Below the pieces are notes generated by a model. The model ran no database searches. It saw only the letters and a list, made by a program, of their open reading frames with translations, and was not told the DNA's origin. This document shows positions 1 through 64,000 of a stretch of DNA of 64,000 bases, piece by piece; the stretch's first letter is position 1, and every line of letters starts with the position of its first letter. The DNA is from Tenacibaculum agarivorans (GTDB lineage Bacteria; Bacteroidota; Bacteroidia; Flavobacteriales; Flavobacteriaceae), in assembly GCF_001936575.1 (NCBI RefSeq), contig NZ_MSMP01000001.1:186001-250000 (forward strand). The letters run 5' to 3'. The translations under genes were made by a program, and so were the position numbers.

Positions 1-321
1 ATTTTCTCCTGTTAATCCTCCAGATCTAATATGAGCTGTATAGTCACCACCTCCCGCAACTTTAGAAGCTAATACTACTTTATCTCTGTTTCCTGTTTTT
101 TTAAACCAGTTTCCGATAATTTTTTCTGTAGATCCATAAGTTTCTGGAGTGGCAGGTACTGAATACAGTTCAGCAGTATCAAAAAAGTTTACACCTTGAT
201 CTAAGGCATAATCCATTTGTTCAAAACCTTCTGCTTCTGTATTCTGATTTCCCCAAGTCATAGTTCCTAAACAAATTTTAGAAACTTTTACATCAGTATT
301 GGGTAATGTTGTGTATTTCAT
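1..321 (-). CDS. Aldo/keto reductase, Tas-like (3' end cut by window)
   Basis: The 107 visible codons give the N-terminal third of an NADPH-dependent aldo/keto reductase that reduces or oxidises carbonyl substrates in the cytoplasm. The start ATG is at 319-321. The N-terminal strand motif GTMTWG and the catalytic residues D48, Y53 (DTAELY) and K87 (ASKV) of the aldo/keto reductase tetrad are visible; the His and the cofactor-binding C-terminus lie outside the window. The PETYGSTEKIIGNW stretch resembles Escherichia coli Tas rather than short AKR families. The natural substrate cannot be read from the sequence. It is divergent from nothing visible and lies 100 bp downstream of pgk on the same strand. 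Confidence 0.88.
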   Translation of the reverse strand, partial: MKYTTLPNTDVKVSKICLGTMTWGNQNTEAEGFEQMDYALDQGVNFFDTAELYSVPATPETYGSTEKIIGNWFKKTGNRDKVVLASKVAGGGDYTAHIRSGGLTGEN

Positions 322-421
322 GTATTTCAATTGTTTAATATACTAATGTAATAATATATCAATTAACCAACTCAAGATACATTGTTCCATTAATACATTA
401 CTAAATTATAAAATTGATATA

Positions 422-1609
422 TTAATTTAAAATTGCATCAATTCCTGGTAGAACCTTTCCTTCTAAGCTTTCTAACATAGCTCCTCCACCAGTAGATACA
501 TAACTTACTTTATCTGCAAATCCGAATTGTTTAACTGCAGCAACAGAATCTCCTCCGCCTACTAAAGAAAATGCTCCGTTTTTAGTTGCATTATCAATAT
601 AGTTTCCTAAGGCAATTGTTCCTTTAGCAAAGCTCTCCATCTCAAAAACACCTAGAGGACCATTCCATAATATGGTTTTACATTGATTTACTACTTCTTC
701 AAAGTTTGCTAATGATTTTGGTCCTGCGTCTAAACCTTGCCAATTGTCAGGGATTGCCATCACATCAGCGATTTGTGTTTCAGCATTGTTATCAAAAGCA
801 TTTGCTGCTACAACATCTACAGGAATATGTATTTGTACATTTTTAGCCTTTGCTTTTTCTAAAATTTCAAGTGCTAAATCCATTTTATCGTCTTCACAAA
901 TAGAGTCTCCTACTTTACCACCTTGTGCCTTTATAAAAGTAAACGTCATACCTCCTCCAATAATAAGATGATCTACTTTATCTAAAATATTTTCTATGAC
1001 TGTAATTTTAGAAGAAACTTTTGCTCCACCAAGTACAGCTAATACAGGCTTTTCAGAATTGTTTAATACCTTATCTATACTTTCAATTTCTTTAGCTAAT
1101 AAATGTCCAAAACATTTTTTCTCTGGGAAAAATTGTGCAACAACAGCTGTTGAAGCATGCGCTCTGTGTGCAGTTCCAAAAGCATCATTCACATATATAT
1201 CTCCTAACTTAGATAATTGTTCTGCAAAAGCTTTATCTCCCGCTTTTTCTTCTCCGTGAAAACGTAAATTTTCTAATAATAAGATTTCTCCGTTCTTTAG
1301 GTTTGCTACAGCTTCTTCAACAGATGCTCCTACGCAATCGTTTACAAATTTTACTTGCACACCAATTACTTCACTTACTTTATCTACAATATGTTGTAAT
1401 GAAAACTTTTCATCAACTCCTTTTGGACGACCTAGGTGCGACATTAATACACAGCTTCCACCATCTTCTAAAATTTTAATTATGGTAGATTTAGCAGATT
1501 GAATTCTAGTATCATCAGTTACTTTAAACTCATCATTTAATGGCACATTAAAATCTACGCGGATTAACGCTTTTTTATCTTCAAAATTAAAATCGTTGAT
1601 TGTTTTCAT
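422..1609 (-). CDS. pgk: Phosphoglycerate kinase
   Basis: Catalyses 1,3-bisphosphoglycerate + ADP to 3-phosphoglycerate + ATP in glycolysis, and the reverse in gluconeogenesis; cytosolic monomer. The 395 residues match the normal bacterial length. Family motifs are intact: RVDFNVPL (from R17), SHLGRPKG (57-64), the [13 protein letters not shown] phosphate-binding loop, [19 protein letters not shown], and the nucleotide-binding GGGDSVAAV near the C-terminus. It is transcribed alone, with a TAnnTTTG promoter element about 40 nt upstream of the ATG. No oddities. Confidence 0.98.
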
Positions 1610-1649
1610 TATTCTATGTTTTAGAAGTTTGCTCTTTTGTTGATTTCAA

Positions 1650-1657
1650 CAAAAATA
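1650..1657 (-). promoter_or_regulatory. Flavobacterial -7 element for pgk
   Basis: On the minus strand this reads TATTTTTG, a match to the TAnnTTTG -7 element used by the Bacteroidota housekeeping sigma factor. It leaves a leader of about 35 nt before the pgk ATG. A clear TTG -33 element at the usual 17-23 nt spacing is not evident. Confidence 0.45.
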
Positions 1658-1873
1658 ATTATTCTAAATTAGAAAAAACATGATTAAAAAAGCTTATTTC
1701 TCTAAATTTATAACGAAAACGTTTGCCAAAAACTATATAACTTTAATTCTTCACTAAAAAAGACAAAACTTGTTAAGTTTATATTAAAAAGACAGCAATT
1801 TCCTTCATTTTTTGATAACCTTAGAAACAATTACATTAACTAGATTTATCACAAATATTAAACCGAAATTATT

Positions 1874-3073
1874 ATGAAAAAAACCAAAAAAATCTTCTTA
1901 TTATTTGCTATTACTTTAATCACTTTCTTTTCTTGTAATAAAGATAACACAATAGTTCAATCTGATAATAATGATTCAGCATTAACCGCAAGTGACAGGA
2001 GCAACCCTGTAGTACAAAAATTAATAGCACACGGAACAAAATATGAGGATATACTTGAAAGTGAAAATTTCTTTCATGTTAAAGATCTTTTATTTTCAAA
2101 AAATATTGAAGATTATCAATATCAAGATGAAATAAATACTGTTCCTAATAAGTCTATTACAGCTAAACAGTACAGAAGTGAAGGCTTGGTTTCTCTTTTT
2201 AATTTAAGAATTAAAATTTACCTACACCCTTCATTAAGAAACTTCTACTTAGGTTCTTTGCAAAATGCAATTAGAAGGTATAATAATATTACTGATTGTG
2301 GATTATTTCTAGAATATGTAGAATCTAGATCTTCTGCATCAATAGAAGTTGACCCTAAAGATTTAGGAGGAAGGGATGATGAACAATTAATAATAAGAGC
2401 TAATGCTCAACTACCAACTGGTGGTAGACCAGGTAGGCAAATGTTTATTAATATAAATTCTGATATTACAGAAACTGTTGATGTAACAAGAACAAAAGTT
2501 GAATTGTTCTTACATGAAATAGGGCATTCTATTGGTCTAAAACATACTAACTGGAGAAGTAATGGTGAGGGGAGTTATGGATTTGTTCCAGATTTATTAG
2601 GTATTTCACCTGATGAACCAATTCACATACCTGATACGCCTTCTGATGAAAGTGATACTAAATCTATTATGTGGTCTAGTATTGATACTGGTTTCTATGG
2701 TTTTACTAATTTTGATTTAGTAGCTCTTAGGTATTTATATCCGCATGCTTATAAGTTTAGACAGATTACCGATTTCTATTATACTGAACCTGATGGCGAG
2801 TATGAATTAAGTGAAGATGTATACGCAGATGTTTATACAGATGCCTCTTATTCTTCTCGTTTAACATTAACAAGCAGTACTATCATTAATTATTTCTTGG
2901 TTACTGAAAATTCAAATGCTTCTAATTCTGCATACAGTAGACCTATTTCACAAACTCTTGCTCCTGGTAGAAATACGTATTTCTTAAGGAATGTGTATAG
3001 CCAATGTTCACCATACCAAGGTGAAGTTTGTACAAGTGAATATTTAAATTGTTGTCCTGTTTTAAGGAACTAA
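1874..3073 (+). CDS. Secreted HEIGH-type zinc metalloprotease lipoprotein (M57-like)
   Basis: Predicted surface or periplasmic lipoprotein: a lysine-rich N-terminus and hydrophobic core end in the lipobox TFFSC with the acylated Cys at residue 21. The zinc motif HEIGHSIGLKH gives ligands H214, H218 and H224 with catalytic E215, the extended HExxHxxGxxH metzincin pattern, and SIMW about 50 residues later can form the Met-turn. The HEIGH form and overall plan resemble the M57 'dual-action HEIGH' peptidases. The C-terminal ~100 residues after the catalytic domain form a separate, probably beta-rich tail ending in a Cys-rich segment (four Cys in the last 25 residues). Single gene with a strong terminator 18 bp downstream. 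Substrate unknown. Confidence 0.85.
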   Translation: MKKTKKIFLLFAITLITFFSCNKDNTIVQSDNNDSALTASDRSNPVVQKLIAHGTKYEDILESENFFHVKDLLFSKNIEDYQYQDEINTVPNKSITAKQYRSEGLVSLFNLRIKIYLHPSLRNFYLGSLQNAIRRYNNITDCGLFLEYVESRSSASIEVDPKDLGGRDDEQLIIRANAQLPTGGRPGRQMFININSDITETVDVTRTKVELFLHEIGHSIGLKHTNWRSNGEGSYGFVPDLLGISPDEPIHIPDTPSDESDTKSIMWSSIDTGFYGFTNFDLVALRYLYPHAYKFRQITDFYYTEPDGEYELSEDVYADVYTDASYSSRLTLTSSTIINYFLVTENSNASNSAYSRPISQTLAPGRNTYFLRNVYSQCSPYQGEVCTSEYLNCCPVLRN

Positions 3074-3090
3074 TAGTAATATAGACTTAC

Positions 3091-3136
3091 AATACTAAAA
3101 AAAACCTCTGTTTTACCAGAGGTTTTTTTTAGTATT
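3091..3136 (+). terminator. Rho-independent terminator after the HEIGH protease
   Basis: A long stem (AATACTAAAAAAAACCTCTG pairing with its complement) around the loop TTTTAC is followed by a U-rich tract. The A-rich left arm also makes it usable from the minus strand, but no minus-strand gene ends here. Confidence 0.85.
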
Positions 3137-3229
3137 CATTATAATAGAAAAATATATTAACTGGTTAATTTAATTCTCATTTTTCTTACTTTTATTACAA
3201 AAAATTTAGCCAAATCAATTAACTCTCCA

Positions 3230-3775
3230 ATGATTATTTTTACTAAAACTTCTACCCAGTTAGAATTAGAACAAATATTACAGTTACAGCAACGTAACTT
3301 ACCCAAACAACTTTCTGAAGAAGAAAAGAAAACTCAAGGTTTTGTTACTGTAGAACATGATCTGGACATACTTTCTAAAATGCATGATTTTCATCCTCAT
3401 ATTATTGCAAAAGATAAGAATAAAGTGGTGGCTTATGCATTATCTATGTCTACTACATTTAAACGTGAAATTCCTGTGTTAATTCCTATGTTTAATGAAT
3501 TGGATAAACTCCAAATAGATCCTAATTTTATAGTAATGGGACAGGTTTGTGTTGATAAAGCTTACCGAGGTAAAGGGATTTTTAGAGGGTTATATACTAC
3601 AATGGCGACTACTTTTTCTAATAAATTTAAAAGTATTATTACAGAAATTGATAGTACAAACACTAGATCTTTACAAGCTCATGAAGCTGTTGGTTTTAAA
3701 GAAATTTGTGAATATAAATCGGGAAAACAAGTTTGGAAAATAGTATCCTTAAAAATTAAAAAGGCAACTCACTAG
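3230..3775 (+). CDS. GNAT family N-acetyltransferase
   Basis: Cytosolic 181-residue acetyl-CoA dependent acyltransferase of the GNAT fold. The acetyl-CoA pyrophosphate-binding motif A is visible as VCVDKAYRGKGIFRGLY (Q/RxxGxG/A type, about residues 109-125), followed by the EIDSTNTRSLQAHEAVGF segment typical of motif B in GNATs that modify small molecules or N-termini. The substrate cannot be inferred. Its last 20 bp overlap, tail to tail, the end of the AddB-like gene on the other strand, and no terminator separates the two. Confidence 0.85.
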   Translation: MIIFTKTSTQLELEQILQLQQRNLPKQLSEEEKKTQGFVTVEHDLDILSKMHDFHPHIIAKDKNKVVAYALSMSTTFKREIPVLIPMFNELDKLQIDPNFIVMGQVCVDKAYRGKGIFRGLYTTMATTFSNKFKSIITEIDSTNTRSLQAHEAVGFKEICEYKSGKQVWKIVSLKIKKATH

Positions 3776-6503
3776 GTTCTATAAAAGCAATTTCAGGGTT
3801 ATAAATTTCTAACAACAACTCCTTTATTTGGGCTATAAAATCTGTTATTCGTTCTGGTGTTACTAGATGATCTTTTCCTCTATATTTTTCTGAAAAATTC
3901 AATTTCATAAATCCAGATTTCAATCTTTTAAATGAAATGATTCCTGCCTCTAATGGAGTGCTTACAACTTCACTTTCACTGAACATATATGCATATAATA
4001 ATACCTGTATTGCTTTGCTATATTTAAAGTCCATGATATGGTCTGCTCCTCCAATTTTTAAATCCGTTTCATTAACCAATCCTGTCTTATAATCAATGAT
4101 TCTAGTAACTCCATTCAATTGATCTACCCTATCCACTTGTCCATGAATTTTAATAGGAAAGTCTATTCCTTCAACAGTTACAAAAGCTTCGTAGTTTTTT
4201 TCTAGTTCTAAAATTTTTAACTCATTATTTTCATCAGCAAGTAATTCTATTTCTTGATTTAAAAAATTAGTCACAAACCGAACTGCAACTTCAAAAATAA
4301 GTCGATTTTTACCCGTAGAAACATCTCCATTTTTAAAATACTCAGAAAAATATTTATGTGATAATTGGTTTACTTTTCCTTTCATTTCTTCAACATCAGA
4401 TTTCGATAAATAATTGCCCCTCATCGGCTCGTAAAGTTCTCGTAATGTTTCATGCACTACAGTTCCTAACGTATTAAACGCTACTTCTTCTTCTAAATCG
4501 TCAAACTCACGAATTTTCAACACCTTTTGTTGATAGAAAGCTATAGGATTGTATAAATAATTGGTTAACGCTGATGGAGAAATTCCTTTTCCTGCTAATT
4601 CTTTCAATGTTTCTGCAATAGCGTCATTCTTTTTTATCTCCTTTTTTTCCGTAGTGTTTGCTGAAATCTTGGGACTTACTATGGTGTGCTGAATGTTTTC
4701 TTTAAGCAATTCTAATTGTGTAATAAATCTACTTTTTTCTCCTCCTCCAAAAGTATCGCTTTCTGTATTATAAAGTAAAAACACATTTTCTGCTCTTTGT
4801 ATTAACCTGAAAAAATGATAAGAAAAAATAGCATCTTTTTCTCGATATGTAGGGAGTCCGTAAGCTACTTTAGCATCAAAAGGAATGAATGAAATTTGCT
4901 TATTATTTGCTGGAAAAACACCTTCGTTAACTGAAGTTACAATGATATTTTTAAAATCTAACAAACGGGTCTCTAACATTCCCATTAATTGTAACCCTTG
5001 TAACGGTTCTCCTTGAAAAGATAGGTTTTCAGAATTGATTAATTGTTTAAAAAACTGATACAGTGTTTTTATATCTGAAAAATACCCGAACTCTATTTGT
5101 AAATTTTGTAACTGATTAAAGACAGTGTAATACCTGAATAAAAATTCTTTTTCTAGGCCCTCTACATCATTTTTAACAGCTTCAATTAAATTCAAAATTC
5201 TTACTAAAAAATCATCTATAGTCTTAAACTCTGTTACTAAAGATAATAGTAAATCTTTTTTGTTTTCGGAAATTTCTTGTAGAAAAGAGGCTATATAGGA
5301 TTTGTCTACAAATGTTCTATTTTCTTTAAAAATAGTAGTTACAATTTCATCAGAAATTGAATTATTATCCTTTAATAGTAATCGGTATAATAAAGGTGCT
5401 TTAATCAGCTTTATTACTTCTTTGTAATAAAATACTTTTGCCTCTTTTTTTTGTAATTTTTCTTGACTAATAAAAAGTTGAAAAATGGATAAAAACAAAC
5501 TCGTAGAAGGAATATCTTTTAAAGGATACCCCATAGTAATGTTTATTGATGAAACATTTTCTGGTAACGAATTTAATGTGATAGGCAATAACGATTCGTC
5601 CGCTAATACTAAAGCTGTATTGTTATAATTTGGAAATTGAGTTAGTAATTCTCCTGCATATTTTTGTTGCGAAACATTTTTAGCGGCTCCAATAACTCTG
5701 ATGTTTTTGGGTTGAGAAAACCAATTTCCAATGGTTTTTATTTCATTATTTTTATAATAATTCCAACTGGTTTTGTATTTTCTAATAAAATTCCCTGCTT
5801 GATGATTTGAGTATAAAAATGCTTCATCTATGTCCCAATACACCTCCGTATTCCCTTCGGAGAGCATTGTTTTTAAGATATATTCTTCAGCTTTATTCAG
5901 CGCATTAAAACCAATAAAAAAGAATTTTCTGTCTTTTGTGTTTTTTAAAAAATCTTCTAGCCTTTTTGTTGCTTCTCTATATAAACAACCTTGGTATCCA
6001 ATTTTATTATCTAGTAAAAACTTATAAAAAGCCGTATAGTATTCATTCAATCTTTCTGTAAACGCAAAATGATCTTTCATCAATTCTGTTTCTTGAAATG
6101 TCCCCTTAACAGACCATTTTTTTAACCGTTGTACATCTCTTATGTATATAAAGACTTCTTCTGCATTGACCAAGTGCTGATCTATTTCATTAAAATCTTG
6201 TAATACTGTTAATGCCCAAGAAGAAAAAACATCAAAAGTATCAGGATTAGATTCTTGACTTTTGTATGTCTTATAAAAATAAAATAATAGCTGTATACTA
6301 TCTATTTTTCTAATTGAGGATACTTGTTCAGTAAATCCTTCAATAGTTAAAATTTCAGGTAAAAACCCTACAACACCTTCATTTTTTAGTGCTTGTTTTA
6401 CAAATACTCCTGCACGATTAGAAGGTAAAACAAAGGTTACATTATTAAATGTAGTATTTGTTTTTAAAATATCTTGAATGGTTTCCTGAATAAACGTTTG
6501 CAT
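3756..6503 (-). CDS. AddB-like PD-(D/E)XK nuclease/inactive helicase
   Basis: Large (915-residue) DNA repair protein resembling the AddB/RexB subunit of Bacteroidota. The N-terminus has LPSNRAGVFVK, a degenerate helicase-like motif. The C-terminus carries a RecB-type nuclease: LGTVVHETLRELYEP, then GQVDRVDQ and IIDYKTG, the D and DYK pieces of the PD-(D/E)XK active site. I moved the start from a TTG at 6518 to the ATG at 6503 (MQTFIQETIQ); a TACTTTCG sequence at 6508-6515 sits 4 nt upstream. The usual partner AddA is not in this window. Function as half of an AddAB nuclease is inference from family. Confidence 0.8.
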   Translation of the reverse strand: MQTFIQETIQDILKTNTTFNNVTFVLPSNRAGVFVKQALKNEGVVGFLPEILTIEGFTEQVSSIRKIDSIQLLFYFYKTYKSQESNPDTFDVFSSWALTVLQDFNEIDQHLVNAEEVFIYIRDVQRLKKWSVKGTFQETELMKDHFAFTERLNEYYTAFYKFLLDNKIGYQGCLYREATKRLEDFLKNTKDRKFFFIGFNALNKAEEYILKTMLSEGNTEVYWDIDEAFLYSNHQAGNFIRKYKTSWNYYKNNEIKTIGNWFSQPKNIRVIGAAKNVSQQKYAGELLTQFPNYNNTALVLADESLLPITLNSLPENVSSINITMGYPLKDIPSTSLFLSIFQLFISQEKLQKKEAKVFYYKEVIKLIKAPLLYRLLLKDNNSISDEIVTTIFKENRTFVDKSYIASFLQEISENKKDLLLSLVTEFKTIDDFLVRILNLIEAVKNDVEGLEKEFLFRYYTVFNQLQNLQIEFGYFSDIKTLYQFFKQLINSENLSFQGEPLQGLQLMGMLETRLLDFKNIIVTSVNEGVFPANNKQISFIPFDAKVAYGLPTYREKDAIFSYHFFRLIQRAENVFLLYNTESDTFGGGEKSRFITQLELLKENIQHTIVSPKISANTTEKKEIKKNDAIAETLKELAGKGISPSALTNYLYNPIAFYQQKVLKIREFDDLEEEVAFNTLGTVVHETLRELYEPMRGNYLSKSDVEEMKGKVNQLSHKYFSEYFKNGDVSTGKNRLIFEVAVRFVTNFLNQEIELLADENNELKILELEKNYEAFVTVEGIDFPIKIHGQVDRVDQLNGVTRIIDYKTGLVNETDLKIGGADHIMDFKYSKAIQVLLYAYMFSESEVVSTPLEAGIISFKRLKSGFMKLNFSEKYRGKDHLVTPERITDFIAQIKELLLEIYNPEIAFIEPSELPF

Positions 6504-6527
6504 AACTCGAAAGTACAATAATTATGT

Positions 6528-6535
6528 TATTTTTG
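6528..6535 (+). promoter_or_regulatory. -7 element for the DUF2199-to-DUF1905 gene run
   Basis: Reads TATTTTTG (TAnnTTTG), 22 nt before the ATG at 6558. It is the only plausible promoter seen for the plus-strand run 6558-9220. Confidence 0.5.
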
Positions 6536-6557
6536 ATAGACATCTTACCAAGAAGAT

Positions 6558-7088
6558 ATGTTCTGGAAAAAAAAGAAAAATAAAGAATTTAGATGTTCTG
6601 TATGTGGTGAAATACATAACGAATGGCCTGCTTTAGCTTATGCTTCTCCATCAAGTTATTTTCAGTTAACTGAAGAAGAAAAAAACAATATTGCTAAAAT
6701 AAATGATGATTTCTGTATTATTAATTATGAAGATCAAACAGATCGATTTATTAGGGTGGTATTGAAGCAAAAAATTGTAGATTATGATGATATATTAGAA
6801 TATGGATTATGGGTTTCTCTAAGTGAGAAAAGTTTTAAAGATTATAAAACTAATTTCAAAAACACGAACCATGAAAATCAATATTTTGGCTGGTTATCTA
6901 ATTATTTACCTGATTATACATTTACGAAGAATATTCCTACAACTGTTGTAACTAAAACTGGTAATGAAAGGCCTGAAATTTTTCCTCACAAAGATTTTGA
7001 TGATCCCTTTATTAAAGATTATTATAATGGCATTACAAAGAAAGAAGCTGAAAAAAGAATACATGAAATGCTAAAAAACGATTACTAA
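6558..7088 (+). CDS. DUF2199 domain protein
   Basis: A 176-residue cytosolic protein with the DUF2199 signature: an N-terminal CSVCGEIHNEWP cysteine pair (C13 and C16, possible metal site) followed by conserved Trp/Pro-rich blocks (GLWVSLS, YFGWLSNYLPDY). The function of the family is unknown. The first residues are highly basic (FWKKKKNK) but there is no signal peptide. First gene of a plus-strand run, 5 bp before the nitrilase gene. Domain assignment is by recognition of the motif layout. Confidence 0.75.
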   Translation: MFWKKKKNKEFRCSVCGEIHNEWPALAYASPSSYFQLTEEEKNNIAKINDDFCIINYEDQTDRFIRVVLKQKIVDYDDILEYGLWVSLSEKSFKDYKTNFKNTNHENQYFGWLSNYLPDYTFTKNIPTTVVTKTGNERPEIFPHKDFDDPFIKDYYNGITKKEAEKRIHEMLKNDY

Positions 7089-7093
7089 ACCAT

Positions 7094-7882
7094 ATGGACA
7101 CAATGCATGTTTCACTACTTCAATCTAACTTAGTTTGGGAAAATCCAAAAGCTAATTTGGAACACTTTACCTCTAAAATAAATGTAATTGATAATACTGT
7201 TGATCTTATAGTACTTCCTGAAATGTTCACTACTGGATTCTCCATGAATGCAAAATCTTTAGCAGAAGATATGGTTGGTGAAACTATACAATGGATGCTA
7301 CACATGGCTGCTCAAAAAGACGCTGCTATAGTAGGGAGCATTATTATTGAAGAAAATAACACCTTTTATAATCGATTACTTTTTGTATTGCCCAATAGTG
7401 AAATTAGTTATTATGATAAACGACACACGTTCACATTAGCTAAAGAACATGAAACTTATACTTCTGGTGCTGAAAAAATAATTGTGGAGTATAAAGGTTG
7501 GAAAATTTGTCCTTTAATTTGTTATGATTTACGTTTTCCTGTTTGGGCAAGAAATACAGAAGATTATGATCTGTTGCTTTATATAGCAAGTTGGCCTAAA
7601 AAAAGGATTAACGCATGGGATGCTTTATTAAAGGCTAGAGCCATAGAAAACATGAGTTATACTATTGGTGTAAATAGAGTGGGTATGGATGGTAACGATT
7701 ATGAATATGTAGGACATTCTGCTGTCTATGACAGTCTTGGGAATTGTTTATCTACAGAACACAATGAACAAGAAGAAACTATCTCAGTGGTATTACATAA
7801 AGATAATCAAAACACTATTCGAAAAAAATTAGGATTTCTTAATGATCGAGATGAATTTAGAATAATGAATATGAATTCATAA
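7094..7882 (+). CDS. Nitrilase-superfamily amidase, YafV/omega-amidase type
   Basis: Carbon-nitrogen hydrolase of 262 residues, probably hydrolysing omega-amides such as 2-oxoglutaramate (YafV/Nit2-like, inferred). The Glu-Lys-Cys catalytic triad is visible: LPEMFTTGFSM (Glu), YDKRHTF (Lys) and CPLICYDLRFPVWARN (Cys). The family-typical CYDLRFP and GVNRVGMDGN motifs are intact. A second ATG at 7103 (MHVSLLQ) is an equally plausible start and matches family N-termini better. Lies 5 bp after the DUF2199 gene and 6 bp before the next gene, so probably co-transcribed. Confidence 0.88.
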   Translation: MDTMHVSLLQSNLVWENPKANLEHFTSKINVIDNTVDLIVLPEMFTTGFSMNAKSLAEDMVGETIQWMLHMAAQKDAAIVGSIIIEENNTFYNRLLFVLPNSEISYYDKRHTFTLAKEHETYTSGAEKIIVEYKGWKICPLICYDLRFPVWARNTEDYDLLLYIASWPKKRINAWDALLKARAIENMSYTIGVNRVGMDGNDYEYVGHSAVYDSLGNCLSTEHNEQEETISVVLHKDNQNTIRKKLGFLNDRDEFRIMNMNS

Positions 7883-7888
7883 TATAAA

Positions 7889-8281
7889 ATGCAGGATATA
7901 TTCAAACTAACCCGTATTCAATTTATTATTATAGTCTTATTTGTTCTTTTCAAGCTTTTACGACCAATTGTTTTACAACATACCTCAATTGAATTTTTAA
8001 AGATTTTAGTATTATCCTTACCTAACTTTTTTGAAGGTATTTTAGGTGTTTTACTATTGACAGGTATAGGATTATTGGTAACGAAAAGATCTAATATCAA
8101 TAAAAAATTGATGTATTTGACGGCCTTAGTTATAGCTTCTGTCTATACAATTACTCAAGAATTTAAAATTCATAACTTAGGAGGGAATAATGTTTTTGAT
8201 CTAAATGATGTGTTATTTTCAATAGTAGGTTTATTACTAGGATATTTTATTGTTACTAAATTAAAACCTGAAATTAATTAA
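7889..8281 (+). CDS. Small four-helix membrane protein, unknown function
   Basis: 130 residues with about four hydrophobic helices (roughly 9-27, 42-65, 75-90, 107-125) and short polar loops, so a probable inner-membrane protein. I recognise no family motif. The ORF ends in TAA sharing its last A with the ATG of the next gene (TAATG), so translation is probably coupled to the PagL-like barrel protein. The start ATG lies 6 bp after the amidase stop. Confidence 0.65.
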   Translation: MQDIFKLTRIQFIIIVLFVLFKLLRPIVLQHTSIEFLKILVLSLPNFFEGILGVLLLTGIGLLVTKRSNINKKLMYLTALVIASVYTITQEFKIHNLGGNNVFDLNDVLFSIVGLLLGYFIVTKLKPEIN

Positions 8282-8907
8282 TGAAAAGGTATCTCTTTTA
8301 CTTTTGTTTATGTTTTTTAAATTATAATAGTTTATACGCTCAAGAAGCCAAAAATAGATACTCTTTAGGTTTAAACTATGGACAAGCTTCTCAAAATCTT
8401 TTTCCTCTTAATGATTCTGACTATTTGTACAATAATCAATTTCTAAAACTACAAGTCAATTACAAACTCACCCAAAAACAGAATTTCAATTTTGAACTTT
8501 TATTGGAACCTAGTGTCTATTTTGTGAATTATCAATTATTGAATGAACAATTTATTCGCTCTGAAACAGATAATTATTTAGCTCTTAGGCGACTTTATAC
8601 TCAAAGGAGAAAATTTTTAGAATATGCACTCAATATTGGAATTCTTCTACGCTACAACATTACAAATAATTTTAGCTCATATCTATTAGCTAGTGTAGGC
8701 CCGATGGTTTCAGGTGCAGATACAGAGCGATTAAAAAAAGGATTTGCTTTTTCAGATGTTGTAGGTTTAGGTTTTGCTTTACAGCAAAATCGAATAACAT
8801 TTGATTTTAGAATTACCCTCAGACATAATTCTAATTTAGATTTTGCTTTCCCAAATAGTGGACATAATAGTTCTGGAATAGAGTCAGGTATTTCTTTTCA
8901 ATTATAA
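8281..8907 (+). CDS. PagL-like outer-membrane lipid A deacylase family protein
   Basis: Signal peptide (residues 1-20, ending SLYAQ) followed by a predicted 8-strand beta-barrel that ends in a C-terminal aromatic-Gln-Leu (SFQL). Near the C-terminus RHNSNLDFAFPNSG matches the PagL/acyloxyacyl hydrolase signature H-x-S-N...P-N-x-G, giving catalytic candidates H182 and S184; the position of the PagL glutamate is N195 here, with E201 nearby. PagL removes the 3-O acyl chain from lipid A in the outer membrane; whether this protein does so is inference. Translationally coupled to the upstream small membrane protein. Confidence 0.62.
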   Translation: MKRYLFYFCLCFLNYNSLYAQEAKNRYSLGLNYGQASQNLFPLNDSDYLYNNQFLKLQVNYKLTQKQNFNFELLLEPSVYFVNYQLLNEQFIRSETDNYLALRRLYTQRRKFLEYALNIGILLRYNITNNFSSYLLASVGPMVSGADTERLKKGFAFSDVVGLGFALQQNRITFDFRITLRHNSNLDFAFPNSGHNSSGIESGISFQL

Positions 8908-8920
8908 AATAAAAGGGTCT

Positions 8921-9220
8921 ATGAATGGAAAAATTACATATGAATTCTCTAGTATATTATGGAAACACAGCTCATCTGGTGGGTGGCACTTTGTTTCTCT
9001 TCCTAAAGATATATCAAAAGAAATAAGAACTCATCATCAATGGTTAGAAGAAGGATGGGGAAGAATGAAAACAACTGCTAAGATTAATGGTTTCGCTTGG
9101 GAAACTTCTATTTGGTTCGATACAAAGTTAGACACATATCTACTACCTGTTAAAGCAGAAATACGAAAAAAAGCAAAACTAGCTATTGGTCAAGATATTA
9201 AAATCAGCATCACTATTTAA
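8921..9220 (+). CDS. DUF1905 domain protein
   Basis: 99 residues, single small domain of the DUF1905 type: opening YEFSSILWKHSSSGGWHFVSLP, then GWGRMKTTAKINGFAWETSIW and a LPVKAEIRKKAKLAIGQDI ending. The fold is a small beta-barrel of unknown role; in other species it is often joined to a YdeI-like domain, which is absent here. It follows the barrel gene by 13 bp and is probably the last gene of the run, with a hairpin 10 bp downstream. Confidence 0.8.
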   Translation: MNGKITYEFSSILWKHSSSGGWHFVSLPKDISKEIRTHHQWLEEGWGRMKTTAKINGFAWETSIWFDTKLDTYLLPVKAEIRKKAKLAIGQDIKISITI

Positions 9221-9230
9221 TAATTCTTAA

Positions 9231-9255
9231 AATCACCCAAAACGGGTGATTCTTT
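9231..9255 (+). terminator. Probable terminator after DUF1905 gene
   Basis: Perfect 8-bp stem AATCACCC / GGGTGATT with loop AAAAC, followed by TCTTTTC. Short and only moderately U-rich, so a modest terminator. Confidence 0.65.
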
Positions 9256-9364
9256 TCACTTATGCTGTATGTAAATTTGAGTTTATCAAAAAAACCAAAT
9301 TATATATAATTCTAACTTTAAATATGTTGAATTATAGATGGTAAATTAATTAAAAGTGGGGAGT

Positions 9365-9538
9365 ATGGAGTGTCCTGTTTGTAGTTCTAAATTACTAAGG
9401 AGAAAAAGAAGGTCTATCTTTCAAAAAATAGTAATGCCACATATGAAATTGTACAAATGTGGGGTGTGTAAAAGTTCGTTTTATAAAACAAGAACAACTG
9501 TTAAACTTATAAAGAAAACAGAAAGTGTTTTACACTAA
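9365..9538 (+). CDS. Small zinc-ribbon protein
   Basis: 57 residues with two CxxC pairs, MECPVCSS at the N-terminus and YKCGVCKSSF about 29 residues later, making a compact four-Cys zinc ribbon; the rest is strongly basic (RRKRRS, KLIKKT). An upstream in-frame GTG at 9356 would add MGS, but ATG 9365 puts the first Cys pair at the usual position. Could bind nucleic acid or be a structural mini-protein; no function is assigned. It stands alone between two terminators. Confidence 0.6.
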   Translation: MECPVCSSKLLRRKRRSIFQKIVMPHMKLYKCGVCKSSFYKTRTTVKLIKKTESVLH

Positions 9539-9561
9539 CTGCCCTTAGCATGGGATGATGA

Positions 9562-9596
9562 CCAAAAAAACCGAGTTTAAAACTCGGTTTTTTGTT
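9562..9596. terminator. Bidirectional terminator
   Basis: AAAAAAACCGAGTTT pairs with AAACTCGGTTTTTT; runs of A on the left and T on the right make it functional for the zinc-ribbon gene (plus) and for the desaturase gene (minus), whose stop codon abuts it. Confidence 0.85.
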
Positions 9597-10577
9597 TTAT
9601 GCTGGAATCATCCATTTAAATTTAAAATCTGTATCAGGAATCACAATACGTTCTGTAATTCTATACATTCTTTCTGGAAGCTTCATTAAATAATCTCTAG
9701 CTTTTTCTGCTTCTGCAGTTAATCCTGTTATTTTATCTATCTCCCAAGTCTCATTCAACTTCTTTAAAATATCTACATAGTCAAATCCTGTATATACACC
9801 TATACGTTGAGCTACTGTAGAAAAGTCATCAAATAAACTTCCCTTTGCATTAAACGACTCTCGTAAATGCATTGCCGGCATTACTATTTTATGTCTCATC
9901 ATTTTTTCAAAAGCCAACATCATTTCACTAGGATCTATTTTGAAAATTTCCTTCACAAACTCAGTGTATGCTTTGTGATGACGCATTTCATCTCCTGCAA
10001 TAATCTTAGACATTCTAGCTAATAGCTTATGTCCTTTTTTACGAGCTATTTTTGCTACGTTATTATGTGAAATATACGTTGCTAATTCTTGAAAACTTGT
10101 ATACACGAAATTCTTATACGGATCAGTAGACGTACCTATATCAAAACCATCTGCAATTAGATACTGTGTAGATATTTCCACTTCTCTCATATTTACTCTT
10201 CCTGAAAGATATAAATACTTGTTTAAAACATCTCCGTGTCTATTTTCTTCAGCTGTCCAAGCTCTCACCCATTTAGCCCAACCATTATCTGGATCTTGAG
10301 TAACTCCATCTAAATCTAACAACCAAGACTCATAAGTAGGTAAAGCTTCTTCAGTTATCGTATCTCCGACTAAAACTACCCAAAAATCATCGTCTAACTC
10401 TTTAGATATTTCTCTAATTTCTTTTACCTCCTCTATAAAATTATCACTTTGAGAGTTTGGTAAAAAATCTGTAGGTTGCCAAATTTTTTCTACGGGGATT
10501 AAAAAATCTTCTACAAAACCATGGATTTTAGTCTCCAAGGTCTTCATCACTTCCTTTCTAATATTATGTATTGACAT
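9597..10577 (-). CDS. Acyl-ACP desaturase (ferritin-like di-iron)
   Basis: Soluble di-iron desaturase of the stearoyl-ACP Delta9 desaturase family, introducing a cis double bond into acyl-ACP for membrane fluidity. 326 residues, close to the family length. The two di-iron motifs are present: WTAEENRHGD (EExxH) and IAGDEMRHHKAY (DExxH). Bacterial members are common in Bacteroidota and Actinobacteria. Its start overlaps the end of plsC by 14 bp, so the two lipid genes are translationally coupled. The exact chain length and bond position cannot be read from sequence. Confidence 0.92.
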   Translation of the reverse strand: MSIHNIRKEVMKTLETKIHGFVEDFLIPVEKIWQPTDFLPNSQSDNFIEEVKEIREISKELDDDFWVVLVGDTITEEALPTYESWLLDLDGVTQDPDNGWAKWVRAWTAEENRHGDVLNKYLYLSGRVNMREVEISTQYLIADGFDIGTSTDPYKNFVYTSFQELATYISHNNVAKIARKKGHKLLARMSKIIAGDEMRHHKAYTEFVKEIFKIDPSEMMLAFEKMMRHKIVMPAMHLRESFNAKGSLFDDFSTVAQRIGVYTGFDYVDILKKLNETWEIDKITGLTAEAEKARDYLMKLPERMYRITERIVIPDTDFKFKWMIPA

Positions 10578-11301
10578 TAATTTTACTTTTTATTTGTGCT
10601 TCTACATTTGTAAGAACTTCATCTATATTCTGATCTTTCAAATGAATAGGTTTATGTACTTCTAGTGTTAATGGACTAAATACTCCTAAAGGAAATTTTC
10701 CATACTTAAAAATCTTCCAAGAATTATTTATAGATACAGGTACTATATATGCTTCAGGATTAAACTTAATTATAGTTTTTAATCCACCTGTAGAAAACTT
10801 CTTGGGTGCTCCATTTCTACTTCTCGTTCCTTCAGGAAAAATTACTGCTGACCAAGCATTACTATGTATTCTTTTCGCAAAGTTTTTCAATTCTCCTAAA
10901 GCTTGTGCTCTATCTTTTCTATCTATTAAAGCTGCTCCTCCATGTCTTAAATTATATGAAATACTAGGAATTCCTTTACCTAGTTCTATTTTTGAAACAA
11001 ATTTTGGATGATGTTTTCTTAAATACCAGATTAACGGTGGAATATCAAACATACTTTGATGGTTAGACGCAAAGATTATAGTGGTATTTTCAGGAATCTC
11101 ATGTTCATTTTTAAATCGAACTGGAATACCTAACACTAATAAATTCTTTACTAAACACCAATTCAAAAGGTCTACAGATGCTTTATGTGCTTTATAACCG
11201 AATACATTAAAACAAACCCATTGAATAGGATGAAAGACCAATAAAATCAGAAAAAACGTTACTCCATAAATTGAAGAAAGTATATAACTTATAATTTTCA
11301 T
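10564..11301 (-). CDS. plsC: 1-acyl-sn-glycerol-3-phosphate acyltransferase
   Basis: Transfers a second acyl chain onto lysophosphatidic acid to make phosphatidic acid at the inner membrane. 245 residues with an N-terminal hydrophobic segment (about 5-35), the catalytic HX4D motif in NHQSMFD, and the FPEGTRSR substrate motif. Overlap of 14 bp with the downstream acyl-ACP desaturase suggests that unsaturated acyl-ACP supply and lipid assembly are made together. A GCGGGAAT palindrome lies 18 bp upstream of the ATG. Confidence 0.93.
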   Translation of the reverse strand: MKIISYILSSIYGVTFFLILLVFHPIQWVCFNVFGYKAHKASVDLLNWCLVKNLLVLGIPVRFKNEHEIPENTTIIFASNHQSMFDIPPLIWYLRKHHPKFVSKIELGKGIPSISYNLRHGGAALIDRKDRAQALGELKNFAKRIHSNAWSAVIFPEGTRSRNGAPKKFSTGGLKTIIKFNPEAYIVPVSINNSWKIFKYGKFPLGVFSPLTLEVHKPIHLKDQNIDEVLTNVEAQIKSKINVNT

Positions 11302-11318
11302 ACGCTTCTAAAAGTAAG

Positions 11319-11338
11319 ATTCCCGCTACTGCGGGAAT
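11319..11338. repeat. GCGGGAAT-type palindrome, copy 1
   Basis: ATTCCCGC-TACT-GCGGGAAT, a perfect 8-bp stem with a 4-nt loop between the stop of the cytochrome-b-like gene and the plsC ATG. The same stem occurs at 51822-51841 and, with a compensating C-G to T-A pair, at 37306-37325. It may act as a weak terminator or attenuator or be a REP-like element. Confidence 0.6.
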
Positions 11339-11345
11339 TCAATTT

Positions 11346-11759
11346 TTAAAACCAATTAGACCATGGAATTCTGGATAGCACTAAGACCAATCCTAGTCCA
11401 TAGAAAATGGCAAATTTCTTAAATTTTGATTCGCTTTTTACTTGTTTCTTATGTTTAGACCATCCCATTGTTATTAAAACAATAGCTAAAATCATCATTA
11501 TTGGGTGTTCTAACGATAGTAATCTTGCCTCTGGAATTTTCATAGTTTCTCCAAAGTTATTATATCTACCTTCAGAAATATAAAGAATAACACCTATTAA
11601 AAATTGTATATGTGTAGTGATTAGTGTGAATAACCCTAATCTAAAATCTTTATGAGTAAACTCTTTTTTTTGTACTAATCCAATAATGGCATTGATAACC
11701 GTAAAAACTAAGATTGCTAATACAATGTAAGCCCAATAGGAATGAACTGTTTTTATCAT
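11346..11759 (-). CDS. Cytochrome-b-like four-helix membrane protein
   Basis: 137 residues forming four transmembrane helices (about 9-30, 42-62, 82-100, 115-133). Histidines H6, H49 (THIQFLIG) and H84 (LEHPIMM) lie at helix ends or inside helices and could bind haem, which is why relatives in Flavobacteriia are often labelled cytochrome b. No redox partner lies next to it, so the haem assignment is uncertain. It has its own TAnnTTTG promoter 24 nt upstream and follows the receptor terminator. Confidence 0.55.
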   Translation of the reverse strand: MIKTVHSYWAYIVLAILVFTVINAIIGLVQKKEFTHKDFRLGLFTLITTHIQFLIGVILYISEGRYNNFGETMKIPEARLLSLEHPIMMILAIVLITMGWSKHKKQVKSESKFKKFAIFYGLGLVLVLSRIPWSNWF

Positions 11760-11783
11760 AACGTTGGTTGTTTAAATATGATG

Positions 11784-11791
11784 CAAAAGTA
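11784..11791 (-). promoter_or_regulatory. -7 element for the cytochrome-b-like gene
   Basis: Reads TACTTTTG on the minus strand, 24 nt before the ATG at 11759. Confidence 0.5.
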
Positions 11792-11803
11792 CTGATTTTT
11801 ACG

Positions 11804-11841
11804 CACAAAAAAACCACCTCGATTGAGGTGGTTTTAATTTT
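11804..11841 (-). terminator. Terminator after the Oar-like receptor gene
   Basis: AAAACCACCTC / GAGGTGGTTTT stem with a GATT loop; T-rich on the minus-strand side (TTTTTTTGTG). It lies between the receptor stop (11857) and the next gene's promoter. Confidence 0.85.
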
Positions 11842-11856
11842 TATGATTCTTTAAAA

Positions 11857-14800
11857 TTAATCAAAGATATATCTAAGACCAATTTGAGCTTGCCATCTAG
11901 AAGATTGGATTCCTCTATCATCTACTTGGTCAATTACTCTTGTACCAGGGTCGAAGTTAAATTCAGGATTTGCAGTACCTGAACCATTAGCAACATCTAT
12001 AAGTCTAAAGTCGCTAGCAAAGAATGTTTTACCCCATTCTTTATTTAACAAGTTAGTAAAATTAAAAATATCTGCACTCAACTGTAATGTGTGAGTTTTA
12101 CCAAATGCTTTAAGTTTAAAATCTTGTAATAACTTTAAATCAACAACATGACTCCATCTAGCTCTATCTCCATTTCTTTCAACATATTGTCCTCTTCTAC
12201 TTCTTAAATACTCATCATTTTCAATAAAAGTATTTAAAGCAGTCCATTGATCAGCAGCAGTAACAGTTGTTCCATTATCTACAAAATCTACTAAGTTAAT
12301 TTCTGAAGCATCAGATGGAATATATACTAATGCATTATCTCTTGAATCATCACCTAATATACCATCTCCTCCATATACATAAGAGAATGGATTACCTTGA
12401 TTACCGTTATAAAATAAACCTACAGTAGTTTTAAAGTTTTCGTTCCATTTAAAATCTGCACTAACGTTAGCTAATACTCTATGTCCTTGAGCAAAACCAG
12501 ATCTTCCTAATTGTGGGTTTCCGTTTTTACCATTAACAGTAACTATACCTCTCCATTGAGAAATATTTCTTGAAGAAGTACCATCAAAAATACTCGAAGA
12601 TTCTCCAAATGAGTAAGTAGCTGTAGAGTATACATCTATTAACTCACTCTTAAATGTATTTCTAGCAGTGAATGAAGTATTCCATGAGCTACCTACATTA
12701 GTATTAGATGCCAATATAACACTAGTATATGTACCATCTATTCTAGATCTACTATAGAATGGTCTGTTATCAGCTCCTGCCAAATTACCTAATGCATTTC
12801 CGATGTTTAAGTTTTCATAGAAAATAGCAGATAAGTTATCATTGTATACAAAGTCAGCAGAAACAGAGAAACCTTTTGGTAACTTTCGATCTACAGCAAT
12901 ATTATATTTAATTACTTGTGGTAATTGGAAATCTGGAGTAAACAAATCAATAGCACCACCTGTAAATCCTGATCCAGGAGCTACACCTACTGGTTGAGTT
13001 CCAACATTTGGATTGAAAGTTAAACCTGTAGCATCATCTCTTTCTGCAGCAGTAACCCCATTATTATTGTATGTTGCTCCAGGCCAAACTAATGGTAATC
13101 TAGAAACAAAGATACCCATACCTCCTCTAACTTGAGTTTTAGCGTTTCCGTTTACATCCCAATTAAATCCTAACCTTGGAGAAATGTATAATCTAGTATT
13201 TACCCCTTGACCAACTCTAGCTCCTTTTAAGTCTTTACCAGCAGCTTGTAATAAAGGAATTGTTCTTGTGTTAAAATCATCATTTACCGTACCGTCTTCC
13301 CATACTGGAACATCAAAACGTAAACCAGCTGTAATTTTAAGATTTTCTGTAAAGTCTACAGCATCCTGTAAATAAAAACCAAATTGTTTAGTACCAAACT
13401 CTGCAGCTCCAGAAGAATCATCTCCAAAACTATTAGAAACTAAAGAATATGATCTTTCGAAGTCTTGTAAGTTCGTATTATTAATGAAATCGTCTATAGT
13501 GTCATAAACATATAAACCGTAGTTAGATGCAAAGAATAAGTTTTTAACATCTGTAAATTCATTATGCGTACCGATAGTGAATGTATGAGCTCCGTAGTAA
13601 ATTTCGAAGTTATTTGTTATCGTAAATACATCAGTATTTAATAAGTTAGCTGTAGAAAAACGCTCAGCACCGAATCTAAGTCCTGAGAAAGAACTTCCTC
13701 CAGTACCATCATTAATAGTTACACTAGGGAATGGATTTCCGTTAGGATCTCTATCATCTCTAACTCTAGTATATCCTAATAATAAATTGTTTGCTATTTT
13801 ATTTCCTTGGTAACTCCATTCTAATGAACTAGAATTTGTATTACTGTTGAAAAATTCTGAACCGTTAGAAAAACCTAATTCATTATTATCTGAACCTCTA
13901 GTTTCAAGATTTTCTGCTCTTACAAAAGTATGCTTTAATAAAAGTTTATTCTTGTCATCAATGTTCCAGTCAATTTTAGCAGTAAGTTTATCACTCTCTA
14001 ATGTTCTTAATGCGTTTTCAAAATTCCCTATGTCATATCCATAAGTATTGAATACGTGATCGCTTAATCTAGCAATATCAGCTGCAGTAGCATCTCCACT
14101 ATAGTTTTCGATAGCGAAAGGTTGTGGTTGCTCTTCATCTTGCTTTTCGTAGTTTACGAAGAAGAATAACTTATCTTCAATAATTGGTCCTCCTATTCTT
14201 ACACCATAAGTATTCGCAGTAAACTCTCCTAATTTTTGTCTACCATTAGCACCAACTAAATCTACTGGAGTTTTACCTGCTAAGTTTTCATTTCTTGTGA
14301 AGAAATATGCAGATCCTTCAAAGTTATTTGTACCAGATCTAGTAATTGCGTTAATTGCTCCTCCTGTAAAACCAGCTTGCTTTACATCAAATGGTGCAAT
14401 ATTAACTTGAAACTGCTCAATTGCATCAATAGAAAATGGGCTAACTCCTGTTTGACCTCCATTAGTTCCTGAATCTGCTAAACCAAATACGTCATTATTA
14501 ACAGCACCATCAATATAGATAGAGTTATATCTGTTATTTTGACCACCAATAGAAATTGAGAAACCATCATCATCTTCAGAGATTTGAGCTTGAGGTGTTA
14601 ACCTTACAAAGTCAGCTATAGAACGAGAAGCTGAAGCAAGAGTAGCTATCTCTCTTTTACCAATCGTAGTTTCTGATCCAGTTTTGTTACCGTCAATTAA
14701 ACCATCTCTTTGTGCGTTGATTACAACCTCTTCTAACTGATTAGATTCTTCACTCAACGATAAATTGATTTTCTTAGTTTGTCCTAATGATAAGAAAATA

Positions 14801-15081
14801 CCATCAGTTTCTACTGTTTGAAATCCTACAAAAGAGATATTAACCTTATATGGTCCACCAACTCTCATGTTTGAAATTCTGAAGAATCCATCAAAATCAG
14901 TAGATGCTCCATATTTAGTTCCTGAAGGTGTATGTACTAAAAGTACATTAGCACCTGGTAATGGCTCTCCATTATTATCGGTAATTTTACCCGATACAGA
15001 AGAAGAAGTAACCCCTTGACCTAAAACTGTAGTTACTACAAATAGTAGCGCTACAATTAAAGCGTTTTTAAAATTGTTCAT
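11857..15081 (-). CDS. Oar-like TonB-dependent outer-membrane receptor
   Basis: 1,074 residues: signal peptide (1-21, ending VLGQ), a carboxypeptidase-regulatory-like beta domain (about 27-115, SGKITDNNGEPLPGANVLL), a plug with the Oar-type stretch LTPQAQISEDDDGFSISIGG and IDGAVNNDVFG (about 125-260), then a long beta-barrel to the terminal RYIFD. Oar proteins of Bacteroidota and myxobacteria are surface proteins linked to peptide or protein uptake or adhesion; substrate unknown. The gene is alone, with no SusD partner, and has a TAGAATTTTG near-match to the promoter element upstream. This is one of three large TonB-type receptors in the window. Confidence 0.92.
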   Translation of the reverse strand: MNNFKNALIVALLFVVTTVLGQGVTSSSVSGKITDNNGEPLPGANVLLVHTPSGTKYGASTDFDGFFRISNMRVGGPYKVNISFVGFQTVETDGIFLSLGQTKKINLSLSEESNQLEEVVINAQRDGLIDGNKTGSETTIGKREIATLASASRSIADFVRLTPQAQISEDDDGFSISIGGQNNRYNSIYIDGAVNNDVFGLADSGTNGGQTGVSPFSIDAIEQFQVNIAPFDVKQAGFTGGAINAITRSGTNNFEGSAYFFTRNENLAGKTPVDLVGANGRQKLGEFTANTYGVRIGGPIIEDKLFFFVNYEKQDEEQPQPFAIENYSGDATAADIARLSDHVFNTYGYDIGNFENALRTLESDKLTAKIDWNIDDKNKLLLKHTFVRAENLETRGSDNNELGFSNGSEFFNSNTNSSSLEWSYQGNKIANNLLLGYTRVRDDRDPNGNPFPSVTINDGTGGSSFSGLRFGAERFSTANLLNTDVFTITNNFEIYYGAHTFTIGTHNEFTDVKNLFFASNYGLYVYDTIDDFINNTNLQDFERSYSLVSNSFGDDSSGAAEFGTKQFGFYLQDAVDFTENLKITAGLRFDVPVWEDGTVNDDFNTRTIPLLQAAGKDLKGARVGQGVNTRLYISPRLGFNWDVNGNAKTQVRGGMGIFVSRLPLVWPGATYNNNGVTAAERDDATGLTFNPNVGTQPVGVAPGSGFTGGAIDLFTPDFQLPQVIKYNIAVDRKLPKGFSVSADFVYNDNLSAIFYENLNIGNALGNLAGADNRPFYSRSRIDGTYTSVILASNTNVGSSWNTSFTARNTFKSELIDVYSTATYSFGESSSIFDGTSSRNISQWRGIVTVNGKNGNPQLGRSGFAQGHRVLANVSADFKWNENFKTTVGLFYNGNQGNPFSYVYGGDGILGDDSRDNALVYIPSDASEINLVDFVDNGTTVTAADQWTALNTFIENDEYLRSRRGQYVERNGDRARWSHVVDLKLLQDFKLKAFGKTHTLQLSADIFNFTNLLNKEWGKTFFASDFRLIDVANGSGTANPEFNFDPGTRVIDQVDDRGIQSSRWQAQIGLRYIFD

Positions 15082-15206
15082 TGTCCTTTTTATAATTGTT
15101 ATTAAAACGTAGCAAAATTCTATCTTTTTAAGAATTTCAATATTAACTAAATGTTAACTTTTTTAACTTCTTTTTAAAACAACTGTCCTAGAACAACGAA
15201 AAACGA

Positions 15207-16775
15207 CTACTTTTTTAAGATTTTTTTAGCTAATTCTTTACCTAGTTCAACGCCAAACTGATCATAAGAATATATATTCCAAATAATTCCTTGTACAAAA
15301 ATCTTATGCTCGTACAATGCTATTAACTTCCCTAAGGCTTTAGGAGTTAACTTTTCAAATAGTATTGCATTACTTGGTCTATTTCCTTGAAAAACTTTGT
15401 ATGGTAGTAATGAATTAATTTTATCTAGATCTCCAGATGTTTTTAATTCTAAATGTACTTCTTCTTTAGTTTTACCAAATGCTAGAGCGTCCATTTGAGC
15501 TTTATAGTTCGCCATCAACTTTTCATGATGATCTTCCAAACCATGTAATGACGTTTTAAAACCAATGAAATCTGCAGGAATTAATTTTGTTCCTTGATGT
15601 ACTAATTGCATGAAAGCATGTTGCATATTAGTACCTGTACTACCCCAAACTATAGTTCCTGTTTGGTAGCTTACTTCTTCTCCATTTCTATCTACTCCCT
15701 TACCATTACTTTCCATTACGGCTTGTTGTAAATATGATGGTAATTTAGATAAATATTGAGTATAAGGAAGTATTGCTTCAGTTTCTGCTCCATAGAAATT
15801 ATTATACCAAACACTTAATAAAGCTAGTACTACTGGAATATTTTCTTCAAAATTAGCGGTTCTAAAGTGATTATCCATTTCTTCAGCACCATCTAACAGT
15901 CCTCTGAAATGATCGAAACCAACCGCTAAACTAATTGACAATCCTACTGCAGACCACAATGAAAAACGACCTCCAACCCAATTCCACATAGGGAATACGT
16001 TATTTTTATCTATTCCGAAATCATATACAGCATCTAAATTGGTAGATACAGCTACAAAGTGTTTGGCTACATCAAAAATTGATGCTGATTTTAAAAACCA
16101 GTTTTTAATTGTATTAGCATTACTTATTGTTTCTTGCGTAGTAAATGTTTTTGAAACAATAACGAAAAGTGTTGTTTCTGGATTTAAATTTCTTAACACT
16201 TCAGAAACGTGATCACCATCTACATTAGATACAAAGTGTGTGTTTAGTTTATTTTTATAGAATTTAAGTGATTCAACCACCATATCTGGTCCTAAATCTG
16301 AACCTCCAATACCTATATTAACAACATCTGTAATCGATTTACCGGTATACCCTTTCCACTTACCAGAGATTACTTTATTACTGAATGCTCTTATTTTTCT
16401 AAGTGTAGTTTGGATTTTCGGCTTAATATCTTTACCATCTACTAAAATTGCATCTTCATTAGTGCTTCTTAAAGCAGTGTGTAAAACAGCTCTACCTTCA
16501 GTAGCATTGATAATTTCACCTGTAAAATATTTTTCTATGGCATCTTTTAACTCAACCTCATTAGCTAATTCTACTAATAAATCTATAGTTTCTTGTGTGA
16601 TTTTATTTTTAGAATAGTCAACCTCAAGATCATCTAAAACAATAGAAAATTTTCCTTTTCTATTTTCTTCATTTTGAAATAATTCTTTTAGAACTATGTT
16701 TTGAGATGCATTAAAATGTTCAGATAATTTATACCAACTATTAGTTTTTGTTGGGTTATAGTTTTTCAGAGCCAT
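15207..16775 (-). CDS. pgi: Glucose-6-phosphate isomerase
   Basis: Interconverts glucose-6-phosphate and fructose-6-phosphate. I place the start at ATG 16773-16775 (MALKNYNPT), not at the upstream in-frame codon at 16832, because the longer form would run into the M23 peptidase gene; this gives 522 residues. Family motifs: IGIGGSDLGP phosphate loop, VVSKTFTTQET, the NWVGGRFSLWSAVG signature and GLEDHHEKLMANY. The gene follows the M23 peptidase by 10 bp, an unusual neighbour that suggests shared transcription rather than shared function. Its N-terminal arrangement is the E. coli-like PGI form. Confidence 0.97.
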   Translation of the reverse strand: MALKNYNPTKTNSWYKLSEHFNASQNIVLKELFQNEENRKGKFSIVLDDLEVDYSKNKITQETIDLLVELANEVELKDAIEKYFTGEIINATEGRAVLHTALRSTNEDAILVDGKDIKPKIQTTLRKIRAFSNKVISGKWKGYTGKSITDVVNIGIGGSDLGPDMVVESLKFYKNKLNTHFVSNVDGDHVSEVLRNLNPETTLFVIVSKTFTTQETISNANTIKNWFLKSASIFDVAKHFVAVSTNLDAVYDFGIDKNNVFPMWNWVGGRFSLWSAVGLSISLAVGFDHFRGLLDGAEEMDNHFRTANFEENIPVVLALLSVWYNNFYGAETEAILPYTQYLSKLPSYLQQAVMESNGKGVDRNGEEVSYQTGTIVWGSTGTNMQHAFMQLVHQGTKLIPADFIGFKTSLHGLEDHHEKLMANYKAQMDALAFGKTKEEVHLELKTSGDLDKINSLLPYKVFQGNRPSNAILFEKLTPKALGKLIALYEHKIFVQGIIWNIYSYDQFGVELGKELAKKILKK

Positions 16776-16785
16776 GATTAGATGA

Positions 16786-18096
16786 TTAGTTGTTGTTTGC
16801 GATAATTTGTTCCTCTGTTGTAGGATGTTCATCCTTTATTTCTTCATTTTTTAAAGGTAAAGGAATATTATCTAATTGTTTTCTCAGCGGGTTAATAAAT
16901 TCGAAATATTTTGGTTTCAAGCTATCTGCCATTGGTTTTGCTGTAGGTAGCTTTTGCCTAAAAGGATCTACTTGCCTTCCATTCTTCCAGAAACGATAAC
17001 ATACATGTGGACCACTAGTATTACCTGTCATACCTACCCAACCTATAATATCTCCTTGTTTTACATAATCTCCTACTCTAACTTTACGCCTTTTCATGTG
17101 TAAATATTGAGTGCTATACGTACTATTATGTTTTACTTTTACATAATTACCATTCCCACCTCTTCTTGCCGATTCTACAACCGTTCCACTTGCAGTTGTC
17201 ATGATTGGTGTTCCATATGCTGCTGCAAAATCTGTACCTCTATGTGGTCTTACTTTATTTCCATAAAGAGCTATTCGTCTTCTTAAATTATATCTTGAAG
17301 AAATTCGGTATTGGAATTTAATTGGTGATTTTAAAAATTGCCTTCTCAATAATCCTGCTTCATCATCATAATAATCTACATCTCCTTTGATTGAATCAGC
17401 TACATAACGATATGCGTATAAATCATTACTCTTGTGATTAAATACTGCTGCTTTAACTTTCCCATAGCCTACAGGAACTGTATCATTAATAAACTTTTGC
17501 TCAAAAACAATCTTGAAAGTATCATCTTTTTGAAGTCGGTAAAAATCAACCGTCCATGAGTAAATATCTGCAACTTCGTTAGCTAAAGTAGGTCCATAAC
17601 CTAATGTATCTAAAGCTTGTGAGAAATTATCTATAATTCTTCCTGATATTTCTCTTTCGATTATTCTAACTGGTTGCTTATATCTATAAGCTTTAATAAT
17701 TGAGTCTTGGAAATTAATTACTGTAGATTCTATTTTATTATGCTTGTAAATAAATACCTGAGCAATTTCAGAAGTATCTTTAGAAGCTAGAATTGTATAG
17801 GGTTTCCCTGCTCTTACTTTTCTAACGTCAAAAGTATCTTTTATAGTGGTTGAAATTTCATTAATTTTAGGGTAAAAGACATGATGTCTATCCAATATAA
17901 TTCCAAAACTTTCACCACTTTTTATAGTATCATTGATTACCTTGTAGTTATCAAAGTTAAAACCATATCTAATATCCGGTTCAGGTACAACAACCTCAGC
18001 AACTTCTTCCGGAGTTTCTTCTGGTTTTTCTTGCTTACAAGATGAAAATAAAAAAATAGTTAATAGTAATATATAGAAATAGTAATTGGCCTTCAA
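16786..18096 (-). CDS. M23 family murein peptidase lipoprotein with HVC zinc motif
   Basis: Envelope lipoprotein: signal peptide with lipobox LFSSC (Cys20) and an acidic linker, then a middle domain and a C-terminal LytM/M23 domain (about 280-375). M23 enzymes cleave peptide cross-links of peptidoglycan. HRGTD gives zinc ligands H285 and D289; YLHMKR gives catalytic H333; the HxH motif reads GPHVCYRFW, so catalytic H364 is kept but the third zinc ligand is Cys366. The only in-frame start is TTG at 18094-18096, preceded by a GAGGAG tract; an in-frame TAA lies upstream. Promoter element 30 nt upstream. Followed by pgi after 10 bp. Peptidase activity is inferred. Confidence 0.88.
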   Translation of the reverse strand: MKANYYFYILLLTIFLFSSCKQEKPEETPEEVAEVVVPEPDIRYGFNFDNYKVINDTIKSGESFGIILDRHHVFYPKINEISTTIKDTFDVRKVRAGKPYTILASKDTSEIAQVFIYKHNKIESTVINFQDSIIKAYRYKQPVRIIEREISGRIIDNFSQALDTLGYGPTLANEVADIYSWTVDFYRLQKDDTFKIVFEQKFINDTVPVGYGKVKAAVFNHKSNDLYAYRYVADSIKGDVDYYDDEAGLLRRQFLKSPIKFQYRISSRYNLRRRIALYGNKVRPHRGTDFAAAYGTPIMTTASGTVVESARRGGNGNYVKVKHNSTYSTQYLHMKRRKVRVGDYVKQGDIIGWVGMTGNTSGPHVCYRFWKNGRQVDPFRQKLPTAKPMADSLKPKYFEFINPLRKQLDNIPLPLKNEEIKDEHPTTEEQIIANNN

Positions 18097-18126
18097 TTGT
18101 CGCTCTTTTTAGATCTCCTCAAAAGG

Positions 18127-18134
18127 CAAATGTA
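18127..18134 (-). promoter_or_regulatory. -7 element for the M23 peptidase gene
   Basis: Reads TACATTTG on the minus strand, 30 nt before the TTG start at 18096. Confidence 0.5.
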
Positions 18135-18180
18135 CAAATAAAAGCATATGAAATAACCAATTTAACACTATGTAAACAAA

Positions 18181-18966
18181 TTAGCTTTTATCGAAAATGA
18201 TTTCGAAAGGATTTGCCAATCCCTTATAAGCCTCTAATTCGGCTCTTAGAGATCCTACTGAAAGTGATGCACTTAGCTTTACAGGAATTTTATTATCGTC
18301 TGCTGTAATCCATATCGTAACACTCTCTTGAGCTTTAAATACTCGTCCTGCTTGTACTAGGGGTCTAAATTTTTGAGTTCTAACCTTACCGAATTTTGTT
18401 TCTAATGTTTCGAAACCTAAACAACGTAATTTGAAAGGAAATGATTTTTCATCAAAAAACATATCAACATCTATTTCATCTCCATTTTTAAGTTCTTTTG
18501 TGTTTTGACTTCTAAGAAAATAAAATGTAGAAATCATGTCTTGAGGACTCTTTACAGAAATCACACTGTCTCTGTTTTTCAAAAGATCTTTAACATGTGC
18601 AGTTTCTTTATTATGATCAAATTTAATCTCTCTTTTCATTCTGAAACCTCCTTCTCTTACCTTTCTTTTAAAGAATAGTGGCAATACCTCAGTACTATCA
18701 AAATAACTTTCGTACTTATCATCAACTTTAAAAAACCAACCAATGACACTAGAAGTTTCTCCTTTTCCTATAGCATGGAGTACAGATTTGCCTTCATAAT
18801 TGGTTTCCTTTAATTCTAATGTAGCAGTTCCTGCTTTTAAGAATCCACTATAACTCATTCTATAACTAAGCCACTCTCCTCCTTTAAACGCAGGAGTGGT
18901 AGTTTCTTGTGAATTAAGTAGTAGTACACTACTGAATACGACTAAAAATGTGAATAACCTTCTCAT
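18181..18966 (-). CDS. DUF3108 periplasmic protein
   Basis: 261 residues with a signal peptide (MRRLFTFLVVFSSVLLLNSQ) and a DUF3108 domain, a large beta-sheet periplasmic or outer-membrane-associated fold: GEWLSYRMSYSGFLKAGTATLEL at the start, later FKVDDKYESYFD and LKNGDEIDVDMFFD. Function unknown. I start at ATG 18964-18966, not at the upstream in-frame codon (18996), because the promoter element TAAGTTTG lies between the two and only 5 nt before 18966. It follows the STN-type receptor by 64 bp with its own promoter. Confidence 0.85.
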   Translation of the reverse strand: MRRLFTFLVVFSSVLLLNSQETTTPAFKGGEWLSYRMSYSGFLKAGTATLELKETNYEGKSVLHAIGKGETSSVIGWFFKVDDKYESYFDSTEVLPLFFKRKVREGGFRMKREIKFDHNKETAHVKDLLKNRDSVISVKSPQDMISTFYFLRSQNTKELKNGDEIDVDMFFDEKSFPFKLRCLGFETLETKFGKVRTQKFRPLVQAGRVFKAQESVTIWITADDNKIPVKLSASLSVGSLRAELEAYKGLANPFEIIFDKS

Positions 18967-18971
18967 ATCTT

Positions 18972-18979
18972 CAAACTTA
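18972..18979 (-). promoter_or_regulatory. -7 element abutting the DUF3108 start (leaderless)
   Basis: TAAGTTTG on the minus strand ends 5 nt before the ATG at 18966, so transcription would start at or within 1-2 nt of the start codon. Confidence 0.55.
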
Positions 18980-19030
18980 TAAAAAAAGTATGACAATTAT
19001 TGTTCCAAAAAAATAATTAGCTTTTTTTAA

Positions 19031-21598
19031 CTAAAATCTAACTCTAAAAACAAAGTTTGGTGTAAAACCTAAAGAAAAGGTATCTACAGTATTAATTACC
19101 TTTGATCCTGTTAATTCATCTACGTCTTTTTCGTAGGTTCTTCTAAGAATATTTTTCCTGTCGTAAATATTAATTAAGGATACTCCTATTTTAGATTTTA
19201 CTTTTCTTTTCTTACTCCAATAAAAATCATAAGTTGCAGAAGCATCTAAACGATGGTAACTTGGTAACTTTTTATCGTTTAATGGTCCTAGTTCTTGTCC
19301 AAGGGAAACTTGCTCAACATCAAATCCTCTATCTAAAACTTCACTGAAGGGTAAACCTGTTCTATGCGACCAACCTAAGGAAAAATCAAATTTTCCAAAC
19401 TTTACTTGCTGTGCTATATATACTGAATTAGAAATATTAAAGTTACCACTAAATGTATTTCCTTTATTTAGCCCTGCAAAATTAGATTCATTTTCACCAA
19501 TTGCATAACTCACCCATGTACTTATATTATTTGACCATTTCTTTTTAAGCAAAAAATCCGCTCCTAAAACTCTTATACTTCCATTATAAATGGTTTCTCC
19601 CGTAGTTGTATCTTCAAAGCCAGTAGATAAAGTCGTTAACCCATCTATGTTTTTATAATAAGCTTCAGCATCAATCAACCAGCCTTTTTTATCAAACAAT
19701 ACACCTAAAGTTACCTGTTTACTTTGTAAAACTGGTATTTCTTTACCATTAGATATTGCCCATAATTCGTTTTCTAAACCAAAATCAGATGTAAATATCT
19801 CAGTAATTCTACTTGTATATTGTTGTTTTATTTCTGCCGAAGTATTTATCCAAAAAGAAGGTAAAACCATAATCCTACCATATATTCTTGGTTCAAAAAA
19901 TGTCTTATCTAATAATGGCATATAACTAGTTCTCAAACCAACATTTACATTGTATTTTTTTGATTTGTTTAATACGAGTTCTGCTAAAAGTGTCTGTTGA
20001 TTGTTTGTTTTTCGATCTCTATTATCTGATCTTGTAAACAAATCAAGGTTTTCTTGTTCTAAATTAAATGAAATATTACTATTTGTAAACTCATATCCGA
20101 AGTTCAATTCACTTATTGCATTTAATTTCTGACTAAACACAGTACTAAAAGCAACTTCTTTTATTTCATTATTCTTAATAGTAAAATCATAAACAGCATT
20201 GTCTCGTTGTTTATTTCCATCATAGAATAATGTATAATTTGTATAATGTACACTGGTATTTTGCGATAAATTAGTATTCCATTTTTTGTTCCATGTTATA
20301 CCATATCCTTCATTTTGAATATCTATAAAATCAAATCGTCTTTCATTATCATCGTTATTATCTAATATATATTTTAGATCATTTTTGATTCTAATTTGTT
20401 GTAATGAAAATGTATTATTGCTGTTAGGTTTAAAGATGACTTTAGTATTAAAGTCAATAAAACTAAAGTTATTTTCATTTTCTATAAAAGGTTGTTCTTC
20501 TGCTAATGTTTTTCCTTCTGCAATAACAGTATTTTGAAATACTTTTTGCGAAAGTCTATCAAATGTTGGAGTATTTAAAAGATCAGATATTGAACGCCTA
20601 AAGGAAAATTGAATTCCTACTTTTTCTCCAATGGGAAAGGTTGTGTTTACATCTGCATTTGTAAAATTGAATCCTGCTCCAGCACTTATTTTTTTAGGCA
20701 CATCAGTCATCGTTTTAATATCGATAACTCCAGAAATATGATTTCCATACTTTACATTAGATGCATTTTTATACACCGTTACATTATCTACTACATAAGG
20801 ATTGAATGCTGAGATGGAACCAAAAAAGTGTGACGTATTATACAATTTAATACCATCAAATAAAATTAAATTCTGGTCTGGTGTACCCCCTCGAATGTGA
20901 ATACCTGAAGCATTTTCAATAGGACTTTGTATTCCTGGTAATTGCTGAGTACTCAATAACACATCAGCCTCTGTCAACCCAGGTAAAACTCCTTGTTTTC
21001 TTGGTGTTAACACTATTGACCCATCGTTATTTTTAGCAACTCCGGTAGTTAAATAACTAGAAATTATAACTTCATTTAAAACATTTTCTGCTTCATTTAA
21101 ATATATAATTTTACATGTTTTAGCACGTAATTCTGATACTGTTTTTTGGATAGGAGTATACCCCACATAAGAAAATGAAAGTGTATCTGTTTCTTTAAGG
21201 TTTTTCACTTTAAAATACCCTTTCTCATCAGTACTTACTCCTGTATTTTTTGCTAAAACAGTTACATTTATTAGTGGGTCCTTAGAATTTAAATCTAAAA
21301 TATATCCACAAACTTCTATGTTTTTATTTGTTGAAACAGTATAGTAACGGTTGTTTATCTTTTTTATTAGCAACCCTGTTTTTTGCTCAATTTCAGTTAG
21401 AATCGTAGCTAATACATCTCCATCATTACTGATTTCAATAGATTTACCTTGAATTAATTCTTCAGAAAATGAAAATTTAATATTGAATGTCTTTTCTATA
21501 GTTTGTAAGACTTCCTTTAATGTTTCTTGCTCTTTTTTTTGTGAAAAGAGTACTATTGAACATAAAAAACTTATGATGAATACTTTTACTTTTAACAT
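19031..21598 (-). CDS. TonB-dependent receptor/transducer with STN domain
   Basis: 855-residue outer-membrane receptor and signal transducer. Order: signal peptide (1-19), STN secretin/TonB N-terminal domain (about 25-90, IEKTFNIKFSFSEELIQGK...), carboxypeptidase-regulatory-like domain (about 94-175), plug (about 195-300 with GIHIRGGTPDQNLILFDGI), beta-barrel to the terminal VFRVRF. STN domains bind the periplasmic part of a FecR-type anti-sigma factor when ligand is taken up. The fecR-like gene stops 2 bp before this start and the ECF sigma gene precedes that, so this is a complete cell-surface signalling set. Ligand unknown: no SusD or siderophore gene is adjacent. Confidence 0.92.
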   Translation of the reverse strand: MLKVKVFIISFLCSIVLFSQKKEQETLKEVLQTIEKTFNIKFSFSEELIQGKSIEISNDGDVLATILTEIEQKTGLLIKKINNRYYTVSTNKNIEVCGYILDLNSKDPLINVTVLAKNTGVSTDEKGYFKVKNLKETDTLSFSYVGYTPIQKTVSELRAKTCKIIYLNEAENVLNEVIISSYLTTGVAKNNDGSIVLTPRKQGVLPGLTEADVLLSTQQLPGIQSPIENASGIHIRGGTPDQNLILFDGIKLYNTSHFFGSISAFNPYVVDNVTVYKNASNVKYGNHISGVIDIKTMTDVPKKISAGAGFNFTNADVNTTFPIGEKVGIQFSFRRSISDLLNTPTFDRLSQKVFQNTVIAEGKTLAEEQPFIENENNFSFIDFNTKVIFKPNSNNTFSLQQIRIKNDLKYILDNNDDNERRFDFIDIQNEGYGITWNKKWNTNLSQNTSVHYTNYTLFYDGNKQRDNAVYDFTIKNNEIKEVAFSTVFSQKLNAISELNFGYEFTNSNISFNLEQENLDLFTRSDNRDRKTNNQQTLLAELVLNKSKKYNVNVGLRTSYMPLLDKTFFEPRIYGRIMVLPSFWINTSAEIKQQYTSRITEIFTSDFGLENELWAISNGKEIPVLQSKQVTLGVLFDKKGWLIDAEAYYKNIDGLTTLSTGFEDTTTGETIYNGSIRVLGADFLLKKKWSNNISTWVSYAIGENESNFAGLNKGNTFSGNFNISNSVYIAQQVKFGKFDFSLGWSHRTGLPFSEVLDRGFDVEQVSLGQELGPLNDKKLPSYHRLDASATYDFYWSKKRKVKSKIGVSLINIYDRKNILRRTYEKDVDELTGSKVINTVDTFSLGFTPNFVFRVRF

Positions 21599-21600
21599 TA

Positions 21601-22521
21601 CTACTGTTGTGGACGTAATACTACTTTTTTGTTGTTTAAGTTGTATGTTAAGTTCATTGAAGTGGTAATAGTTTCTAGAGCAACTGTAATATTTCTTGTA
21701 GGGTAACTACCTGAAAAACGTTTATTTAAATCTATATTATCTGTAACAACAGTTACACCATATGTCTTTATTAAGTTCTCTACTACGTATCTAAGCGGTG
21801 TATTTGTAAAACTACTCTCAAACATTTTCCATGTAGGTGCAGTATTTATAAAATTCCACTTTTCAAGTGTTTGATCTTTAATTTGTCTAACAGCTTCTCC
21901 TCTAACTAAAATTACTTCATTGTCATTTCTTTCTACCTTCACTTTACCTTCAAAACACTGTACTTCTAAAAAATTTTTATGTTGATTTACATTAAACTGA
22001 GTACCTAACACACTTACTGTTCCTTCTACTGTTTCTACTTTAAATTGACTTCCTTTTTGAACTTTAAAATAAGCTTCTCCTTCAAGTTCTACTTTTCTAT
22101 TATTATCCCAGCTCCCTTTGTTAAATTTAAGAGAAGAATCTGAATTTAATTGAACTTTTGATCCATCTGGTAAAACAACTGCTAATTGCTCTCCAAAACC
22201 TGTTGTATACGTTTCATTAGTATTTAGGAATTGAAATAACCCAAAAAACAATAGCAAAGATGCTGCTATACCACTTAAAATATATGTTCGATTTAACTTT
22301 CTAACTGGAGTTGGTTTTATTTCTTTTCCTGCAGTTTTCTTCATGAAATTATTAAACGACTCATCTTCGTCAATATGAGGTGTCGAAAATTCTGAAGAAG
22401 CTTCAAGGATTTTTTGATATGAATTGAATCCTTTTTGAGTTTCTAGTTTAGAAAACTCTTCCGAAGAGATCGTTCCTTCAATAAATTTATTTAATAATAT
22501 GTCAAACTCTTGATTTTCCAT
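21601..22521 (-). CDS. FecR-family anti-sigma factor
   Basis: 306-residue single-pass inner-membrane regulator. N-terminal cytoplasmic part (about 1-80) binds the sigma factor, one membrane helix at about 84-102 (YILSGIAASLLLFFGLFQFL), periplasmic FecR domain about 110-220 (VVLPDGSKVQLNSDSSLKF..., EGEAYFKV, VLGTQFNV) and a C-terminal DUF4974-like STN-type tail (GSYPTRNITVALETITTSMNLTY). Start moved from a TTG to the adjacent ATG at 22519-22521. Lies between the sigma and receptor genes with gaps of a few bp, so one operon. Confidence 0.93.
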   Translation of the reverse strand: MENQEFDILLNKFIEGTISSEEFSKLETQKGFNSYQKILEASSEFSTPHIDEDESFNNFMKKTAGKEIKPTPVRKLNRTYILSGIAASLLLFFGLFQFLNTNETYTTGFGEQLAVVLPDGSKVQLNSDSSLKFNKGSWDNNRKVELEGEAYFKVQKGSQFKVETVEGTVSVLGTQFNVNQHKNFLEVQCFEGKVKVERNDNEVILVRGEAVRQIKDQTLEKWNFINTAPTWKMFESSFTNTPLRYVVENLIKTYGVTVVTDNIDLNKRFSGSYPTRNITVALETITTSMNLTYNLNNKKVVLRPQQ

Positions 22522-22525
22522 CAAT

Positions 22526-23041
22526 CTATATTCCTTCTATTTTCTGTCTTAACTGCTTTAGAGCACTGCTCATTCTCTTTTCAACTGTTTTAATTGAAAT
22601 CTGCAATAAATCTGCTATCTCCCTATATTTCTTCTTATCAATTCTATTTAATAAAAATACTTCTCTATCTTTTTCAGGTAAATCAGCAATAGCTGATTGA
22701 AGTTTACTTAAAAATTCCTTTTCCTCAAGCACAAATTCAGGATTTTCGTTTGTGTAATCACTATTCGGTTTTAGTTTTTGATGCTCAAGAATTACTTTTT
22801 TGTGCTTTACTGTATTTAAAAAGGAATTTGTCGCCATTCTATACAGTAATGATTTTACACTATCTACTATAATATCAGCACAATTATTCCAAATTTTCAT
22901 GAAGCAATCTTGCACAACATCTTCTGCTACATCTATGTCTCCAGATTTGTAATATACATAATCACGTAATGCAGTGACATGACTTTTATAAACTTGCTCG
23001 AAAACCTCCGAATTACATAATGATTTTTCATCTTGCTTCAT
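22526..23041 (-). CDS. ECF RNA polymerase sigma factor
   Basis: 171-residue sigma-70 factor of the ECF type used in Bacteroidota cell-surface signalling. Region 2 is visible as YKSHVTALRDYVYYKSG...AEDVVQDCFMKIW (about 15-50) and region 4 as LPEKDREVFLLNRIDKKKYREIADLLQISIKTVEKRM (about 119-155) with a helix-turn-helix. It is followed within 5 bp by the FecR-family gene and then by the STN receptor, its likely controllers. The promoter element lies 5 nt before the ATG, predicting a leaderless mRNA. Target genes unknown; the operon itself and the repeat lipoprotein upstream are candidates. Confidence 0.95.
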   Translation of the reverse strand: MKQDEKSLCNSEVFEQVYKSHVTALRDYVYYKSGDIDVAEDVVQDCFMKIWNNCADIIVDSVKSLLYRMATNSFLNTVKHKKVILEHQKLKPNSDYTNENPEFVLEEKEFLSKLQSAIADLPEKDREVFLLNRIDKKKYREIADLLQISIKTVEKRMSSALKQLRQKIEGI

Positions 23042-23046
23042 CGAGG

Positions 23047-23054
23047 CAAAGATA
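23047..23054 (-). promoter_or_regulatory. -7 element abutting the ECF sigma start (leaderless)
   Basis: TATCTTTG on the minus strand ends 5 nt before the ATG at 23041. A TTG lies 13 nt further upstream, closer than the usual 17-23 nt spacing. Confidence 0.55.
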
Positions 23055-23102
23055 ACATCTTTTGTATCAACTCTTATCCTTTTTTATTCTTAGTTTATCT
23101 TG

Positions 23103-23148
23103 AGAAGTCAAGGCACACAAGACAGGTCTTATGTAACCTTGAACTTCT
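23103..23148. other. Imperfect long hairpin between repeat lipoprotein and sigma genes
   Basis: AGAAGTCAAGG pairs with CCTTGAACTTCT (one bulged base), enclosing an inner AAGAC/GTCTT hairpin. On the minus strand it lies 45 bp after the lipoprotein stop and 50 bp before the sigma promoter element. No U-tract follows, so it is not a typical terminator. Confidence 0.4.
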
Positions 23149-23192
23149 GTTTTAAAGTAAGAAACTTCTTAATTACTCTTAAAATTTATGAC

Positions 23193-24293
23193 CTAATTTC
23201 CTTGATTCTCATCTTCATCATCTTGGTCATTATCATTCTCGCCATTTTGACCATCATTGTCTTGATCATTATCACCGTCCTGACCATCGTTATCGCCATT
23301 ACCTTGATCATTGTTACCATCCTGACCATCATTATCGCCATTATCATCTTGATCATTGTCACCATCCTGACCATCATTATCGCCATTGTCATCTTGATCA
23401 TTATCACCATCCTGACCATCGTTATCGCCATTACCTTGATCATTGTCGCCATCCTGACCATCATTATCGCCATTGTCATCTTGATCATTGTCACCGTCCT
23501 GACCATCATTATCGCCATTGTCATCTTGATCATTGTCACCGTCCTGACCATCATTATCGCCATTATCGTCTTGATCGTTATTTCCAACAGGCTTTGTTAA
23601 CTTTATATCATCAATAGCCGCAGATGCCCCAACAATTCTAACGATAACACTATATTCTCCTGCATCTATAGATGTTGGTATTACTTCTGAAAAATCTACC
23701 CAGCCATCTTGATTTACTTCTGGTGAAAACCTTACTAATACATCTTCAAAATTAGGATCATTACTGAAATCATTGTTAGAATTTGCATATTCGATAATAA
23801 CATTCATGATATAACTGTTATCCCAACCTGTAAAATTTCCGGGCATATAATACTTGAAAGAAAGTGTTGCTTCACCTTGTTCCAAGCTCTCTTCAAGATA
23901 AAAACTTGTTTCTACAACAGCTTCAAAGAAACCTTCACAAGCCCCCATATCTAGACCCATAAAGTTAGTTTCGTTACCTTTGAAATCATAACCTCTCCAT
24001 GGCGTGAAATCTTCGGTTTTACCTCTAAAAAGAGTCCCACAAGTATTATCTACTTGCCCTCTATCATTTACCGGTTCATTTGCAGGAAAATCTCCTGAAG
24101 AATGTGTTACAAAGTCTTCATTTCCTTGTTCAAAGTCAAATGCAAAAATTAATTCTTCTTGATCATTTTGGTCATTACCGCCTTGTTGATCTTGATTTGA
24201 TTGTTCGTCTTCAATAGGAGTGAATTCAGCATCAGCACAACTCATGAAGAAAGCCAAACTTAAACCAAATACTAATGTTTGAATGTGTTTCAT
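23193..24293 (-). CDS. Acidic tandem-repeat surface lipoprotein
   Basis: 366-residue lipoprotein: signal peptide with lipobox FFMSC (Cys19), an acidic Asn/Gln linker, a central beta domain (about 48-235; ends SAAIDDIKLTKP, like carbohydrate-binding or jelly-roll modules), and a C-terminal tail built of 14- or 15-residue D/N/G/Q units of the type DNDQDDNGDNDGQDG, seven full copies plus a decayed one. Alternating DxDxDG-like spacing suggests calcium binding, by analogy with thrombospondin type 3 and dockerin loops. Lies 151 bp upstream of the ECF sigma operon on the same strand. Function unknown; surface display and Ca binding are inference. Confidence 0.8.
   Translation of the reverse strand: MKHIQTLVFGLSLAFFMSCADAEFTPIEDEQSNQDQQGGNDQNDQEELIFAFDFEQGNEDFVTHSSGDFPANEPVNDRGQVDNTCGTLFRGKTEDFTPWRGYDFKGNETNFMGLDMGACEGFFEAVVETSFYLEESLEQGEATLSFKYYMPGNFTGWDNSYIMNVIIEYANSNNDFSNDPNFEDVLVRFSPEVNQDGWVDFSEVIPTSIDAGEYSVIVRIVGASAAIDDIKLTKPVGNNDQDDNGDNDGQDGDNDQDDNGDNDGQDGDNDQDDNGDNDGQDGDNDQGNGDNDGQDGDNDQDDNGDNDGQDGDNDQDDNGDNDGQDGNNDQGNGDNDGQDGDNDQDNDGQNGENDNDQDDEDENQGN
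23220..23586 (-). repeat. 45/42-bp tandem repeat array inside the lipoprotein gene
   Basis: Seven near-identical units of lengths 45, 45, 45, 42, 45, 45, 42 bp in coding order. The 42-bp units lack one codon and share a GTTATCGCCATTACC variant on the plus strand, so units 2-4 and 5-7 form a duplicated 132-bp higher-order block. All unit lengths are multiples of three, so gain or loss of units keeps the frame. Confidence 0.95.
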
Positions 24294-24528
24294 TTTAAAC
24301 TATTTTTTATTTATACATGTTTAATACAATTGACTTTTTTTTTACCCTATGTATTTTTTAAAAAAAATAATTATCTGTTTCTAAATACGTTGCCAATACT
24401 ACAATGCATCCTAATAATAGTAGACAAAATTCACTTGAGTATATCATTTTTAATATGTTTTTATTTTTTTATGATGTTTACATATCTAATACTACTGAAA
24501 TTAAAAATACCCTACACTTTTTTGTAAA

Positions 24529-24572
24529 AAACAAAGAAGACCGACATATTTTGCCGATCTTCTTTGTTTAAT
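24529..24572 (-). terminator. Terminator after the tryptophan dioxygenase gene
   Basis: AAACAAAGAAGA pairs with TCTTCTTTGTTT across a loop containing CCGAC and GCCG; minus-strand U-rich side. The dioxygenase stop codon at 24589 precedes it. The rest of the 24294-24588 gap shows only AT-rich DNA with no supported gene. Confidence 0.75.
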
Positions 24573-24588
24573 TTTATGGATTTTCTAC

Positions 24589-25506
24589 TTAAAAAGTACC
24601 CCAGTTCTCTAATTCTTGTTCGCTCCATAAGTATGGAAAAAAGACTCTTCTTTGATATTTAGGATGTAAATATTTTCGCCAACTACTCCCTCCTGTTGCT
24701 TCTAAATCCTTCTCACTTCCACCAAGATACTTTCCTGCTGCATTATAATGTGCCATCACCCATTTTACATTTACCGTATAATCATAATGCCTCATTGCTT
24801 TTATTAATGCTTCATCTTCTTGAATATCTTTAGGTAGTTGTTGAAACTTTTTAGATAAATTAATATCATTATAGTCTTCCATAAATTCTATAAACTCACC
24901 CATATATTTTTTCTCAAACAACTTCAGAAGTGTTGTTTTTTGTCCGGTACTATAATTTTTACCAGCTGCTTGCCAGTACAAGTGATCGTAAGCATTTTTA
25001 AATGAAGAACTTTGATCTATAGTTGCTCTAAAACGAATATCAATTAAATTGATTAATTCTGTAGAAGCAAATTCAATTTTTCTGTATTGCGCACTTTGAA
25101 AGCCACTTGCAGGCGTTAATGTATTACGGAATTTCAGATATTGCTCTAGGTCCATTCCTTCTCCCATTACATTGAAAGAATTACATAATACATCAAAGTA
25201 TCTACTTATTCGCATTAAATGTTTTGAAAACTTTTCTGCGGTAACCTCAGCACTTTTTGCTACTTGATCTATTTCCCAAAGAATCATCTTAAACAACAAT
25301 TCATTCACCTGATGATACATAATAAATACCATTTCATCTGGCTCTGTTGTTCTAGGAATTTGTAAGCCTAATAAAGCATCTGTTTGAATATAGTCCCAAT
25401 ATGTTATGGGTTTACTCCACAACAATCCTTCTAGCATAGCTTCTACAGGAACTCCTAACTTATCATATTTTTCCTCTATAGCTTTTAATAATTCTTCTCT
25501 ATTCAT
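24589..25506 (-). CDS. Tryptophan 2,3-dioxygenase family protein
   Basis: Haem dioxygenase opening the indole ring of L-tryptophan to N-formylkynurenine, first step of the kynurenine pathway. 305 residues. Substrate and haem-pocket motifs visible: IMYHQVNELLFKMILWE (H65 in the substrate pocket), LTPASGFQSAQYRKIEF, and MAHYNAAGKYLGG carrying the likely proximal haem His, followed by a G/S-rich TGGSSWRKYL. No kynurenine-pathway partner is in the window, but the gene sits beside the tyrosine-catabolism genes hppD and hmgA on the same strand, which makes an aromatic amino acid breakdown neighbourhood. Confidence 0.92.
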   Translation of the reverse strand: MNREELLKAIEEKYDKLGVPVEAMLEGLLWSKPITYWDYIQTDALLGLQIPRTTEPDEMVFIMYHQVNELLFKMILWEIDQVAKSAEVTAEKFSKHLMRISRYFDVLCNSFNVMGEGMDLEQYLKFRNTLTPASGFQSAQYRKIEFASTELINLIDIRFRATIDQSSSFKNAYDHLYWQAAGKNYSTGQKTTLLKLFEKKYMGEFIEFMEDYNDINLSKKFQQLPKDIQEDEALIKAMRHYDYTVNVKWVMAHYNAAGKYLGGSEKDLEATGGSSWRKYLHPKYQRRVFFPYLWSEQELENWGTF

Positions 25507-25580
25507 TTGTTGTTTCTAGATTCAAGACTCTGAGAGCAAAGACAAAAGACTTTATCTTATCCTCAAAATTATATTTATAA

Positions 25581-25772
25581 TTAAAAATGTAAGATGTCTC
25601 CAAATTTAGCTTTTTTTATTTCCTCAATAATATTTTCTCCTTCTTTTATGGTATTACAAGGAATAATTATCTTATTAGGTGCATTTTTTATGTCATTAAT
25701 TACAGCATAATCACCAGATAACATCATATTTACTCTTAAAGTACCGATTATTTTAGGTCTTTTAAATCGCAT
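25581..25772 (-). CDS. Small hypothetical protein
   Basis: 63 residues from the ATG at 25770-25772 (MRFKRPKIIG); a longer in-frame form starts at 25862 but its N-terminal part looks non-coding. The C-terminus is helical and charged (EGENIIEEIKKAKFGDILHF). No family recognised. It lies 74 bp upstream of the tryptophan dioxygenase gene on the same strand. Coding status is uncertain. Confidence 0.35.
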   Translation of the reverse strand: MRFKRPKIIGTLRVNMMLSGDYAVINDIKNAPNKIIIPCNTIKEGENIIEEIKKAKFGDILHF

Positions 25773-25862
25773 TATAATACATTTTTGGAATACAATTTCG
25801 CATAAATATTTTGTCGAGAATCTATCATTGACATTTTTTTTTAATACTGAAAAAACAATCAT

Positions 25863-26197
25863 TTACACAAATAACCTATACTTCCTCTCCTTTGCCTTGA
25901 TGCAACCTTTCGACTGCGCTCAAGACAGGATTCACAAAAATCAAGACTGAAATGATAAGAATTTAAAAATACTACGGTATCACCAACCACAGATGAAAAG
26001 AACTCGCTATCGCTCAAACAGCTTTTCATCCTTCAGCCAACCCTACTACCTTGATTTTTACAAATTCTTATCAATAGGTCGTTTTTTTAGTAATATGTCA
26101 CTACAGCCGTTTCTCAAATTTTTTGTCGAGGATCTTGAATTAATGTATACATAAAAATTAATCGTAAATCGTATAATTCTATTTACACAAAAGAAAA
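25863..26197. other. Gene-free stretch holding structured repeat copy 1
   Basis: No credible ORF. Positions 25885-26130 hold copy 1 of the dispersed structured repeat. A GACTGCGCTCAAGACAGG segment at 25912-25929 lies inside it and is absent from copy 2. The remainder is AT-rich with no recognised signal. Confidence 0.7.
25885..26130. repeat. Dispersed structured repeat, copy 1
   Basis: About 200-240 bp, nearly identical to 37042-37267. Three complementary arm pairs: A 25936-25945 with A' 26050-26059 (10 bp), B 25954-25964 with B' 26062-26072 (11 bp), C 25992-26000 with C' 26022-26030 (9 bp), in order A-B-C-C'-A'-B'. A and B cross, so they form a pseudoknot or exclude each other. C closes a loop with the conserved AACTCGCTnnCGCTCAAACA. 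No ORF, transposase or target-site duplication is evident. Confidence 0.85.
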
Positions 26198-26236
26198 AGA
26201 ACCAAGAAAGATATTACCTTCTTGGTTCTGATCTTC
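26198..26236 (-). terminator. Terminator after hppD
   Basis: AGAACCAAGAA / TTCTTGGTTCT stem with a short loop and a U-rich minus-strand tail (TTTTTCTTTT), 13 bp after the hppD stop. Confidence 0.85.
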
Positions 26237-26248
26237 AAAACTATATAG

Positions 26249-27412
26249 CTATAGCGTTCCTCTTCGTTGTTGTTCTCTTTCTATAGATTCAAATAGCGCT
26301 TTAAAATTTCCTGCTCCAAAACCTCTTGCTCCCATTCTTTGAATAATTTCAAAGAATAATGTTGGTCTATCTTCAACTGGTTTGGTAAAAATTTGTAATA
26401 AATATCCTTCTTCATCTGCATCTACTAAAATTGATAATTCTTGTAACTTAGATATATCTTCTTTCATCATATCTTTATGAGCACCTAAGCGTTCAGGAAT
26501 CATATCGTAATAAGCTTGCGGCGGAGGCGGTAAAAACTCTACCCCATTTGCTTTTAGCTGTGCCACTGTTTTGATAATATCATCTGTAGCTACAGCAATA
26601 TGTTGAACTCCTTCTCCTTCATAAAAATCTAAATATTCTTCAATTTGCGAACGTTTTGCTGCTTTAGCTGGCTCATTAATTGGGAATTTCACTCGACCGT
26701 TTCCATTACTCATCACTTTACTCATTAATGCTGAGTATTCTGTATGGATTTGTTTATCATCAAATGATAAAAAATTTTCAAATCCCATTACATCTTCATA
26801 CCATTTCACCCATGTATTCATTTGCCCCCAACCTACATTTCCGACCATATGATCAATGTATTTTAAACCTGCTGAAGGTGGGTTATAATCAGACTTCCAT
26901 TCCATAAATCCTGGCATAAACATACCCTTGTAATTCTTACGTTCTACAAACATATGTACAGTTTCTCCATACGTATAAATACCAGAACGTACTACTTCTC
27001 CTTGTTCATCTTTAGTTACCGTAGGTTCCATATAGGATTTAGCTCCTCTTTTTGTAGTTTCTTCCCAAGCTGAACGTGCATCTTCTACCCAAAGTGCTAC
27101 TACCTTAACACCATCTCCATGCTTTACAATATGATCATTAATTGGCGATTTACTGTTTAATGGAGTCGTTAATACTAAACGTATTTTATCTTGTACTAAC
27201 ACATAACTTACCTCATCTTTTGATCCTGTTTCTAAACCTTTATATGCTAAAGACTGGAAACCAAATGCTGTTTTATAAAAATGAGCTGCTTGTTTTGCAT
27301 TTCCTACGTAAAATTCAACGTAATCTGTACCTAAAAGTGGAAGGAAATCTTGTGCTCCTTCAAATATTTTTTCTAAACCGTAGTTTACTGATTTTTTTTC
27401 TTTGTTACTCAT
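26249..27412 (-). CDS. hppD: 4-hydroxyphenylpyruvate dioxygenase
   Basis: Fe(II) enzyme converting 4-hydroxyphenylpyruvate to homogentisate in tyrosine breakdown. Start at ATG 27410-27412 (MSNKEKKSVNYG) gives 387 residues, the usual length; an upstream in-frame codon at 27460 adds an implausible tail. Two vicinal-oxygen-chelate domains; iron ligands H188 (IDHMVGN), H271 (QHIAVA) and E355 (FFEIIQRMG) are visible, with the C-terminal GFGAGNFKALFESIE helix that gates the active site. In the cluster hmgA - four-helix gene - hppD; a terminator follows. No fahA or maiA is in view. Confidence 0.96.
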   Translation of the reverse strand: MSNKEKKSVNYGLEKIFEGAQDFLPLLGTDYVEFYVGNAKQAAHFYKTAFGFQSLAYKGLETGSKDEVSYVLVQDKIRLVLTTPLNSKSPINDHIVKHGDGVKVVALWVEDARSAWEETTKRGAKSYMEPTVTKDEQGEVVRSGIYTYGETVHMFVERKNYKGMFMPGFMEWKSDYNPPSAGLKYIDHMVGNVGWGQMNTWVKWYEDVMGFENFLSFDDKQIHTEYSALMSKVMSNGNGRVKFPINEPAKAAKRSQIEEYLDFYEGEGVQHIAVATDDIIKTVAQLKANGVEFLPPPPQAYYDMIPERLGAHKDMMKEDISKLQELSILVDADEEGYLLQIFTKPVEDRPTLFFEIIQRMGARGFGAGNFKALFESIEREQQRRGTL

Positions 27413-27462
27413 CTTAACTCTGAATTTGAATAGAGAAGTTAGAATAGAGAGAAGAGACATAT

Positions 27463-27822
27463 TTATAGTTTATTCTGAAAACTCATTGTCATTTTCTGAA
27501 ACTCTGCTATTTTATCTTCTATTTTTTTAATTTGTGTGTTTGTTATATAATTCCTTTTAAAAGCAATTATTAATTGTGTTTCTAACTCAAATGATGAGCC
27601 CAACGAAACATCTATAAAATGAGAAAAAGACTTATCCGTTCTAGATGATCCTTCAGCTATATTACTAGGAATCGAAACTGAACATCTATTAATTTGAGAT
27701 ACTAAACCAAATTTTTCTTCTTTAGGAAACAAATCTGTAATCTTATATACATCATCTACGATTTCAATACCCAAACTCCAAATTTTAAGGTTTTTATAAT
27801 TATGTCTTTTTCTATTTTTCAT
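27463..27822 (-). CDS. Four-helix-bundle protein (S23/TIGR02436 type)
   Basis: 119 residues forming an all-alpha four-helix bundle. Typical family marks are present: YKNLKIWSLGIEIVDDVYKIT, FPKEEKFGLVSQINRCSVSIPSNIAEGSSR, and the FELETQLIIA helix. The family was first seen in 23S rRNA intervening sequences of Leptospira and is widespread in Bacteroidota; biochemical role unknown. Here it lies between hmgA and hppD (50-bp gaps) on the same strand, splitting the catabolic pair. No 23S rRNA gene or reverse transcriptase is near. Confidence 0.9.
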   Translation of the reverse strand: MKNRKRHNYKNLKIWSLGIEIVDDVYKITDLFPKEEKFGLVSQINRCSVSIPSNIAEGSSRTDKSFSHFIDVSLGSSFELETQLIIAFKRNYITNTQIKKIEDKIAEFQKMTMSFQNKL

Positions 27823-27872
27823 TTAATTTATCTTTTTTCTTGATTCTCTTTTCTAGCAGTCTAAGTTTAACT

Positions 27873-29030
27873 TTATTCAAGCCAAGACTGATAATACGTA
27901 TCATCAGCTATCTTCATTGCTTCTTCTGTTACCATTAATGGCTTAAAGGTATCTACCATTACAGCTAATTCTTCAGTCTCTGTTTTTCCTATACTTCTTT
28001 CTGTTGCTCCAGGGTGTGGACCATGAGGAATACCAGCAGGGTGTAATGAAATATGTCCTGCATCAATATCATTTCTACTCATAAAATCACCATCTACGTA
28101 ATATAAAACTTCATCAGAATCAATATTACTATGATTGTAAGGAGCTGGAATTGCTTGCGGATGATAATCGTATAATCTTGGTACAAAACTACAGATTACA
28201 AAAGCGTCTGTTTCAAAAGTTTGATGTACTGGCGGCGGCTGATGTACTCTTCCCGTTATTGGTTCGAAGTCGTGAATAGAAAATGCATATGGATAATTGA
28301 ATCCATCATAACCAACAACATCAAAAGGATGTGTAGCGTACACCATTTCTATGATCTCGTCCTGTTTTTTAATTTTTATTAAAAAGTCTCCCTTTTGATT
28401 ATGAGTTTCTAACTCTTGTGGTTGACGAATATCTCTCTCGCAAAAAGGAGCATGCTCTAATAATTGCCCGAACCAATTACGGTATCTTTTTGGAGTATAT
28501 ACAGGTCGATAGGATTCTACAATAAACAAACGATTGTCTTCCGTATCGAAATCTAATTTGTAAATCATACCACGTGGAATTACCAAGTAATCTCCATATT
28601 TGAAATCTAAATTCCCCATATGTGTTCTTAGTTTACCTGTTCCTCTATGCACAAAAATCACTTCATCTGCGTCTGTATTCTTATAAAAATAATTTTCAGT
28701 AGAGGATTTTGGTGCTGATAAAATAATATTACAATCAGAATTTGTTAGTACAATTTTTCTACTCTCTAGATAATCTTGTACTTGAGGAACTTGAAATCCT
28801 CTAAAACGATATGACTGAATATTATTTTTCTTTGCGATTTTCGGCGCAACTGAGTATTGTTCTTTTATTTCTTTTACCTGAGTTGGTCTATGTTCATGGT
28901 ATAAGTTTGATGACATTCCATCAAATCCGATAGTACCAAATAACTGTTCATAATATAAACTTCCGTCTTCTTTACGGAATTGTGTATGACGTTTTGGTGG
29001 TATTTTTCCTAATTTGTGATAAAAAGGCAT
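27873..29030 (-). CDS. hmgA: Homogentisate 1,2-dioxygenase
   Basis: Fe(II) ring-cleaving dioxygenase converting homogentisate to maleylacetoacetate. The start at ATG 29028-29030 (MPFYHKLGKIPPKRHTQF) gives 385 residues and matches the usual N-terminus; the longer in-frame form from 29090 is rejected. Cupin-type core with the iron-binding His/Glu cluster in GRVHQPPPVHQTFETDAF, SRNDIDAGHISLHPAGIPHGPHPG. The nearest TAnnTTTG element (29211-29218) would leave a leader of about 180 nt. Followed by the four-helix gene and hppD on the same strand. Confidence 0.96.
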   Translation of the reverse strand: MPFYHKLGKIPPKRHTQFRKEDGSLYYEQLFGTIGFDGMSSNLYHEHRPTQVKEIKEQYSVAPKIAKKNNIQSYRFRGFQVPQVQDYLESRKIVLTNSDCNIILSAPKSSTENYFYKNTDADEVIFVHRGTGKLRTHMGNLDFKYGDYLVIPRGMIYKLDFDTEDNRLFIVESYRPVYTPKRYRNWFGQLLEHAPFCERDIRQPQELETHNQKGDFLIKIKKQDEIIEMVYATHPFDVVGYDGFNYPYAFSIHDFEPITGRVHQPPPVHQTFETDAFVICSFVPRLYDYHPQAIPAPYNHSNIDSDEVLYYVDGDFMSRNDIDAGHISLHPAGIPHGPHPGATERSIGKTETEELAVMVDTFKPLMVTEEAMKIADDTYYQSWLE

Positions 29031-29210
29031 TTTGTAATGTATTAATTCGTTAATATAGCTATGCAAGGATGGATAATGTAGTACATCCATTACATTTTTT
29101 AATTGACTAATAGCTACATTGAAAACTATTCAGGATTTCGCTTAATCAAAAATTTTAAGTGTGATAATAAGCCTAACCAATACATTTTAAGCGATTTAGT
29201 TGTTGCAGTA

Positions 29211-29218
29211 CAAATATA
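29211..29218 (-). promoter_or_regulatory. Possible distant -7 element for hmgA
   Basis: TATATTTG on the minus strand, about 180 nt before the hmgA ATG. The long leader it implies is not otherwise supported, so this may be coincidental. Confidence 0.25.
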
Positions 29219-29270
29219 AGAAAAGTAGAAAAGATTTTGGCTTTTATTCTAAATCTCTAGTATTATTTCA

Positions 29271-29307
29271 TAAAAAAACCGAAGCAATTTAGCTTCGGTT
29301 TTTTTAT
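29271..29307 (-). terminator. Terminator after ferritin
   Basis: AAAAAAACCGAAGC / GCTTCGGTTTTTTT stem with an AATTTA loop; symmetric A and T runs. It lies 13 bp after the ferritin stop. Confidence 0.88.
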
Positions 29308-29319
29308 AAGGTAAGAAAA

Positions 29320-29826
29320 TTATTCTTTTGGTAATCTTTCGTCTATCATTTTTAACGGCATTCCTTCCATTAAATCGAAAACATCAATGATACTTCTCAT
29401 TGTATCTTCTTCTTCAGATTGTTCTGAAATGAACCATTGTAAAAACACTTCCGTTACAAAATCATCTTCTTTTCTAGCTGTTTTGAAGATTTTAAAGATT
29501 GACTCAGTTACATTAATTTCTTGCTCTAATGACATTTCATAAATCGCTCTTAAACTCTCGAAATCATTATTTACATTTTCTACACTTGGAGAGATTGCTG
29601 CTCCTCCATTATCATTGATAAACGTAAATATTTTCATTGCATGCTCTCTTTCTTCTTCTGCTTGCTTATAGAAAAACGATTTACTATTTAATAGCTCTCT
29701 TTGATCACACCATGAAGCCATAGCTAAATAAGACGCAGAGGCTTTCATTTCTAATGCTATTTGACTATTTAATAAATCCATAACAACAGGATTTATTGTC
29801 ATTTGTTTTCTTATTGCTGTTTTCAT
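29320..29826 (-). CDS. ftnA: Ferritin (non-haem iron storage)
   Basis: 168-residue ferritin subunit forming a 24-mer cage that oxidises and stores iron in the cytoplasm. Ferroxidase-site motifs are visible: EMKASASYLAMASWC (Glu), YKQAEEEREHAMKIF (EExxH), and the late EVFLQWFISEQSEEEDTMR with Glu residues. Has a promoter element TATTTTTG 22 nt upstream and its own terminator. It is next to the Fe-S and ferredoxin genes, consistent with iron handling. Confidence 0.95.
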   Translation of the reverse strand: MKTAIRKQMTINPVVMDLLNSQIALEMKASASYLAMASWCDQRELLNSKSFFYKQAEEEREHAMKIFTFINDNGGAAISPSVENVNNDFESLRAIYEMSLEQEINVTESIFKIFKTARKEDDFVTEVFLQWFISEQSEEEDTMRSIIDVFDLMEGMPLKMIDERLPKE

Positions 29827-29848
29827 GATATTCTAATTTTGTGTTTTA

Positions 29849-29856
29849 CAAAAATA
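29849..29856 (-). promoter_or_regulatory. -7 element for ferritin
   Basis: TATTTTTG on the minus strand, 22 nt before the ATG at 29826. Confidence 0.5.
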
Positions 29857-29921
29857 CGACAATACATAACCGTAAAAAACTGGCTATCAAAATTTAAAGG
29901 AAGTCTAAATAAGGATATTAT

Positions 29922-30224
29922 TTAGACTGAAACTGATTTAAAACTATAAAAAAATGAATCTATAGTATTTCTTAAGTTTAAGATTTGAGGAATATCTAAG
30001 TAAATTAAATGCTGTTTGTCAGCTACAAAAAGCAATACAAAATTCTCTGAATCAATAACATCATATAAAGTTTCTGGCTTTGTAAGGCTGTAAACATTTT
30101 TTCTCAATTGTAATAATTGAGGGAATGATAACAAGATTCTTTTATTGATTGTTTTTAACTCGTACTTACAAAATGTGATCTCTTTAAGATCTATTTCGTA
30201 TTCAACTCTTACATCTACATTCAT
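29922..30224 (-). CDS. Small hypothetical protein upstream of ferritin
   Basis: 100 residues, no membrane segment, mixed alpha/beta; no family recognised. Two related blocks (LLSFPQLLQLRKNV and LIYLDIPQILNLRNTI) look like an internal duplication of a Pro-Q-x-L-x-L-R helix. Its promoter element TACATTTG ends 4 nt before the ATG, predicting a leaderless mRNA; that spacing supports the gene being real. Next genes: ferredoxin upstream, ferritin downstream on the same strand. Confidence 0.6.
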   Translation of the reverse strand: MNVDVRVEYEIDLKEITFCKYELKTINKRILLSFPQLLQLRKNVYSLTKPETLYDVIDSENFVLLFVADKQHLIYLDIPQILNLRNTIDSFFYSFKSVSV

Positions 30225-30228
30225 ATTG

Positions 30229-30236
30229 CAAATGTA
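30229..30236 (-). promoter_or_regulatory. -7 element abutting the hypothetical gene start (leaderless)
   Basis: TACATTTG on the minus strand ends 4 nt before the ATG at 30224. Confidence 0.55.
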
Positions 30237-30260
30237 AGACTTATTTAGAATAAATTAAAA

Positions 30261-30596
30261 TTAACTTTCAGGAGCTATCTCAACTTCTAATCCATCTAAT
30301 TCTGGAGTCATATGAATTTGACAACCTAAACGACTGTTATCTTCTACATAAAAAGCCTCTGCTAACATAGCATCTTCATCATCAGTCATTTCTGGGAGAT
30401 CATGATCTGATTTCACATAGCATTGACACGAAGCACACATAGTCATTCCCCCACAAATACCAATGGTTCCTTCTGGAGCTAATTCGTAAGAGCGAATTAC
30501 TTCCATTAAATTCATATTCATATCTGTAGGCGCTTGAATATCGTGAGTTACTCCTTCACGATCTGTGATCTTTAAAGTAATATCTTGACTTTCCAT
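30261..30596 (-). CDS. Adrenodoxin-type 2Fe-2S ferredoxin
   Basis: 111 residues, soluble electron carrier. The four cluster cysteines are seen as GICGGMTMCASCQC (C-x5-C-x2-C) and RLGCQIHM. Start set at ATG 30594-30596 (MESQDITLK), removing a 7-residue in-frame extension; this start is 1 bp after the stop of the small membrane protein gene, so coupled. Last gene of the run Mrp/ApbC - NifU - membrane protein - ferredoxin, consistent with a role in Fe-S cluster assembly, as for Isc-type ferredoxins. Confidence 0.92.
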   Translation of the reverse strand: MESQDITLKITDREGVTHDIQAPTDMNMNLMEVIRSYELAPEGTIGICGGMTMCASCQCYVKSDHDLPEMTDDEDAMLAEAFYVEDNSRLGCQIHMTPELDGLEVEIAPES

Positions 30597-30597
30597 A

Positions 30598-30948
30598 TCA
30601 TAAAAAATAATCGACACCTAGCAATTTATATAATGGAGTGAATATTGCACATAAAATAAGCACATAAATTAAAAGTTTATTCCAAATCGAAACTGTTTTT
30701 TCTTCTACTAGACTATTTAGCCTTAAAGTTTTTGGCTGTAACAAAACATCTTTTGTCTCATAAAAAATTGGAGAATTTAACTGTTTTCCTTTTTCTAAAT
30801 TCGTACTAGATACTACATTCATCAATCTTTTGTAATAAGAAAGTAAAAGATAGATAATGATAACTGAAAACACACTAAATAAACCTAAATCTGACCAAGT
30901 AAGACTAGAATCTTCGTAACCGAAACAATTAATTACAAGGTATAACAT
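30598..30948 (-). CDS. Small two-helix membrane protein in the Fe-S gene run
   Basis: 116 residues with two hydrophobic helices (about 18-40 and 89-110) joined by a polar ~50-residue cytoplasmic or periplasmic loop. No motif recognised. It starts 8 bp after nifU and ends 1 bp before the ferredoxin start, so it is locked into the Fe-S operon. Function unknown; involvement in Fe-S assembly or electron transfer is only a positional inference. Confidence 0.7.
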   Translation of the reverse strand: MLYLVINCFGYEDSSLTWSDLGLFSVFSVIIIYLLLSYYKRLMNVVSSTNLEKGKQLNSPIFYETKDVLLQPKTLRLNSLVEEKTVSIWNKLLIYVLILCAIFTPLYKLLGVDYFL

Positions 30949-30956
30949 AATGTTTA

Positions 30957-31193
30957 TTATGCTACATTAATTACTTCTTCAATTTCCGGAGCATGTCTTT
31001 TTATGGTAGCTTCTACTCCATTTTTAAGCGTCATTTGGTTTACTGAACAACCACTACAAGCTCCTTCCAATTGTACTTTTACTATATTATCTTCTACAGA
31101 TAAGAGTTTAATGTTTCCTCCATCACTTATTAAGAAAGGTCTAATTTCTTCTAACGCTTTTTCTACTTTGTCTTGTATTTCTTGTACTGACAT
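30957..31193 (-). CDS. NifU-type Fe-S scaffold/carrier protein
   Basis: 78-residue NifU C-terminal domain protein with the cluster-binding CxxC motif (GACSGCSVN) that holds and transfers [4Fe-4S] clusters. Start taken at ATG 31191-31193 (MSVQEIQ); an in-frame TTG 9 bp upstream is less likely. Follows mrp/apbC by 66 bp and precedes the small membrane protein. Confidence 0.92.
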   Translation of the reverse strand: MSVQEIQDKVEKALEEIRPFLISDGGNIKLLSVEDNIVKVQLEGACSGCSVNQMTLKNGVEATIKRHAPEIEEVINVA

Positions 31194-31259
31194 AAAATTC
31201 AATTTTGATTACTGAATTACGATTTACGAATTTTTAAATTTATAAACTGAATTCTAAAT

Positions 31260-32390
31260 TTATTTTGTGCTACATCCGCTCATTGTTGTAATACGTACAA
31301 CTTCTGTAGGCGGCAAGTTAGCATTTCTTTTTAATAATTGTGATACTACTTCTTGTGTTATTTCTTTAAACGATGTTTCAAGAGTTGTTCCGTTTTGTAA
31401 CGCAACAGGATGACCAACATCTCCTGCTTCTCTTATACTCTGCACTATTGGAATTTCTCCCAAAAATGCTGTTTCTAGATCTTCTGATAAGTTCTTAGCT
31501 CCATTCTTACCAAAAATATAATATTTATTATCTGGTAATTCTTCTGGAGTGAAATATGCCATGTTTTCAATAATACCTAATACAGGTACGTTGATTGATT
31601 CTTGCTGGAACATCGCTACCCCTTTTTTAGCATCAGCTAAAGCGATATTTTGTGGTGTACTTACTACTACAGCTCCTGTAATTGGTAATGCTTGAACAAT
31701 TGAAAGATGAACATCTCCTGTACCTGGAGGCAAATCAATTAGTAAGAAATCAAGCTCTCCCCAATCAGCATCAAAAATTAATTGATTTAATGCTTTTGAA
31801 GCCATTGGTCCTCTCCAAATCACTGCCTGATCTGGATTTGTAAAGAAACCTAGAGATAATAACTTAACACCGTAATTTTCTACAGGTTTCATTTTAGACC
31901 TACCTTCTACTTTAACTGATAATGGTCTTTCTCGTTCAACATCAAACATAATATGTTGTGATGGACCATAAACGTCAGCATCTAAAACTCCAACATTGAA
32001 TCCCATTTTAGCTAATGAAATAGCAACATTTGCTGTAACTGTAGATTTACCTACACCACCTTTACCAGAGGCAATTGCTATAATATTCTTGATATTAGGA
32101 ATTTCTTTACCTCTGATTTGATTTACGGTTTCTTTTGGTTTTACCTCAGCTTTTACATTCACTTTTACATCAATCTTCTGATCTACATGTTGATGTATAG
32201 CTTTCATGATTTCAACTTCAACTTTCTTCTTCGCTTGTAATGATGGATTTCCAATAACAACATCTACTATAACTTCATTACCAAAAGTAACTACATTTTT
32301 AACGTTTTCATTTTCCACTAAACTTTTACCTTCTCCAGGTGCAGTAATGGTTTCTAACGCTTTATATATTTCCTGCTTTGTAAAGCTCAT
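31260..32390 (-). CDS. Mrp/ApbC-type Fe-S carrier ATPase
   Basis: 376-residue P-loop ATPase that carries and delivers Fe-S clusters. N-terminal MIP18/DUF59-like domain (about 1-90), then the deviant Walker A GKGGVGKST (about 110-118), DADVYGPSQH switch, DLPPGTGDVHLS, and a C-terminal CxxC-like SGCSTK. First gene of the Fe-S run; promoter element TATCTTTG 24 nt upstream. In Flavobacteriia this gene order with nifU and ferredoxin is common. Confidence 0.95.
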   Translation of the reverse strand: MSFTKQEIYKALETITAPGEGKSLVENENVKNVVTFGNEVIVDVVIGNPSLQAKKKVEVEIMKAIHQHVDQKIDVKVNVKAEVKPKETVNQIRGKEIPNIKNIIAIASGKGGVGKSTVTANVAISLAKMGFNVGVLDADVYGPSQHIMFDVERERPLSVKVEGRSKMKPVENYGVKLLSLGFFTNPDQAVIWRGPMASKALNQLIFDADWGELDFLLIDLPPGTGDVHLSIVQALPITGAVVVSTPQNIALADAKKGVAMFQQESINVPVLGIIENMAYFTPEELPDNKYYIFGKNGAKNLSEDLETAFLGEIPIVQSIREAGDVGHPVALQNGTTLETSFKEITQEVVSQLLKRNANLPPTEVVRITTMSGCSTK

Positions 32391-32414
32391 TTCCTTTATA
32401 TTAATTCTAAATTA

Positions 32415-32422
32415 CAAAGATA
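32415..32422 (-). promoter_or_regulatory. -7 element for the Mrp/ApbC Fe-S run
   Basis: TATCTTTG on the minus strand, 24 nt before the ATG at 32390. Confidence 0.5.
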
Positions 32423-32492
32423 ATGCTTAGAGTTAACATACTAAAGTCTGCGAATTGCGATTGTTTATGGCTTGATAAACTTTAATGATTAT

Positions 32493-32822
32493 TTAAGATA
32501 ATTCTTTCATCGGATCCCAAAAAATCGTTTCAAAATCTTGGATTTGATTTTCTATTACTACAATACCTTCGCTTTCTAACAATTGTTGCATTAAATTTGT
32601 GCCTTCAAAATGATGTTTACCAGTTAATATCCCTTTCCTGTTAACTACTCTATGTGCTGGCACCTCTTTTCCTGAAGAATTATTCATTGCCCAACCAACC
32701 ATTCTTGCGGAACGTGCCGCTCCTAAATATTTAGCAATTGCACCATAACTAGTTACTCTTCCAAAAGGAATTAAACGTGCAACCTCATATACTTTATCGA
32801 AAAAGTTTTTAGAATCTTCCAT
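32493..32822 (-). CDS. Alkyltransferase-like protein (Ala in place of catalytic Cys)
   Basis: 109-residue small member of the O6-alkylguanine-DNA alkyltransferase family. The DNA-binding helix-turn-helix RVTSYGAIAKYLGAARSARMVGWAMN is intact, but the active-site PCHR reads VPAHRVV, so the acceptor Cys is replaced by Ala. Atl1-type proteins with such a change flag O6-alkylguanine for nucleotide excision repair instead of removing the alkyl group. Followed by nothing related; the LysE gene lies 3 bp upstream on the same strand. Confidence 0.9.
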   Translation of the reverse strand: MEDSKNFFDKVYEVARLIPFGRVTSYGAIAKYLGAARSARMVGWAMNNSSGKEVPAHRVVNRKGILTGKHHFEGTNLMQQLLESEGIVVIENQIQDFETIFWDPMKELS

Positions 32823-32825
32823 TTT

Positions 32826-33437
32826 TTAAAAATACAATTTAATTATAGTTAGCACCGCTAAAAATCCAGTAATAGCACTCATTAAAGGATTAAAAAACAC
32901 CATGACTTTTGAAACTCTATTTTCCATCTTTTTAATTAATAAAATATAACTAGATAGCACAGCTATTACCCCTAATGAAGTTCCAAAAGCAAAAACTAAC
33001 AGATAGCTGTATGCATCTAAAATCAGACCTTTATTAGCAAGAAAAGAATACATTAATGCAAAAAAAGGAATGGCAAACATATTAATAAATGACAATTTTA
33101 TTCCATATGAGAAACAGTTCTCTTGACTACAAACTTGTTGTATTTTCTTTTTTGAAGAAAATTCTTTATTCAAATAGAAAAAGGAAAGATATATAAATAC
33201 TAGTATTGCTATATTTTTGATCCAAAATAGTATGTCTGGATTTTTATGAATAAGTGAAATAACCACTATACTAGAAAGAAATTGAAAAAAAACTACAATT
33301 GCAGCCCCAAAAATAAAACGACGGGCTGCCTTTTTATTTTCATCGATAAAAATCTTTCCAACTGTTAGATTTAACATACTTGGCGGCGTAAATCCAAGAT
33401 ATGATGTTATAAAACCTAGGATAAAATGAGTGAGCAT
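32826..33437 (-). CDS. LysE-family exporter
   Basis: 203-residue inner-membrane protein with six predicted helices, the LysE translocator plan. The opening LTHFILGFITSYLGFTPPSMLNLTV carries the family's conserved Pro-rich first helix (normally GPxxL). Substrate unknown; LysE relatives export amino acids or small cations. The gene lies 69 bp after trmB and 3 bp before the alkyltransferase-like gene. Confidence 0.72.
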   Translation of the reverse strand: MLTHFILGFITSYLGFTPPSMLNLTVGKIFIDENKKAARRFIFGAAIVVFFQFLSSIVVISLIHKNPDILFWIKNIAILVFIYLSFFYLNKEFSSKKKIQQVCSQENCFSYGIKLSFINMFAIPFFALMYSFLANKGLILDAYSYLLVFAFGTSLGVIAVLSSYILLIKKMENRVSKVMVFFNPLMSAITGFLAVLTIIKLYF

Positions 33438-33506
33438 TACTAAAACTATTTATTTACAATTTTAGACGCTTACCTCAACCATAACTTTCTTAAATAACTT
33501 ATCGAA

Positions 33507-34178
33507 TTAGTAATTCAACTTAAATTTAATATACGTTATAGGCTTTCCTTGTTCAAGATATTGCTGTTCATAAAATGTTTGTGTGCTGGTTACTTCTTCT
33601 GGAGAATAATAATTTTTATAGACATCATGATTTGAATGCAAAATCTCATGTCCTTCTCCATGCAAAAGACCTAAAGTATAACCATGCATAAACTCACTAT
33701 CTGTTTTTAAGTTGATACATGAATCTTGTTTAAGAATTTTATGATATTTCTTTAAGAAATCGGTATTGGTAAGTCTATGCTTTGTTCTTTTATACTTGAT
33801 TTGTGGATCTGGAAACGTAATCCAAATTTCATTAACTTCATTATCTCCAAAAATGAAATCAATAAGTTCTATTTGTGTTCGAATAAAGGCAACGTTTTGC
33901 ATATCATTTTCAATAGCAGTTTTAGCTCCTCTCCAAAAACGTGCTCCTTTGATGTCTATACCAATGAAGTTTTTATCAGGATTTTTTTCTGCTAGTGCAA
34001 TTGTATACTCTCCTTTACCGCAACCTAACTCTAAAACTATAGGATTTTCATTTTTAAAAAATGAATTCCACTTTCCTTTCAAAGAAAAATTATTAACTAC
34101 TTCTTCTCTTGTAGGTTGAATTACGTTAGCAAAGGTTTCGTTTTCTTTAAAACGCTTTAATTTGTTTTTGCTTCCCAA
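33507..34178 (-). CDS. trmB: tRNA (guanine-46-N7)-methyltransferase
   Basis: Class I SAM methyltransferase making m7G46 in the tRNA variable loop. 223 residues; SAM motif LELGCGKGEYT and the family signature WITFPDPQIKYKRTKHRLTN are present, with TDSEFMHGYTLGLL later. The only suitable in-frame start is TTG at 34176-34178 (GSKNKLKRFKEN follows), the expected family N-terminus. It lies 14 bp after a small membrane protein gene. Confidence 0.96.
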   Translation of the reverse strand: MGSKNKLKRFKENETFANVIQPTREEVVNNFSLKGKWNSFFKNENPIVLELGCGKGEYTIALAEKNPDKNFIGIDIKGARFWRGAKTAIENDMQNVAFIRTQIELIDFIFGDNEVNEIWITFPDPQIKYKRTKHRLTNTDFLKKYHKILKQDSCINLKTDSEFMHGYTLGLLHGEGHEILHSNHDVYKNYYSPEEVTSTQTFYEQQYLEQGKPITYIKFKLNY

Positions 34179-34192
34179 AATGCAGAAATGAA

Positions 34193-34411
34193 TTAGGCTC
34201 TGTCCTCAGTACCTTCTTTTTGGAATTTAAGTGCTTGACCTATCCAATAGGTTAATAATAAAAGAAGTACTACTAAGAAAATCCAGTTGATAGCATTAGA
34301 AGTCCACCATCCTGCTGCGCCTTTAGCTAATGTTAAACGAATCCACTCGAAAGGGATAAATAAAACTTGAAATAAATCGCCAATTAATCTAAAAATATTT
34401 AATGCTAACAT
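34193..34411 (-). CDS. Small membrane protein, DUF6341-like
   Basis: 72 residues with one clear transmembrane helix (about 43-62, INWIFLVVLLLLLTYWIG) after an amphipathic N-terminal part rich in Trp and Leu. Similar small proteins sit next to DUF6427 and upp in Flavobacteriia; the DUF6341 label is from memory of this context, not a search. Function unknown. Promoter TACTTTTG lies back to back with that of the divergent DUF6427 gene. Confidence 0.65.
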   Translation of the reverse strand: MLALNIFRLIGDLFQVLFIPFEWIRLTLAKGAAGWWTSNAINWIFLVVLLLLLTYWIGQALKFQKEGTEDRA

Positions 34412-34425
34412 AACTTGATTATATT

Positions 34426-34433
34426 TACGTTTG
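34426..34433 (+). promoter_or_regulatory. -7 element for the DUF6427 gene
   Basis: TACGTTTG on the plus strand, 20 nt before the ATG at 34454. It abuts the oppositely oriented element at 34434-34441. Confidence 0.5.
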
Positions 34434-34441
34434 CAAAAGTA
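34434..34441 (-). promoter_or_regulatory. -7 element for the small membrane protein-trmB genes
   Basis: TACTTTTG on the minus strand, 22 nt before the ATG at 34411. Directly adjacent to the plus-strand element, so the two polymerases would compete. Confidence 0.5.
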
Positions 34442-34453
34442 TAAAAAGAAAAA

Positions 34454-35356
34454 ATGTTAACCAACTTTTTCAGCACAACTAAACCTGTAAATTCAGTATT
34501 TATAATACTTCTTTTCGCTTGTTATACAGTTGCGAGTTACTATACAGGGAATATTAACAATTTGAATTTTGGGTTTTCCTTATGGTTTCTACTCCTTTTT
34601 GGATTAGTAAATTTTGTAAACTCAAGAAATGGATTAACGTTTGATAATTCATTCTTTTTCTTAATTTTCGTCATTTTACTAGGCTATTTCCCTAGTGTAT
34701 TAAAAATCGACAACTTTTTTTACTCCAATTTAGTTTTGGTAATTTACCTACGAAGAGTATATAGTTTGCAATCTAAAAAAAATGTTATAAAAAAGCTTTT
34801 TGATAGTGGCTTATGGATTGGTGTTTCTTTTTTAATAGAACCTTTTTCTATTGTTTTCTTTCCTCTTACATTTTTATCCATCACAATGTATCAACATATA
34901 GATTTTAGGCGTTTGTTTACACCTATTTTAGGTTCTTCTGTTCCTTTAATTCTATATTTCACTTATCTATTTTGGTATAACAATACTGATGAGTTTTTGA
35001 ATCTTTTTACTTGGTCTTTTACCTTTGATTTTACCATTTATGATGCTTTAGTGAACAAATTGTTATTAAGCTTTTCTGGACTATTAACCTTTATAGCTTT
35101 AACATTAAAAAGTCCTAAAGCCTTAGCTGTTAAAAATCTTTTTAGGAAGAGTTGGATTCTAATTTTTTTCCATTTTATAACAGCTATACTATTGGTAATT
35201 TTAGTTCAAAATAGAACTGGAAGTGAAATTTTATATTTGCTTTTCCCATCTGCGTTAATTATAGCTAATGGGTTTGAATTATTTCAAAAAAAATGGTTTG
35301 CCGATTTTATTTTACTATTGATTTTTAGCGGATCTATCCTTGTGTATTTTTTATAA
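34454..35356 (+). CDS. Polytopic membrane protein, DUF6427-like
   Basis: 300 residues, about eight to nine hydrophobic helices, with the N-terminus MLTNFFSTTKPVN and a Q-K-K basic loop. It resembles the DUF6427 family of Flavobacteriia, conserved next to upp. Function unknown; no catalytic motif seen. The stop codon abuts that of the convergent upp gene (no gap, no terminator). Confidence 0.75.
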   Translation: MLTNFFSTTKPVNSVFIILLFACYTVASYYTGNINNLNFGFSLWFLLLFGLVNFVNSRNGLTFDNSFFFLIFVILLGYFPSVLKIDNFFYSNLVLVIYLRRVYSLQSKKNVIKKLFDSGLWIGVSFLIEPFSIVFFPLTFLSITMYQHIDFRRLFTPILGSSVPLILYFTYLFWYNNTDEFLNLFTWSFTFDFTIYDALVNKLLLSFSGLLTFIALTLKSPKALAVKNLFRKSWILIFFHFITAILLVILVQNRTGSEILYLLFPSALIIANGFELFQKKWFADFILLLIFSGSILVYFL

Positions 35357-36010
35357 TTACATTTTTTGACCAAATGCTAAATCTCCAGCATCTCCTAAAC
35401 CAGGAACTATATATCCTTTTTCATTAAGATCTCTATCAATATCAGCGATCCAAAGTGAAGTATGTACCGGAAAATGATTTTTAATATAATCTATACCATC
35501 TAAAGAACCTATTACAGAAACAATATGTATCTTCTTAGGTTTACCGTATTGTTTTAATGCTGAATATACTGATACTAATGATCTTCCTGTAGCTAACATT
35601 GGATCTATAAGTATTAGTGTTTTGTTATCAATAGGTGGAGATGCAAAATACTCAACTATAATTTCAAAATCTTCATCATTATTTGGATGATATCGATAAG
35701 CAGAAATAAATGCATTTTCTGCATCGTCAAAATAATTTAGCACACCATTGTGTAAAGGTAAACCAGCTCTCAAAATGGAACACAAAACCACTTCATCAGA
35801 TATAGTTTGTGTAGATTTTGTACCTAAAGACGTCACTATTTCTTCAGAAGAAAACTCTAATTTTTTACTTAATTCGTAGCCTAATACCTCGCCAATCCTT
35901 TCGATATTTCTACGAAACCTCATCGCATCTTTTTGAATTTCTTGGTCTCGTATTTCTTTCAAAAACTTGTTTAAAATAGAGTTCTGATGGGATAAATGAT
36001 ATACTTTCAT
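35357..36010 (-). CDS. upp: Uracil phosphoribosyltransferase
   Basis: Pyrimidine salvage enzyme: uracil + PRPP to UMP. 217 residues. The PRPP-binding loop LIDPMLATGRSL and the uracil-site motifs VLCSILRAGLPLHNG and PGLGDAGDLAFG are present. Standard length. Convergent with and abutting the DUF6427-like gene. Confidence 0.97.
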   Translation of the reverse strand: MKVYHLSHQNSILNKFLKEIRDQEIQKDAMRFRRNIERIGEVLGYELSKKLEFSSEEIVTSLGTKSTQTISDEVVLCSILRAGLPLHNGVLNYFDDAENAFISAYRYHPNNDEDFEIIVEYFASPPIDNKTLILIDPMLATGRSLVSVYSALKQYGKPKKIHIVSVIGSLDGIDYIKNHFPVHTSLWIADIDRDLNEKGYIVPGLGDAGDLAFGQKM

Positions 36011-36134
36011 TGTTTAGAATGGGCTGATTAAATACTAACAGAAAAATGTTAATTAACCCTTAAAGTTAACAATCGGATTGATATTTCAAAATTTAGGGTA
36101 TAAAAATTGATAAAAAAAGAGAAACCGAAAAACT

Positions 36135-36923
36135 ATGAAACACAAATTACTATTACTATTTTTTATCCCTTACCTTTCATTTTCCCAAAGTACTTTAGGA
36201 AAAGCTAAAGAAAGTCTTAGCAAAAGTTCTAAGAGCGTAAGTACAACTACAAGGAGTTCTAATTCCTCTAGTGAAGATGATGACCCTAGTTTTTTTGAAC
36301 TATTTTTTGAAAGCTTTGTTTTAGAACTAGCGTATTATACCACTTTGGGTGTAGCTTTTGGAAGTGCTGATTATACTGAAATTAATCCGTATCCGTATTA
36401 TAATGGCGATGGGGAGTACACCAGAGATTTCCATGATGATACACAATCCGTAAACTTTAAAATTGGCGCTAATTATTTAGCTAGCAGAGTTAATGGACTA
36501 GAGTTTAATGCTGTTTTTAAACCATTACCTATAATTGGTCTTGAGTTTTCTCATGTAAATTTTTCTGAAAAAACATTATTGAATTCTGAGTCGTTACCTA
36601 TTTCTTCTTTTAATGTCAATTATTATAGAGTACGGGAAGATCACTTTTCTCTTTGGTGGGGAATTGGAGGAACTTATGTTGGAGATTCCGTAGATACTTG
36701 GGGATTTTCATATAATTTAGGATTAGATGTTTATCCTGTAAAACCAATTAGTTTACATGTAGGCTGGAAACAAAGCTTTATAAATGATGATAAGGTGAAT
36801 GTCTTTAAAAGTCAAGTCAAATATCATATCCGAAAAACGGCTTTATATACCGGTTATCATAATTTTAGATTGGGAAGTGAAACTGTTTCTGGATTGGTAC
36901 TGGGAGTAGAGTATACTTTTTAA
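36135..36923 (+). CDS. Outer-membrane beta-barrel protein
   Basis: 262 residues: signal peptide (1-18, YLSFSQ), a Ser-rich linker (about 25-48, KSSKSVSTTTRSSNSSSE), a hydrophobic turn (FFELFFESFVLELAYY) and a C-terminal beta-barrel ending in aromatic VEYTF, the usual outer-membrane targeting end. No family recognised. Single gene; no neighbour suggests a role. Confidence 0.7.
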   Translation: MKHKLLLLFFIPYLSFSQSTLGKAKESLSKSSKSVSTTTRSSNSSSEDDDPSFFELFFESFVLELAYYTTLGVAFGSADYTEINPYPYYNGDGEYTRDFHDDTQSVNFKIGANYLASRVNGLEFNAVFKPLPIIGLEFSHVNFSEKTLLNSESLPISSFNVNYYRVREDHFSLWWGIGGTYVGDSVDTWGFSYNLGLDVYPVKPISLHVGWKQSFINDDKVNVFKSQVKYHIRKTALYTGYHNFRLGSETVSGLVLGVEYTF

Positions 36924-37041
36924 TGCTATATAAACTATAATAGTTAAATAAATTACTCTTGACTGAACTATCATTGATGCCTTTTCTTTAAACACTGAAA
37001 AACTAACACTTACACTAACATTCAAAACAACCTCTATTTCA

Positions 37042-37267
37042 CTCTCCTTTGCCTTGATGCAAAGGAGCAAAAATCAAGACTCAAATGATAAGAATTTAAA
37101 AATACTACGGTATCTCCAGCCACAGATGAAAAGAACTCGCTAACGCTCAAACAGCTTTTCATCTTTCAGTCAACCCTGCTCCCTTGATTTTTACAAATTC
37201 TTATCAATAGGTCGTTTTTTTTAGTAACATGTCATTACAACCTTTCTCAATTTTTTATTGAAGGTCT
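37042..37267. repeat. Dispersed structured repeat, copy 2
   Basis: Same element and orientation as 25885-26130. Arms: A 37069-37078 with A' 37183-37192; B 37087-37097 with B' 37195-37205; C 37125-37133 with C' 37155-37163. All three arm pairs are identical to copy 1 while linkers differ by scattered substitutions, and the 5' insert of copy 1 is missing here. Confidence 0.85.
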
Positions 37268-37302
37268 CGAAATGATAACTCTGTAAATCAATTTCAAAAA
37301 AT

Positions 37303-37328
37303 AAGATTCCTGCCATTGCAGGAATCTT
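37303..37328 (-). terminator. Palindrome/terminator after the TonB receptor
   Basis: AAGATTCCTGC-CATT-GCAGGAATCTT, 11-bp stem with a 4-nt loop; a variant of the GCGGGAAT palindrome with a compensatory C-G to T-A pair. It lies 50 bp after the receptor stop on the minus strand. Confidence 0.65.
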
Positions 37329-37377
37329 AAAACAAAAACACCTTTAACAAGCATTTTCCCTACTCATATTTATTGAT

Positions 37378-39753
37378 TTAATTACTTCTTCTTCGTTCAT
37401 CGTCGTTACCAAATTTTCTATCTCTTACCTTTATTTTTTTGTTTCCAAAACTGTATGACAAAGAAATTCTTACGTTTCTATTACTATCATTTTGTCCGTA
37501 AACTTGTTCTACTCCATCAACAATTGAAGTCAAATTATTTAATGCACTAGTATTAAAAATATCATTTGCAAAAACAGACAGTTTTATATTGTTCTTAAAA
37601 CTATGTTGAAAACCAAGAGATACACTATACATTTCTCCAACACTGAATAAACCTCCATTGTAAGCAGAACTATACCATGAATTCATTAAAAGTTTTGATT
37701 TTTTAGCTATTGAAAATGTATTATTTGAAGATACTCTTACTTGAACACCATTTCTTGGAGTAGCTCCAATATCTTTTTGAAACTTTGAATAATACCCTAA
37801 AATATTAAAGCTATTTTGGCTTTCCCACCAAGAAAAAAGGTTGGCATTGTAATTCTCTGAAATTCCATAATTGTATTGAGTAATATAATTATCTCTTGTT
37901 ACTATTTGAGTTTGAGCTACTGGATCTGAAGTGAAAATTACACCAAAACCATCTGTTGTTACGTTTAAAAACACATTTGAACTTAACTTTCTTTTATACG
38001 TATGAGACAACTCAAAACTATCTGTGAATGATGGTTGTAGAAATGGGTTTCCTTCTCCAAAACTATTATCGTTAATATAATATCTAAACGGATTCAAATC
38101 TGAAAATCTTGGACGATCTATACGTCTTCCATAAGAAAATGAAAATGTATGATTATCATTTTTAGTATACGATGCATACACTGTCGGAAACAGTTTTGTG
38201 AATTCATTCTCGATCTCTTGATTTGCTTGTTCACTAATACCTTTTGTATTGGTATTTTCTAATCTAACCCCTAATTTTAATTCTAATTTTGCTGTTAAAC
38301 TTGTAGCCGCAGAAACATAAGCTGCTAAATTATTCTCTTGATATTCAAAGTTATTAGATCTTGATGGATCTAAAACTTGATCTCCTGAAAGTGTATCAAA
38401 AAATAAAATATCACTCTTTGTATTTGTAAAACTTACTTTTCCTCCAAATGATAAATTTACTTTGTTAATTGGATAGTTCACATCAACTTTTGAGCTATAA
38501 TTTTCTATATCTTGATCTGAAATATTCAGTGCAGCAGAAGTTATCCCCATTGAATCACCATTACTTCCGAAAACTTCTGTTGTAAAATCTCTATTATTTT
38601 TTGAATTGTAGTTGAAATAATCTGCATCGATAGCAATAGATCTACCTAACGTGTCTAATTTTGTTTCTGCATGAAAATTTATAGCATTATTTCTTCTATC
38701 AATGTTATTATCTCCTTTATTATCTATCCACCTATCCAATTGATTATTTTCATCAAAAACTGTAGAAGTTACCGTGGTGAATCCACCTGGCTTTGTAATA
38801 TTCCCTAAATATTGCATTCCTAAAGTAGTTTTTTCTGAAGCTTGATAATCTAACTGAAACCTTCCTGAATAATTTTCATTTCTTTCTTTAGATTCTATAG
38901 CAATATCCCAAAAGTTTTGTGGGTATTGAATTTGTAAATCTTCTGTATGTCTAAAATGACCTTTAGTTGCATTAATACTTGCCACTAAAGAAAGTTTATT
39001 TTTATTATATGAAAAGTTATTTCGAAGCGAGCCAAAATTATATTCATTTTGATTGTAAACTACTCTGGAAGTATTATTCCAAGAATTTAACTTTGATCTT
39101 TTTAATATAATATTAATTAAACCACCTCTACCTGCTGCTTCAAATTTTGCTGGAGGTGTAGTAATTACTTCAATTGTTTTAATATCATTAGCATTTAACC
39201 CTTCTAAAAAAGCAGTCAATTCTTCTCCTTCTAATGGTGATAAACGACCATTAATTAACACTCTAGATGGTCCTTTCCCTAAAATCTCTAATACTCCATT
39301 TTGAATTTGAACTCTTGGAGCTACATTTAAAATATCAACGCCATTTCCTCCTTCTGCAACAACACTCTTTTCTACATCAAAGATTAATCGATCTACTTTT
39401 TGTTGGATCACTCTTCTTTTAGACTGAATAACAACCTCTTCTAAATTTTCTGTATCTTCTACCAAGGTGATTATTCCTAAATCTATTGTTGTATTAGTTA
39501 CTGATATTTGTTTCGTCCAATTTGTATATCCTAAGAAAGAAATTACTACAGTATATTCACCTTTTGGACTCTTAAGAAGAAAGACTCCTTCATCGTTAGA
39601 ATTGGTTCCCGCGATAATTTTTCCTGAATTATCTTTTAATATTATATCTGCAAAAGCAATATTTCCTAAGTTATCTACTACCTTTCCTTTTATACTTTGT
39701 GCATGGGAAAATAAAGAAATACATAAAAGTGTTACTAAAGCTAAACGTTTCAT
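37378..39753 (-). CDS. TonB-dependent receptor with OMP_b-brl_3-type barrel
   Basis: 791 residues from ATG 39751-39753 (MKRLALVTLL); a 10-residue in-frame extension is rejected. Signal peptide (1-19, FSHAQ), carboxypeptidase-regulatory-like domain (about 20-105), plug (about 115-215, with ILGKGPSRVLINGRLSPLEG and PPAKFEAAGRGGLINI), barrel to the C-terminus, which ends in a basic RRRSN tail rather than an aromatic residue. This short-receptor type lacks a SusD partner. Directly downstream of two membrane AraC regulators on the same strand, which may control it. Confidence 0.9.
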   Translation of the reverse strand: MKRLALVTLLCISLFSHAQSIKGKVVDNLGNIAFADIILKDNSGKIIAGTNSNDEGVFLLKSPKGEYTVVISFLGYTNWTKQISVTNTTIDLGIITLVEDTENLEEVVIQSKRRVIQQKVDRLIFDVEKSVVAEGGNGVDILNVAPRVQIQNGVLEILGKGPSRVLINGRLSPLEGEELTAFLEGLNANDIKTIEVITTPPAKFEAAGRGGLINIILKRSKLNSWNNTSRVVYNQNEYNFGSLRNNFSYNKNKLSLVASINATKGHFRHTEDLQIQYPQNFWDIAIESKERNENYSGRFQLDYQASEKTTLGMQYLGNITKPGGFTTVTSTVFDENNQLDRWIDNKGDNNIDRRNNAINFHAETKLDTLGRSIAIDADYFNYNSKNNRDFTTEVFGSNGDSMGITSAALNISDQDIENYSSKVDVNYPINKVNLSFGGKVSFTNTKSDILFFDTLSGDQVLDPSRSNNFEYQENNLAAYVSAATSLTAKLELKLGVRLENTNTKGISEQANQEIENEFTKLFPTVYASYTKNDNHTFSFSYGRRIDRPRFSDLNPFRYYINDNSFGEGNPFLQPSFTDSFELSHTYKRKLSSNVFLNVTTDGFGVIFTSDPVAQTQIVTRDNYITQYNYGISENYNANLFSWWESQNSFNILGYYSKFQKDIGATPRNGVQVRVSSNNTFSIAKKSKLLMNSWYSSAYNGGLFSVGEMYSVSLGFQHSFKNNIKLSVFANDIFNTSALNNLTSIVDGVEQVYGQNDSNRNVRISLSYSFGNKKIKVRDRKFGNDDERRRSN

Positions 39754-39886
39754 AATTTTTGTGTTTTTGTTTTGATGACACAAAAGTGCTTTAGACTTTC
39801 ATTTTATGCGACCGAGAACACAAAGTCGAACTTTTTTCTTCTTTAAAAATTGGTTCGACTATTTTTTTAAAACGTTCGACTTTACG

Positions 39887-41005
39887 CTAACAAATTGATT
39901 TTCTGTATTGTGTAGGAGTTTTACCCGTGTGTTTTTTAAATGCAGTATTAAATGATGATTTTGAGTTAAAACCAACTTCATATAAGATTTCCAAAACTGT
40001 TACTTTACTTTTTGTAGCATCTGAAAGTATGTTTTTCGCTTTTTCGATTCGGTATTCATTTATAAAATCAAAGAAATGTTGATTCAATTTTTGATTGATT
40101 AACACAGACAATTCTCTCATGGGCATTTTCATATGTTCAGCAAGTTTTCGAATCGTTAAATCTGGATTTAAATAAGGTTCTTCTTTTTCCATATAACTTT
40201 TCAAATCTTGAATTTTACTATCATCTTCTTCAACTTCCTTTTGTATTTCTTTAGATGTAGAAAGGTGTACATCAACACCTCTAAATAGTTTAGGAGAGTT
40301 TAATGCTTTTAAGAATAACCAAAAAATAAAAAACACACCAAAGAGTAATACTACAATTCTCAAAGTTTGAGTTATTTCATCATTTCCAATTGTATCTCTC
40401 GCATAACCTTTTATCAATGTTAATATATGTCCAATTGTTATTAAAATCAGTAATTGCTTCAACCATTTATAGTTTTTTAAAACATCTGAATTTGTATAAT
40501 TCTCTAAAATCAATTTTCGATATCGTAACACATAATACAAAGTTGCCAAGAAGTAGCCTAAAGAAACAAAATAACCAATAAGATCTAAAAATTTAACTTC
40601 CCATTTTGTATCATAATTTGCAAAAAAAGACTCTTTAACAGCATTATCTGCAAGGAAAAAATTAGGAAAGAGGATTATAATGCTTACTACCCAAAACAAA
40701 CCATGTAGTACATGAATTTTTCGAAGTTTAAAATTGGAGTATATTACTGAAAGTACATATAAAAACAACAGTGGATCTTTAAAAGCTGATAGTTTAATAC
40801 GTAACATTTCTAGAGTCAGATTTGGTGTTACAAGTACTGAATAAAAAAAGACACTGATATCTAAGGCTGTAACAGTTAAGAAACAAGCTAATAAAATGTT
40901 ACTTAATTTTTTATTTGTTTTTACAGTTAATAAAAAGCCCGCAAAAAATAAGAATAATAAGAAAATGATGAATCCTAATACTGCTATTATCGAAACTTTA
41001 TCCAT
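39887..41005 (-). CDS. 7TM-AraC-family regulator, second of tandem pair
   Basis: 372 residues: six to seven transmembrane helices (about 5-235) and a C-terminal AraC-type double helix-turn-helix (about 265-370; EYRIEKAKNILSD, EILYEVGFNSKSSFNTAFKK, TPTQYRKS). A membrane-embedded regulator of this kind senses an unknown signal and binds DNA while anchored. It starts 3 bp after its paralogue and lies 133 bp upstream of the TonB receptor. Confidence 0.9.
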   Translation of the reverse strand: MDKVSIIAVLGFIIFLLFLFFAGFLLTVKTNKKLSNILLACFLTVTALDISVFFYSVLVTPNLTLEMLRIKLSAFKDPLLFLYVLSVIYSNFKLRKIHVLHGLFWVVSIIILFPNFFLADNAVKESFFANYDTKWEVKFLDLIGYFVSLGYFLATLYYVLRYRKLILENYTNSDVLKNYKWLKQLLILITIGHILTLIKGYARDTIGNDEITQTLRIVVLLFGVFFIFWLFLKALNSPKLFRGVDVHLSTSKEIQKEVEEDDSKIQDLKSYMEKEEPYLNPDLTIRKLAEHMKMPMRELSVLINQKLNQHFFDFINEYRIEKAKNILSDATKSKVTVLEILYEVGFNSKSSFNTAFKKHTGKTPTQYRKSIC

Positions 41006-41008
41006 ATC

Positions 41009-42139
41009 TTAAGAATTAAGCGCCTGTTTTCTAAACTGTGTAGGAGTTAAATTGGTATACTTTTTAAACGCTGTATTGAATGATGACTTTGAATTGAAAC
41101 CTACCTCGTATAAAATTTCGAGTACTGTTAGTTTAGGTTGATGTTTATCTGTTAATAAATTCATTGCTCTTTTTATTCGATATTCATTTACAAAATCAAA
41201 AAAATGCTGATTCAGATCATGATTAATTGCTATTGAAAGTTCTCTTGGAGCAATCTTCATTTGATGCGCTAAATTTCGGATCGATAGTGAAGGATTTAAA
41301 AATGGCTTTTCTTCCTCCATAAATATTCTTAAGCGACCTATTATATTTTGATGCTCCTCATTTTTACCTATTTCTTCCAATAAATCTTTAGTGAGCTTTG
41401 TTTTAGAATCTACTCCTTTAAATAAATCAGGATTATTCAATGCTTTTAAGATATACCAACACGTAACTAATAAAATAGCAAATATTAAGACTACTTGTGA
41501 ATTAGAGAAAATAGTAGTTTCTACGTGTGAGTATTTAAGTATGTTTTTAATGATTGCTATGGTAAAAATTATAATCCAAAAAATTACAATTTGATATAAC
41601 CACTTGTATGCTTGAATTGTGTTATTAGAATGGTTCTCAAAAAATATATTTTTTGCACGTTTCAATACAACTATACTCATGATATAATAATATATTGATT
41701 GAATATGCATAGATATATGCATAAATATGACTTCCCAAGTATGTATTACATCCAAAGAAATGGTGGCTATTTGCTCGCTTTTCCCCATATAAAATCTCGG
41801 AATCATTACTATATTTCCAATAACAAAAGGAAGTAAGTGCCACAAATGTTTCTTTTTAAACCTAAAATCGGAATAGCAAACTGAGCAAACGTAAAAATAA
41901 AATACTGGAGTAATTAAATAGTAAATAGTGTTTTTAAACATTAAAACACCCAATGAAGTCATAAAAAAATCGTGTATAAAAAAACCACTTATTTCAATAG
42001 AACTTAGAATCAAAAAGATACCAAACAAGCGATTACTCAATTTATTTTCAGCCTTTACTGAGAAAATAAATATGGCAAAAAGCAATGTTATAAAAGTAGC
42101 AAGGATTCCTATAAATACCCTTAAATCTAAATCATTCAT
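41009..42139 (-). CDS. 7TM-AraC-family regulator, first of tandem pair
   Basis: 376 residues with the same plan as the next gene: N-terminal transmembrane bundle and C-terminal AraC helix-turn-helix. The last ~60 residues are almost identical to the paralogue (EVGFNSKSSFNTAFKK), whereas the membrane parts differ, indicating duplication followed by divergence in the sensing half. A promoter element lies inside the 3' end of the alpha/beta hydrolase gene upstream. Confidence 0.9.
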   Translation of the reverse strand: MNDLDLRVFIGILATFITLLFAIFIFSVKAENKLSNRLFGIFLILSSIEISGFFIHDFFMTSLGVLMFKNTIYYLITPVFYFYVCSVCYSDFRFKKKHLWHLLPFVIGNIVMIPRFYMGKSEQIATISLDVIHTWEVIFMHISMHIQSIYYYIMSIVVLKRAKNIFFENHSNNTIQAYKWLYQIVIFWIIIFTIAIIKNILKYSHVETTIFSNSQVVLIFAILLVTCWYILKALNNPDLFKGVDSKTKLTKDLLEEIGKNEEHQNIIGRLRIFMEEEKPFLNPSLSIRNLAHQMKIAPRELSIAINHDLNQHFFDFVNEYRIKRAMNLLTDKHQPKLTVLEILYEVGFNSKSSFNTAFKKYTNLTPTQFRKQALNS

Positions 42140-42149
42140 TTTTGTAGCT

Positions 42150-42935
42150 TCAATTCAAATATAAATCTTTTAAACTACTTAACAATTCTTTACTATTTTC
42201 TATATGGCTCATGTGACCTTTAGATAAGGTTACTATAGATGTATTTGTTCGATTTGCTTCACTTTTAATAGCATCAATAGCTAAAACTGGATCTTTTTCT
42301 CCTGTTATGATCAATTTTTCAAAACTCCCTTCTTTTAAAACTACCTCTCTATTTTTTCGCAATTTCATTCCTTCTGAACAAGCTATGTAACCTTGAATTT
42401 GTGTTGCTAATGCTTGTTTTTTACATTCTTCTATCTCTTTTTGGAACTGTTTATTAGTTTCTGAGGCAAATAAGTTTTGTATAGACATGGATACTAAGGC
42501 TGAATAATTCGTTTTAGCCATCTGTATGGCTCTATTTCTAATTTGTTTTCTTTCCTCAGCGTCTGCTTGTGATGTAGAATTCAACAAACATAAAGCTCCA
42601 ACACAATCTGGATATTGTTCTGCTAAAGCCAATGCTACATAACCCCCCATGGAATGACCAATAAAGCTAGCTCTATTAATGTTTTCTGCTTTCAATACTT
42701 CATAAACTGATGCTGCAATATCCTCCATAGTATGAACATATCCAACACATTCAGAATTCCCATGCCCTAATAAATCCACACAAATTATGTTATATCGAGC
42801 TGAAAACTCTTCAATTACTAGCTCCCACATACTTGAGTTCTCTAAAAACCCATGTAGTAAAACTAAGTTTTCTTTGCCTGTTCCATATCTAAAATAAGTA
42901 ACCTTAGCTTTTTTAAAAGTAATTGAATTTTCCAT
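42150..42935 (-). CDS. Alpha/beta hydrolase
   Basis: 261 residues, alpha/beta hydrolase fold: oxyanion LLHGFLENSSMW, nucleophile elbow GHSMGGYVALA, acid near ITGEKDPVL and the catalytic His in KGHMSHIE. Substrate unknown; similar to MenH/BioH-like or esterase branches. Promoter element 4 nt before the ATG predicts a leaderless mRNA. Divergent from a second hydrolase 45 bp away. Confidence 0.9.
   Translation of the reverse strand: MENSITFKKAKVTYFRYGTGKENLVLLHGFLENSSMWELVIEEFSARYNIICVDLLGHGNSECVGYVHTMEDIAASVYEVLKAENINRASFIGHSMGGYVALALAEQYPDCVGALCLLNSTSQADAEERKQIRNRAIQMAKTNYSALVSMSIQNLFASETNKQFQKEIEECKKQALATQIQGYIACSEGMKLRKNREVVLKEGSFEKLIITGEKDPVLAIDAIKSEANRTNTSIVTLSKGHMSHIENSKELLSSLKDLYLN
42156..42163 (-). 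promoter_or_regulatory. -7 element for the AraC pair, within the hydrolase 3' end
   Basis: TATATTTG on the minus strand, 16 nt before the ATG at 42139. Confidence 0.45.
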
Positions 42936-42939
42936 ATGA

Positions 42940-42947
42940 CAAAAATA
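42940..42947 (-). promoter_or_regulatory. -7 element abutting the alpha/beta hydrolase start (leaderless)
   Basis: TATTTTTG on the minus strand ends 4 nt before the ATG at 42935. Confidence 0.55.
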
Positions 42948-42980
42948 TGTATCTTCATCCTATAAATAAAAATACAATAG

Positions 42981-43787
42981 TTGTTATACTACAATACATA
43001 CTTACATGAAACTGCTAAAGATTGGGTAACTTTTGTACATGGTGCAGGAGGGAGTAGTACAATTTGGTACAAGCAGGTTCGGGTATTTAAAAAATACTAT
43101 AATGTTCTAATTCTTGATTTAAGGGGTCATGGTAGAAGCAAACCTTCTTTAGGAAAGCTCTTTAAAAATGACTATACTTTTGATTGTGTTACTAAAGATA
43201 TTATAGAAGTACTAGAGTATCTGAAAATTAAAAAATCACATTTTGTAGGTATTTCATTGGGTTCTATATTGATTAGAAATCTTGCAGAAAAAAAACCTGA
43301 TTTGGTTAAAAGTATGGTGTTGGGGGGTGCTATTTTAAAGTTAGATATTAGATCTCAATTATTGATGAAATTTGGTAATGTTTGTAAGTCTATTATTCCA
43401 TATATGTTACTTTATAAACTCTTTGCTTTTATTATAATGCCAAGAAAAAATCACAAAAGATCAAGATTATTATTCATTAATGAGGCAAAAAAACTATACC
43501 AAAAAGAGTTTTTAAAATGGTTTAAACTTACTTCTGAAATTAATCCTTTGTTGCGCTTTTTTAGGACTAAAGATATTAAAATACCTACATTATACGTAAT
43601 GGGAGCCGAAGATCATTTATTTTTACCTCCTATAAAAAGAGTAGTTCAAAATCATACTCATTCATCGTTATTCGTAATTAAAAAGTGTGGACATGTCGTT
43701 AATATAGAACAACCAATAATTTTTAATGACAAAACTATAACTTTCATCAACTCCTTAAATTCTAAATCTACTAATGCAGAACTTTAA
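42981..43787 (+). CDS. Alpha/beta hydrolase with TTG start
   Basis: 268 residues with the fold marks FVHGAGGSSTIW, DLRGHGRS, nucleophile GISLGS, acid in VMGAEDHLFL and catalytic His in KKCGHVVNIE. The elbow is GxSxGS rather than GHSMGG. An in-frame TAG just upstream leaves TTG 42981 as the only start for a complete N-terminal strand. Overlaps the brnQ start by 14 bp, so coupled; the physiological link to BrnQ is not obvious. Confidence 0.85.
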   Translation: MLYYNTYLHETAKDWVTFVHGAGGSSTIWYKQVRVFKKYYNVLILDLRGHGRSKPSLGKLFKNDYTFDCVTKDIIEVLEYLKIKKSHFVGISLGSILIRNLAEKKPDLVKSMVLGGAILKLDIRSQLLMKFGNVCKSIIPYMLLYKLFAFIIMPRKNHKRSRLLFINEAKKLYQKEFLKWFKLTSEINPLLRFFRTKDIKIPTLYVMGAEDHLFLPPIKRVVQNHTHSSLFVIKKCGHVVNIEQPIIFNDKTITFINSLNSKSTNAEL

Positions 43788-45051
43788 AAAACAAATTCTA
43801 ATTACTGGATTCGCCTTATTCTCTATGTTTTTTGGTGCAGGAAATTTAATCCTCCCGCCTTTTTTAGGAAAAAATGCTGCAGATATGTGGTTTTGGGTTA
43901 CTATTGGTTTTTTTATTACTGCTGTTTTTATTCCTATTCTTGGTATTCTAGCCCATGCGCGTTTACAAGGAACAATGTATGATTTTGGTAAAAAAGTATC
44001 TCCTATATTTAGTTTAGTATATTGTTTAATTGTCTACGCTATTTCTATTGCTTTACCTGCCCCAAGGACTGCTTCTGTAACTCATGAAATGGCAATTCAA
44101 CCATACTTTGAAATCAACTCGTTAATCACAAGTACTATATATTTTATACTTGTGTTTTCATTTGTAATGAATAGAAGTAAAATTTTGAACCTTATTGGGC
44201 GATTTTTAACTCCTTTAATCGTTTTAATTTTACTTTCTGTAATTTTCATTGGAATATTTTCTTCCAATAGTATAATCTCACCTTCTATTTTTAATACTCC
44301 TATTATAGATGGGCTTTTAGAAGGGTATCAGACATTTGATGCTATTGGTGCTGTGGTTATTGGTGGTGTACTCGTAATTTCTATGAATTTTAATACAAAT
44401 ACTTCTTTTGAAGCTAAAAAAGAATTAATTACTAAGTCAGGATTTGTAGCTGGTTTAGGGTTACTGATAATTTATGCAGGACTTATATATAATGGCGCAT
44501 TGTTTGGCAGTTTTTTTGGTGATAAAGCAAGCAGAACAGAGGTTTTATCAGGGTTAAGCACAAAAACTTTAGGTAATATAGGAACCACTTTCTTGAGTAT
44601 TTTAGTTGCTTTAGCTTGTTTCACAACTGCTGTAGGAATTATTACGGGTACTGCTGATTACTTTAAAGGTATATTCAAAAACAATCAAAAAGCATATACC
44701 ATAACTGCTCTGGTAGGTTGTCTGTTAGGTATTGTTGTTGGGCAGTTTGATGTACATTACATTATAAATATTGCATTACCAGCACTAATGTTTATCTATC
44801 CTATTACTATTGTACTAATCTTACTAAATCTTCTGCCTGAGAAACTAGCAACACCAACTCTATTTAGAACTGTTGTGATCGTTGCTTTTATATTTAGTAT
44901 TCCAGATTTTTTACAGTTTATCATTGATAAAAAACACTTAAGCGGAGTACAAGAACTTATACCACTAGCTAAGCATCACTTAGGTTGGGTATTACCTGCA
45001 TTACTTACTTTTATAATCGTTTCTTTTTTGGAAAAAAGGATCAAAATTTAG
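43774..45051 (+). CDS. brnQ: Branched-chain amino acid:cation symporter (BrnQ)
   Basis: 425-residue inner-membrane transporter for leucine, isoleucine and valine with about 12 helices. The N-terminal FFGAGNLILPPFLG motif and following helices match the LIVCS family. Translated with the preceding hydrolase through a 14-bp overlap; tail overlaps the convergent barrel gene by 4 bp. Confidence 0.93.
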   Translation: MQNFKKQILITGFALFSMFFGAGNLILPPFLGKNAADMWFWVTIGFFITAVFIPILGILAHARLQGTMYDFGKKVSPIFSLVYCLIVYAISIALPAPRTASVTHEMAIQPYFEINSLITSTIYFILVFSFVMNRSKILNLIGRFLTPLIVLILLSVIFIGIFSSNSIISPSIFNTPIIDGLLEGYQTFDAIGAVVIGGVLVISMNFNTNTSFEAKKELITKSGFVAGLGLLIIYAGLIYNGALFGSFFGDKASRTEVLSGLSTKTLGNIGTTFLSILVALACFTTAVGIITGTADYFKGIFKNNQKAYTITALVGCLLGIVVGQFDVHYIINIALPALMFIYPITIVLILLNLLPEKLATPTLFRTVVIVAFIFSIPDFLQFIIDKKHLSGVQELIPLAKHHLGWVLPALLTFIIVSFLEKRIKI

Positions 45052-45524
45052 AATCGGTAACCAACGCTTAACCCAACTCTTGGCACCACAGCAGGTGATC
45101 TTTCAGTGAATAGGTTTCTACCTAAACCACCAACAATGCTCACCATTAATCCACCGTTGGACACGTATTTAGAACCCGCAGAAATACCAAGTGCACCGTC
45201 AGTATACGAAACTCTACTATCATCTTTCCCTGAATTTAATCCAAAGAAAATCTCTCCAAAATAGTTCCAGTTTTTAGCAGTAGTGAAATAGTGGCGGAAG
45301 AAAGGTGTAAACATGTTATCTTCATTATATCTGAAATCTGCATTGTCATTTTCAAAATTGAAAAGCCCAGAAATACCTACAGAAGATTGATCGCTGATAT
45401 AATATTCATAATTAACCTCTACTGTTTTCATTACTAAAGCATCTGTTAAATCTAAACTAATTTCTTGTTGAGCTTGCACTAAAAAACTCATTAAAAATGC
45501 GAAAACTGCAATTACCTTTTTCAT
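45048..45524 (-). CDS. Small outer-membrane beta-barrel protein
   Basis: 158 residues, signal peptide (1-18, FLVQAQ) and an eight-strand barrel ending in GYRF. No catalytic motif; resembles OmpW/OprF-like small barrels in layout only. Convergent overlap of 4 bp with brnQ. Confidence 0.7.
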   Translation of the reverse strand: MKKVIAVFAFLMSFLVQAQQEISLDLTDALVMKTVEVNYEYYISDQSSVGISGLFNFENDNADFRYNEDNMFTPFFRHYFTTAKNWNYFGEIFFGLNSGKDDSRVSYTDGALGISAGSKYVSNGGLMVSIVGGLGRNLFTERSPAVVPRVGLSVGYRF

Positions 45525-45834
45525 TATACGTTGAATTGTTGGATTATTATTTGTCTAACACGAATCTTAGATAAAAAAATTTGTCAGTTCGAATAATTTT
45601 ACAAAATGAAAATAAAATTGTATCGAGAACAAGGCTATTACTTCTCGATATAAAATTATTTTTCATTGCATTACAAATAATTTCACTCGAAGTGACACTA
45701 TTATTCTTAAATGAGATTCACGTGATCTACTAATTATGGTAACAAAAATACACTTTTATTATAATGGTTTAGTTAAAGTGAGTGTTATGTTATCTTCAGT
45801 TTATGTTCAAAAATTGAACCAAAGTTTATATTTC
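45525..45834. other. Gene-free stretch with small palindromes
   Basis: Contains TATCGAGAA / TTCTCGATA (45621-45629 and 45642-45650) and TCACTCGAAGTGA (45683-45695), short inverted repeats resembling flavobacterial REP-like units. No ORF is supported. Confidence 0.5.
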
Positions 45835-48800
45835 TTAAAAAATAGCTTTTAACTGTACCGTACCAGAATGTACTGCTTTAGAACTTTCGCTTTTTCTCCC
45901 AAAATAATTTAAACTCAAGTTTAAAAAAGAATTTAATTTTTGATTAAATACTACATTCCACGTGAAATTTTCACCTGTTTGTAAACCTTCTAACATTTGA
46001 TAACCAACAGGAGAATTGGAATTCCCTGTAAAATCATTTAGAAACATGGTAAAATCGGCAGAAATCTGTTGTTTCTTTTCATTCAAATAAAAATATTCCA
46101 ATCCTAATTTTTGTTGATTCAATTCTTCTAATCCTAATTGGGTATTTCTTTTATCTTTTACATGGTAAAAAATAGAAAATCGATGATCTTTATTAAATAA
46201 GTAACTCAGCTTGGGCTGCAATTCTTTTAGAATTAAATTATAATTCCTATTGGCAAAATTCTCGGTTTGCAAATCGTTCTCACTGTAAGAGGTTATAAAC
46301 TCAAATAACCACAATGGAGAAAGTTTATGCTGAAATTCTAATTGATGGATAAAAGATGTATTTTCTTGTGCTCCAATGGAAAATTGCTGCTTATTTTTAG
46401 TATTACCATACGTATAAATCCAACTATACTTTTGTAGGTTTCTATTGAAAAAGAAACTATTTCTAATATTAAACTGAAGACTTACCAATTCACCTTCATT
46501 TAAATCAAATGGATTAAAATTGAATTGATCTCCAACCCTTCTTTGTTCATTATTAATGCTTAAAAAAGTTTGATTATAAAAATGAGAACTGATTTTTTTC
46601 CATCCTTTTTTATCCTTCCATAACTGTGGATTAAGAATTATAGATTGTTTTAAGCCAACTTTTTGTGTAGGTAAAAATCGTAAATTCGGTAACGGAACTC
46701 TTAGGTATTCTGCTTGGTCTTGAAATTCAGCAATTTCAAATTCTTCAAATTGCTGTTCTCCATCATTATTGTAATCGTTCCAAGTATAAAAACCTTGACC
46801 TGGTTCTGTTTTTACATAGACAAAATCTTGTTGCGCAATGTTCCCAGAAGATGTTTCATATACGGTTCCTAAACTCAAAAAGTTTTTAAAAAAACGCTGG
46901 TTATAAGTTATTTTAGAATTTAATGCTTGTTCATTTTCCGTAAACTTATTGTCTGTAAATCTATAATTCGCATATAATGATAAGTTGGTGGTTTTATTCT
47001 GAATCAATCTACTTTGTAAATACAGCGTATTTCTATTGTTAATTTGAGTAAAACGATTCGTTCTTATACTATCATTCGTTCTATAATTCAGTCCTATTTT
47101 AGCAAAAACTTTAGTAGAATCGCCAATTCCATAATACCCTTCATATTCTTGAAATTGATGACTTAAATTACTAAACTCATTTGTAGTTCTGTTTTTAATT
47201 TCATTAGATTCTACACCTAAAAAACCACCAATCCACGACTTTCCTAAACTACGTTCTATTTTTGTGTTTAGCCTAAAAAACGCATCTTTTTCTATGGTAG
47301 ATGTATTCGATAAAAAACTACTTTTTAACGTAAATCTTGTTTTTTGATTTCCTAAACTTGATTGTATTTCGTGTTTGTTTCCATTAAAACTTTTTGAAAA
47401 ATTCAGATGATTAAAACTATAGAAAACAAAATTGGTATCGTTACTTTTTAAGGTTAAACCAGTTGCTATTTGCTGTTGGTTTCCTAGTTGTTCTCTTACA
47501 TTCCAATCTCTATTGAATTCCACTGCTCTAAAACGCTGTACGGTTCTAAAGTTTTCTTGTACAAATTCGTAGTCAACCTTGCTAGACAATTTCCATTTTC
47601 GATCGAGTATTACTTGATTCCAGTTCAATTTTGATGCAACTTGCTGGTTCTTTTCATCATCGATGGACGAAAATAAATTTTGATCTGAATTGCTATATGC
47701 TAATTCTCCTTGAATAACTGTTTTTTCTGAAGGTTTGTAAGTTGAATTTACTGCAGCAACTTGTAAGCTTGTTGGCGCTATTAATCGTACTACAGGATCA
47801 AAACTACCTAAATTAGGTCCCATATATCTATAAATTGTTCCTGTAGCAATTGCCCTGTCTACAACATAACTTCCTTGATTTACTCCAACATTAGAAAAGG
47901 TAACAGAAAATAACTCTTCATTTTCATCAGTTGAAAACTCAAAGGTTTCGACACCACTTACCATTATTTTTCGGTATTGGATTCGATTTTCAGAAAACAC
48001 ATCTGCAAAGGCACTAGGTGATACCATCTGAGAAATATCATTACCTACATTGGCTAAAATTTGTTTTTGATTATCACTTAAGCCTTGTTGAATGGGTTGA
48101 TTTTTAGCATCATTTTCATTGTAAAAATAGCCTGTGATTGAAAATTTATCATTTTGATATTGTGCTTTTTCATACGTAATAAAACGAGTATAGTTTTGAT
48201 CGGAAAACTGGAATTCTACACGAATTCTCATATCGTTTGTAATTGGATATGTAGTATTGAATCGAATTTCTGCCAAATTATAATCAATAACATAGTCCTT
48301 ATTTTCACCTCGCTCAATTTTACTTCCATTGACAAAAACAGCATCACTACCAGCAACAATAACTATATTCCCTTCGTTATTGGGACCGAATATTTTATAG
48401 GGACCTTGATTACCTTCTACTCCTACAAAATTAAATGCTGAAAATCGTCCTCTAACAATAGCTCCAGATGCAGAAACTTTTGTATTTGGACTTAAGTTTG
48501 CCTCAGCTTCTAAACCAGAAACTTGCTTTTCAAAATTTAGAAAGTAACTATCAGTATTCGCTAAAGAAACATCCCCTCCTTTAACCCGCCAATTTTTACT
48601 GAATAATTCAATGAATATGCGATCGAAATTAGTGATGCTTTGTGAAAATCCGTTTTGCTGTAACGGAAAATTATTATCAAAAATATTCGCTTTAATAGAT
48701 ACATCTTTAGACAATTTACCTTCTAAAGTTAAATCCAATGAAGCATTAGTTACTGCATTCTGATTGTTTCCCGTGGTAATCCCTCTAGCAATAAAACCCT

Positions 48801-49209
48801 GCGTTTTTAGTCCATCAAAAAGTTTAAAATCTTTTTTCTTTTTATTCGTAGTTAGGCTATATAGTTTTCCTGTGTTATTTGCGTTAGGAACAATGAGTTT
48901 TTCATCTAAAGGCGTATATGTTTTGGTAATAAAATCTGGAAAACGCAAGTACTCTATGGTAATTTCAGAAAACTCATTTTTATCAATGATTAACTCTGCT
49001 TTAGGGAAATTTACCTTGTATTTATCAGCTGGAATACTCTCATTTTTCGAAGTACTTATTCTAAAAAAAGTTGGGTTAATACTAAGGGAGTCTATTTGGA
49101 TAGTATCATTTTTAACTTTAATCTTTTTTGATCGAAATTCTTTGAGATTTCGCTGAGCAAAACCAGTACTCCCTACTAACAGCAAAAAAACAAGTACTTT
49201 TCTAATCAT
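45835..49209 (-). CDS. Large outer-membrane protein of unknown function
   Basis: 1,124 residues from ATG 49207-49209 (MIRKVLVFLLL); the TTG upstream is rejected. Signal peptide (1-18, GFAQ), then repeated antiparallel beta-strand pattern throughout, with many FxYxR/N alternations, ending LKAIF. The segment GFIARGITTGNNQNAVTN...FDNNFPLQQNG is reminiscent of motifs in SprA, the type IX secretion channel, but the protein is half its length and lacks the rest. I would call it a very large outer-membrane barrel or fibre of Bacteroidota. Single gene. Confidence 0.6.
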   Translation of the reverse strand: MIRKVLVFLLLVGSTGFAQRNLKEFRSKKIKVKNDTIQIDSLSINPTFFRISTSKNESIPADKYKVNFPKAELIIDKNEFSEITIEYLRFPDFITKTYTPLDEKLIVPNANNTGKLYSLTTNKKKKDFKLFDGLKTQGFIARGITTGNNQNAVTNASLDLTLEGKLSKDVSIKANIFDNNFPLQQNGFSQSITNFDRIFIELFSKNWRVKGGDVSLANTDSYFLNFEKQVSGLEAEANLSPNTKVSASGAIVRGRFSAFNFVGVEGNQGPYKIFGPNNEGNIVIVAGSDAVFVNGSKIERGENKDYVIDYNLAEIRFNTTYPITNDMRIRVEFQFSDQNYTRFITYEKAQYQNDKFSITGYFYNENDAKNQPIQQGLSDNQKQILANVGNDISQMVSPSAFADVFSENRIQYRKIMVSGVETFEFSTDENEELFSVTFSNVGVNQGSYVVDRAIATGTIYRYMGPNLGSFDPVVRLIAPTSLQVAAVNSTYKPSEKTVIQGELAYSNSDQNLFSSIDDEKNQQVASKLNWNQVILDRKWKLSSKVDYEFVQENFRTVQRFRAVEFNRDWNVREQLGNQQQIATGLTLKSNDTNFVFYSFNHLNFSKSFNGNKHEIQSSLGNQKTRFTLKSSFLSNTSTIEKDAFFRLNTKIERSLGKSWIGGFLGVESNEIKNRTTNEFSNLSHQFQEYEGYYGIGDSTKVFAKIGLNYRTNDSIRTNRFTQINNRNTLYLQSRLIQNKTTNLSLYANYRFTDNKFTENEQALNSKITYNQRFFKNFLSLGTVYETSSGNIAQQDFVYVKTEPGQGFYTWNDYNNDGEQQFEEFEIAEFQDQAEYLRVPLPNLRFLPTQKVGLKQSIILNPQLWKDKKGWKKISSHFYNQTFLSINNEQRRVGDQFNFNPFDLNEGELVSLQFNIRNSFFFNRNLQKYSWIYTYGNTKNKQQFSIGAQENTSFIHQLEFQHKLSPLWLFEFITSYSENDLQTENFANRNYNLILKELQPKLSYLFNKDHRFSIFYHVKDKRNTQLGLEELNQQKLGLEYFYLNEKKQQISADFTMFLNDFTGNSNSPVGYQMLEGLQTGENFTWNVVFNQKLNSFLNLSLNYFGRKSESSKAVHSGTVQLKAIF

Positions 49210-49357
49210 ATTATCTACCAACGAAATCTTGGTAAAAATAGTTTATTCATTTTTTACAGTTATAATAGCTTCTGAACTTTTAATTTTATCAGGAAGTATT
49301 GTAATTGAAGTCTTATATAATTTCCTCTATTTTCCTTTATAGACTTAGCCTTCAAAA

Positions 49358-49477
49358 TCAATCACATCCACAATCAGGACCACAACCCTTATTACTTTTT
49401 GCATTAAAGAAAAACTTTCGTACTAAAAACAAAACTGCAAAAATTACTATTCCGTATGTGATAAAATCTTGTATCAT
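49358..49477 (-). CDS. FeoB-associated Cys-rich membrane protein
   Basis: 39 residues: one helix (IVIFAVLFLVRKFFF) and a C-terminal GCGPDCGCD cysteine cluster. Its ATG overlaps the feoB stop (ATGA), the typical location. A longer ORF extends upstream but is in feoB. Probably helps FeoB in Fe(II) uptake, as FeoC-like tails do; role inferred from position. Confidence 0.85.
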   Translation of the reverse strand: MIQDFITYGIVIFAVLFLVRKFFFNAKSNKGCGPDCGCD

Positions 49478-51567
49478 TGTAATAATTGATAAACTAGTAA
49501 TGCCGAAACGTATGCTAAAATACCCATTCCAACTAATTGTAGTAGTGGCCATCTCCAACTTTTAGTTTCTCTTTGTACAATAGCTAGCGTAGCCATACAT
49601 TGCATAGCAAAAGCATAAAAGATCAATAAAGACATCCCTGTGGCAAAATTAAAACGTTTACCTCCTGTTTTTGGATTAATTTCTGCTTCCATTCGTTCCT
49701 TTATAGTTCCTTCGTCTTCTACACCTTCAATACTATAAATAGTCGCTAAAGTCCCAATAAACACCTCTCTGGCCGCAAAAGAGGTAATCAATCCTATTCC
49801 TATTTTCCAATCATAACCTAAAGGCTTTACTATGGGCTCAATGGTTTTACCCGCTATTCCTATATATGATTTTTCTAATTTTAAAGATGCTATTTGCTGT
49901 GCTAATTCTTCGGCTGTTAATTGCTCACTAATTGATGCATTAAACTCCTCTTCTACTTTAGTATAGGAAGATGGTCCATGAGTAGCTAAAAACCAAAGTA
50001 AAATAGAAATTGGTAAAATAATTTTACCTGCTTCCAACACAAAACTTTTTGTTTTTTCTAATACTGTAAAAAGTATATTTTTTAGTGATGGTAGTTTATA
50101 ATCTGGCATCTCGATCACAAAAAACGATTTACTCTTCACCTTTAAGGTTTTATGTAAAATAAATGCTGCTATTAATGCAGTTATGAAACCTAATCCATAT
50201 AAACCTAATAAAGTTAATCCCTGTAAATTGAAAATCCCTAAGACTTTTTTACTTGGAATAATAATAGCAATTAGTATAGCATATACTGGTAAACGTGCAG
50301 AACAGGTAGTAAAAGGTGTTATTAAGATTGTGATTAACCGCTCTTTCCAACTACTAATTGTTCTTGTTGCCATTACTGCTGGAATTGCACAAGCTGTACC
50401 TGAAATTAAAGGAATTACACTCTTACCACTTAATCCAAATGGACGCATAATTTTATCCATTAAAAAAACCACTCTACTCATATAACCAGATTCTTCCAGT
50501 ACAGCAATCAAGAAAAATAAAATAGCAATTTGTGGAATAAAAATCAATACACCTCCAATACCTGGAATAATTCCATCAGTTAATAAATCAGTTAGCTTTC
50601 CCTCAGGTAATGTTCCTTTGATAACTTCGGATAAACTTCCAAAAAGTTCATCAATAAAGTCCATTGGTATTGTTGCCCAATTAAAAATCGACTGAAAAAT
50701 AAGTACAAGTATTGTTAAGAAAATTAGATACCCCCCAATTTTATGTGTGAAAATTTTATCTAGAAAGCTTCTTAAATCTTGCCCTTTACTTCTATCTATA
50801 GTATAATTATCTTTTAAAATACTATTAATATACTGGTAACGATAAATAGTTTCTTTATGCTGGTATTGGTTAAGTTTAGAAACATCATCAGAAAAATCAG
50901 AAAAATCTTCGTTGTGAGCTATTACAACATTTTTTTGTGTCAACCCCAACCATAATTCATAAATTGATTTTTTAGGGTTTACTTCTTGTAACCTATCAAA
51001 ATAAGTAGCATCTATTTTTTTAGCCGTTTCTTTAAAATTAGCATTCGATTTTAATGATTGATAATTTTCAATTGCTACTTTTAAATTTTGTATTCCTCTA
51101 TTTTTTTTAGCAGAAATCAAAATTACCTTAGTTTGTAATTTTCTTTCTAGGCCTTCAAAATCAATTGAAATCCCCTTTTTTTCCATCTGATCAGCCATAT
51201 TGATCACTAAAATGGTAGGAATTCCAAAATCTTGCACTTGAGTAAACAGTAATAAATTTCTCTTTAAATTCTCAGCGTCAGCTACTACAACAAGTACATC
51301 AGGAAAATTAGAATTGCTTGTATCTTGTAATACTTTTAATGCAACACTTTCATCTATAGAAGTAGGATTAATACTATAAGTACCTGGTAAATCTGTAATA
51401 ATAGCTTCTTTACCTTCTGAAAGCTTACAAGCTCCCTGTTTTTTATCCACCGTAATACCAGGATAGTTCCCTACTTTTTGATGTAAACCTGTCAGTGAAT
51501 TAAATAATGATGTTTTTCCTGTATTGGGATTACCAATCAATGAAACTTGAATCTTACTTTTCCCCAT
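49474..51567 (-). CDS. feoB: Ferrous iron transporter B
   Basis: 697-residue GTP-driven Fe(II) importer. N-terminal G domain (G1 GNPNTGKTS at 12-20, then switch motifs VDKKQG and DLPGTYS, and NMADQM), followed by two Gate domains and about 11 helices (FIPQIAILFFLIAVLEESGYMSR and a Cys/Ser-containing TCSARLPVYA). Overlaps feoA by 14 bp upstream and the Cys-rich gene by 4 bp downstream. Confidence 0.97.
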   Translation of the reverse strand: MGKSKIQVSLIGNPNTGKTSLFNSLTGLHQKVGNYPGITVDKKQGACKLSEGKEAIITDLPGTYSINPTSIDESVALKVLQDTSNSNFPDVLVVVADAENLKRNLLLFTQVQDFGIPTILVINMADQMEKKGISIDFEGLERKLQTKVILISAKKNRGIQNLKVAIENYQSLKSNANFKETAKKIDATYFDRLQEVNPKKSIYELWLGLTQKNVVIAHNEDFSDFSDDVSKLNQYQHKETIYRYQYINSILKDNYTIDRSKGQDLRSFLDKIFTHKIGGYLIFLTILVLIFQSIFNWATIPMDFIDELFGSLSEVIKGTLPEGKLTDLLTDGIIPGIGGVLIFIPQIAILFFLIAVLEESGYMSRVVFLMDKIMRPFGLSGKSVIPLISGTACAIPAVMATRTISSWKERLITILITPFTTCSARLPVYAILIAIIIPSKKVLGIFNLQGLTLLGLYGLGFITALIAAFILHKTLKVKSKSFFVIEMPDYKLPSLKNILFTVLEKTKSFVLEAGKIILPISILLWFLATHGPSSYTKVEEEFNASISEQLTAEELAQQIASLKLEKSYIGIAGKTIEPIVKPLGYDWKIGIGLITSFAAREVFIGTLATIYSIEGVEDEGTIKERMEAEINPKTGGKRFNFATGMSLLIFYAFAMQCMATLAIVQRETKSWRWPLLQLVGMGILAYVSALLVYQLLQ

Positions 51568-51799
51568 CAGTGCAGTCTAAATTGGTAATTTTAATTTTTG
51601 AAGCAACTTCTTTTCTAATAGCAACGTGACTTCCATTTACACAAATATACATGGGATCATTCAATGGAGCTACTTGTATCATTTCTACTTCCGCTCCTGG
51701 TAAACAACCCATTTCTAATAATTTTAAAGGAATTGAATGTTGATTCTCTTCTACTATAATACCTAATTGTCCTACTTTTAAAGATGCTATTGTACTCAA
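51554..51799 (-). CDS. feoA: FeoA, SH3-like activator of FeoB
   Basis: 81-residue SH3-fold protein required for FeoB activity. Only in-frame start that keeps the first beta-strand (STIASLKVGQLG) is TTG at 51797-51799; an in-frame TAA lies upstream. Overlaps feoB by 14 bp; promoter TATCTTTG about 55 nt upstream with the GCGGGAAT palindrome between them. Confidence 0.9.
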   Translation of the reverse strand: MSTIASLKVGQLGIIVEENQHSIPLKLLEMGCLPGAEVEMIQVAPLNDPMYICVNGSHVAIRKEVASKIKITNLDCTDGEK

Positions 51800-51821
51800 A
51801 AATATCTTGTTTTATACAATG

Positions 51822-51841
51822 ATTCCCGCCAAAGCGGGAAT
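51822..51841. repeat. GCGGGAAT-type palindrome, copy 3
   Basis: ATTCCCGC-CAAA-GCGGGAAT between the feoA start and its promoter element; it would lie in the feoA leader RNA. Confidence 0.6.
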
Positions 51842-51853
51842 ACATAATGAATA

Positions 51854-51861
51854 CAAAGATA
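51854..51861 (-). promoter_or_regulatory. -7 element for feoAB
   Basis: TATCTTTG on the minus strand, about 55 nt before the feoA TTG. Confidence 0.5.
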
Positions 51862-51913
51862 CTAAATTAGAATCGTTCTAAAGAAGTTGTTTTCTTCTCT
51901 TTTAAGAAGTACC

Positions 51914-51921
51914 TATATTTG
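51914..51921 (+). promoter_or_regulatory. -7 element abutting the holB start (leaderless)
   Basis: TATATTTG on the plus strand ends 4 nt before the ATG at 51926. Confidence 0.55.
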
Positions 51922-51925
51922 TTCT

Positions 51926-53077
51926 ATGACTTTTGAAGATATAATTGGTCAACAGCACATCAAAAAACATTTAATTGCTTCAACTGAAAATGGAAGAATT
52001 CCACATGCGCAATTATTTGTAGGAAAAGAAGGTTCTGGTACATTACCTTTAGCTATTGCTTACGCACAATTTCTATTGTGTAATTTTTCTAATGACAAAG
52101 CTGCTTGTAACTTAAAATGTAGTAAACTACAACATCCTGATTTACATTTTGCTTTTCCCGTAACCACTAACGACAGTGTTAAAAAACACCCAATTAGTAA
52201 TTTATTCTTAGACGATTGGAGAACTTTTATTGAACAAACCCCTTATGGTAGTTTGTTTGATTGGTTAAAACATATTGGTGTTGAAAATAAACAAGGACAG
52301 ATTGGCGTTGATGAAGCAGAAGATATTGTAAAAAAATTATCATTAAAATCATATGAAGGTGGTTTTAAAGTAATGATTATTTGGATGGCAGAAAAGATGA
52401 ATATTGCAGCATCCAATAAACTATTAAAACTAATTGAAGAACCTCCTTCGAAAACCATTTTTTTATTGGTTACTGAAGATGAAGGGCAAATTATTAACAC
52501 CATAAAATCTCGCTGTCAAGCATTACACTTTCCTGCATTATCAGAAAATGACATTGTTAGCTTTTTAACTGAAAATAAACAAGTTGGCACTAATGAAGCA
52601 CAAAGAATTGCACAACAAGCTGAAGGAAATTTAAATAAATCCTTACATCTTTTACATAATGACTCTAACGATTTGGTATTTGAAGAGTGGTTTATTACAT
52701 GGATAAGAAGTGCCTTTAAAGCAAAGGGAAATGCTGCTGTAATTCAAGATTTAATTCAGTGGAGTGAGATCATTGCAAAATCAGGTAGAGAAACCCAAAA
52801 ACAATTTATTCAATACTGCTTACATTTCTTTAGACAAGCATTACTACTAAATTATGGAACTCCTGACTTAGTATATCTAGTGCCACAAACAGCGAATTTT
52901 GCTTTAGAGAAATTTGCTCCTTTTGTGCATAGTGGAAATATAGTTACGATTGAAAAAGAATTAAATGATGCACAATACCATATTGAAAGAAATGGGAATG
53001 CTAAAATTATTTTATTAGATTTATCTATTAAATTAACACGATTACTCCATACCAAAGAAGAAAAAATCAACACATAA
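51926..53077 (+). CDS. holB: DNA polymerase III subunit delta'
   Basis: 383-residue clamp-loader subunit. Starts at ATG 51926 (MTFEDIIGQ), the usual family N-terminus; the longer ORF from 51887 would include the promoter. N-terminal AAA+-like fold with degenerate P-loop GKEGSGTLPLA, a Cys-rich zinc element (CNLKCSKLQHPD), and KLLKLIEEPPSKTIFLLVTED with SRCQ (arginine-finger region). Confidence 0.92.
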   Translation: MTFEDIIGQQHIKKHLIASTENGRIPHAQLFVGKEGSGTLPLAIAYAQFLLCNFSNDKAACNLKCSKLQHPDLHFAFPVTTNDSVKKHPISNLFLDDWRTFIEQTPYGSLFDWLKHIGVENKQGQIGVDEAEDIVKKLSLKSYEGGFKVMIIWMAEKMNIAASNKLLKLIEEPPSKTIFLLVTEDEGQIINTIKSRCQALHFPALSENDIVSFLTENKQVGTNEAQRIAQQAEGNLNKSLHLLHNDSNDLVFEEWFITWIRSAFKAKGNAAVIQDLIQWSEIIAKSGRETQKQFIQYCLHFFRQALLLNYGTPDLVYLVPQTANFALEKFAPFVHSGNIVTIEKELNDAQYHIERNGNAKIILLDLSIKLTRLLHTKEEKINT

Positions 53078-53078
53078 A

Positions 53079-53573
53079 ATGAAGTCACTTTTTTACACTA
53101 TAGCCATTTGTTTTACATTAGCTTTTGGAGCTTGTAAAACTGAAAGTAAGGAACCTAAAAACACATCACTAAACGAAGTAAAGTCATTACATGAATTTAT
53201 GGTTGGTTCTTGGGAAACTACTTACATTAAAATAGAATATCCTACTTACCAAAAAGCTGATAGTAGCTTTGTTTTTGAGGATGACTTCAGCAATCCTAAA
53301 TCAGGAAGAGCTCAATCTAAATACAATAACGACGGAACATTTACCGCTTGGTTTAAACAACCTGACAGTAGTAAAGTTGGCGAATCTAATGGGAAATGGA
53401 AAGTAAAAGGAGATAGTTTACTTGTAGATTATTTTTATCTAGGTAAGCAAGTACAGGCTTGGTATACTATTCAAAAAAGTAAAAATAGTTTTGAAGGAAA
53501 AGTAATTTATGATTGGGATAATGATGGTGATTTTGATGATATCTTGTTGATGAAATCTAAACGAATAAAATAG
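53079..53573 (+). CDS. Small lipoprotein, lipocalin-like
   Basis: 164 residues: lipobox FGAC (Cys19) and a single beta-rich domain (MVGSWETTYIKIE..., NGKWKVKGDSLLVDYF). The layout recalls small lipocalin-like lipoproteins of Bacteroidota; ligand unknown. It starts 1 bp after the holB stop and its TAG overlaps the GTG of the kinase gene. Confidence 0.7.
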   Translation: MKSLFYTIAICFTLAFGACKTESKEPKNTSLNEVKSLHEFMVGSWETTYIKIEYPTYQKADSSFVFEDDFSNPKSGRAQSKYNNDGTFTAWFKQPDSSKVGESNGKWKVKGDSLLVDYFYLGKQVQAWYTIQKSKNSFEGKVIYDWDNDGDFDDILLMKSKRIK

Positions 53574-55033
53574 TGCTAACCTTGAATAATATATCGCTAC
53601 GAATTAGAATCTTCATATCAATGATACTTTTAGTATTGTTGGCATCAATCCTTATCGTTACTGTAACTATTTATCAATACGATGAGCAAACCAAAGATTA
53701 CAATGTTCAACGTTTTGCCAGAAAAGAAAAAGCTACTAGAAACAATATTGATATTGAATTAAGACGAAAAACTACCTATCCGGTAACTACACAAAATTTG
53801 TCAAAAATATTTCAAGATCGAATTTATGAAATCGCAAACATTCATAATCTTACTATAAGCATGTATGATATGAATGGAAAACTTTTAAAATCATCTATAC
53901 CATACAGTTTTGAAGAAATAGACGAGACTCCTCTACCGAAAAACACCGTTTCTGAGCTAGCAAATAATTCAGATTACAGAATCTCTAAAATGAGAACTGT
54001 AAGAGGTATTTCTTATCAGTCTTCATATACTTATATTAATGATCCTCGTTTCAAACGTATAGGAATATTAGAGTTAAAAATTGCCCAAGACAATGGTGAA
54101 CAGAAAAAGGAGCTTAGAGAATTTATGACTAGACTTTTAGCTGTTTATATTCTAATGTTTGTGGCTGCAATTGCTTTAGCGTATTTCCTATCGAGCTACA
54201 TTACAAGATCTATACAAACTATTTCTAGCAAAATAAAAGAAACAACACTAAACAAGCGTAATGAAAAAATAACGTTAAACGCGGCTAGTTCTGAGATAAA
54301 CTCTTTAGTTGATGCATATAATAATATGATTGACCAATTAGAAGACAGTGCTGCAAAATTAGCACAGAGCGAACGTGAGCAAGCTTGGAGAGAAATGGCA
54401 AAACAAGTGGCGCATGAAATAAAAAATCCGCTCACGCCTATGCGACTAACAGTTCAGAGTTTTTTGCGAAAATTTGATCCTTCAGATCCTAAAATAAAAG
54501 AAAAAATAGCAGAATATAGTGAAACTTTAATCCAACAAATAGACGTGATGAGCTCTATTGCTTCTGCTTTCTCTGATTTTGCTAAAATGCCAACACAACG
54601 AAAGGAAAATCTTGATGTTATTGATATAGTTAAACATGCTTTAGATATTTTTAATGAAGGTTTTATACACTATTATCCTCAAGAGGATGAATTACATGCT
54701 CATTTAGATAAAACTCAATTAATTAGAATTATTACCAACTTAGTAAAAAATGCTACGCAAGCTATGAGGGAAGAAGAAACTCATCCAAGAATTGAAGTTA
54801 AAGTAGCCTCAAAAAACGAAAGTGTTGTTATTACTGTTACCGATAACGGAAAAGGAATTTCTGAAGAAAATAAAAAGCTAATTTTTGAACCTAAATTTAC
54901 TACTAAGACTAGTGGTATGGGATTAGGTTTACCTATGATAAAAAATATTATAGAAGCCTATAACGGTAGTATAACTTTTTCTTCTACGTTAGGCGTTGGA
55001 ACTGTTTTTACTGTAACTTTACCAAAAACTTAA
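53573..55033 (+). CDS. NtrY-like sensor histidine kinase
   Basis: 486 residues: two transmembrane helices (about 11-31 and 188-208) around a periplasmic domain, a HAMP linker (209-262), HisKA (H281 in KQVAHEIKNPLTP) and HATPase (NATQAM, DNGKGISEENKKLIFEP). Start GTG 53573 shares a base with the previous stop (TAGTG). No response regulator is adjacent; its partner lies elsewhere. Followed by enoyl-CoA hydratase after 9 bp. Confidence 0.9.
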   Translation: MLTLNNISLRIRIFISMILLVLLASILIVTVTIYQYDEQTKDYNVQRFARKEKATRNNIDIELRRKTTYPVTTQNLSKIFQDRIYEIANIHNLTISMYDMNGKLLKSSIPYSFEEIDETPLPKNTVSELANNSDYRISKMRTVRGISYQSSYTYINDPRFKRIGILELKIAQDNGEQKKELREFMTRLLAVYILMFVAAIALAYFLSSYITRSIQTISSKIKETTLNKRNEKITLNAASSEINSLVDAYNNMIDQLEDSAAKLAQSEREQAWREMAKQVAHEIKNPLTPMRLTVQSFLRKFDPSDPKIKEKIAEYSETLIQQIDVMSSIASAFSDFAKMPTQRKENLDVIDIVKHALDIFNEGFIHYYPQEDELHAHLDKTQLIRIITNLVKNATQAMREEETHPRIEVKVASKNESVVITVTDNGKGISEENKKLIFEPKFTTKTSGMGLGLPMIKNIIEAYNGSITFSSTLGVGTVFTVTLPKT

Positions 55034-55042
55034 TTTTTTACG

Positions 55043-55825
55043 ATGAATTTTGAAAACATTTTAGTTGAACAAGCTAATGAAATAGCAACAATTACTATTA
55101 ATAGACCCAAAAAATTAAACGCTTTAAATAAAGCTACTATTGAGGAATTACATCAAGCTTTTGACACACTTAATAAAGAAGTAAATACTAAAGTAATTTT
55201 ATTAACTGGAAGTGGAGAAAAAGCATTTGTTGCTGGCGCAGACATCTCTGAGTTTGCTCATTTTTCTGAAGCTGAAGGAGGAAAATTAGCCGCTAAAGGA
55301 CAAGAATTATTATTTGATTTTGTAGAAAACCTATCTACTCCAGTAATAGCATTGATAAATGGATTTGCTTTAGGTGGTGGTTTAGAATTAGCTATGGCTT
55401 GCCATTTTAGAATTGCTTCTGATAACGCTAAAATGGGATTACCTGAAACATCTTTAGGTGTAATACCTGGATATGGTGGTACACAACGCTTACCTCAACT
55501 TGTAGGAAAAGGGAGGGCCTTAGAACTTATTATGACTGCGGGTATGATTTCTGCTGATGAAGCTAAAGCTTCTGGTTTAGTTAATCATGTAGTAACTCTA
55601 GAAGAACTTTTACCACTAGGACAAAAGTTAGCTAGTAAAATTTTAAGAAATTCTTCTGTAGCTATCGGAAAAGCTATTAAAGCTGTAAACTCTGGATATA
55701 AAGATGGTGAAAATGGGTATGCTTCAGAAATTAATGCCTTTGGAGAATGTTTTGGAACTGAAGATTTTAAAGAAGGAACCACTGCATTTTTAGAAAAAAG
55801 AAAACCAGATTTTCCAAATAAATAA
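55043..55825 (+). CDS. Enoyl-CoA hydratase/isomerase
   Basis: 260-residue crotonase-fold enzyme, hydrating trans-2-enoyl-CoA in beta-oxidation. Oxyanion-hole motif FVAGADISEF and GGGLELAMACHF, catalytic Glu pair E115 and E135 (LPETSLGVIPGYGGTQRL). No other beta-oxidation gene nearby. Followed by hairpins at 55825-55857 and 55875-55909. Confidence 0.95.
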   Translation: MNFENILVEQANEIATITINRPKKLNALNKATIEELHQAFDTLNKEVNTKVILLTGSGEKAFVAGADISEFAHFSEAEGGKLAAKGQELLFDFVENLSTPVIALINGFALGGGLELAMACHFRIASDNAKMGLPETSLGVIPGYGGTQRLPQLVGKGRALELIMTAGMISADEAKASGLVNHVVTLEELLPLGQKLASKILRNSSVAIGKAIKAVNSGYKDGENGYASEINAFGECFGTEDFKEGTTAFLEKRKPDFPNK

Positions 55826-55857
55826 ATAAAAACACGTATTCTGTTTTTATTTTTTAT
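55825..55857 (+). terminator. AT-rich hairpin after the enoyl-CoA hydratase
   Basis: AATAAAAACA / TGTTTTTATT stem, CGTATTC loop, then TTTTTATT. Low GC, so a weak terminator. Confidence 0.5.
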
Positions 55858-55874
55858 TCAATATAACTCTTTAA

Positions 55875-55909
55875 ACACCGGTTTTTACTCAAAAAAAACC
55901 GGTTTTTTG
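55875..55909 (+). terminator. Terminator upstream of the LytTR regulator
   Basis: ACCGGTTTTT / AAAAACCGGT stem, followed by TTTTTTG. Strong enough to isolate the two-component pair downstream. Confidence 0.75.
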
Positions 55910-55956
55910 TATGAATGGTCGCTTTTTTTGTATAAATTGCAAGAAAAATATTTACA

Positions 55957-56700
55957 ATGTTAAAAGCAATCATTGTTGACGATGAAGATAAGGCCATAAA
56001 AAGTTTATCTTGGGAACTTTCTAACTTTAATGACGAAGTTGAAATTCTTGATACTTTTTCGAATCCTTTAAAAGCTCTAGATTTTATTAGCACTAATAAA
56101 ATTGACTGTCTTTTTTTGGATATTGAAATGCCTACTATGGATGGTTTTCAGTTTATTGAAAAACTTCCAAACAAAGATTTTGCTATTGTAATCACTACTG
56201 CATATAATGAGTATGCAATTAAAGCTTTAAAAAAAGAAGCTATTGATTATCTTTTAAAACCAGTAGATACTGATGACTTAGAACTGTGTTTAAAAAAGAT
56301 ATCAAAATTCTCTAAAAGAGCTTCTGCTATTGATACAAACGAAAAGTTTGAGAAAATCCTTTATAGCTTTAATCAACAATTAAAAGAAAAAAAAGTAGTC
56401 ATAAATGCTGATGGTCGCTTAATTTTTCTTCTACCTTCTGAGATACTTTGCATTGAATCAGACGGAAACTATAGTTCTATTTACACAACTGAAGGAAAAA
56501 AAATAGTAGTTTCTAAAAAACTAAAAGATGTAAACAGCTTACTTCCTGAAAACTTATTTTTTAGAATACATAACTCTTATGTTATAAACCTTAGTAAAGT
56601 GAAAGAATATTACAAAACTGATGGTTATGTAATGTTAGAAATGAATCATAAAATTCCTGTATCTAGACAACGAAAAACTGAATTTTTAGACAAGTTTTAA
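55957..56700 (+). CDS. LytTR-family response regulator
   Basis: 247 residues: receiver domain (1-120; acidic pocket D8, D9, phospho-acceptor D55 in LFLDIEMP, ITTAY Thr, Lys in LLKPVD) and a C-terminal LytTR DNA-binding domain (about 140-245, IESDGNYSSIYT...RIHNSYVINLSKV). The TPR histidine kinase gene follows after 1 bp, its likely partner. Confidence 0.95.
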   Translation: MLKAIIVDDEDKAIKSLSWELSNFNDEVEILDTFSNPLKALDFISTNKIDCLFLDIEMPTMDGFQFIEKLPNKDFAIVITTAYNEYAIKALKKEAIDYLLKPVDTDDLELCLKKISKFSKRASAIDTNEKFEKILYSFNQQLKEKKVVINADGRLIFLLPSEILCIESDGNYSSIYTTEGKKIVVSKKLKDVNSLLPENLFFRIHNSYVINLSKVKEYYKTDGYVMLEMNHKIPVSRQRKTEFLDKF

Positions 56701-56701
56701 A

Positions 56702-58639
56702 ATGAAGAATATAATAAGTGTTTTTATTTTAACCTTCCTTTCACTTTCAATATCTTCACAAGAATCTGATAAAGACAGTGTTAATGATGTGCTAGCTAAA
56801 ATAGTTACTCAAAAACAAGGAGACTATTTTAAAATTGACTCTATAATTGGGAATAAATACAATTTAAGAACTATTCCTGAAGAAAGTTTTTACAAGCTCT
56901 ATGAGAACAGTTTAAAAAACAAATATCTTATAGGGCAAATTTATGCGTATAATAATATTGGACGATTATTAAGAAGAAAATCACAATATCGACAGTCCAT
57001 TAAATACCACAAAAAAGCACTTGATTTAGCTGAAAGCTTAGATAATATTAATATTAGAGTTCATACTCTAAATCTGTTAGGTACATGTTACCGAAGACAA
57101 GATGATGTAAAAAACGCATTAAACCTTCATCAATCAGCACTATCTCTAAGCAAGCGAGTAAAATCTGAAAGTATTGTAAGTAAAAGAAACACAAGTGTTT
57201 CTATTAATAGTATTGGTAATATTTATTTAACTCTTCAACAATACGATTTAGCTTTAGATCAATTTGAAAAATCTCTACTCATTGCCAAAGAATTACAAAA
57301 TAAACTTGGACTAGCAATTAACTATCAAAATATTGGTTTTAGCCAAGAAAATTTAGGCTACTACGATAAAGCTATTCAAAACTATAACAAGTCTTTAGAA
57401 ATAAATAAAGAAATTAATTCCGATAAAGGAAAAATAATTTGCTACAACAGTTTATCTAGTATTTATATTAAAAAGAGAGAGTATGATATGGCTTTACAAC
57501 TTATGGAAGAGATTTATCCTTTGGCCATATCTCATGAGAATAACTTTTATACCGCTAGAACCTTAACAAATTTAGGTACCGCTTATCTTAAAAATGAAAA
57601 TTTTGATAAAGCAGAAAAATATTTAAAAGAAGCTTCTGATTTATCTCAAAAACATGGATTCAAAAAAACACTGATTCAAAGCAATTACACACTAGCTGAA
57701 CTTTATGAAGTAAAAGAAAAACCTAAATTAGCTTTTGATTACTACAAAAAGGCTGTAGATATTGAAAGAAATACTATCGGTGAAAAAAACATTTCTTACG
57801 TTAATAACTTAATTTCAAAGTACAACTTAGACAATAAAAACAAAGAGATTAGCTATTTGGAATCAAAAACTAAAATTGAATCATTACTATACTCTAGAAA
57901 TAGAAATATTTTAATCATTACCTTAGTTACAATTGCACTATCAAGTATAGCTTTATACTCTGTTTATCGACAACGATTAATTAACAATGATAGAAAAATA
58001 TTATTATTAGAACAACAAGCATTACAAACCCAAATGAACCCTCATTTTATTTTTAATGCTTTAAATTCAATCAAGTTGTACGTAATAAATAACGATCAGA
58101 AACAAGCTGTTTATTACCTAAACAAGTTCTCTAAACTGATTAGAAATATTCTAGAAGTTTCTAAGGTTAAAGAAGTCAGTTTGAAGGAAGAACTTTCTAC
58201 AATGGAATTGTATATGACTATAGAAAATATTCGTTTTTCTAATGAAATAAACTATAGTGTAGATATAAATACAGACCTAAATACAGATACGATAAAAGTT
58301 CCTCCATTAGTATTACAGCCATTTTTAGAAAATGCAATATGGCATGGACTTTCTTCTAAAGAAGGAGAGAAAAAAATTACACTTACGGCTGATCGACTAT
58401 CTAATGATTTGGTAGCTGTTAATATTACTGATAATGGTATTGGTAGAGAAGCAGCTAATAAAATTAAAAAATCGAAGTCATTAAAACGAAAATCTGTAGG
58501 AATAGACCTAACTATTGAACGTTTAAAAACCTTTGCTGAAGATTATGATGAGGAATTTAAATTAACGTATCATGACCTTAAAAATGATGATGGCTCTCCA
58601 GCAGGAACTAAAGTCTCTATTGAATTCCCAGCTGTTTAA
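56702..58639 (+). CDS. TPR-containing LytS/YehU-type histidine kinase
   Basis: 645 residues: signal peptide, then six to eight TPR repeats in the periplasmic part (about 70-360, units such as AINYQNIGFSQENLGYYDKAIQNYNKSLEI), one membrane helix (about 401-422), His_kinase domain with phospho-acceptor H448 (QMNPHFIFNALNS) and HATPase (PPLVLQPFLENAIWHGL, DNGIG). Pairs with the LytTR regulator directly upstream. Tail overlaps dinB by 4 bp. Confidence 0.93.
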   Translation: MKNIISVFILTFLSLSISSQESDKDSVNDVLAKIVTQKQGDYFKIDSIIGNKYNLRTIPEESFYKLYENSLKNKYLIGQIYAYNNIGRLLRRKSQYRQSIKYHKKALDLAESLDNINIRVHTLNLLGTCYRRQDDVKNALNLHQSALSLSKRVKSESIVSKRNTSVSINSIGNIYLTLQQYDLALDQFEKSLLIAKELQNKLGLAINYQNIGFSQENLGYYDKAIQNYNKSLEINKEINSDKGKIICYNSLSSIYIKKREYDMALQLMEEIYPLAISHENNFYTARTLTNLGTAYLKNENFDKAEKYLKEASDLSQKHGFKKTLIQSNYTLAELYEVKEKPKLAFDYYKKAVDIERNTIGEKNISYVNNLISKYNLDNKNKEISYLESKTKIESLLYSRNRNILIITLVTIALSSIALYSVYRQRLINNDRKILLLEQQALQTQMNPHFIFNALNSIKLYVINNDQKQAVYYLNKFSKLIRNILEVSKVKEVSLKEELSTMELYMTIENIRFSNEINYSVDINTDLNTDTIKVPPLVLQPFLENAIWHGLSSKEGEKKITLTADRLSNDLVAVNITDNGIGREAANKIKKSKSLKRKSVGIDLTIERLKTFAEDYDEEFKLTYHDLKNDDGSPAGTKVSIEFPAV

Positions 58640-59718
58640 AACTCAAATTGTAATTGAATCCAAATAGGTTTCTTTTTCTCTGTATCTAGATTACTAAAAG
58701 AAATTCCAAGCAATCGTACTGAGTTATTCAATTTATCTTGAAGTAATAATTGTTTGATTAAAGGAAAAAAATCATCTTTTTTATACATAAAATATTCTAC
58801 CGTTTTGCTTCTAGTTTGTTGAGTAAAATCACTGTATTTTATTTTTAACGTTACTGTTTTTCCTTTAGTTTTAGATCTCTCCATTCTCCTTTCTAGTTCA
58901 TCCGCTATACTTTCTAACTTTTCCAACATAAAAATCTCGGAAGAAAGATTTTCATTAAATGTTCTTTCTGCTGCAATAGATTTACGTATTCTATTAGGTT
59001 TAACGGCACTATTATGAATTCCTCTAACAATATTGTAGTAATGTGAACCTGACTTACCAAAAAGAGCTGAAAGCTCTTCTAAACTCTTATTTTTTAAATC
59101 TATTCCTTTAAAAATACCATGATTATGCATTTTTGCTTTAGTAACTTTTCCTACACCATAGAATTTGCCTACAGGAAGTTCTTCTAAAAAAGGAATTACT
59201 TCTTCTGGATTAATTGTTTTTTGTCCGTTTGGTTTGTTAATATCTGAAGCTACTTTAGCTAAAAATTTATTGATAGATATCCCCGCCGAAGCCCTTAACT
59301 CTAACTCTTCCCAGATTCTATCTCTGATCTCTTTAGCAATTAGACTTGCGGATGGATTCCCTTTTTTGTTTTCAGTAACATCTAAATAAGCTTCATCTAA
59401 TGAAAGAGGCTCAACCAAATCTGTATAATCGTAAAATATTTGCCGAATTTGAGATGAAATTTCCTTATACCTTGCATATCTCGGCTTTACAAAAATCAAA
59501 TGCGGACATTTTTTTTTCGCCAAAACCCCACTCATTGCAGAACGTACTCCAAATTTTCTAGCTTCATAACTTGCCGCTGAAACCACACCTCTAACTTCAC
59601 TTCCTCCCACAGCTACAGCTTTTCCTCTTAAATCAGGATTATCCAATTGCTCTACAGATGCATAAAACGCATCCATATCTACATGAATAATTTTTCTAAA
59701 AGGTGGTTGTAATTCCAT
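58636..59718 (-). CDS. dinB: DNA polymerase IV (Y-family)
   Basis: 360-residue translesion polymerase. Catalytic motifs HVDMDAFYASVEQ (Asp/Phe/Tyr) and SLDEAYLDV, DNA-binding SAGISINKFLAKVASD, and little-finger region up to the C-terminus; the end WIQLQFEF could be a beta-clamp-binding peptide. Convergent with the TPR kinase, overlapping by 4 bp. Confidence 0.96.
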   Translation of the reverse strand: MELQPPFRKIIHVDMDAFYASVEQLDNPDLRGKAVAVGGSEVRGVVSAASYEARKFGVRSAMSGVLAKKKCPHLIFVKPRYARYKEISSQIRQIFYDYTDLVEPLSLDEAYLDVTENKKGNPSASLIAKEIRDRIWEELELRASAGISINKFLAKVASDINKPNGQKTINPEEVIPFLEELPVGKFYGVGKVTKAKMHNHGIFKGIDLKNKSLEELSALFGKSGSHYYNIVRGIHNSAVKPNRIRKSIAAERTFNENLSSEIFMLEKLESIADELERRMERSKTKGKTVTLKIKYSDFTQQTRSKTVEYFMYKKDDFFPLIKQLLLQDKLNNSVRLLGISFSNLDTEKKKPIWIQLQFEF

Positions 59719-59804
59719 CCTATAAAATTAAAAAAAGTATAATTTAAACTCATTTTAAAATAAAATGCTTTTTACTTCATTAATTATGATCCTTGCTTTT
59801 GACG

Positions 59805-59812
59805 TATCTTTG
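59805..59812 (+). promoter_or_regulatory. -7 element for ctaA
   Basis: TATCTTTG on the plus strand, 25 nt before the ATG at 59838. Confidence 0.5.
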
Positions 59813-59837
59813 CTGAAATTTGACTATTATTATTTTT

Positions 59838-60896
59838 ATGATCAATTCTTTTCTTTCATATTTAAAATCGAATTTCCATAAAATTGCAAAAATCACATTA
59901 ATTTCTGTTTATCTTATTTTTTTAGCTGGTGCTGTAGTTAGAATGACTGGATCTGGAATGGGATGCCCTGACTGGCCAAAATGTTTTGGATATCTAATCC
60001 CTCCTACATCTGAAGAACAAATTACTTGGCAACCTAATAAAGAATTTAAAAAAGGAATGATCATTGTAAAAGATGAAGTATTATTTGTTGCTCAAAATGA
60101 CATTAGAACTGCATCTAATTTCAATATAAAAAATTGGGAAAAATATACAAAGCACGATTATGCAAAGTTCAACAAATATCATACATGGACTGAATATATT
60201 AATCGATTAGCTTCTGTAGTTTCTGGATTTATATTCATTTTTTTAGTTTTGGGGTCCTTAAAATTTTGGAAAGAAAGAAAATCTATTACGCTATTATCTT
60301 TCTTTGCTTTGTTTTTAATGGGATTTGAAGCTTGGCTAGGAAAAACTGTAGTAGACACCAATTTAAAACCCACAGTAATTACAATTCATATGGTTGTTGG
60401 TTTGGTAATAGTAGCTATATTACTATACATTGTATTTGAAGTGTCTGAAAGAAGAAAACAATTCACTTATAACTCTCTATTTAGCAAATTACTAATTCTA
60501 TCTGTAATTTTTTCTTTAATTCAAATTGCTATGGGGACTCAAGTACGTCAGTTTATAGATGAACAGGTAAAACAATTTGGTTTTGAGCATAAACAATATA
60601 GCTTACTAAATCCTAGTTTTAAATTCTACTTCCATCGTTCATTTACTATAGCCATTGTATTGGTAAACTTTGGTTTATTCTATTTAAATCAAATGAAAAA
60701 TTTAGGTTATAAATTAGTCAACTGGATTGTGTTTTTAATCTTTTTAGAAACTATTACAGGAATATTAATGTACTATGCTGAATTCCCTATTGGTACTCAA
60801 GCTACACACTTATTAGCTGGCGCCATTTTATTTGGATTACAATTTTACTTATGGATGCAAAGCAGAAAAGTTAAACCAACTATAACTCAAAAGTAA
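59838..60896 (+). CDS. ctaA: Haem A synthase (CtaA/COX15)
   Basis: 352 residues from ATG 59838 (MINSFLSYLK); the TTG at 59820 is rejected. Eight-helix inner-membrane enzyme oxidising haem O to haem A for cytochrome oxidase. Cys pair MTGSGMGCPDWPKC (C43, C49), periplasmic loop with the Bacteroidota-type insert, H115 and E119 (YHTWTEYINR), TIHM, YFHRS and THLLAG haem-ligand His. Followed by a small gene after 5 bp. Confidence 0.95.
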   Translation: MINSFLSYLKSNFHKIAKITLISVYLIFLAGAVVRMTGSGMGCPDWPKCFGYLIPPTSEEQITWQPNKEFKKGMIIVKDEVLFVAQNDIRTASNFNIKNWEKYTKHDYAKFNKYHTWTEYINRLASVVSGFIFIFLVLGSLKFWKERKSITLLSFFALFLMGFEAWLGKTVVDTNLKPTVITIHMVVGLVIVAILLYIVFEVSERRKQFTYNSLFSKLLILSVIFSLIQIAMGTQVRQFIDEQVKQFGFEHKQYSLLNPSFKFYFHRSFTIAIVLVNFGLFYLNQMKNLGYKLVNWIVFLIFLETITGILMYYAEFPIGTQATHLLAGAILFGLQFYLWMQSRKVKPTITQK

Positions 60897-60901
60897 TTTT
60901 A

Positions 60902-61159
60902 ATGACTGAAGAAGAAAAAAATAGATTGAAAAGAAAGAATGCTCCACTCACTTACGAAGAGTGGTTAGGTTTTTTCTTTGTTCCACAACAAAAATCTAAT
61001 ACCTTATTTCCTTCTGATGATTTTAACGATACTGAAATAGAGAGATTTAAAAAATTTGGTTTTGATAAAAAACTAAAACAAGCATATAGAGCTCAATTCT
61101 TAGGTACAATCTTCTATATCTTAGTTATACTTATTAGTATTATTCTTATTAAACTATAA
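60902..61159 (+). CDS. Small single-helix membrane protein after ctaA
   Basis: 85 residues, charged N-terminus, one C-terminal helix (about 66-84). No family recognised. Lies 5 bp after ctaA, so likely co-transcribed. Confidence 0.65.
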   Translation: MTEEEKNRLKRKNAPLTYEEWLGFFFVPQQKSNTLFPSDDFNDTEIERFKKFGFDKKLKQAYRAQFLGTIFYILVILISIILIKL

Positions 61160-61168
61160 GTTATTAAC

Positions 61169-61963
61169 TTAATATAATTGTAAATGAATATGATCATCAT
61201 GCCGTACTGCCTGACAACCATGATATCGTATCTTTTTATTCACCAGTTGTAATCGAGATTTTAAATGGGGTTCAATAAATAATTTACCAATCTTTCTTTG
61301 CTGTACTATTAGCTGAATCAATGACTTTGTTCCTTTTTTAGAAAATTCAATATTCTTATTAATCCTTCCAAAAGTTAGGTGTTTTGGAAAATCGTATTGC
61401 CATTTCCTTTTATTCTTACAGACACTAATTTGATCAAATTCTCCCTTTTTAGGCCCTTCAAAAACTCCATATCCACTTATTGAAGGCTTCTTATTGGTTA
61501 ACCCTTTTTCATCTTTATAAACCAAAGAAAGATCTATCTTTTCCCCATCATTATGACTTAAATGTGGTAACAGAGGAAATCCATCCAAAAAAGGAAAATT
61601 TGCATCCAAATATACCAACTGTATTCCATTGTATCTCTCATGCAACTTTTTAGAAACCTTATCTAAAACAGTATTTAATTCAGGCACTACGTAATTCCGA
61701 TTGGCTAAAATGTAAATAAACGAATTCGCTTTTATCAATTCTGTATTTTTAATCTTTTCACGACCAAATAACGGAGCAATTTTAGGAACTAAAAATAATG
61801 ATACAAACGAATAAGATAACATAAAAATTAGTAGTCTTATTTTCCTTTTTTTCCTTCTAAAAAACACGAAGCATATTAAGTAGACAATTCCTCCTATTTG
61901 AGTGGTAATTGTAAGAAATAAAACAATTAAAAAATGAAATATACTCTTAAAAATCTTTTTCAT
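61169..61963 (-). CDS. Membrane-anchored LAS-type murein peptidase (predicted)
   Basis: 264 residues: two N-terminal helices (about 8-35, 42-62) and a C-terminal domain with zinc-ligand pattern HxxGxxxD (H137-D144 in SHNDGEKIDLS) and a late DDHIH pair (H258, H260) like MepA/VanX/D-Ala-D-Ala peptidases. Such enzymes cut peptidoglycan peptide bridges. No signal peptide cleavage site; membrane-anchored. Overlaps the next gene by 17 bp. Function inferred from motif spacing. Confidence 0.55.
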   Translation of the reverse strand: MKKIFKSIFHFLIVLFLTITTQIGGIVYLICFVFFRRKKRKIRLLIFMLSYSFVSLFLVPKIAPLFGREKIKNTELIKANSFIYILANRNYVVPELNTVLDKVSKKLHERYNGIQLVYLDANFPFLDGFPLLPHLSHNDGEKIDLSLVYKDEKGLTNKKPSISGYGVFEGPKKGEFDQISVCKNKRKWQYDFPKHLTFGRINKNIEFSKKGTKSLIQLIVQQRKIGKLFIEPHLKSRLQLVNKKIRYHGCQAVRHDDHIHLQLY

Positions 61964-62351
61964 ATGCTCTTTTTTTAAAATCTATAAAATGATCTAAAAA
62001 AAGTTCTTTTTCTTTTCTTCCTTTAAGTCGAAAGCTTAGTAATAACCCTAATTCTAGAAAAAGTAAAATCAAAACCACAAACCAATTTTTTTGAAAAATA
62101 AAAAATACAATTGCTATTGAAATAATAGCTAAAAAAATTCTAAAACTATAATTCGTTGGAAATTTATAATCGTAAGTAATATCGAAATCTCCTTCTTCAT
62201 TTAATTTTCCTAAAACCCTAATATTATTGGGGAAATTATCTCTTAGCAATTCAAATTGATTAGGACTTATATTACCTTCATAATATTTATCAAGAATTAA
62301 CTTATTTAAGATTCTAAATAGTTCTTTATTATTTTTTAAAACCGTTTTCAT
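61947..62351 (-). CDS. Two-helix membrane protein of unknown function
   Basis: 134 residues with two adjacent helices (about 70-104) and charged ends; no family recognised. Coupled to the peptidase-like gene by a 17-bp overlap, and 10 bp downstream of gldD. Confidence 0.65.
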   Translation of the reverse strand: MKTVLKNNKELFRILNKLILDKYYEGNISPNQFELLRDNFPNNIRVLGKLNEEGDFDITYDYKFPTNYSFRIFLAIISIAIVFFIFQKNWFVVLILLFLELGLLLSFRLKGRKEKELFLDHFIDFKKRAYEKDF

Positions 62352-62361
62352 AGCTGGTTTT

Positions 62362-62907
62362 TTACTTCCATTCTAATGTTTCCATTATTTGTATCATATC
62401 TTTTTTGATATGCTCTACAGCAGGCAAAACACTATCATAGTTCGGTTTTGAATAAAAAAACAATGAGGCTTTTAAAAAATGTTTTGTGCTATCTGTAACG
62501 TGAAATTGTAATTGTGAAGCTGCGTTCCCTGAAATTTCACACATTTTCCCATATACTTTTCTTTCAGCATTAGCATAATCTCTCCAAGAAATATTATCTG
62601 CCTTTATAGTATGCTCAAAAACTAATTTTTCAGCTTCCATTAATAATTCCTTTAAATTATTGTTCACGGGTCTATATGTAATATCAACTGAAGCTTTTAA
62701 TGCAGGGTATTGAATCTTTAACCATTGCTTTGGTAATTCTACAATATTTGCTGTTGTAGGAATATCGAATTCATATGGCCTAACAATTTTTAGCTTGTCA
62801 TATAAACTTTGTGGGTAATCTAAACTTAAATATGCTTTTGGTTTAGGTATTGTTTCTCCACCGCAACCCACTAAAATTAACAGAATAATACATAAATATT
62901 TATACAT
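62362..62907 (-). CDS. gldD: Gliding motility lipoprotein GldD
   Basis: 181 residues: lipobox LVGC (Cys15), then KPKAYLSLDYP and ending MIQIMETLEWK. Recognised as GldD, an essential component of flavobacterial gliding and type IX secretion. Its start overlaps gldE by 8 bp. Exact biochemical role is not known. Confidence 0.9.
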   Translation of the reverse strand: MYKYLCIILLILVGCGGETIPKPKAYLSLDYPQSLYDKLKIVRPYEFDIPTTANIVELPKQWLKIQYPALKASVDITYRPVNNNLKELLMEAEKLVFEHTIKADNISWRDYANAERKVYGKMCEISGNAASQLQFHVTDSTKHFLKASLFFYSKPNYDSVLPAVEHIKKDMIQIMETLEWK

Positions 62908-64000
62908 TTCGAGTGACCTTGATTTGTTTAATTCTTTTTCTATCTAACGCTTCAATGGTAAATGTGTAGTTTTTAAAACTAATTTTTTCAGATTTTCTTG
63001 GAAACTTCCCTGAAATTTCAAGTATAAAGCCAGCCAAAGTTTCACTTTCCCCTTTACCATCTTCAAAAACTTCTTCATCTTCATCCAATACTCTACAAAG
63101 ATCTCTGATAGTTATTTTTCCTTCAAAAATAAAATTGTTTTCATCTAATTTAGAGTAAGATAAATCATCATCATCAAACTCATCATTAATATCTCCTACG
63201 ATCTCTTCAATCACATCTTCTAAGGTAACTATTCCACTAGTACCACCATACTCATCTACCACAATTGCCAAATGATTCTTTCTCTCTTGAAAATCTTTTA
63301 ATAAATCATCCAACTTTTTATTCTCTGGCACAAAGAAAGGTTCTCTCAATAACGATTGCCATTTGAAATCTTTCTTATGTAAATGTGCCAACAAATCTTT
63401 AGCGTAAAGAATTCCTTTTATATTATCAATATTTTCTTCATAAACTGGATTTCTAGAATATCCGTTTTTAAGTATGGTCTCTAGAACTTTATCATAATTA
63501 TCTGTATTAGAAATAGCACAAACATCAGTTCTAGGTTTCATAATTTGAACCGTTTCAGTATTACCGAAAGTCACTATTCCTTCAAGTATCTTTTGTTCTT
63601 CTTTTGTTGTAGCATTATCCGATGTAAGCTCTAAAGCTTGAGACAATCTTTCTACTGATAAATTATTATTTTTATTTCCAAGCTTAGCTTCAATTGCATT
63701 GGTTAGTCCTGTTAATGGAATATTTACAGGAGTTAAAATAGCATTTAAAATATTTAGAGGTTTAGCCATGAAATTGGCAAACTGCAATGATTTTCGACTT
63801 GCATATACTTTAGGTAATACTTCACCAAATAATAAAATCAAAAACGTAACTAAACCAACTTGAATACTAATTTTAACTACAGAAGCAGGAATAATGAATA
63901 ACCCAAAATCAAGAGAAAAATTAAGATTCCCAAACATAAATTCCTCTAGAGAAGCAAAAATCAATACAACTAAAATATTTATAAAGTTATTAGTGATCAG
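62900..64000 (-). CDS. gldE: Gliding motility protein GldE (5' end beyond window)
   Basis: 366 codons visible. N-terminal CNNM transmembrane part (TNNFINILVVLIFASLEEF continues to the window edge), CBS pair (about residues 155-280 counted from the edge), and a C-terminal CorC_HlyC domain. Similar to HlyC/CorC/CNNM transporters. The frame is open to position 64000, so the N-terminus lies outside. Partner of gldD by overlap. Confidence 0.92.
   Translation of the reverse strand: MITNNFINILVVLIFASLEEFMFGNLNFSLDFGLFIIPASVVKISIQVGLVTFLILLFGEVLPKVYASRKSLQFANFMAKPLNILNAILTPVNIPLTGLTNAIEAKLGNKNNNLSVERLSQALELTSDNATTKEEQKILEGIVTFGNTETVQIMKPRTDVCAISNTDNYDKVLETILKNGYSRNPVYEENIDNIKGILYAKDLLAHLHKKDFKWQSLLREPFFVPENKKLDDLLKDFQERKNHLAIVVDEYGGTSGIVTLEDVIEEIVGDINDEFDDDDLSYSKLDENNFIFEGKITIRDLCRVLDEDEEVFEDGKGESETLAGFILEISGKFPRKSEKISFKNYTFTIEALDRKRIKQIKVTRNV

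Follow-up and report, generated by a model that had tools for sequence, protein, structure and literature searches.

Elements at the locus

A structured repeat lies behind the gene for 4-hydroxyphenylpyruvate dioxygenase, with a tryptophan-dioxygenase-like gene further on, in the window (the whole 64,000-nucleotide stretch of Tenacibaculum agarivorans DNA that was analysed), and a second copy is found 11,133 bp away. In line with the earlier note, which had described a near-identical second copy in the same orientation and three arm pairs in the order A-B-C-C'-A'-B', the two copies share 154 nt at 95% identity, and both the positions and the order of the arms were borne out on reading the two copies. 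The extent given for the element was too short: the repeated unit, as defined in its own genome, runs from approximately 25822 to 26133 in copy 1 and from approximately 36968 to 37265 in copy 2. The parts of both copies are listed in Table 1; the strand of the copy 1 core was assigned from the wobble asymmetry and the gene orientation described below. Two other repeated features were observed in the window. At 23211-23606, 42/45-nt tandem repeats within a 366-aa ORF give rise to a repeat tail rich in D, N, G and Q, and the opposite strand and a further frame also hold long open frames over this part. At 39887-42139, two similar genes stand side by side (372 and 376 aa, AraC-like C-termini by eye), with DNA identities of 77% and 73% over two shared stretches, a tandem duplication.

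Table 1. Coordinates of the repeated units and of the predicted RNA parts in the window.
Feature	Position	Strand	Remarks
Whole repeated unit, copy 1	25822..26133	-	Alignment of 38 own-genome copies; plus-strand ends CTATCATTGACAT.. and ..TTTTTTGTCGAGGAT
Predicted structured RNA core, copy 1	25885..26080	-	Minus-strand RNA 5' GACCUAUUG.. to 3' ..GCAAAGGAGAG; ~24-nt hairpin inserted in end stem
Helix B, 3' strand in RNA	25953..25964	-	Pairs with 26062-26073; double changes at 9/12 pairs
Helix B, 5' strand in RNA	26062..26073	-	Covariation
Helix C hairpin	25992..26030	-	Arms 25992-26000 / 26022-26030; double changes at 5/9 pairs
Arm A of the earlier note	25936..25945	-	Its ATCAAG (25940-25945) corresponds to hexamer S1a of the 3' pseudoknot (CUUGAU in RNA)
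Arm A' of the earlier note	26050..26059	-	Pairing with A unsupported; double changes at 0/10 pairs
Whole repeated unit, copy 2	36968..37265	-	Own-genome alignment
Predicted structured RNA core, copy 2	37042..37213	-	Without inserted hairpin
End hairpin S2, copy 2	37044..37067	-	37044-37052 with 37059-37067; double changes at 6/9 stem pairs
S2 6-nt loop, copy 2	37053-37058	-	Second half of the pseudoknot
Pseudoknot loop L1, copy 2 (UUUUG in RNA)	37068..37072	-	Candidate third strand; L1/S2b parallel match across elements
Hexamer S1a, copy 2 (CUUGAU in RNA)	37073..37078	-	Pairs with S2 loop; double change at 1/6 pairs, 100% of cells paired (27-core alignment)
Helix B arms, copy 2	37086..37206	-	37086-37097 with 37195-37206, enclosing helix C (37125-37133 with 37155-37163)

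Copies in the genome and their insertion sites

The genome that holds the window (5.63 Mb, 101 contigs) contains at least 39 matches to the element, a lower bound, since the search scored 40 of 89 first-look candidates. Together with the covariance-model matches in 59 of the 199 genomes of the family (see below), this number argues against a chance repeat. Eight of the copies (L030-L037) belong to a second unit type (type 2), which has the outer ~75 nt on each side in common with type 1 and a different structured core. The ~24-nt hairpin inserted in the end stem occurs in 8 of the 30 aligned loci other than type 2, several of them fragments, and in five of the eight type-2 copies. A second small hairpin repeat (CCTTTCGACTGCGCTCAAGACAGG-like) sits in the same end stem of type-1 and type-2 copies, and another insert is present in G025 (L056, L065). 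One copy, L012 (G000:C6:135475), differs in that only the loop of its end hairpin is inverted (CTTTG-CATCAAGA-CAAAG), a hairpin-loop inversion that breaks the pseudoknot pairing.

Many of the genome's copies interrupt a REP-like sequence, AAAATCA/CTCGAACTGACA, which is also found uninterrupted (seven near-matches in the genome's own element loci and one in the window), and at L001, L004 and L013 the apparent right end of one unit abuts the left end of the next, which together argue for insertion and for tandem joining. The unit ends, as defined against the uninterrupted REP-like sites, were compared with those of a MITE, which has terminal inverted repeats and a target-site duplication; by eye they show no inverted repeat between them and a duplication of at most 2 bp. 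The REP-like repeat itself (CTCGAACTGACA / TTCTCGATA) was observed at 45582 of the window (minus strand) and in other loci of the genome, where several units appear to be inserted in such repeats. The earlier note had named flanks that align colinearly as a sign of a larger segmental duplication; the flanks of the genome's copies differ and do not form one colinear duplication, and segmental duplication was therefore rejected.

Fold and covariation

The fold was assessed on an alignment of 27 type-1 cores from the same and related genomes. The model comprises a 9-bp end hairpin whose loop pairs with a neighbouring hexamer, helix B (12 bp), helix C (9 bp) and an inner hairpin. It pairs 94.5% of the cells of the alignment, and at most 52.3% when slid along it. 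Double changes were found at 23 of 39 pairs (7.6 in shuffles; none of 500 shuffles reached as many), distributed over the end stem (6/9), the hexamer/loop helix (1/6), helix B (9/12), helix C (5/9) and the inner hairpin (2/3), the last being paired in 70% of cells only; as the copies are related by descent, these counts are not independent. The arms thus do mutate with compensation, the converse of what the earlier note had proposed as evidence against a structured element. Its three arm pairs fared differently as helices: B and C covary, whereas A-A' shows no double change at any of its 10 pairs in the 27 sequences. The pseudoknot that had been proposed from the crossing of A and B is consequently not upheld, A-A' being without covariation, and the helix between the end-hairpin loop and the hexamer is the better supported crossing helix.

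The helix C hairpin is interrupted by an internal loop, CUGUUUGA / GAGUU, and its inner hairpin is variable. Other subtypes of the element (from Flavobacterium, Bacteroides, Pedobacter and others) have different outer helices, and most of them keep helix C, the end pseudoknot and this internal loop, whose apparent conservation has to be read with the fact that the named genomes were retrieved by its pattern. The 3' pseudoknot is common to cores that otherwise differ, as between type 1 and type 2. Taken together, comparative data provide good support for the predicted fold.

Strand of the RNA

Mismatches within the helices were counted on the strand on which the earlier note had read the element, using 105 distinct rows. 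A.C exceeded G.U mismatches in the end stem (30 vs 1), helix B (53 vs 24) and the inner hairpin (12 vs 2), and no such asymmetry was present in helix C (8 vs 7); other mismatches numbered 17, 98, 39 and 15 in the end stem, helix B, the inner hairpin and helix C, respectively. In a fair wobble test, for which hairpins were accepted by Watson-Crick pairs alone, G.U outnumbered A.C on the opposite strand by 79 to 8 in the end stems of 187 elements, with 106 mismatches of other kinds, and by 8 to 1 in helix C of 200 elements, with 27 others. Such an asymmetry is predicted by an RNA and not by selection on DNA strands, and with the orientation relative to genes it places the RNA on the strand opposite to the one read before. 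Against this assignment, folding of copy 2 gave a z-score of -4.55 on the strand of the earlier note, better than the -2.61 on the proposed strand, although the fold energy is lower on the proposed strand. The earlier strand is most likely the wrong one for an RNA, and the opposite strand is, from wobble pairs and gene context, a well supported assignment.

A 3' pseudoknot with a candidate triple helix

Towards its 3' end, the RNA has, in this order, the hexamer, the U-rich loop L1, S2a, a 6-nt loop and S2b. The hexamer and the loop vary together in combinations such as CUUGAU/AUCAAG, CUUGAC/GUCAAG, CUUGAA/UUCAAG, CUUGAC/GUUAAG, GGCAG/CUGCC, CGCA/UGCG and UCGC/GCGA, among others. Among 63 distinct combinations, 19 have runs of at least five pairs (permuted mean 8.2, maximum 16 in 2000 permutations) and 32 have runs of at least four (permuted mean 17.4, maximum 28); the remaining 31 have runs of fewer than four pairs, and the CUAGAU/AUCAAUG subtype is left with three pairs only. 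Both crossing helices of an H-type pseudoknot therefore show covariation, the end stem at 6/9 pairs and the hexamer/loop helix at 1/6 pairs and in this wider permutation test.

L1 also matches S2b in parallel, the orientation in which a pyrimidine third strand lies in the major groove. The longest such match, in L156, is 12/12 and includes two C.G steps (UCUUUCUUUUUU / AGAAAGAAAAAA), and further matches are 10/10 in L147, 8/8 in L210 and 7/7 in Variovorax (L280). The mean parallel score was 6.04 in 65 informative elements (permuted maximum 5.52, 2000 permutations) and 5.13 in all 126 distinct elements (permuted maximum 4.65, 500 permutations), with antiparallel, that is Watson-Crick, L1/S2b scores nearly as high (5.70 and 4.98, respectively). 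A C.G step lies within the best run of 28 of the 65 elements, a number like that in permutations (mean 28.4, maximum 34) and below that of the antiparallel control (35). Interrupted tracts, with a C in the U-tract and a G in the A-tract, allow the two orientations to be compared: the counts of U and A on either side of the interruption are equal in 10 of 19 elements in parallel and in 1 of 19 in antiparallel orientation, and for asymmetric tracts the exact matches are 9/17 and 0/17, the parser having misread L107 and L125 and having compared the C with the wrong G in four two-C elements whose L1 and S2b do match in parallel. The lengths of U-run and A-run are correlated (rho 0.59, n 68, p 1e-7, base composition uncontrolled). 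Among nine cores retrieved later (L291-L294), five could be parsed, with the parallel match better in three, worse in one and tied in one, and the four unparsed ones have a parallel L1/S2b match by eye. The window's own copies allow three or four triples, at most 3-4 between L1 and S2b in copy 2 and likewise in copy 1 with its inserted hairpin. These data lend moderate support to the view that the U-rich L1 can lie parallel to S2b, the purine strand of the end hairpin, and that the two tend to change together as in a major-groove triplex of U.A-U and C.G-C triples.

Distribution across genomes

A covariance-model search of relatives, as the earlier note had suggested, found the element in 59 of 199 genomes of the family, and a DNA search found it in 15 of 59 same-genus and same-order genomes, both numbers including its own genome. 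At most 14 candidates per genome were scored in these searches, so that copy numbers are lower bounds. The exact core pattern was present in 14 of 395 Bacteroidota genomes, again including its own, and the reversed control in 4 of 395, with one match each. When named genomes were scanned with the core pattern, at least 115 stretches were found; among the 80 titles listed, 77 were Bacteroidota by name and three were Marinobacterium, Halanaerobium and Ignavibacteriaceae. The Ignavibacteriaceae copy has the U-rich tail; the Marinobacterium and Halanaerobium sequences have the core hairpin, and no U-rich tail was seen in them by eye. The Halanaerobium hairpin (L162, 6727-6990), which shares this core, is located between 5S and what by eye resembles 23S rRNA, and it runs antisense to the operon. 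In plasmid records, the element was also found in Variovorax, Parabacteroides and Ilyobacter, each time with its end hairpin. Outside Bacteroidota, the finds are single ones. Tandem arrays were found as well, with 11 matches mostly 213 nt apart (Flavobacterium sp. 14A) and 5 at about 265 nt, and seven elements were observed within about 25 kb in the region of L291-L292. The type-1 element gave no phage or plasmid match at E 1e-5, and carriage by phages was rejected; the core pattern is rare in viral contigs (8 stretches).

Position relative to genes

The gene on the 5' side of the element is mostly on the same strand as the RNA. This was the case for 25 of 31 copies with two neighbours in its own genome (37 examined; two-sided binomial p 0.0009), for 51 of 74 in relatives (p 0.0015) and for 69 of 100 in named genomes (p 0.0002). 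The set from relatives comprised 75 of 125 matches, after removal of repeat views of one place, copies from its own genome, most array members and the weakest matches, and to the set from named genomes each of the 115 core-pattern loci contributed no more than one copy per strand, 100 having both neighbours. Tandem gene contexts follow the rule in 17 vs 2, 32 vs 12 and 41 vs 22 cases, and a 5'-side gene on the same strand lies nearer (median 136 vs 455 and 96 vs 346). Approximately 20-30% of copies are oriented oppositely, including a Parabacteroides copy that faces its HU gene. As judged from their genomic positions, copies show a preference for sites directly 3' of stop codons, in gene sense, also within operons.

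Examples of copies within gene clusters are found in several genomes. In G154, five copies occupy the gaps of a sulfate/siroheme/metH cluster (best NCBIfam matches, not all above the cut-off: PAPS reductase, sulfite/nitrite reductase, uroporphyrinogen methyltransferase, CysG-N and MetH). In G027, a genome of the same genus, one copy lies between a ThiG-like gene (our reading, without an NCBIfam equivalog) and thiH, with thiE directly before. The empty orthologous sites that the earlier note had asked for were found in part: the near relative G022 has no copy at this site, but the site is not clean, as it holds 90 nt of other repeat-like sequence. Copies are also present in the gaps of a complete or partial cluster of rteC, HTH_17, an unassigned gene and an ATPase-like gene (L102, L104, L072, L050, L051, L053, L109), which is probably a mobile element acting as a vehicle. 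In L292, an ATPase-like gene occurs twice (1-846 and 4287-5636); the visible N-termini are the same, and an element lies near each of the two.

Comparison with known families

The earlier note had recognised no named family, and none was found in Rfam 15 or in the literature searched, sequence strings included; the searched literature held no description of the element, which we call undescribed within the limits of those searches and of Rfam 15. No Rfam 15 family matched the element at its gathering score in the window or in 11 further loci, and a sub-threshold match over the element had an E-value of 0.96. Seven of these loci matched only rRNA, tRNA and Flavo-1. The other four, searched in E-value mode, gave one match above gathering, FopS (RF04319) at 4067-4139 of L161, outside and beside an element on the other strand; matches to GibS and BTnc231 below gathering overlap the end of that element on the other strand. 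HEARO/OMEGA RNAs have a characteristic HEARO fold and a linked nuclease of IscB/TnpB type; no HEARO match to the element was found by Rfam in the window and seven loci, and the neighbouring genes were clustered and read by eye. An HDV-like ribozyme, which has the same arm order, was rejected for its unsuitable spacing and for want of an Rfam match, and a hammerhead-like CUGAUGA seen in a few copies is not conserved.

Several known elements resemble this one in part. REP, BIME, BOX and ERIC repeats are likewise dispersed, intergenic and often located behind genes, and in known cases they affect mRNA; the present element differs in being longer and pseudoknotted, with a core found across phyla and no RAYT link found. 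REP elements are palindromes of 20-40 nt with a GTAG or CGTC tag that are mobilised by RAYT, whereas the core described here has about 170-200 nt and a pseudoknot, and Y1 domains do not separate its carriers. Dependence on a reverse transcriptase was not indicated either, its own genome being without an RVT_1 match, although other carrier genomes do have reverse transcriptases. Flavo-1 (RF01705) is, like the element, an unexplained structured RNA of Flavobacteria and was found in two of the seven scanned loci; it is a model of 76 positions, unlike the element, and its matches lie elsewhere in those loci, in L196 close to the element and not over it. The arrangement of the 3' end recalls the telomerase RNA pseudoknot, which has the same order (S1a, U-rich loop, S2a, S1b, S2b) and a U-rich loop able to occupy the major groove of an A-rich stem; unlike telomerase RNA, the element is a dispersed bacterial repeat with some C.G-C steps and without a telomerase or RT link. 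It also recalls the triple helices of ENE/MALAT1 type and of eukaryotic transposons, in which U-tract 1 is followed by U-tract 2 and then by the A-tract, likewise at the 3' ends of RNAs, and of which some belong to mobile elements; in contrast to these, the element is bacterial and has a pseudoknot as its scaffold where they have an internal loop, and protection is presumed for it. The analogy with telomerase and MALAT1/ENE would concern the working principle and not family membership. Finally, the MRSC-65-2 motif is a candidate mobile or repeat element with dozens of copies in diverse phyla and strong covariation, and its published description is of one long stem that carries UYCCGG repeats (PMC11109978); as far as that description goes, it differs from the multi-helix, pseudoknotted element.

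Spread and candidate mobilisers

Comparison of genomes shows turnover of copies between near relatives, and the core is conserved while the flanking unit ends differ by lineage. Of 14 high-copy genomes, 9 have matches to Y1 transposases, as do 6 of 14 zero-copy ones; none was found in G079 and G158, two single-contig assemblies with 11 and 8 element matches. For reverse transcriptases, the corresponding numbers are 9 of 14 and 5 of 14, and no RVT_1 domain was found in the T. agarivorans genome despite its at least 39 element matches. Neither enzyme separates high-copy from zero-copy genomes, and both were rejected as obligatory mobilisers. Integron-like cassette arrays were also rejected: the arrays look like tandem or hitchhiking copies, and no single integrase family was apparent by eye. 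Tyrosine recombinases near some copies were varied (by eye). No mobiliser emerged from these comparisons for the element, which we infer to be mobile and horizontally spread by an enzyme.

Interpretation

The earlier reading of a dispersed structured element, probably mobile and acting as RNA, is supported, while its A/B pseudoknot, strand and extent are not. We tentatively favour, at somewhat less than even confidence, a mobile RNA cassette of 3'-UTRs and intercistronic regions whose triplex tail would resist 3'-5' decay, function and mobiliser being inferred. The sequences show the fold of an RNA of ~170-200 nt with an outer helix, helix C with its CUGUUUGA/GAGUU loop and a 3' H-type pseudoknot. 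This RNA would be made as part of the host mRNA and would need no promoter of its own. Its triplex-capped end would stop 3'-to-5' exonucleases, as triplexes of ENE/MALAT1 type do, and the stopped decay would stabilise the upstream cistron or the element's own RNA. Presumably, it would be tolerated between cistrons because transcription is not terminated there, and it would spread within lineage-specific units and mobile elements. A stronger version is possible but rather doubtful: a cross-phylum class of mobile bacterial RNAs with a telomerase/ENE-like 3' triplex in which as many as 11-12 U.A-U and C.G-C triples follow one another; such RNAs would colonise sites behind stop codons through transcription with, and protection of, host mRNAs. 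If true, this would be a bacterial counterpart of triplex-capped transposon RNAs.

Sharp-ended, dispersed copies nested in a REP-like repeat, the tandem arrays of Flavobacterium sp. 14A, presence or absence of copies between near relatives and the small number of G.U pairs in helix C would also suit a MITE- or REP-like mobile repeat at the DNA level, in which a transposase recognises a single-stranded DNA fold and RNA is incidental. We regard this as unlikely, given the excess of G.U over A.C on one strand (79 vs 8) that an RNA predicts, the Y1 transposase counts in high-copy and zero-copy genomes and their absence from G079 and G158, and the conserved core within lineage-variable ends. Sense insertion at transcribed positions, a 3' pseudoknot common to different cores and, again, tandem arrays are what one would expect of a selfish RNA released from host mRNA by processing or by some form of self-cleavage, capped by the triplex and reverse transcribed, in the manner of a bacterial SINE or retrozyme; this is improbable in view of the lack of RVT_1 in a genome with at least 39 matches, the reverse transcriptase counts (9/14 vs 5/14) and the lack of evidence for cleavage.

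The remaining explanations concern what the RNA does and from which strand it is made. A family of independently transcribed, trans-acting small RNAs, present in many copies by chance, would account for a complex fold and loop motif conserved across phyla, but is very improbable for an element that in some gene clusters comes to within a few nt of stop or start codons. With its hairpins and U-rich stretches behind genes, the element resembles a transcription attenuator or terminator; the U-tract, however, lies before the end hairpin, on the wrong side, for which reason a terminator was rejected, and some copies lie inside clusters whose downstream genes need transcription, which together leave such a role highly improbable. 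The strand of the earlier note, on which the RNA would be antisense to gene 3' ends and form the A-A'/B-B' pseudoknot, has in its favour that A and A' are perfectly complementary in most type-1 copies and that copy 2 has the better fold z-score there; A-A' never changes on both sides, and the wobble asymmetry points the other way, so we give this reading hardly any credence.

The element adds to the structured RNAs of bacteria a widespread one that has no Rfam 15 match and tens of copies in its own genome, and its tail predicts that bacteria form a long RNA triplex of the pyrimidine motif. Should this tail indeed block 3'-5' decay, the element would illustrate a way for mobile repeats to become established within operons and to adjust the expression of individual cistrons. 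If confirmed, it would be new among the RNA elements of bacteria and abundant, with a possible role in protecting messenger RNAs.
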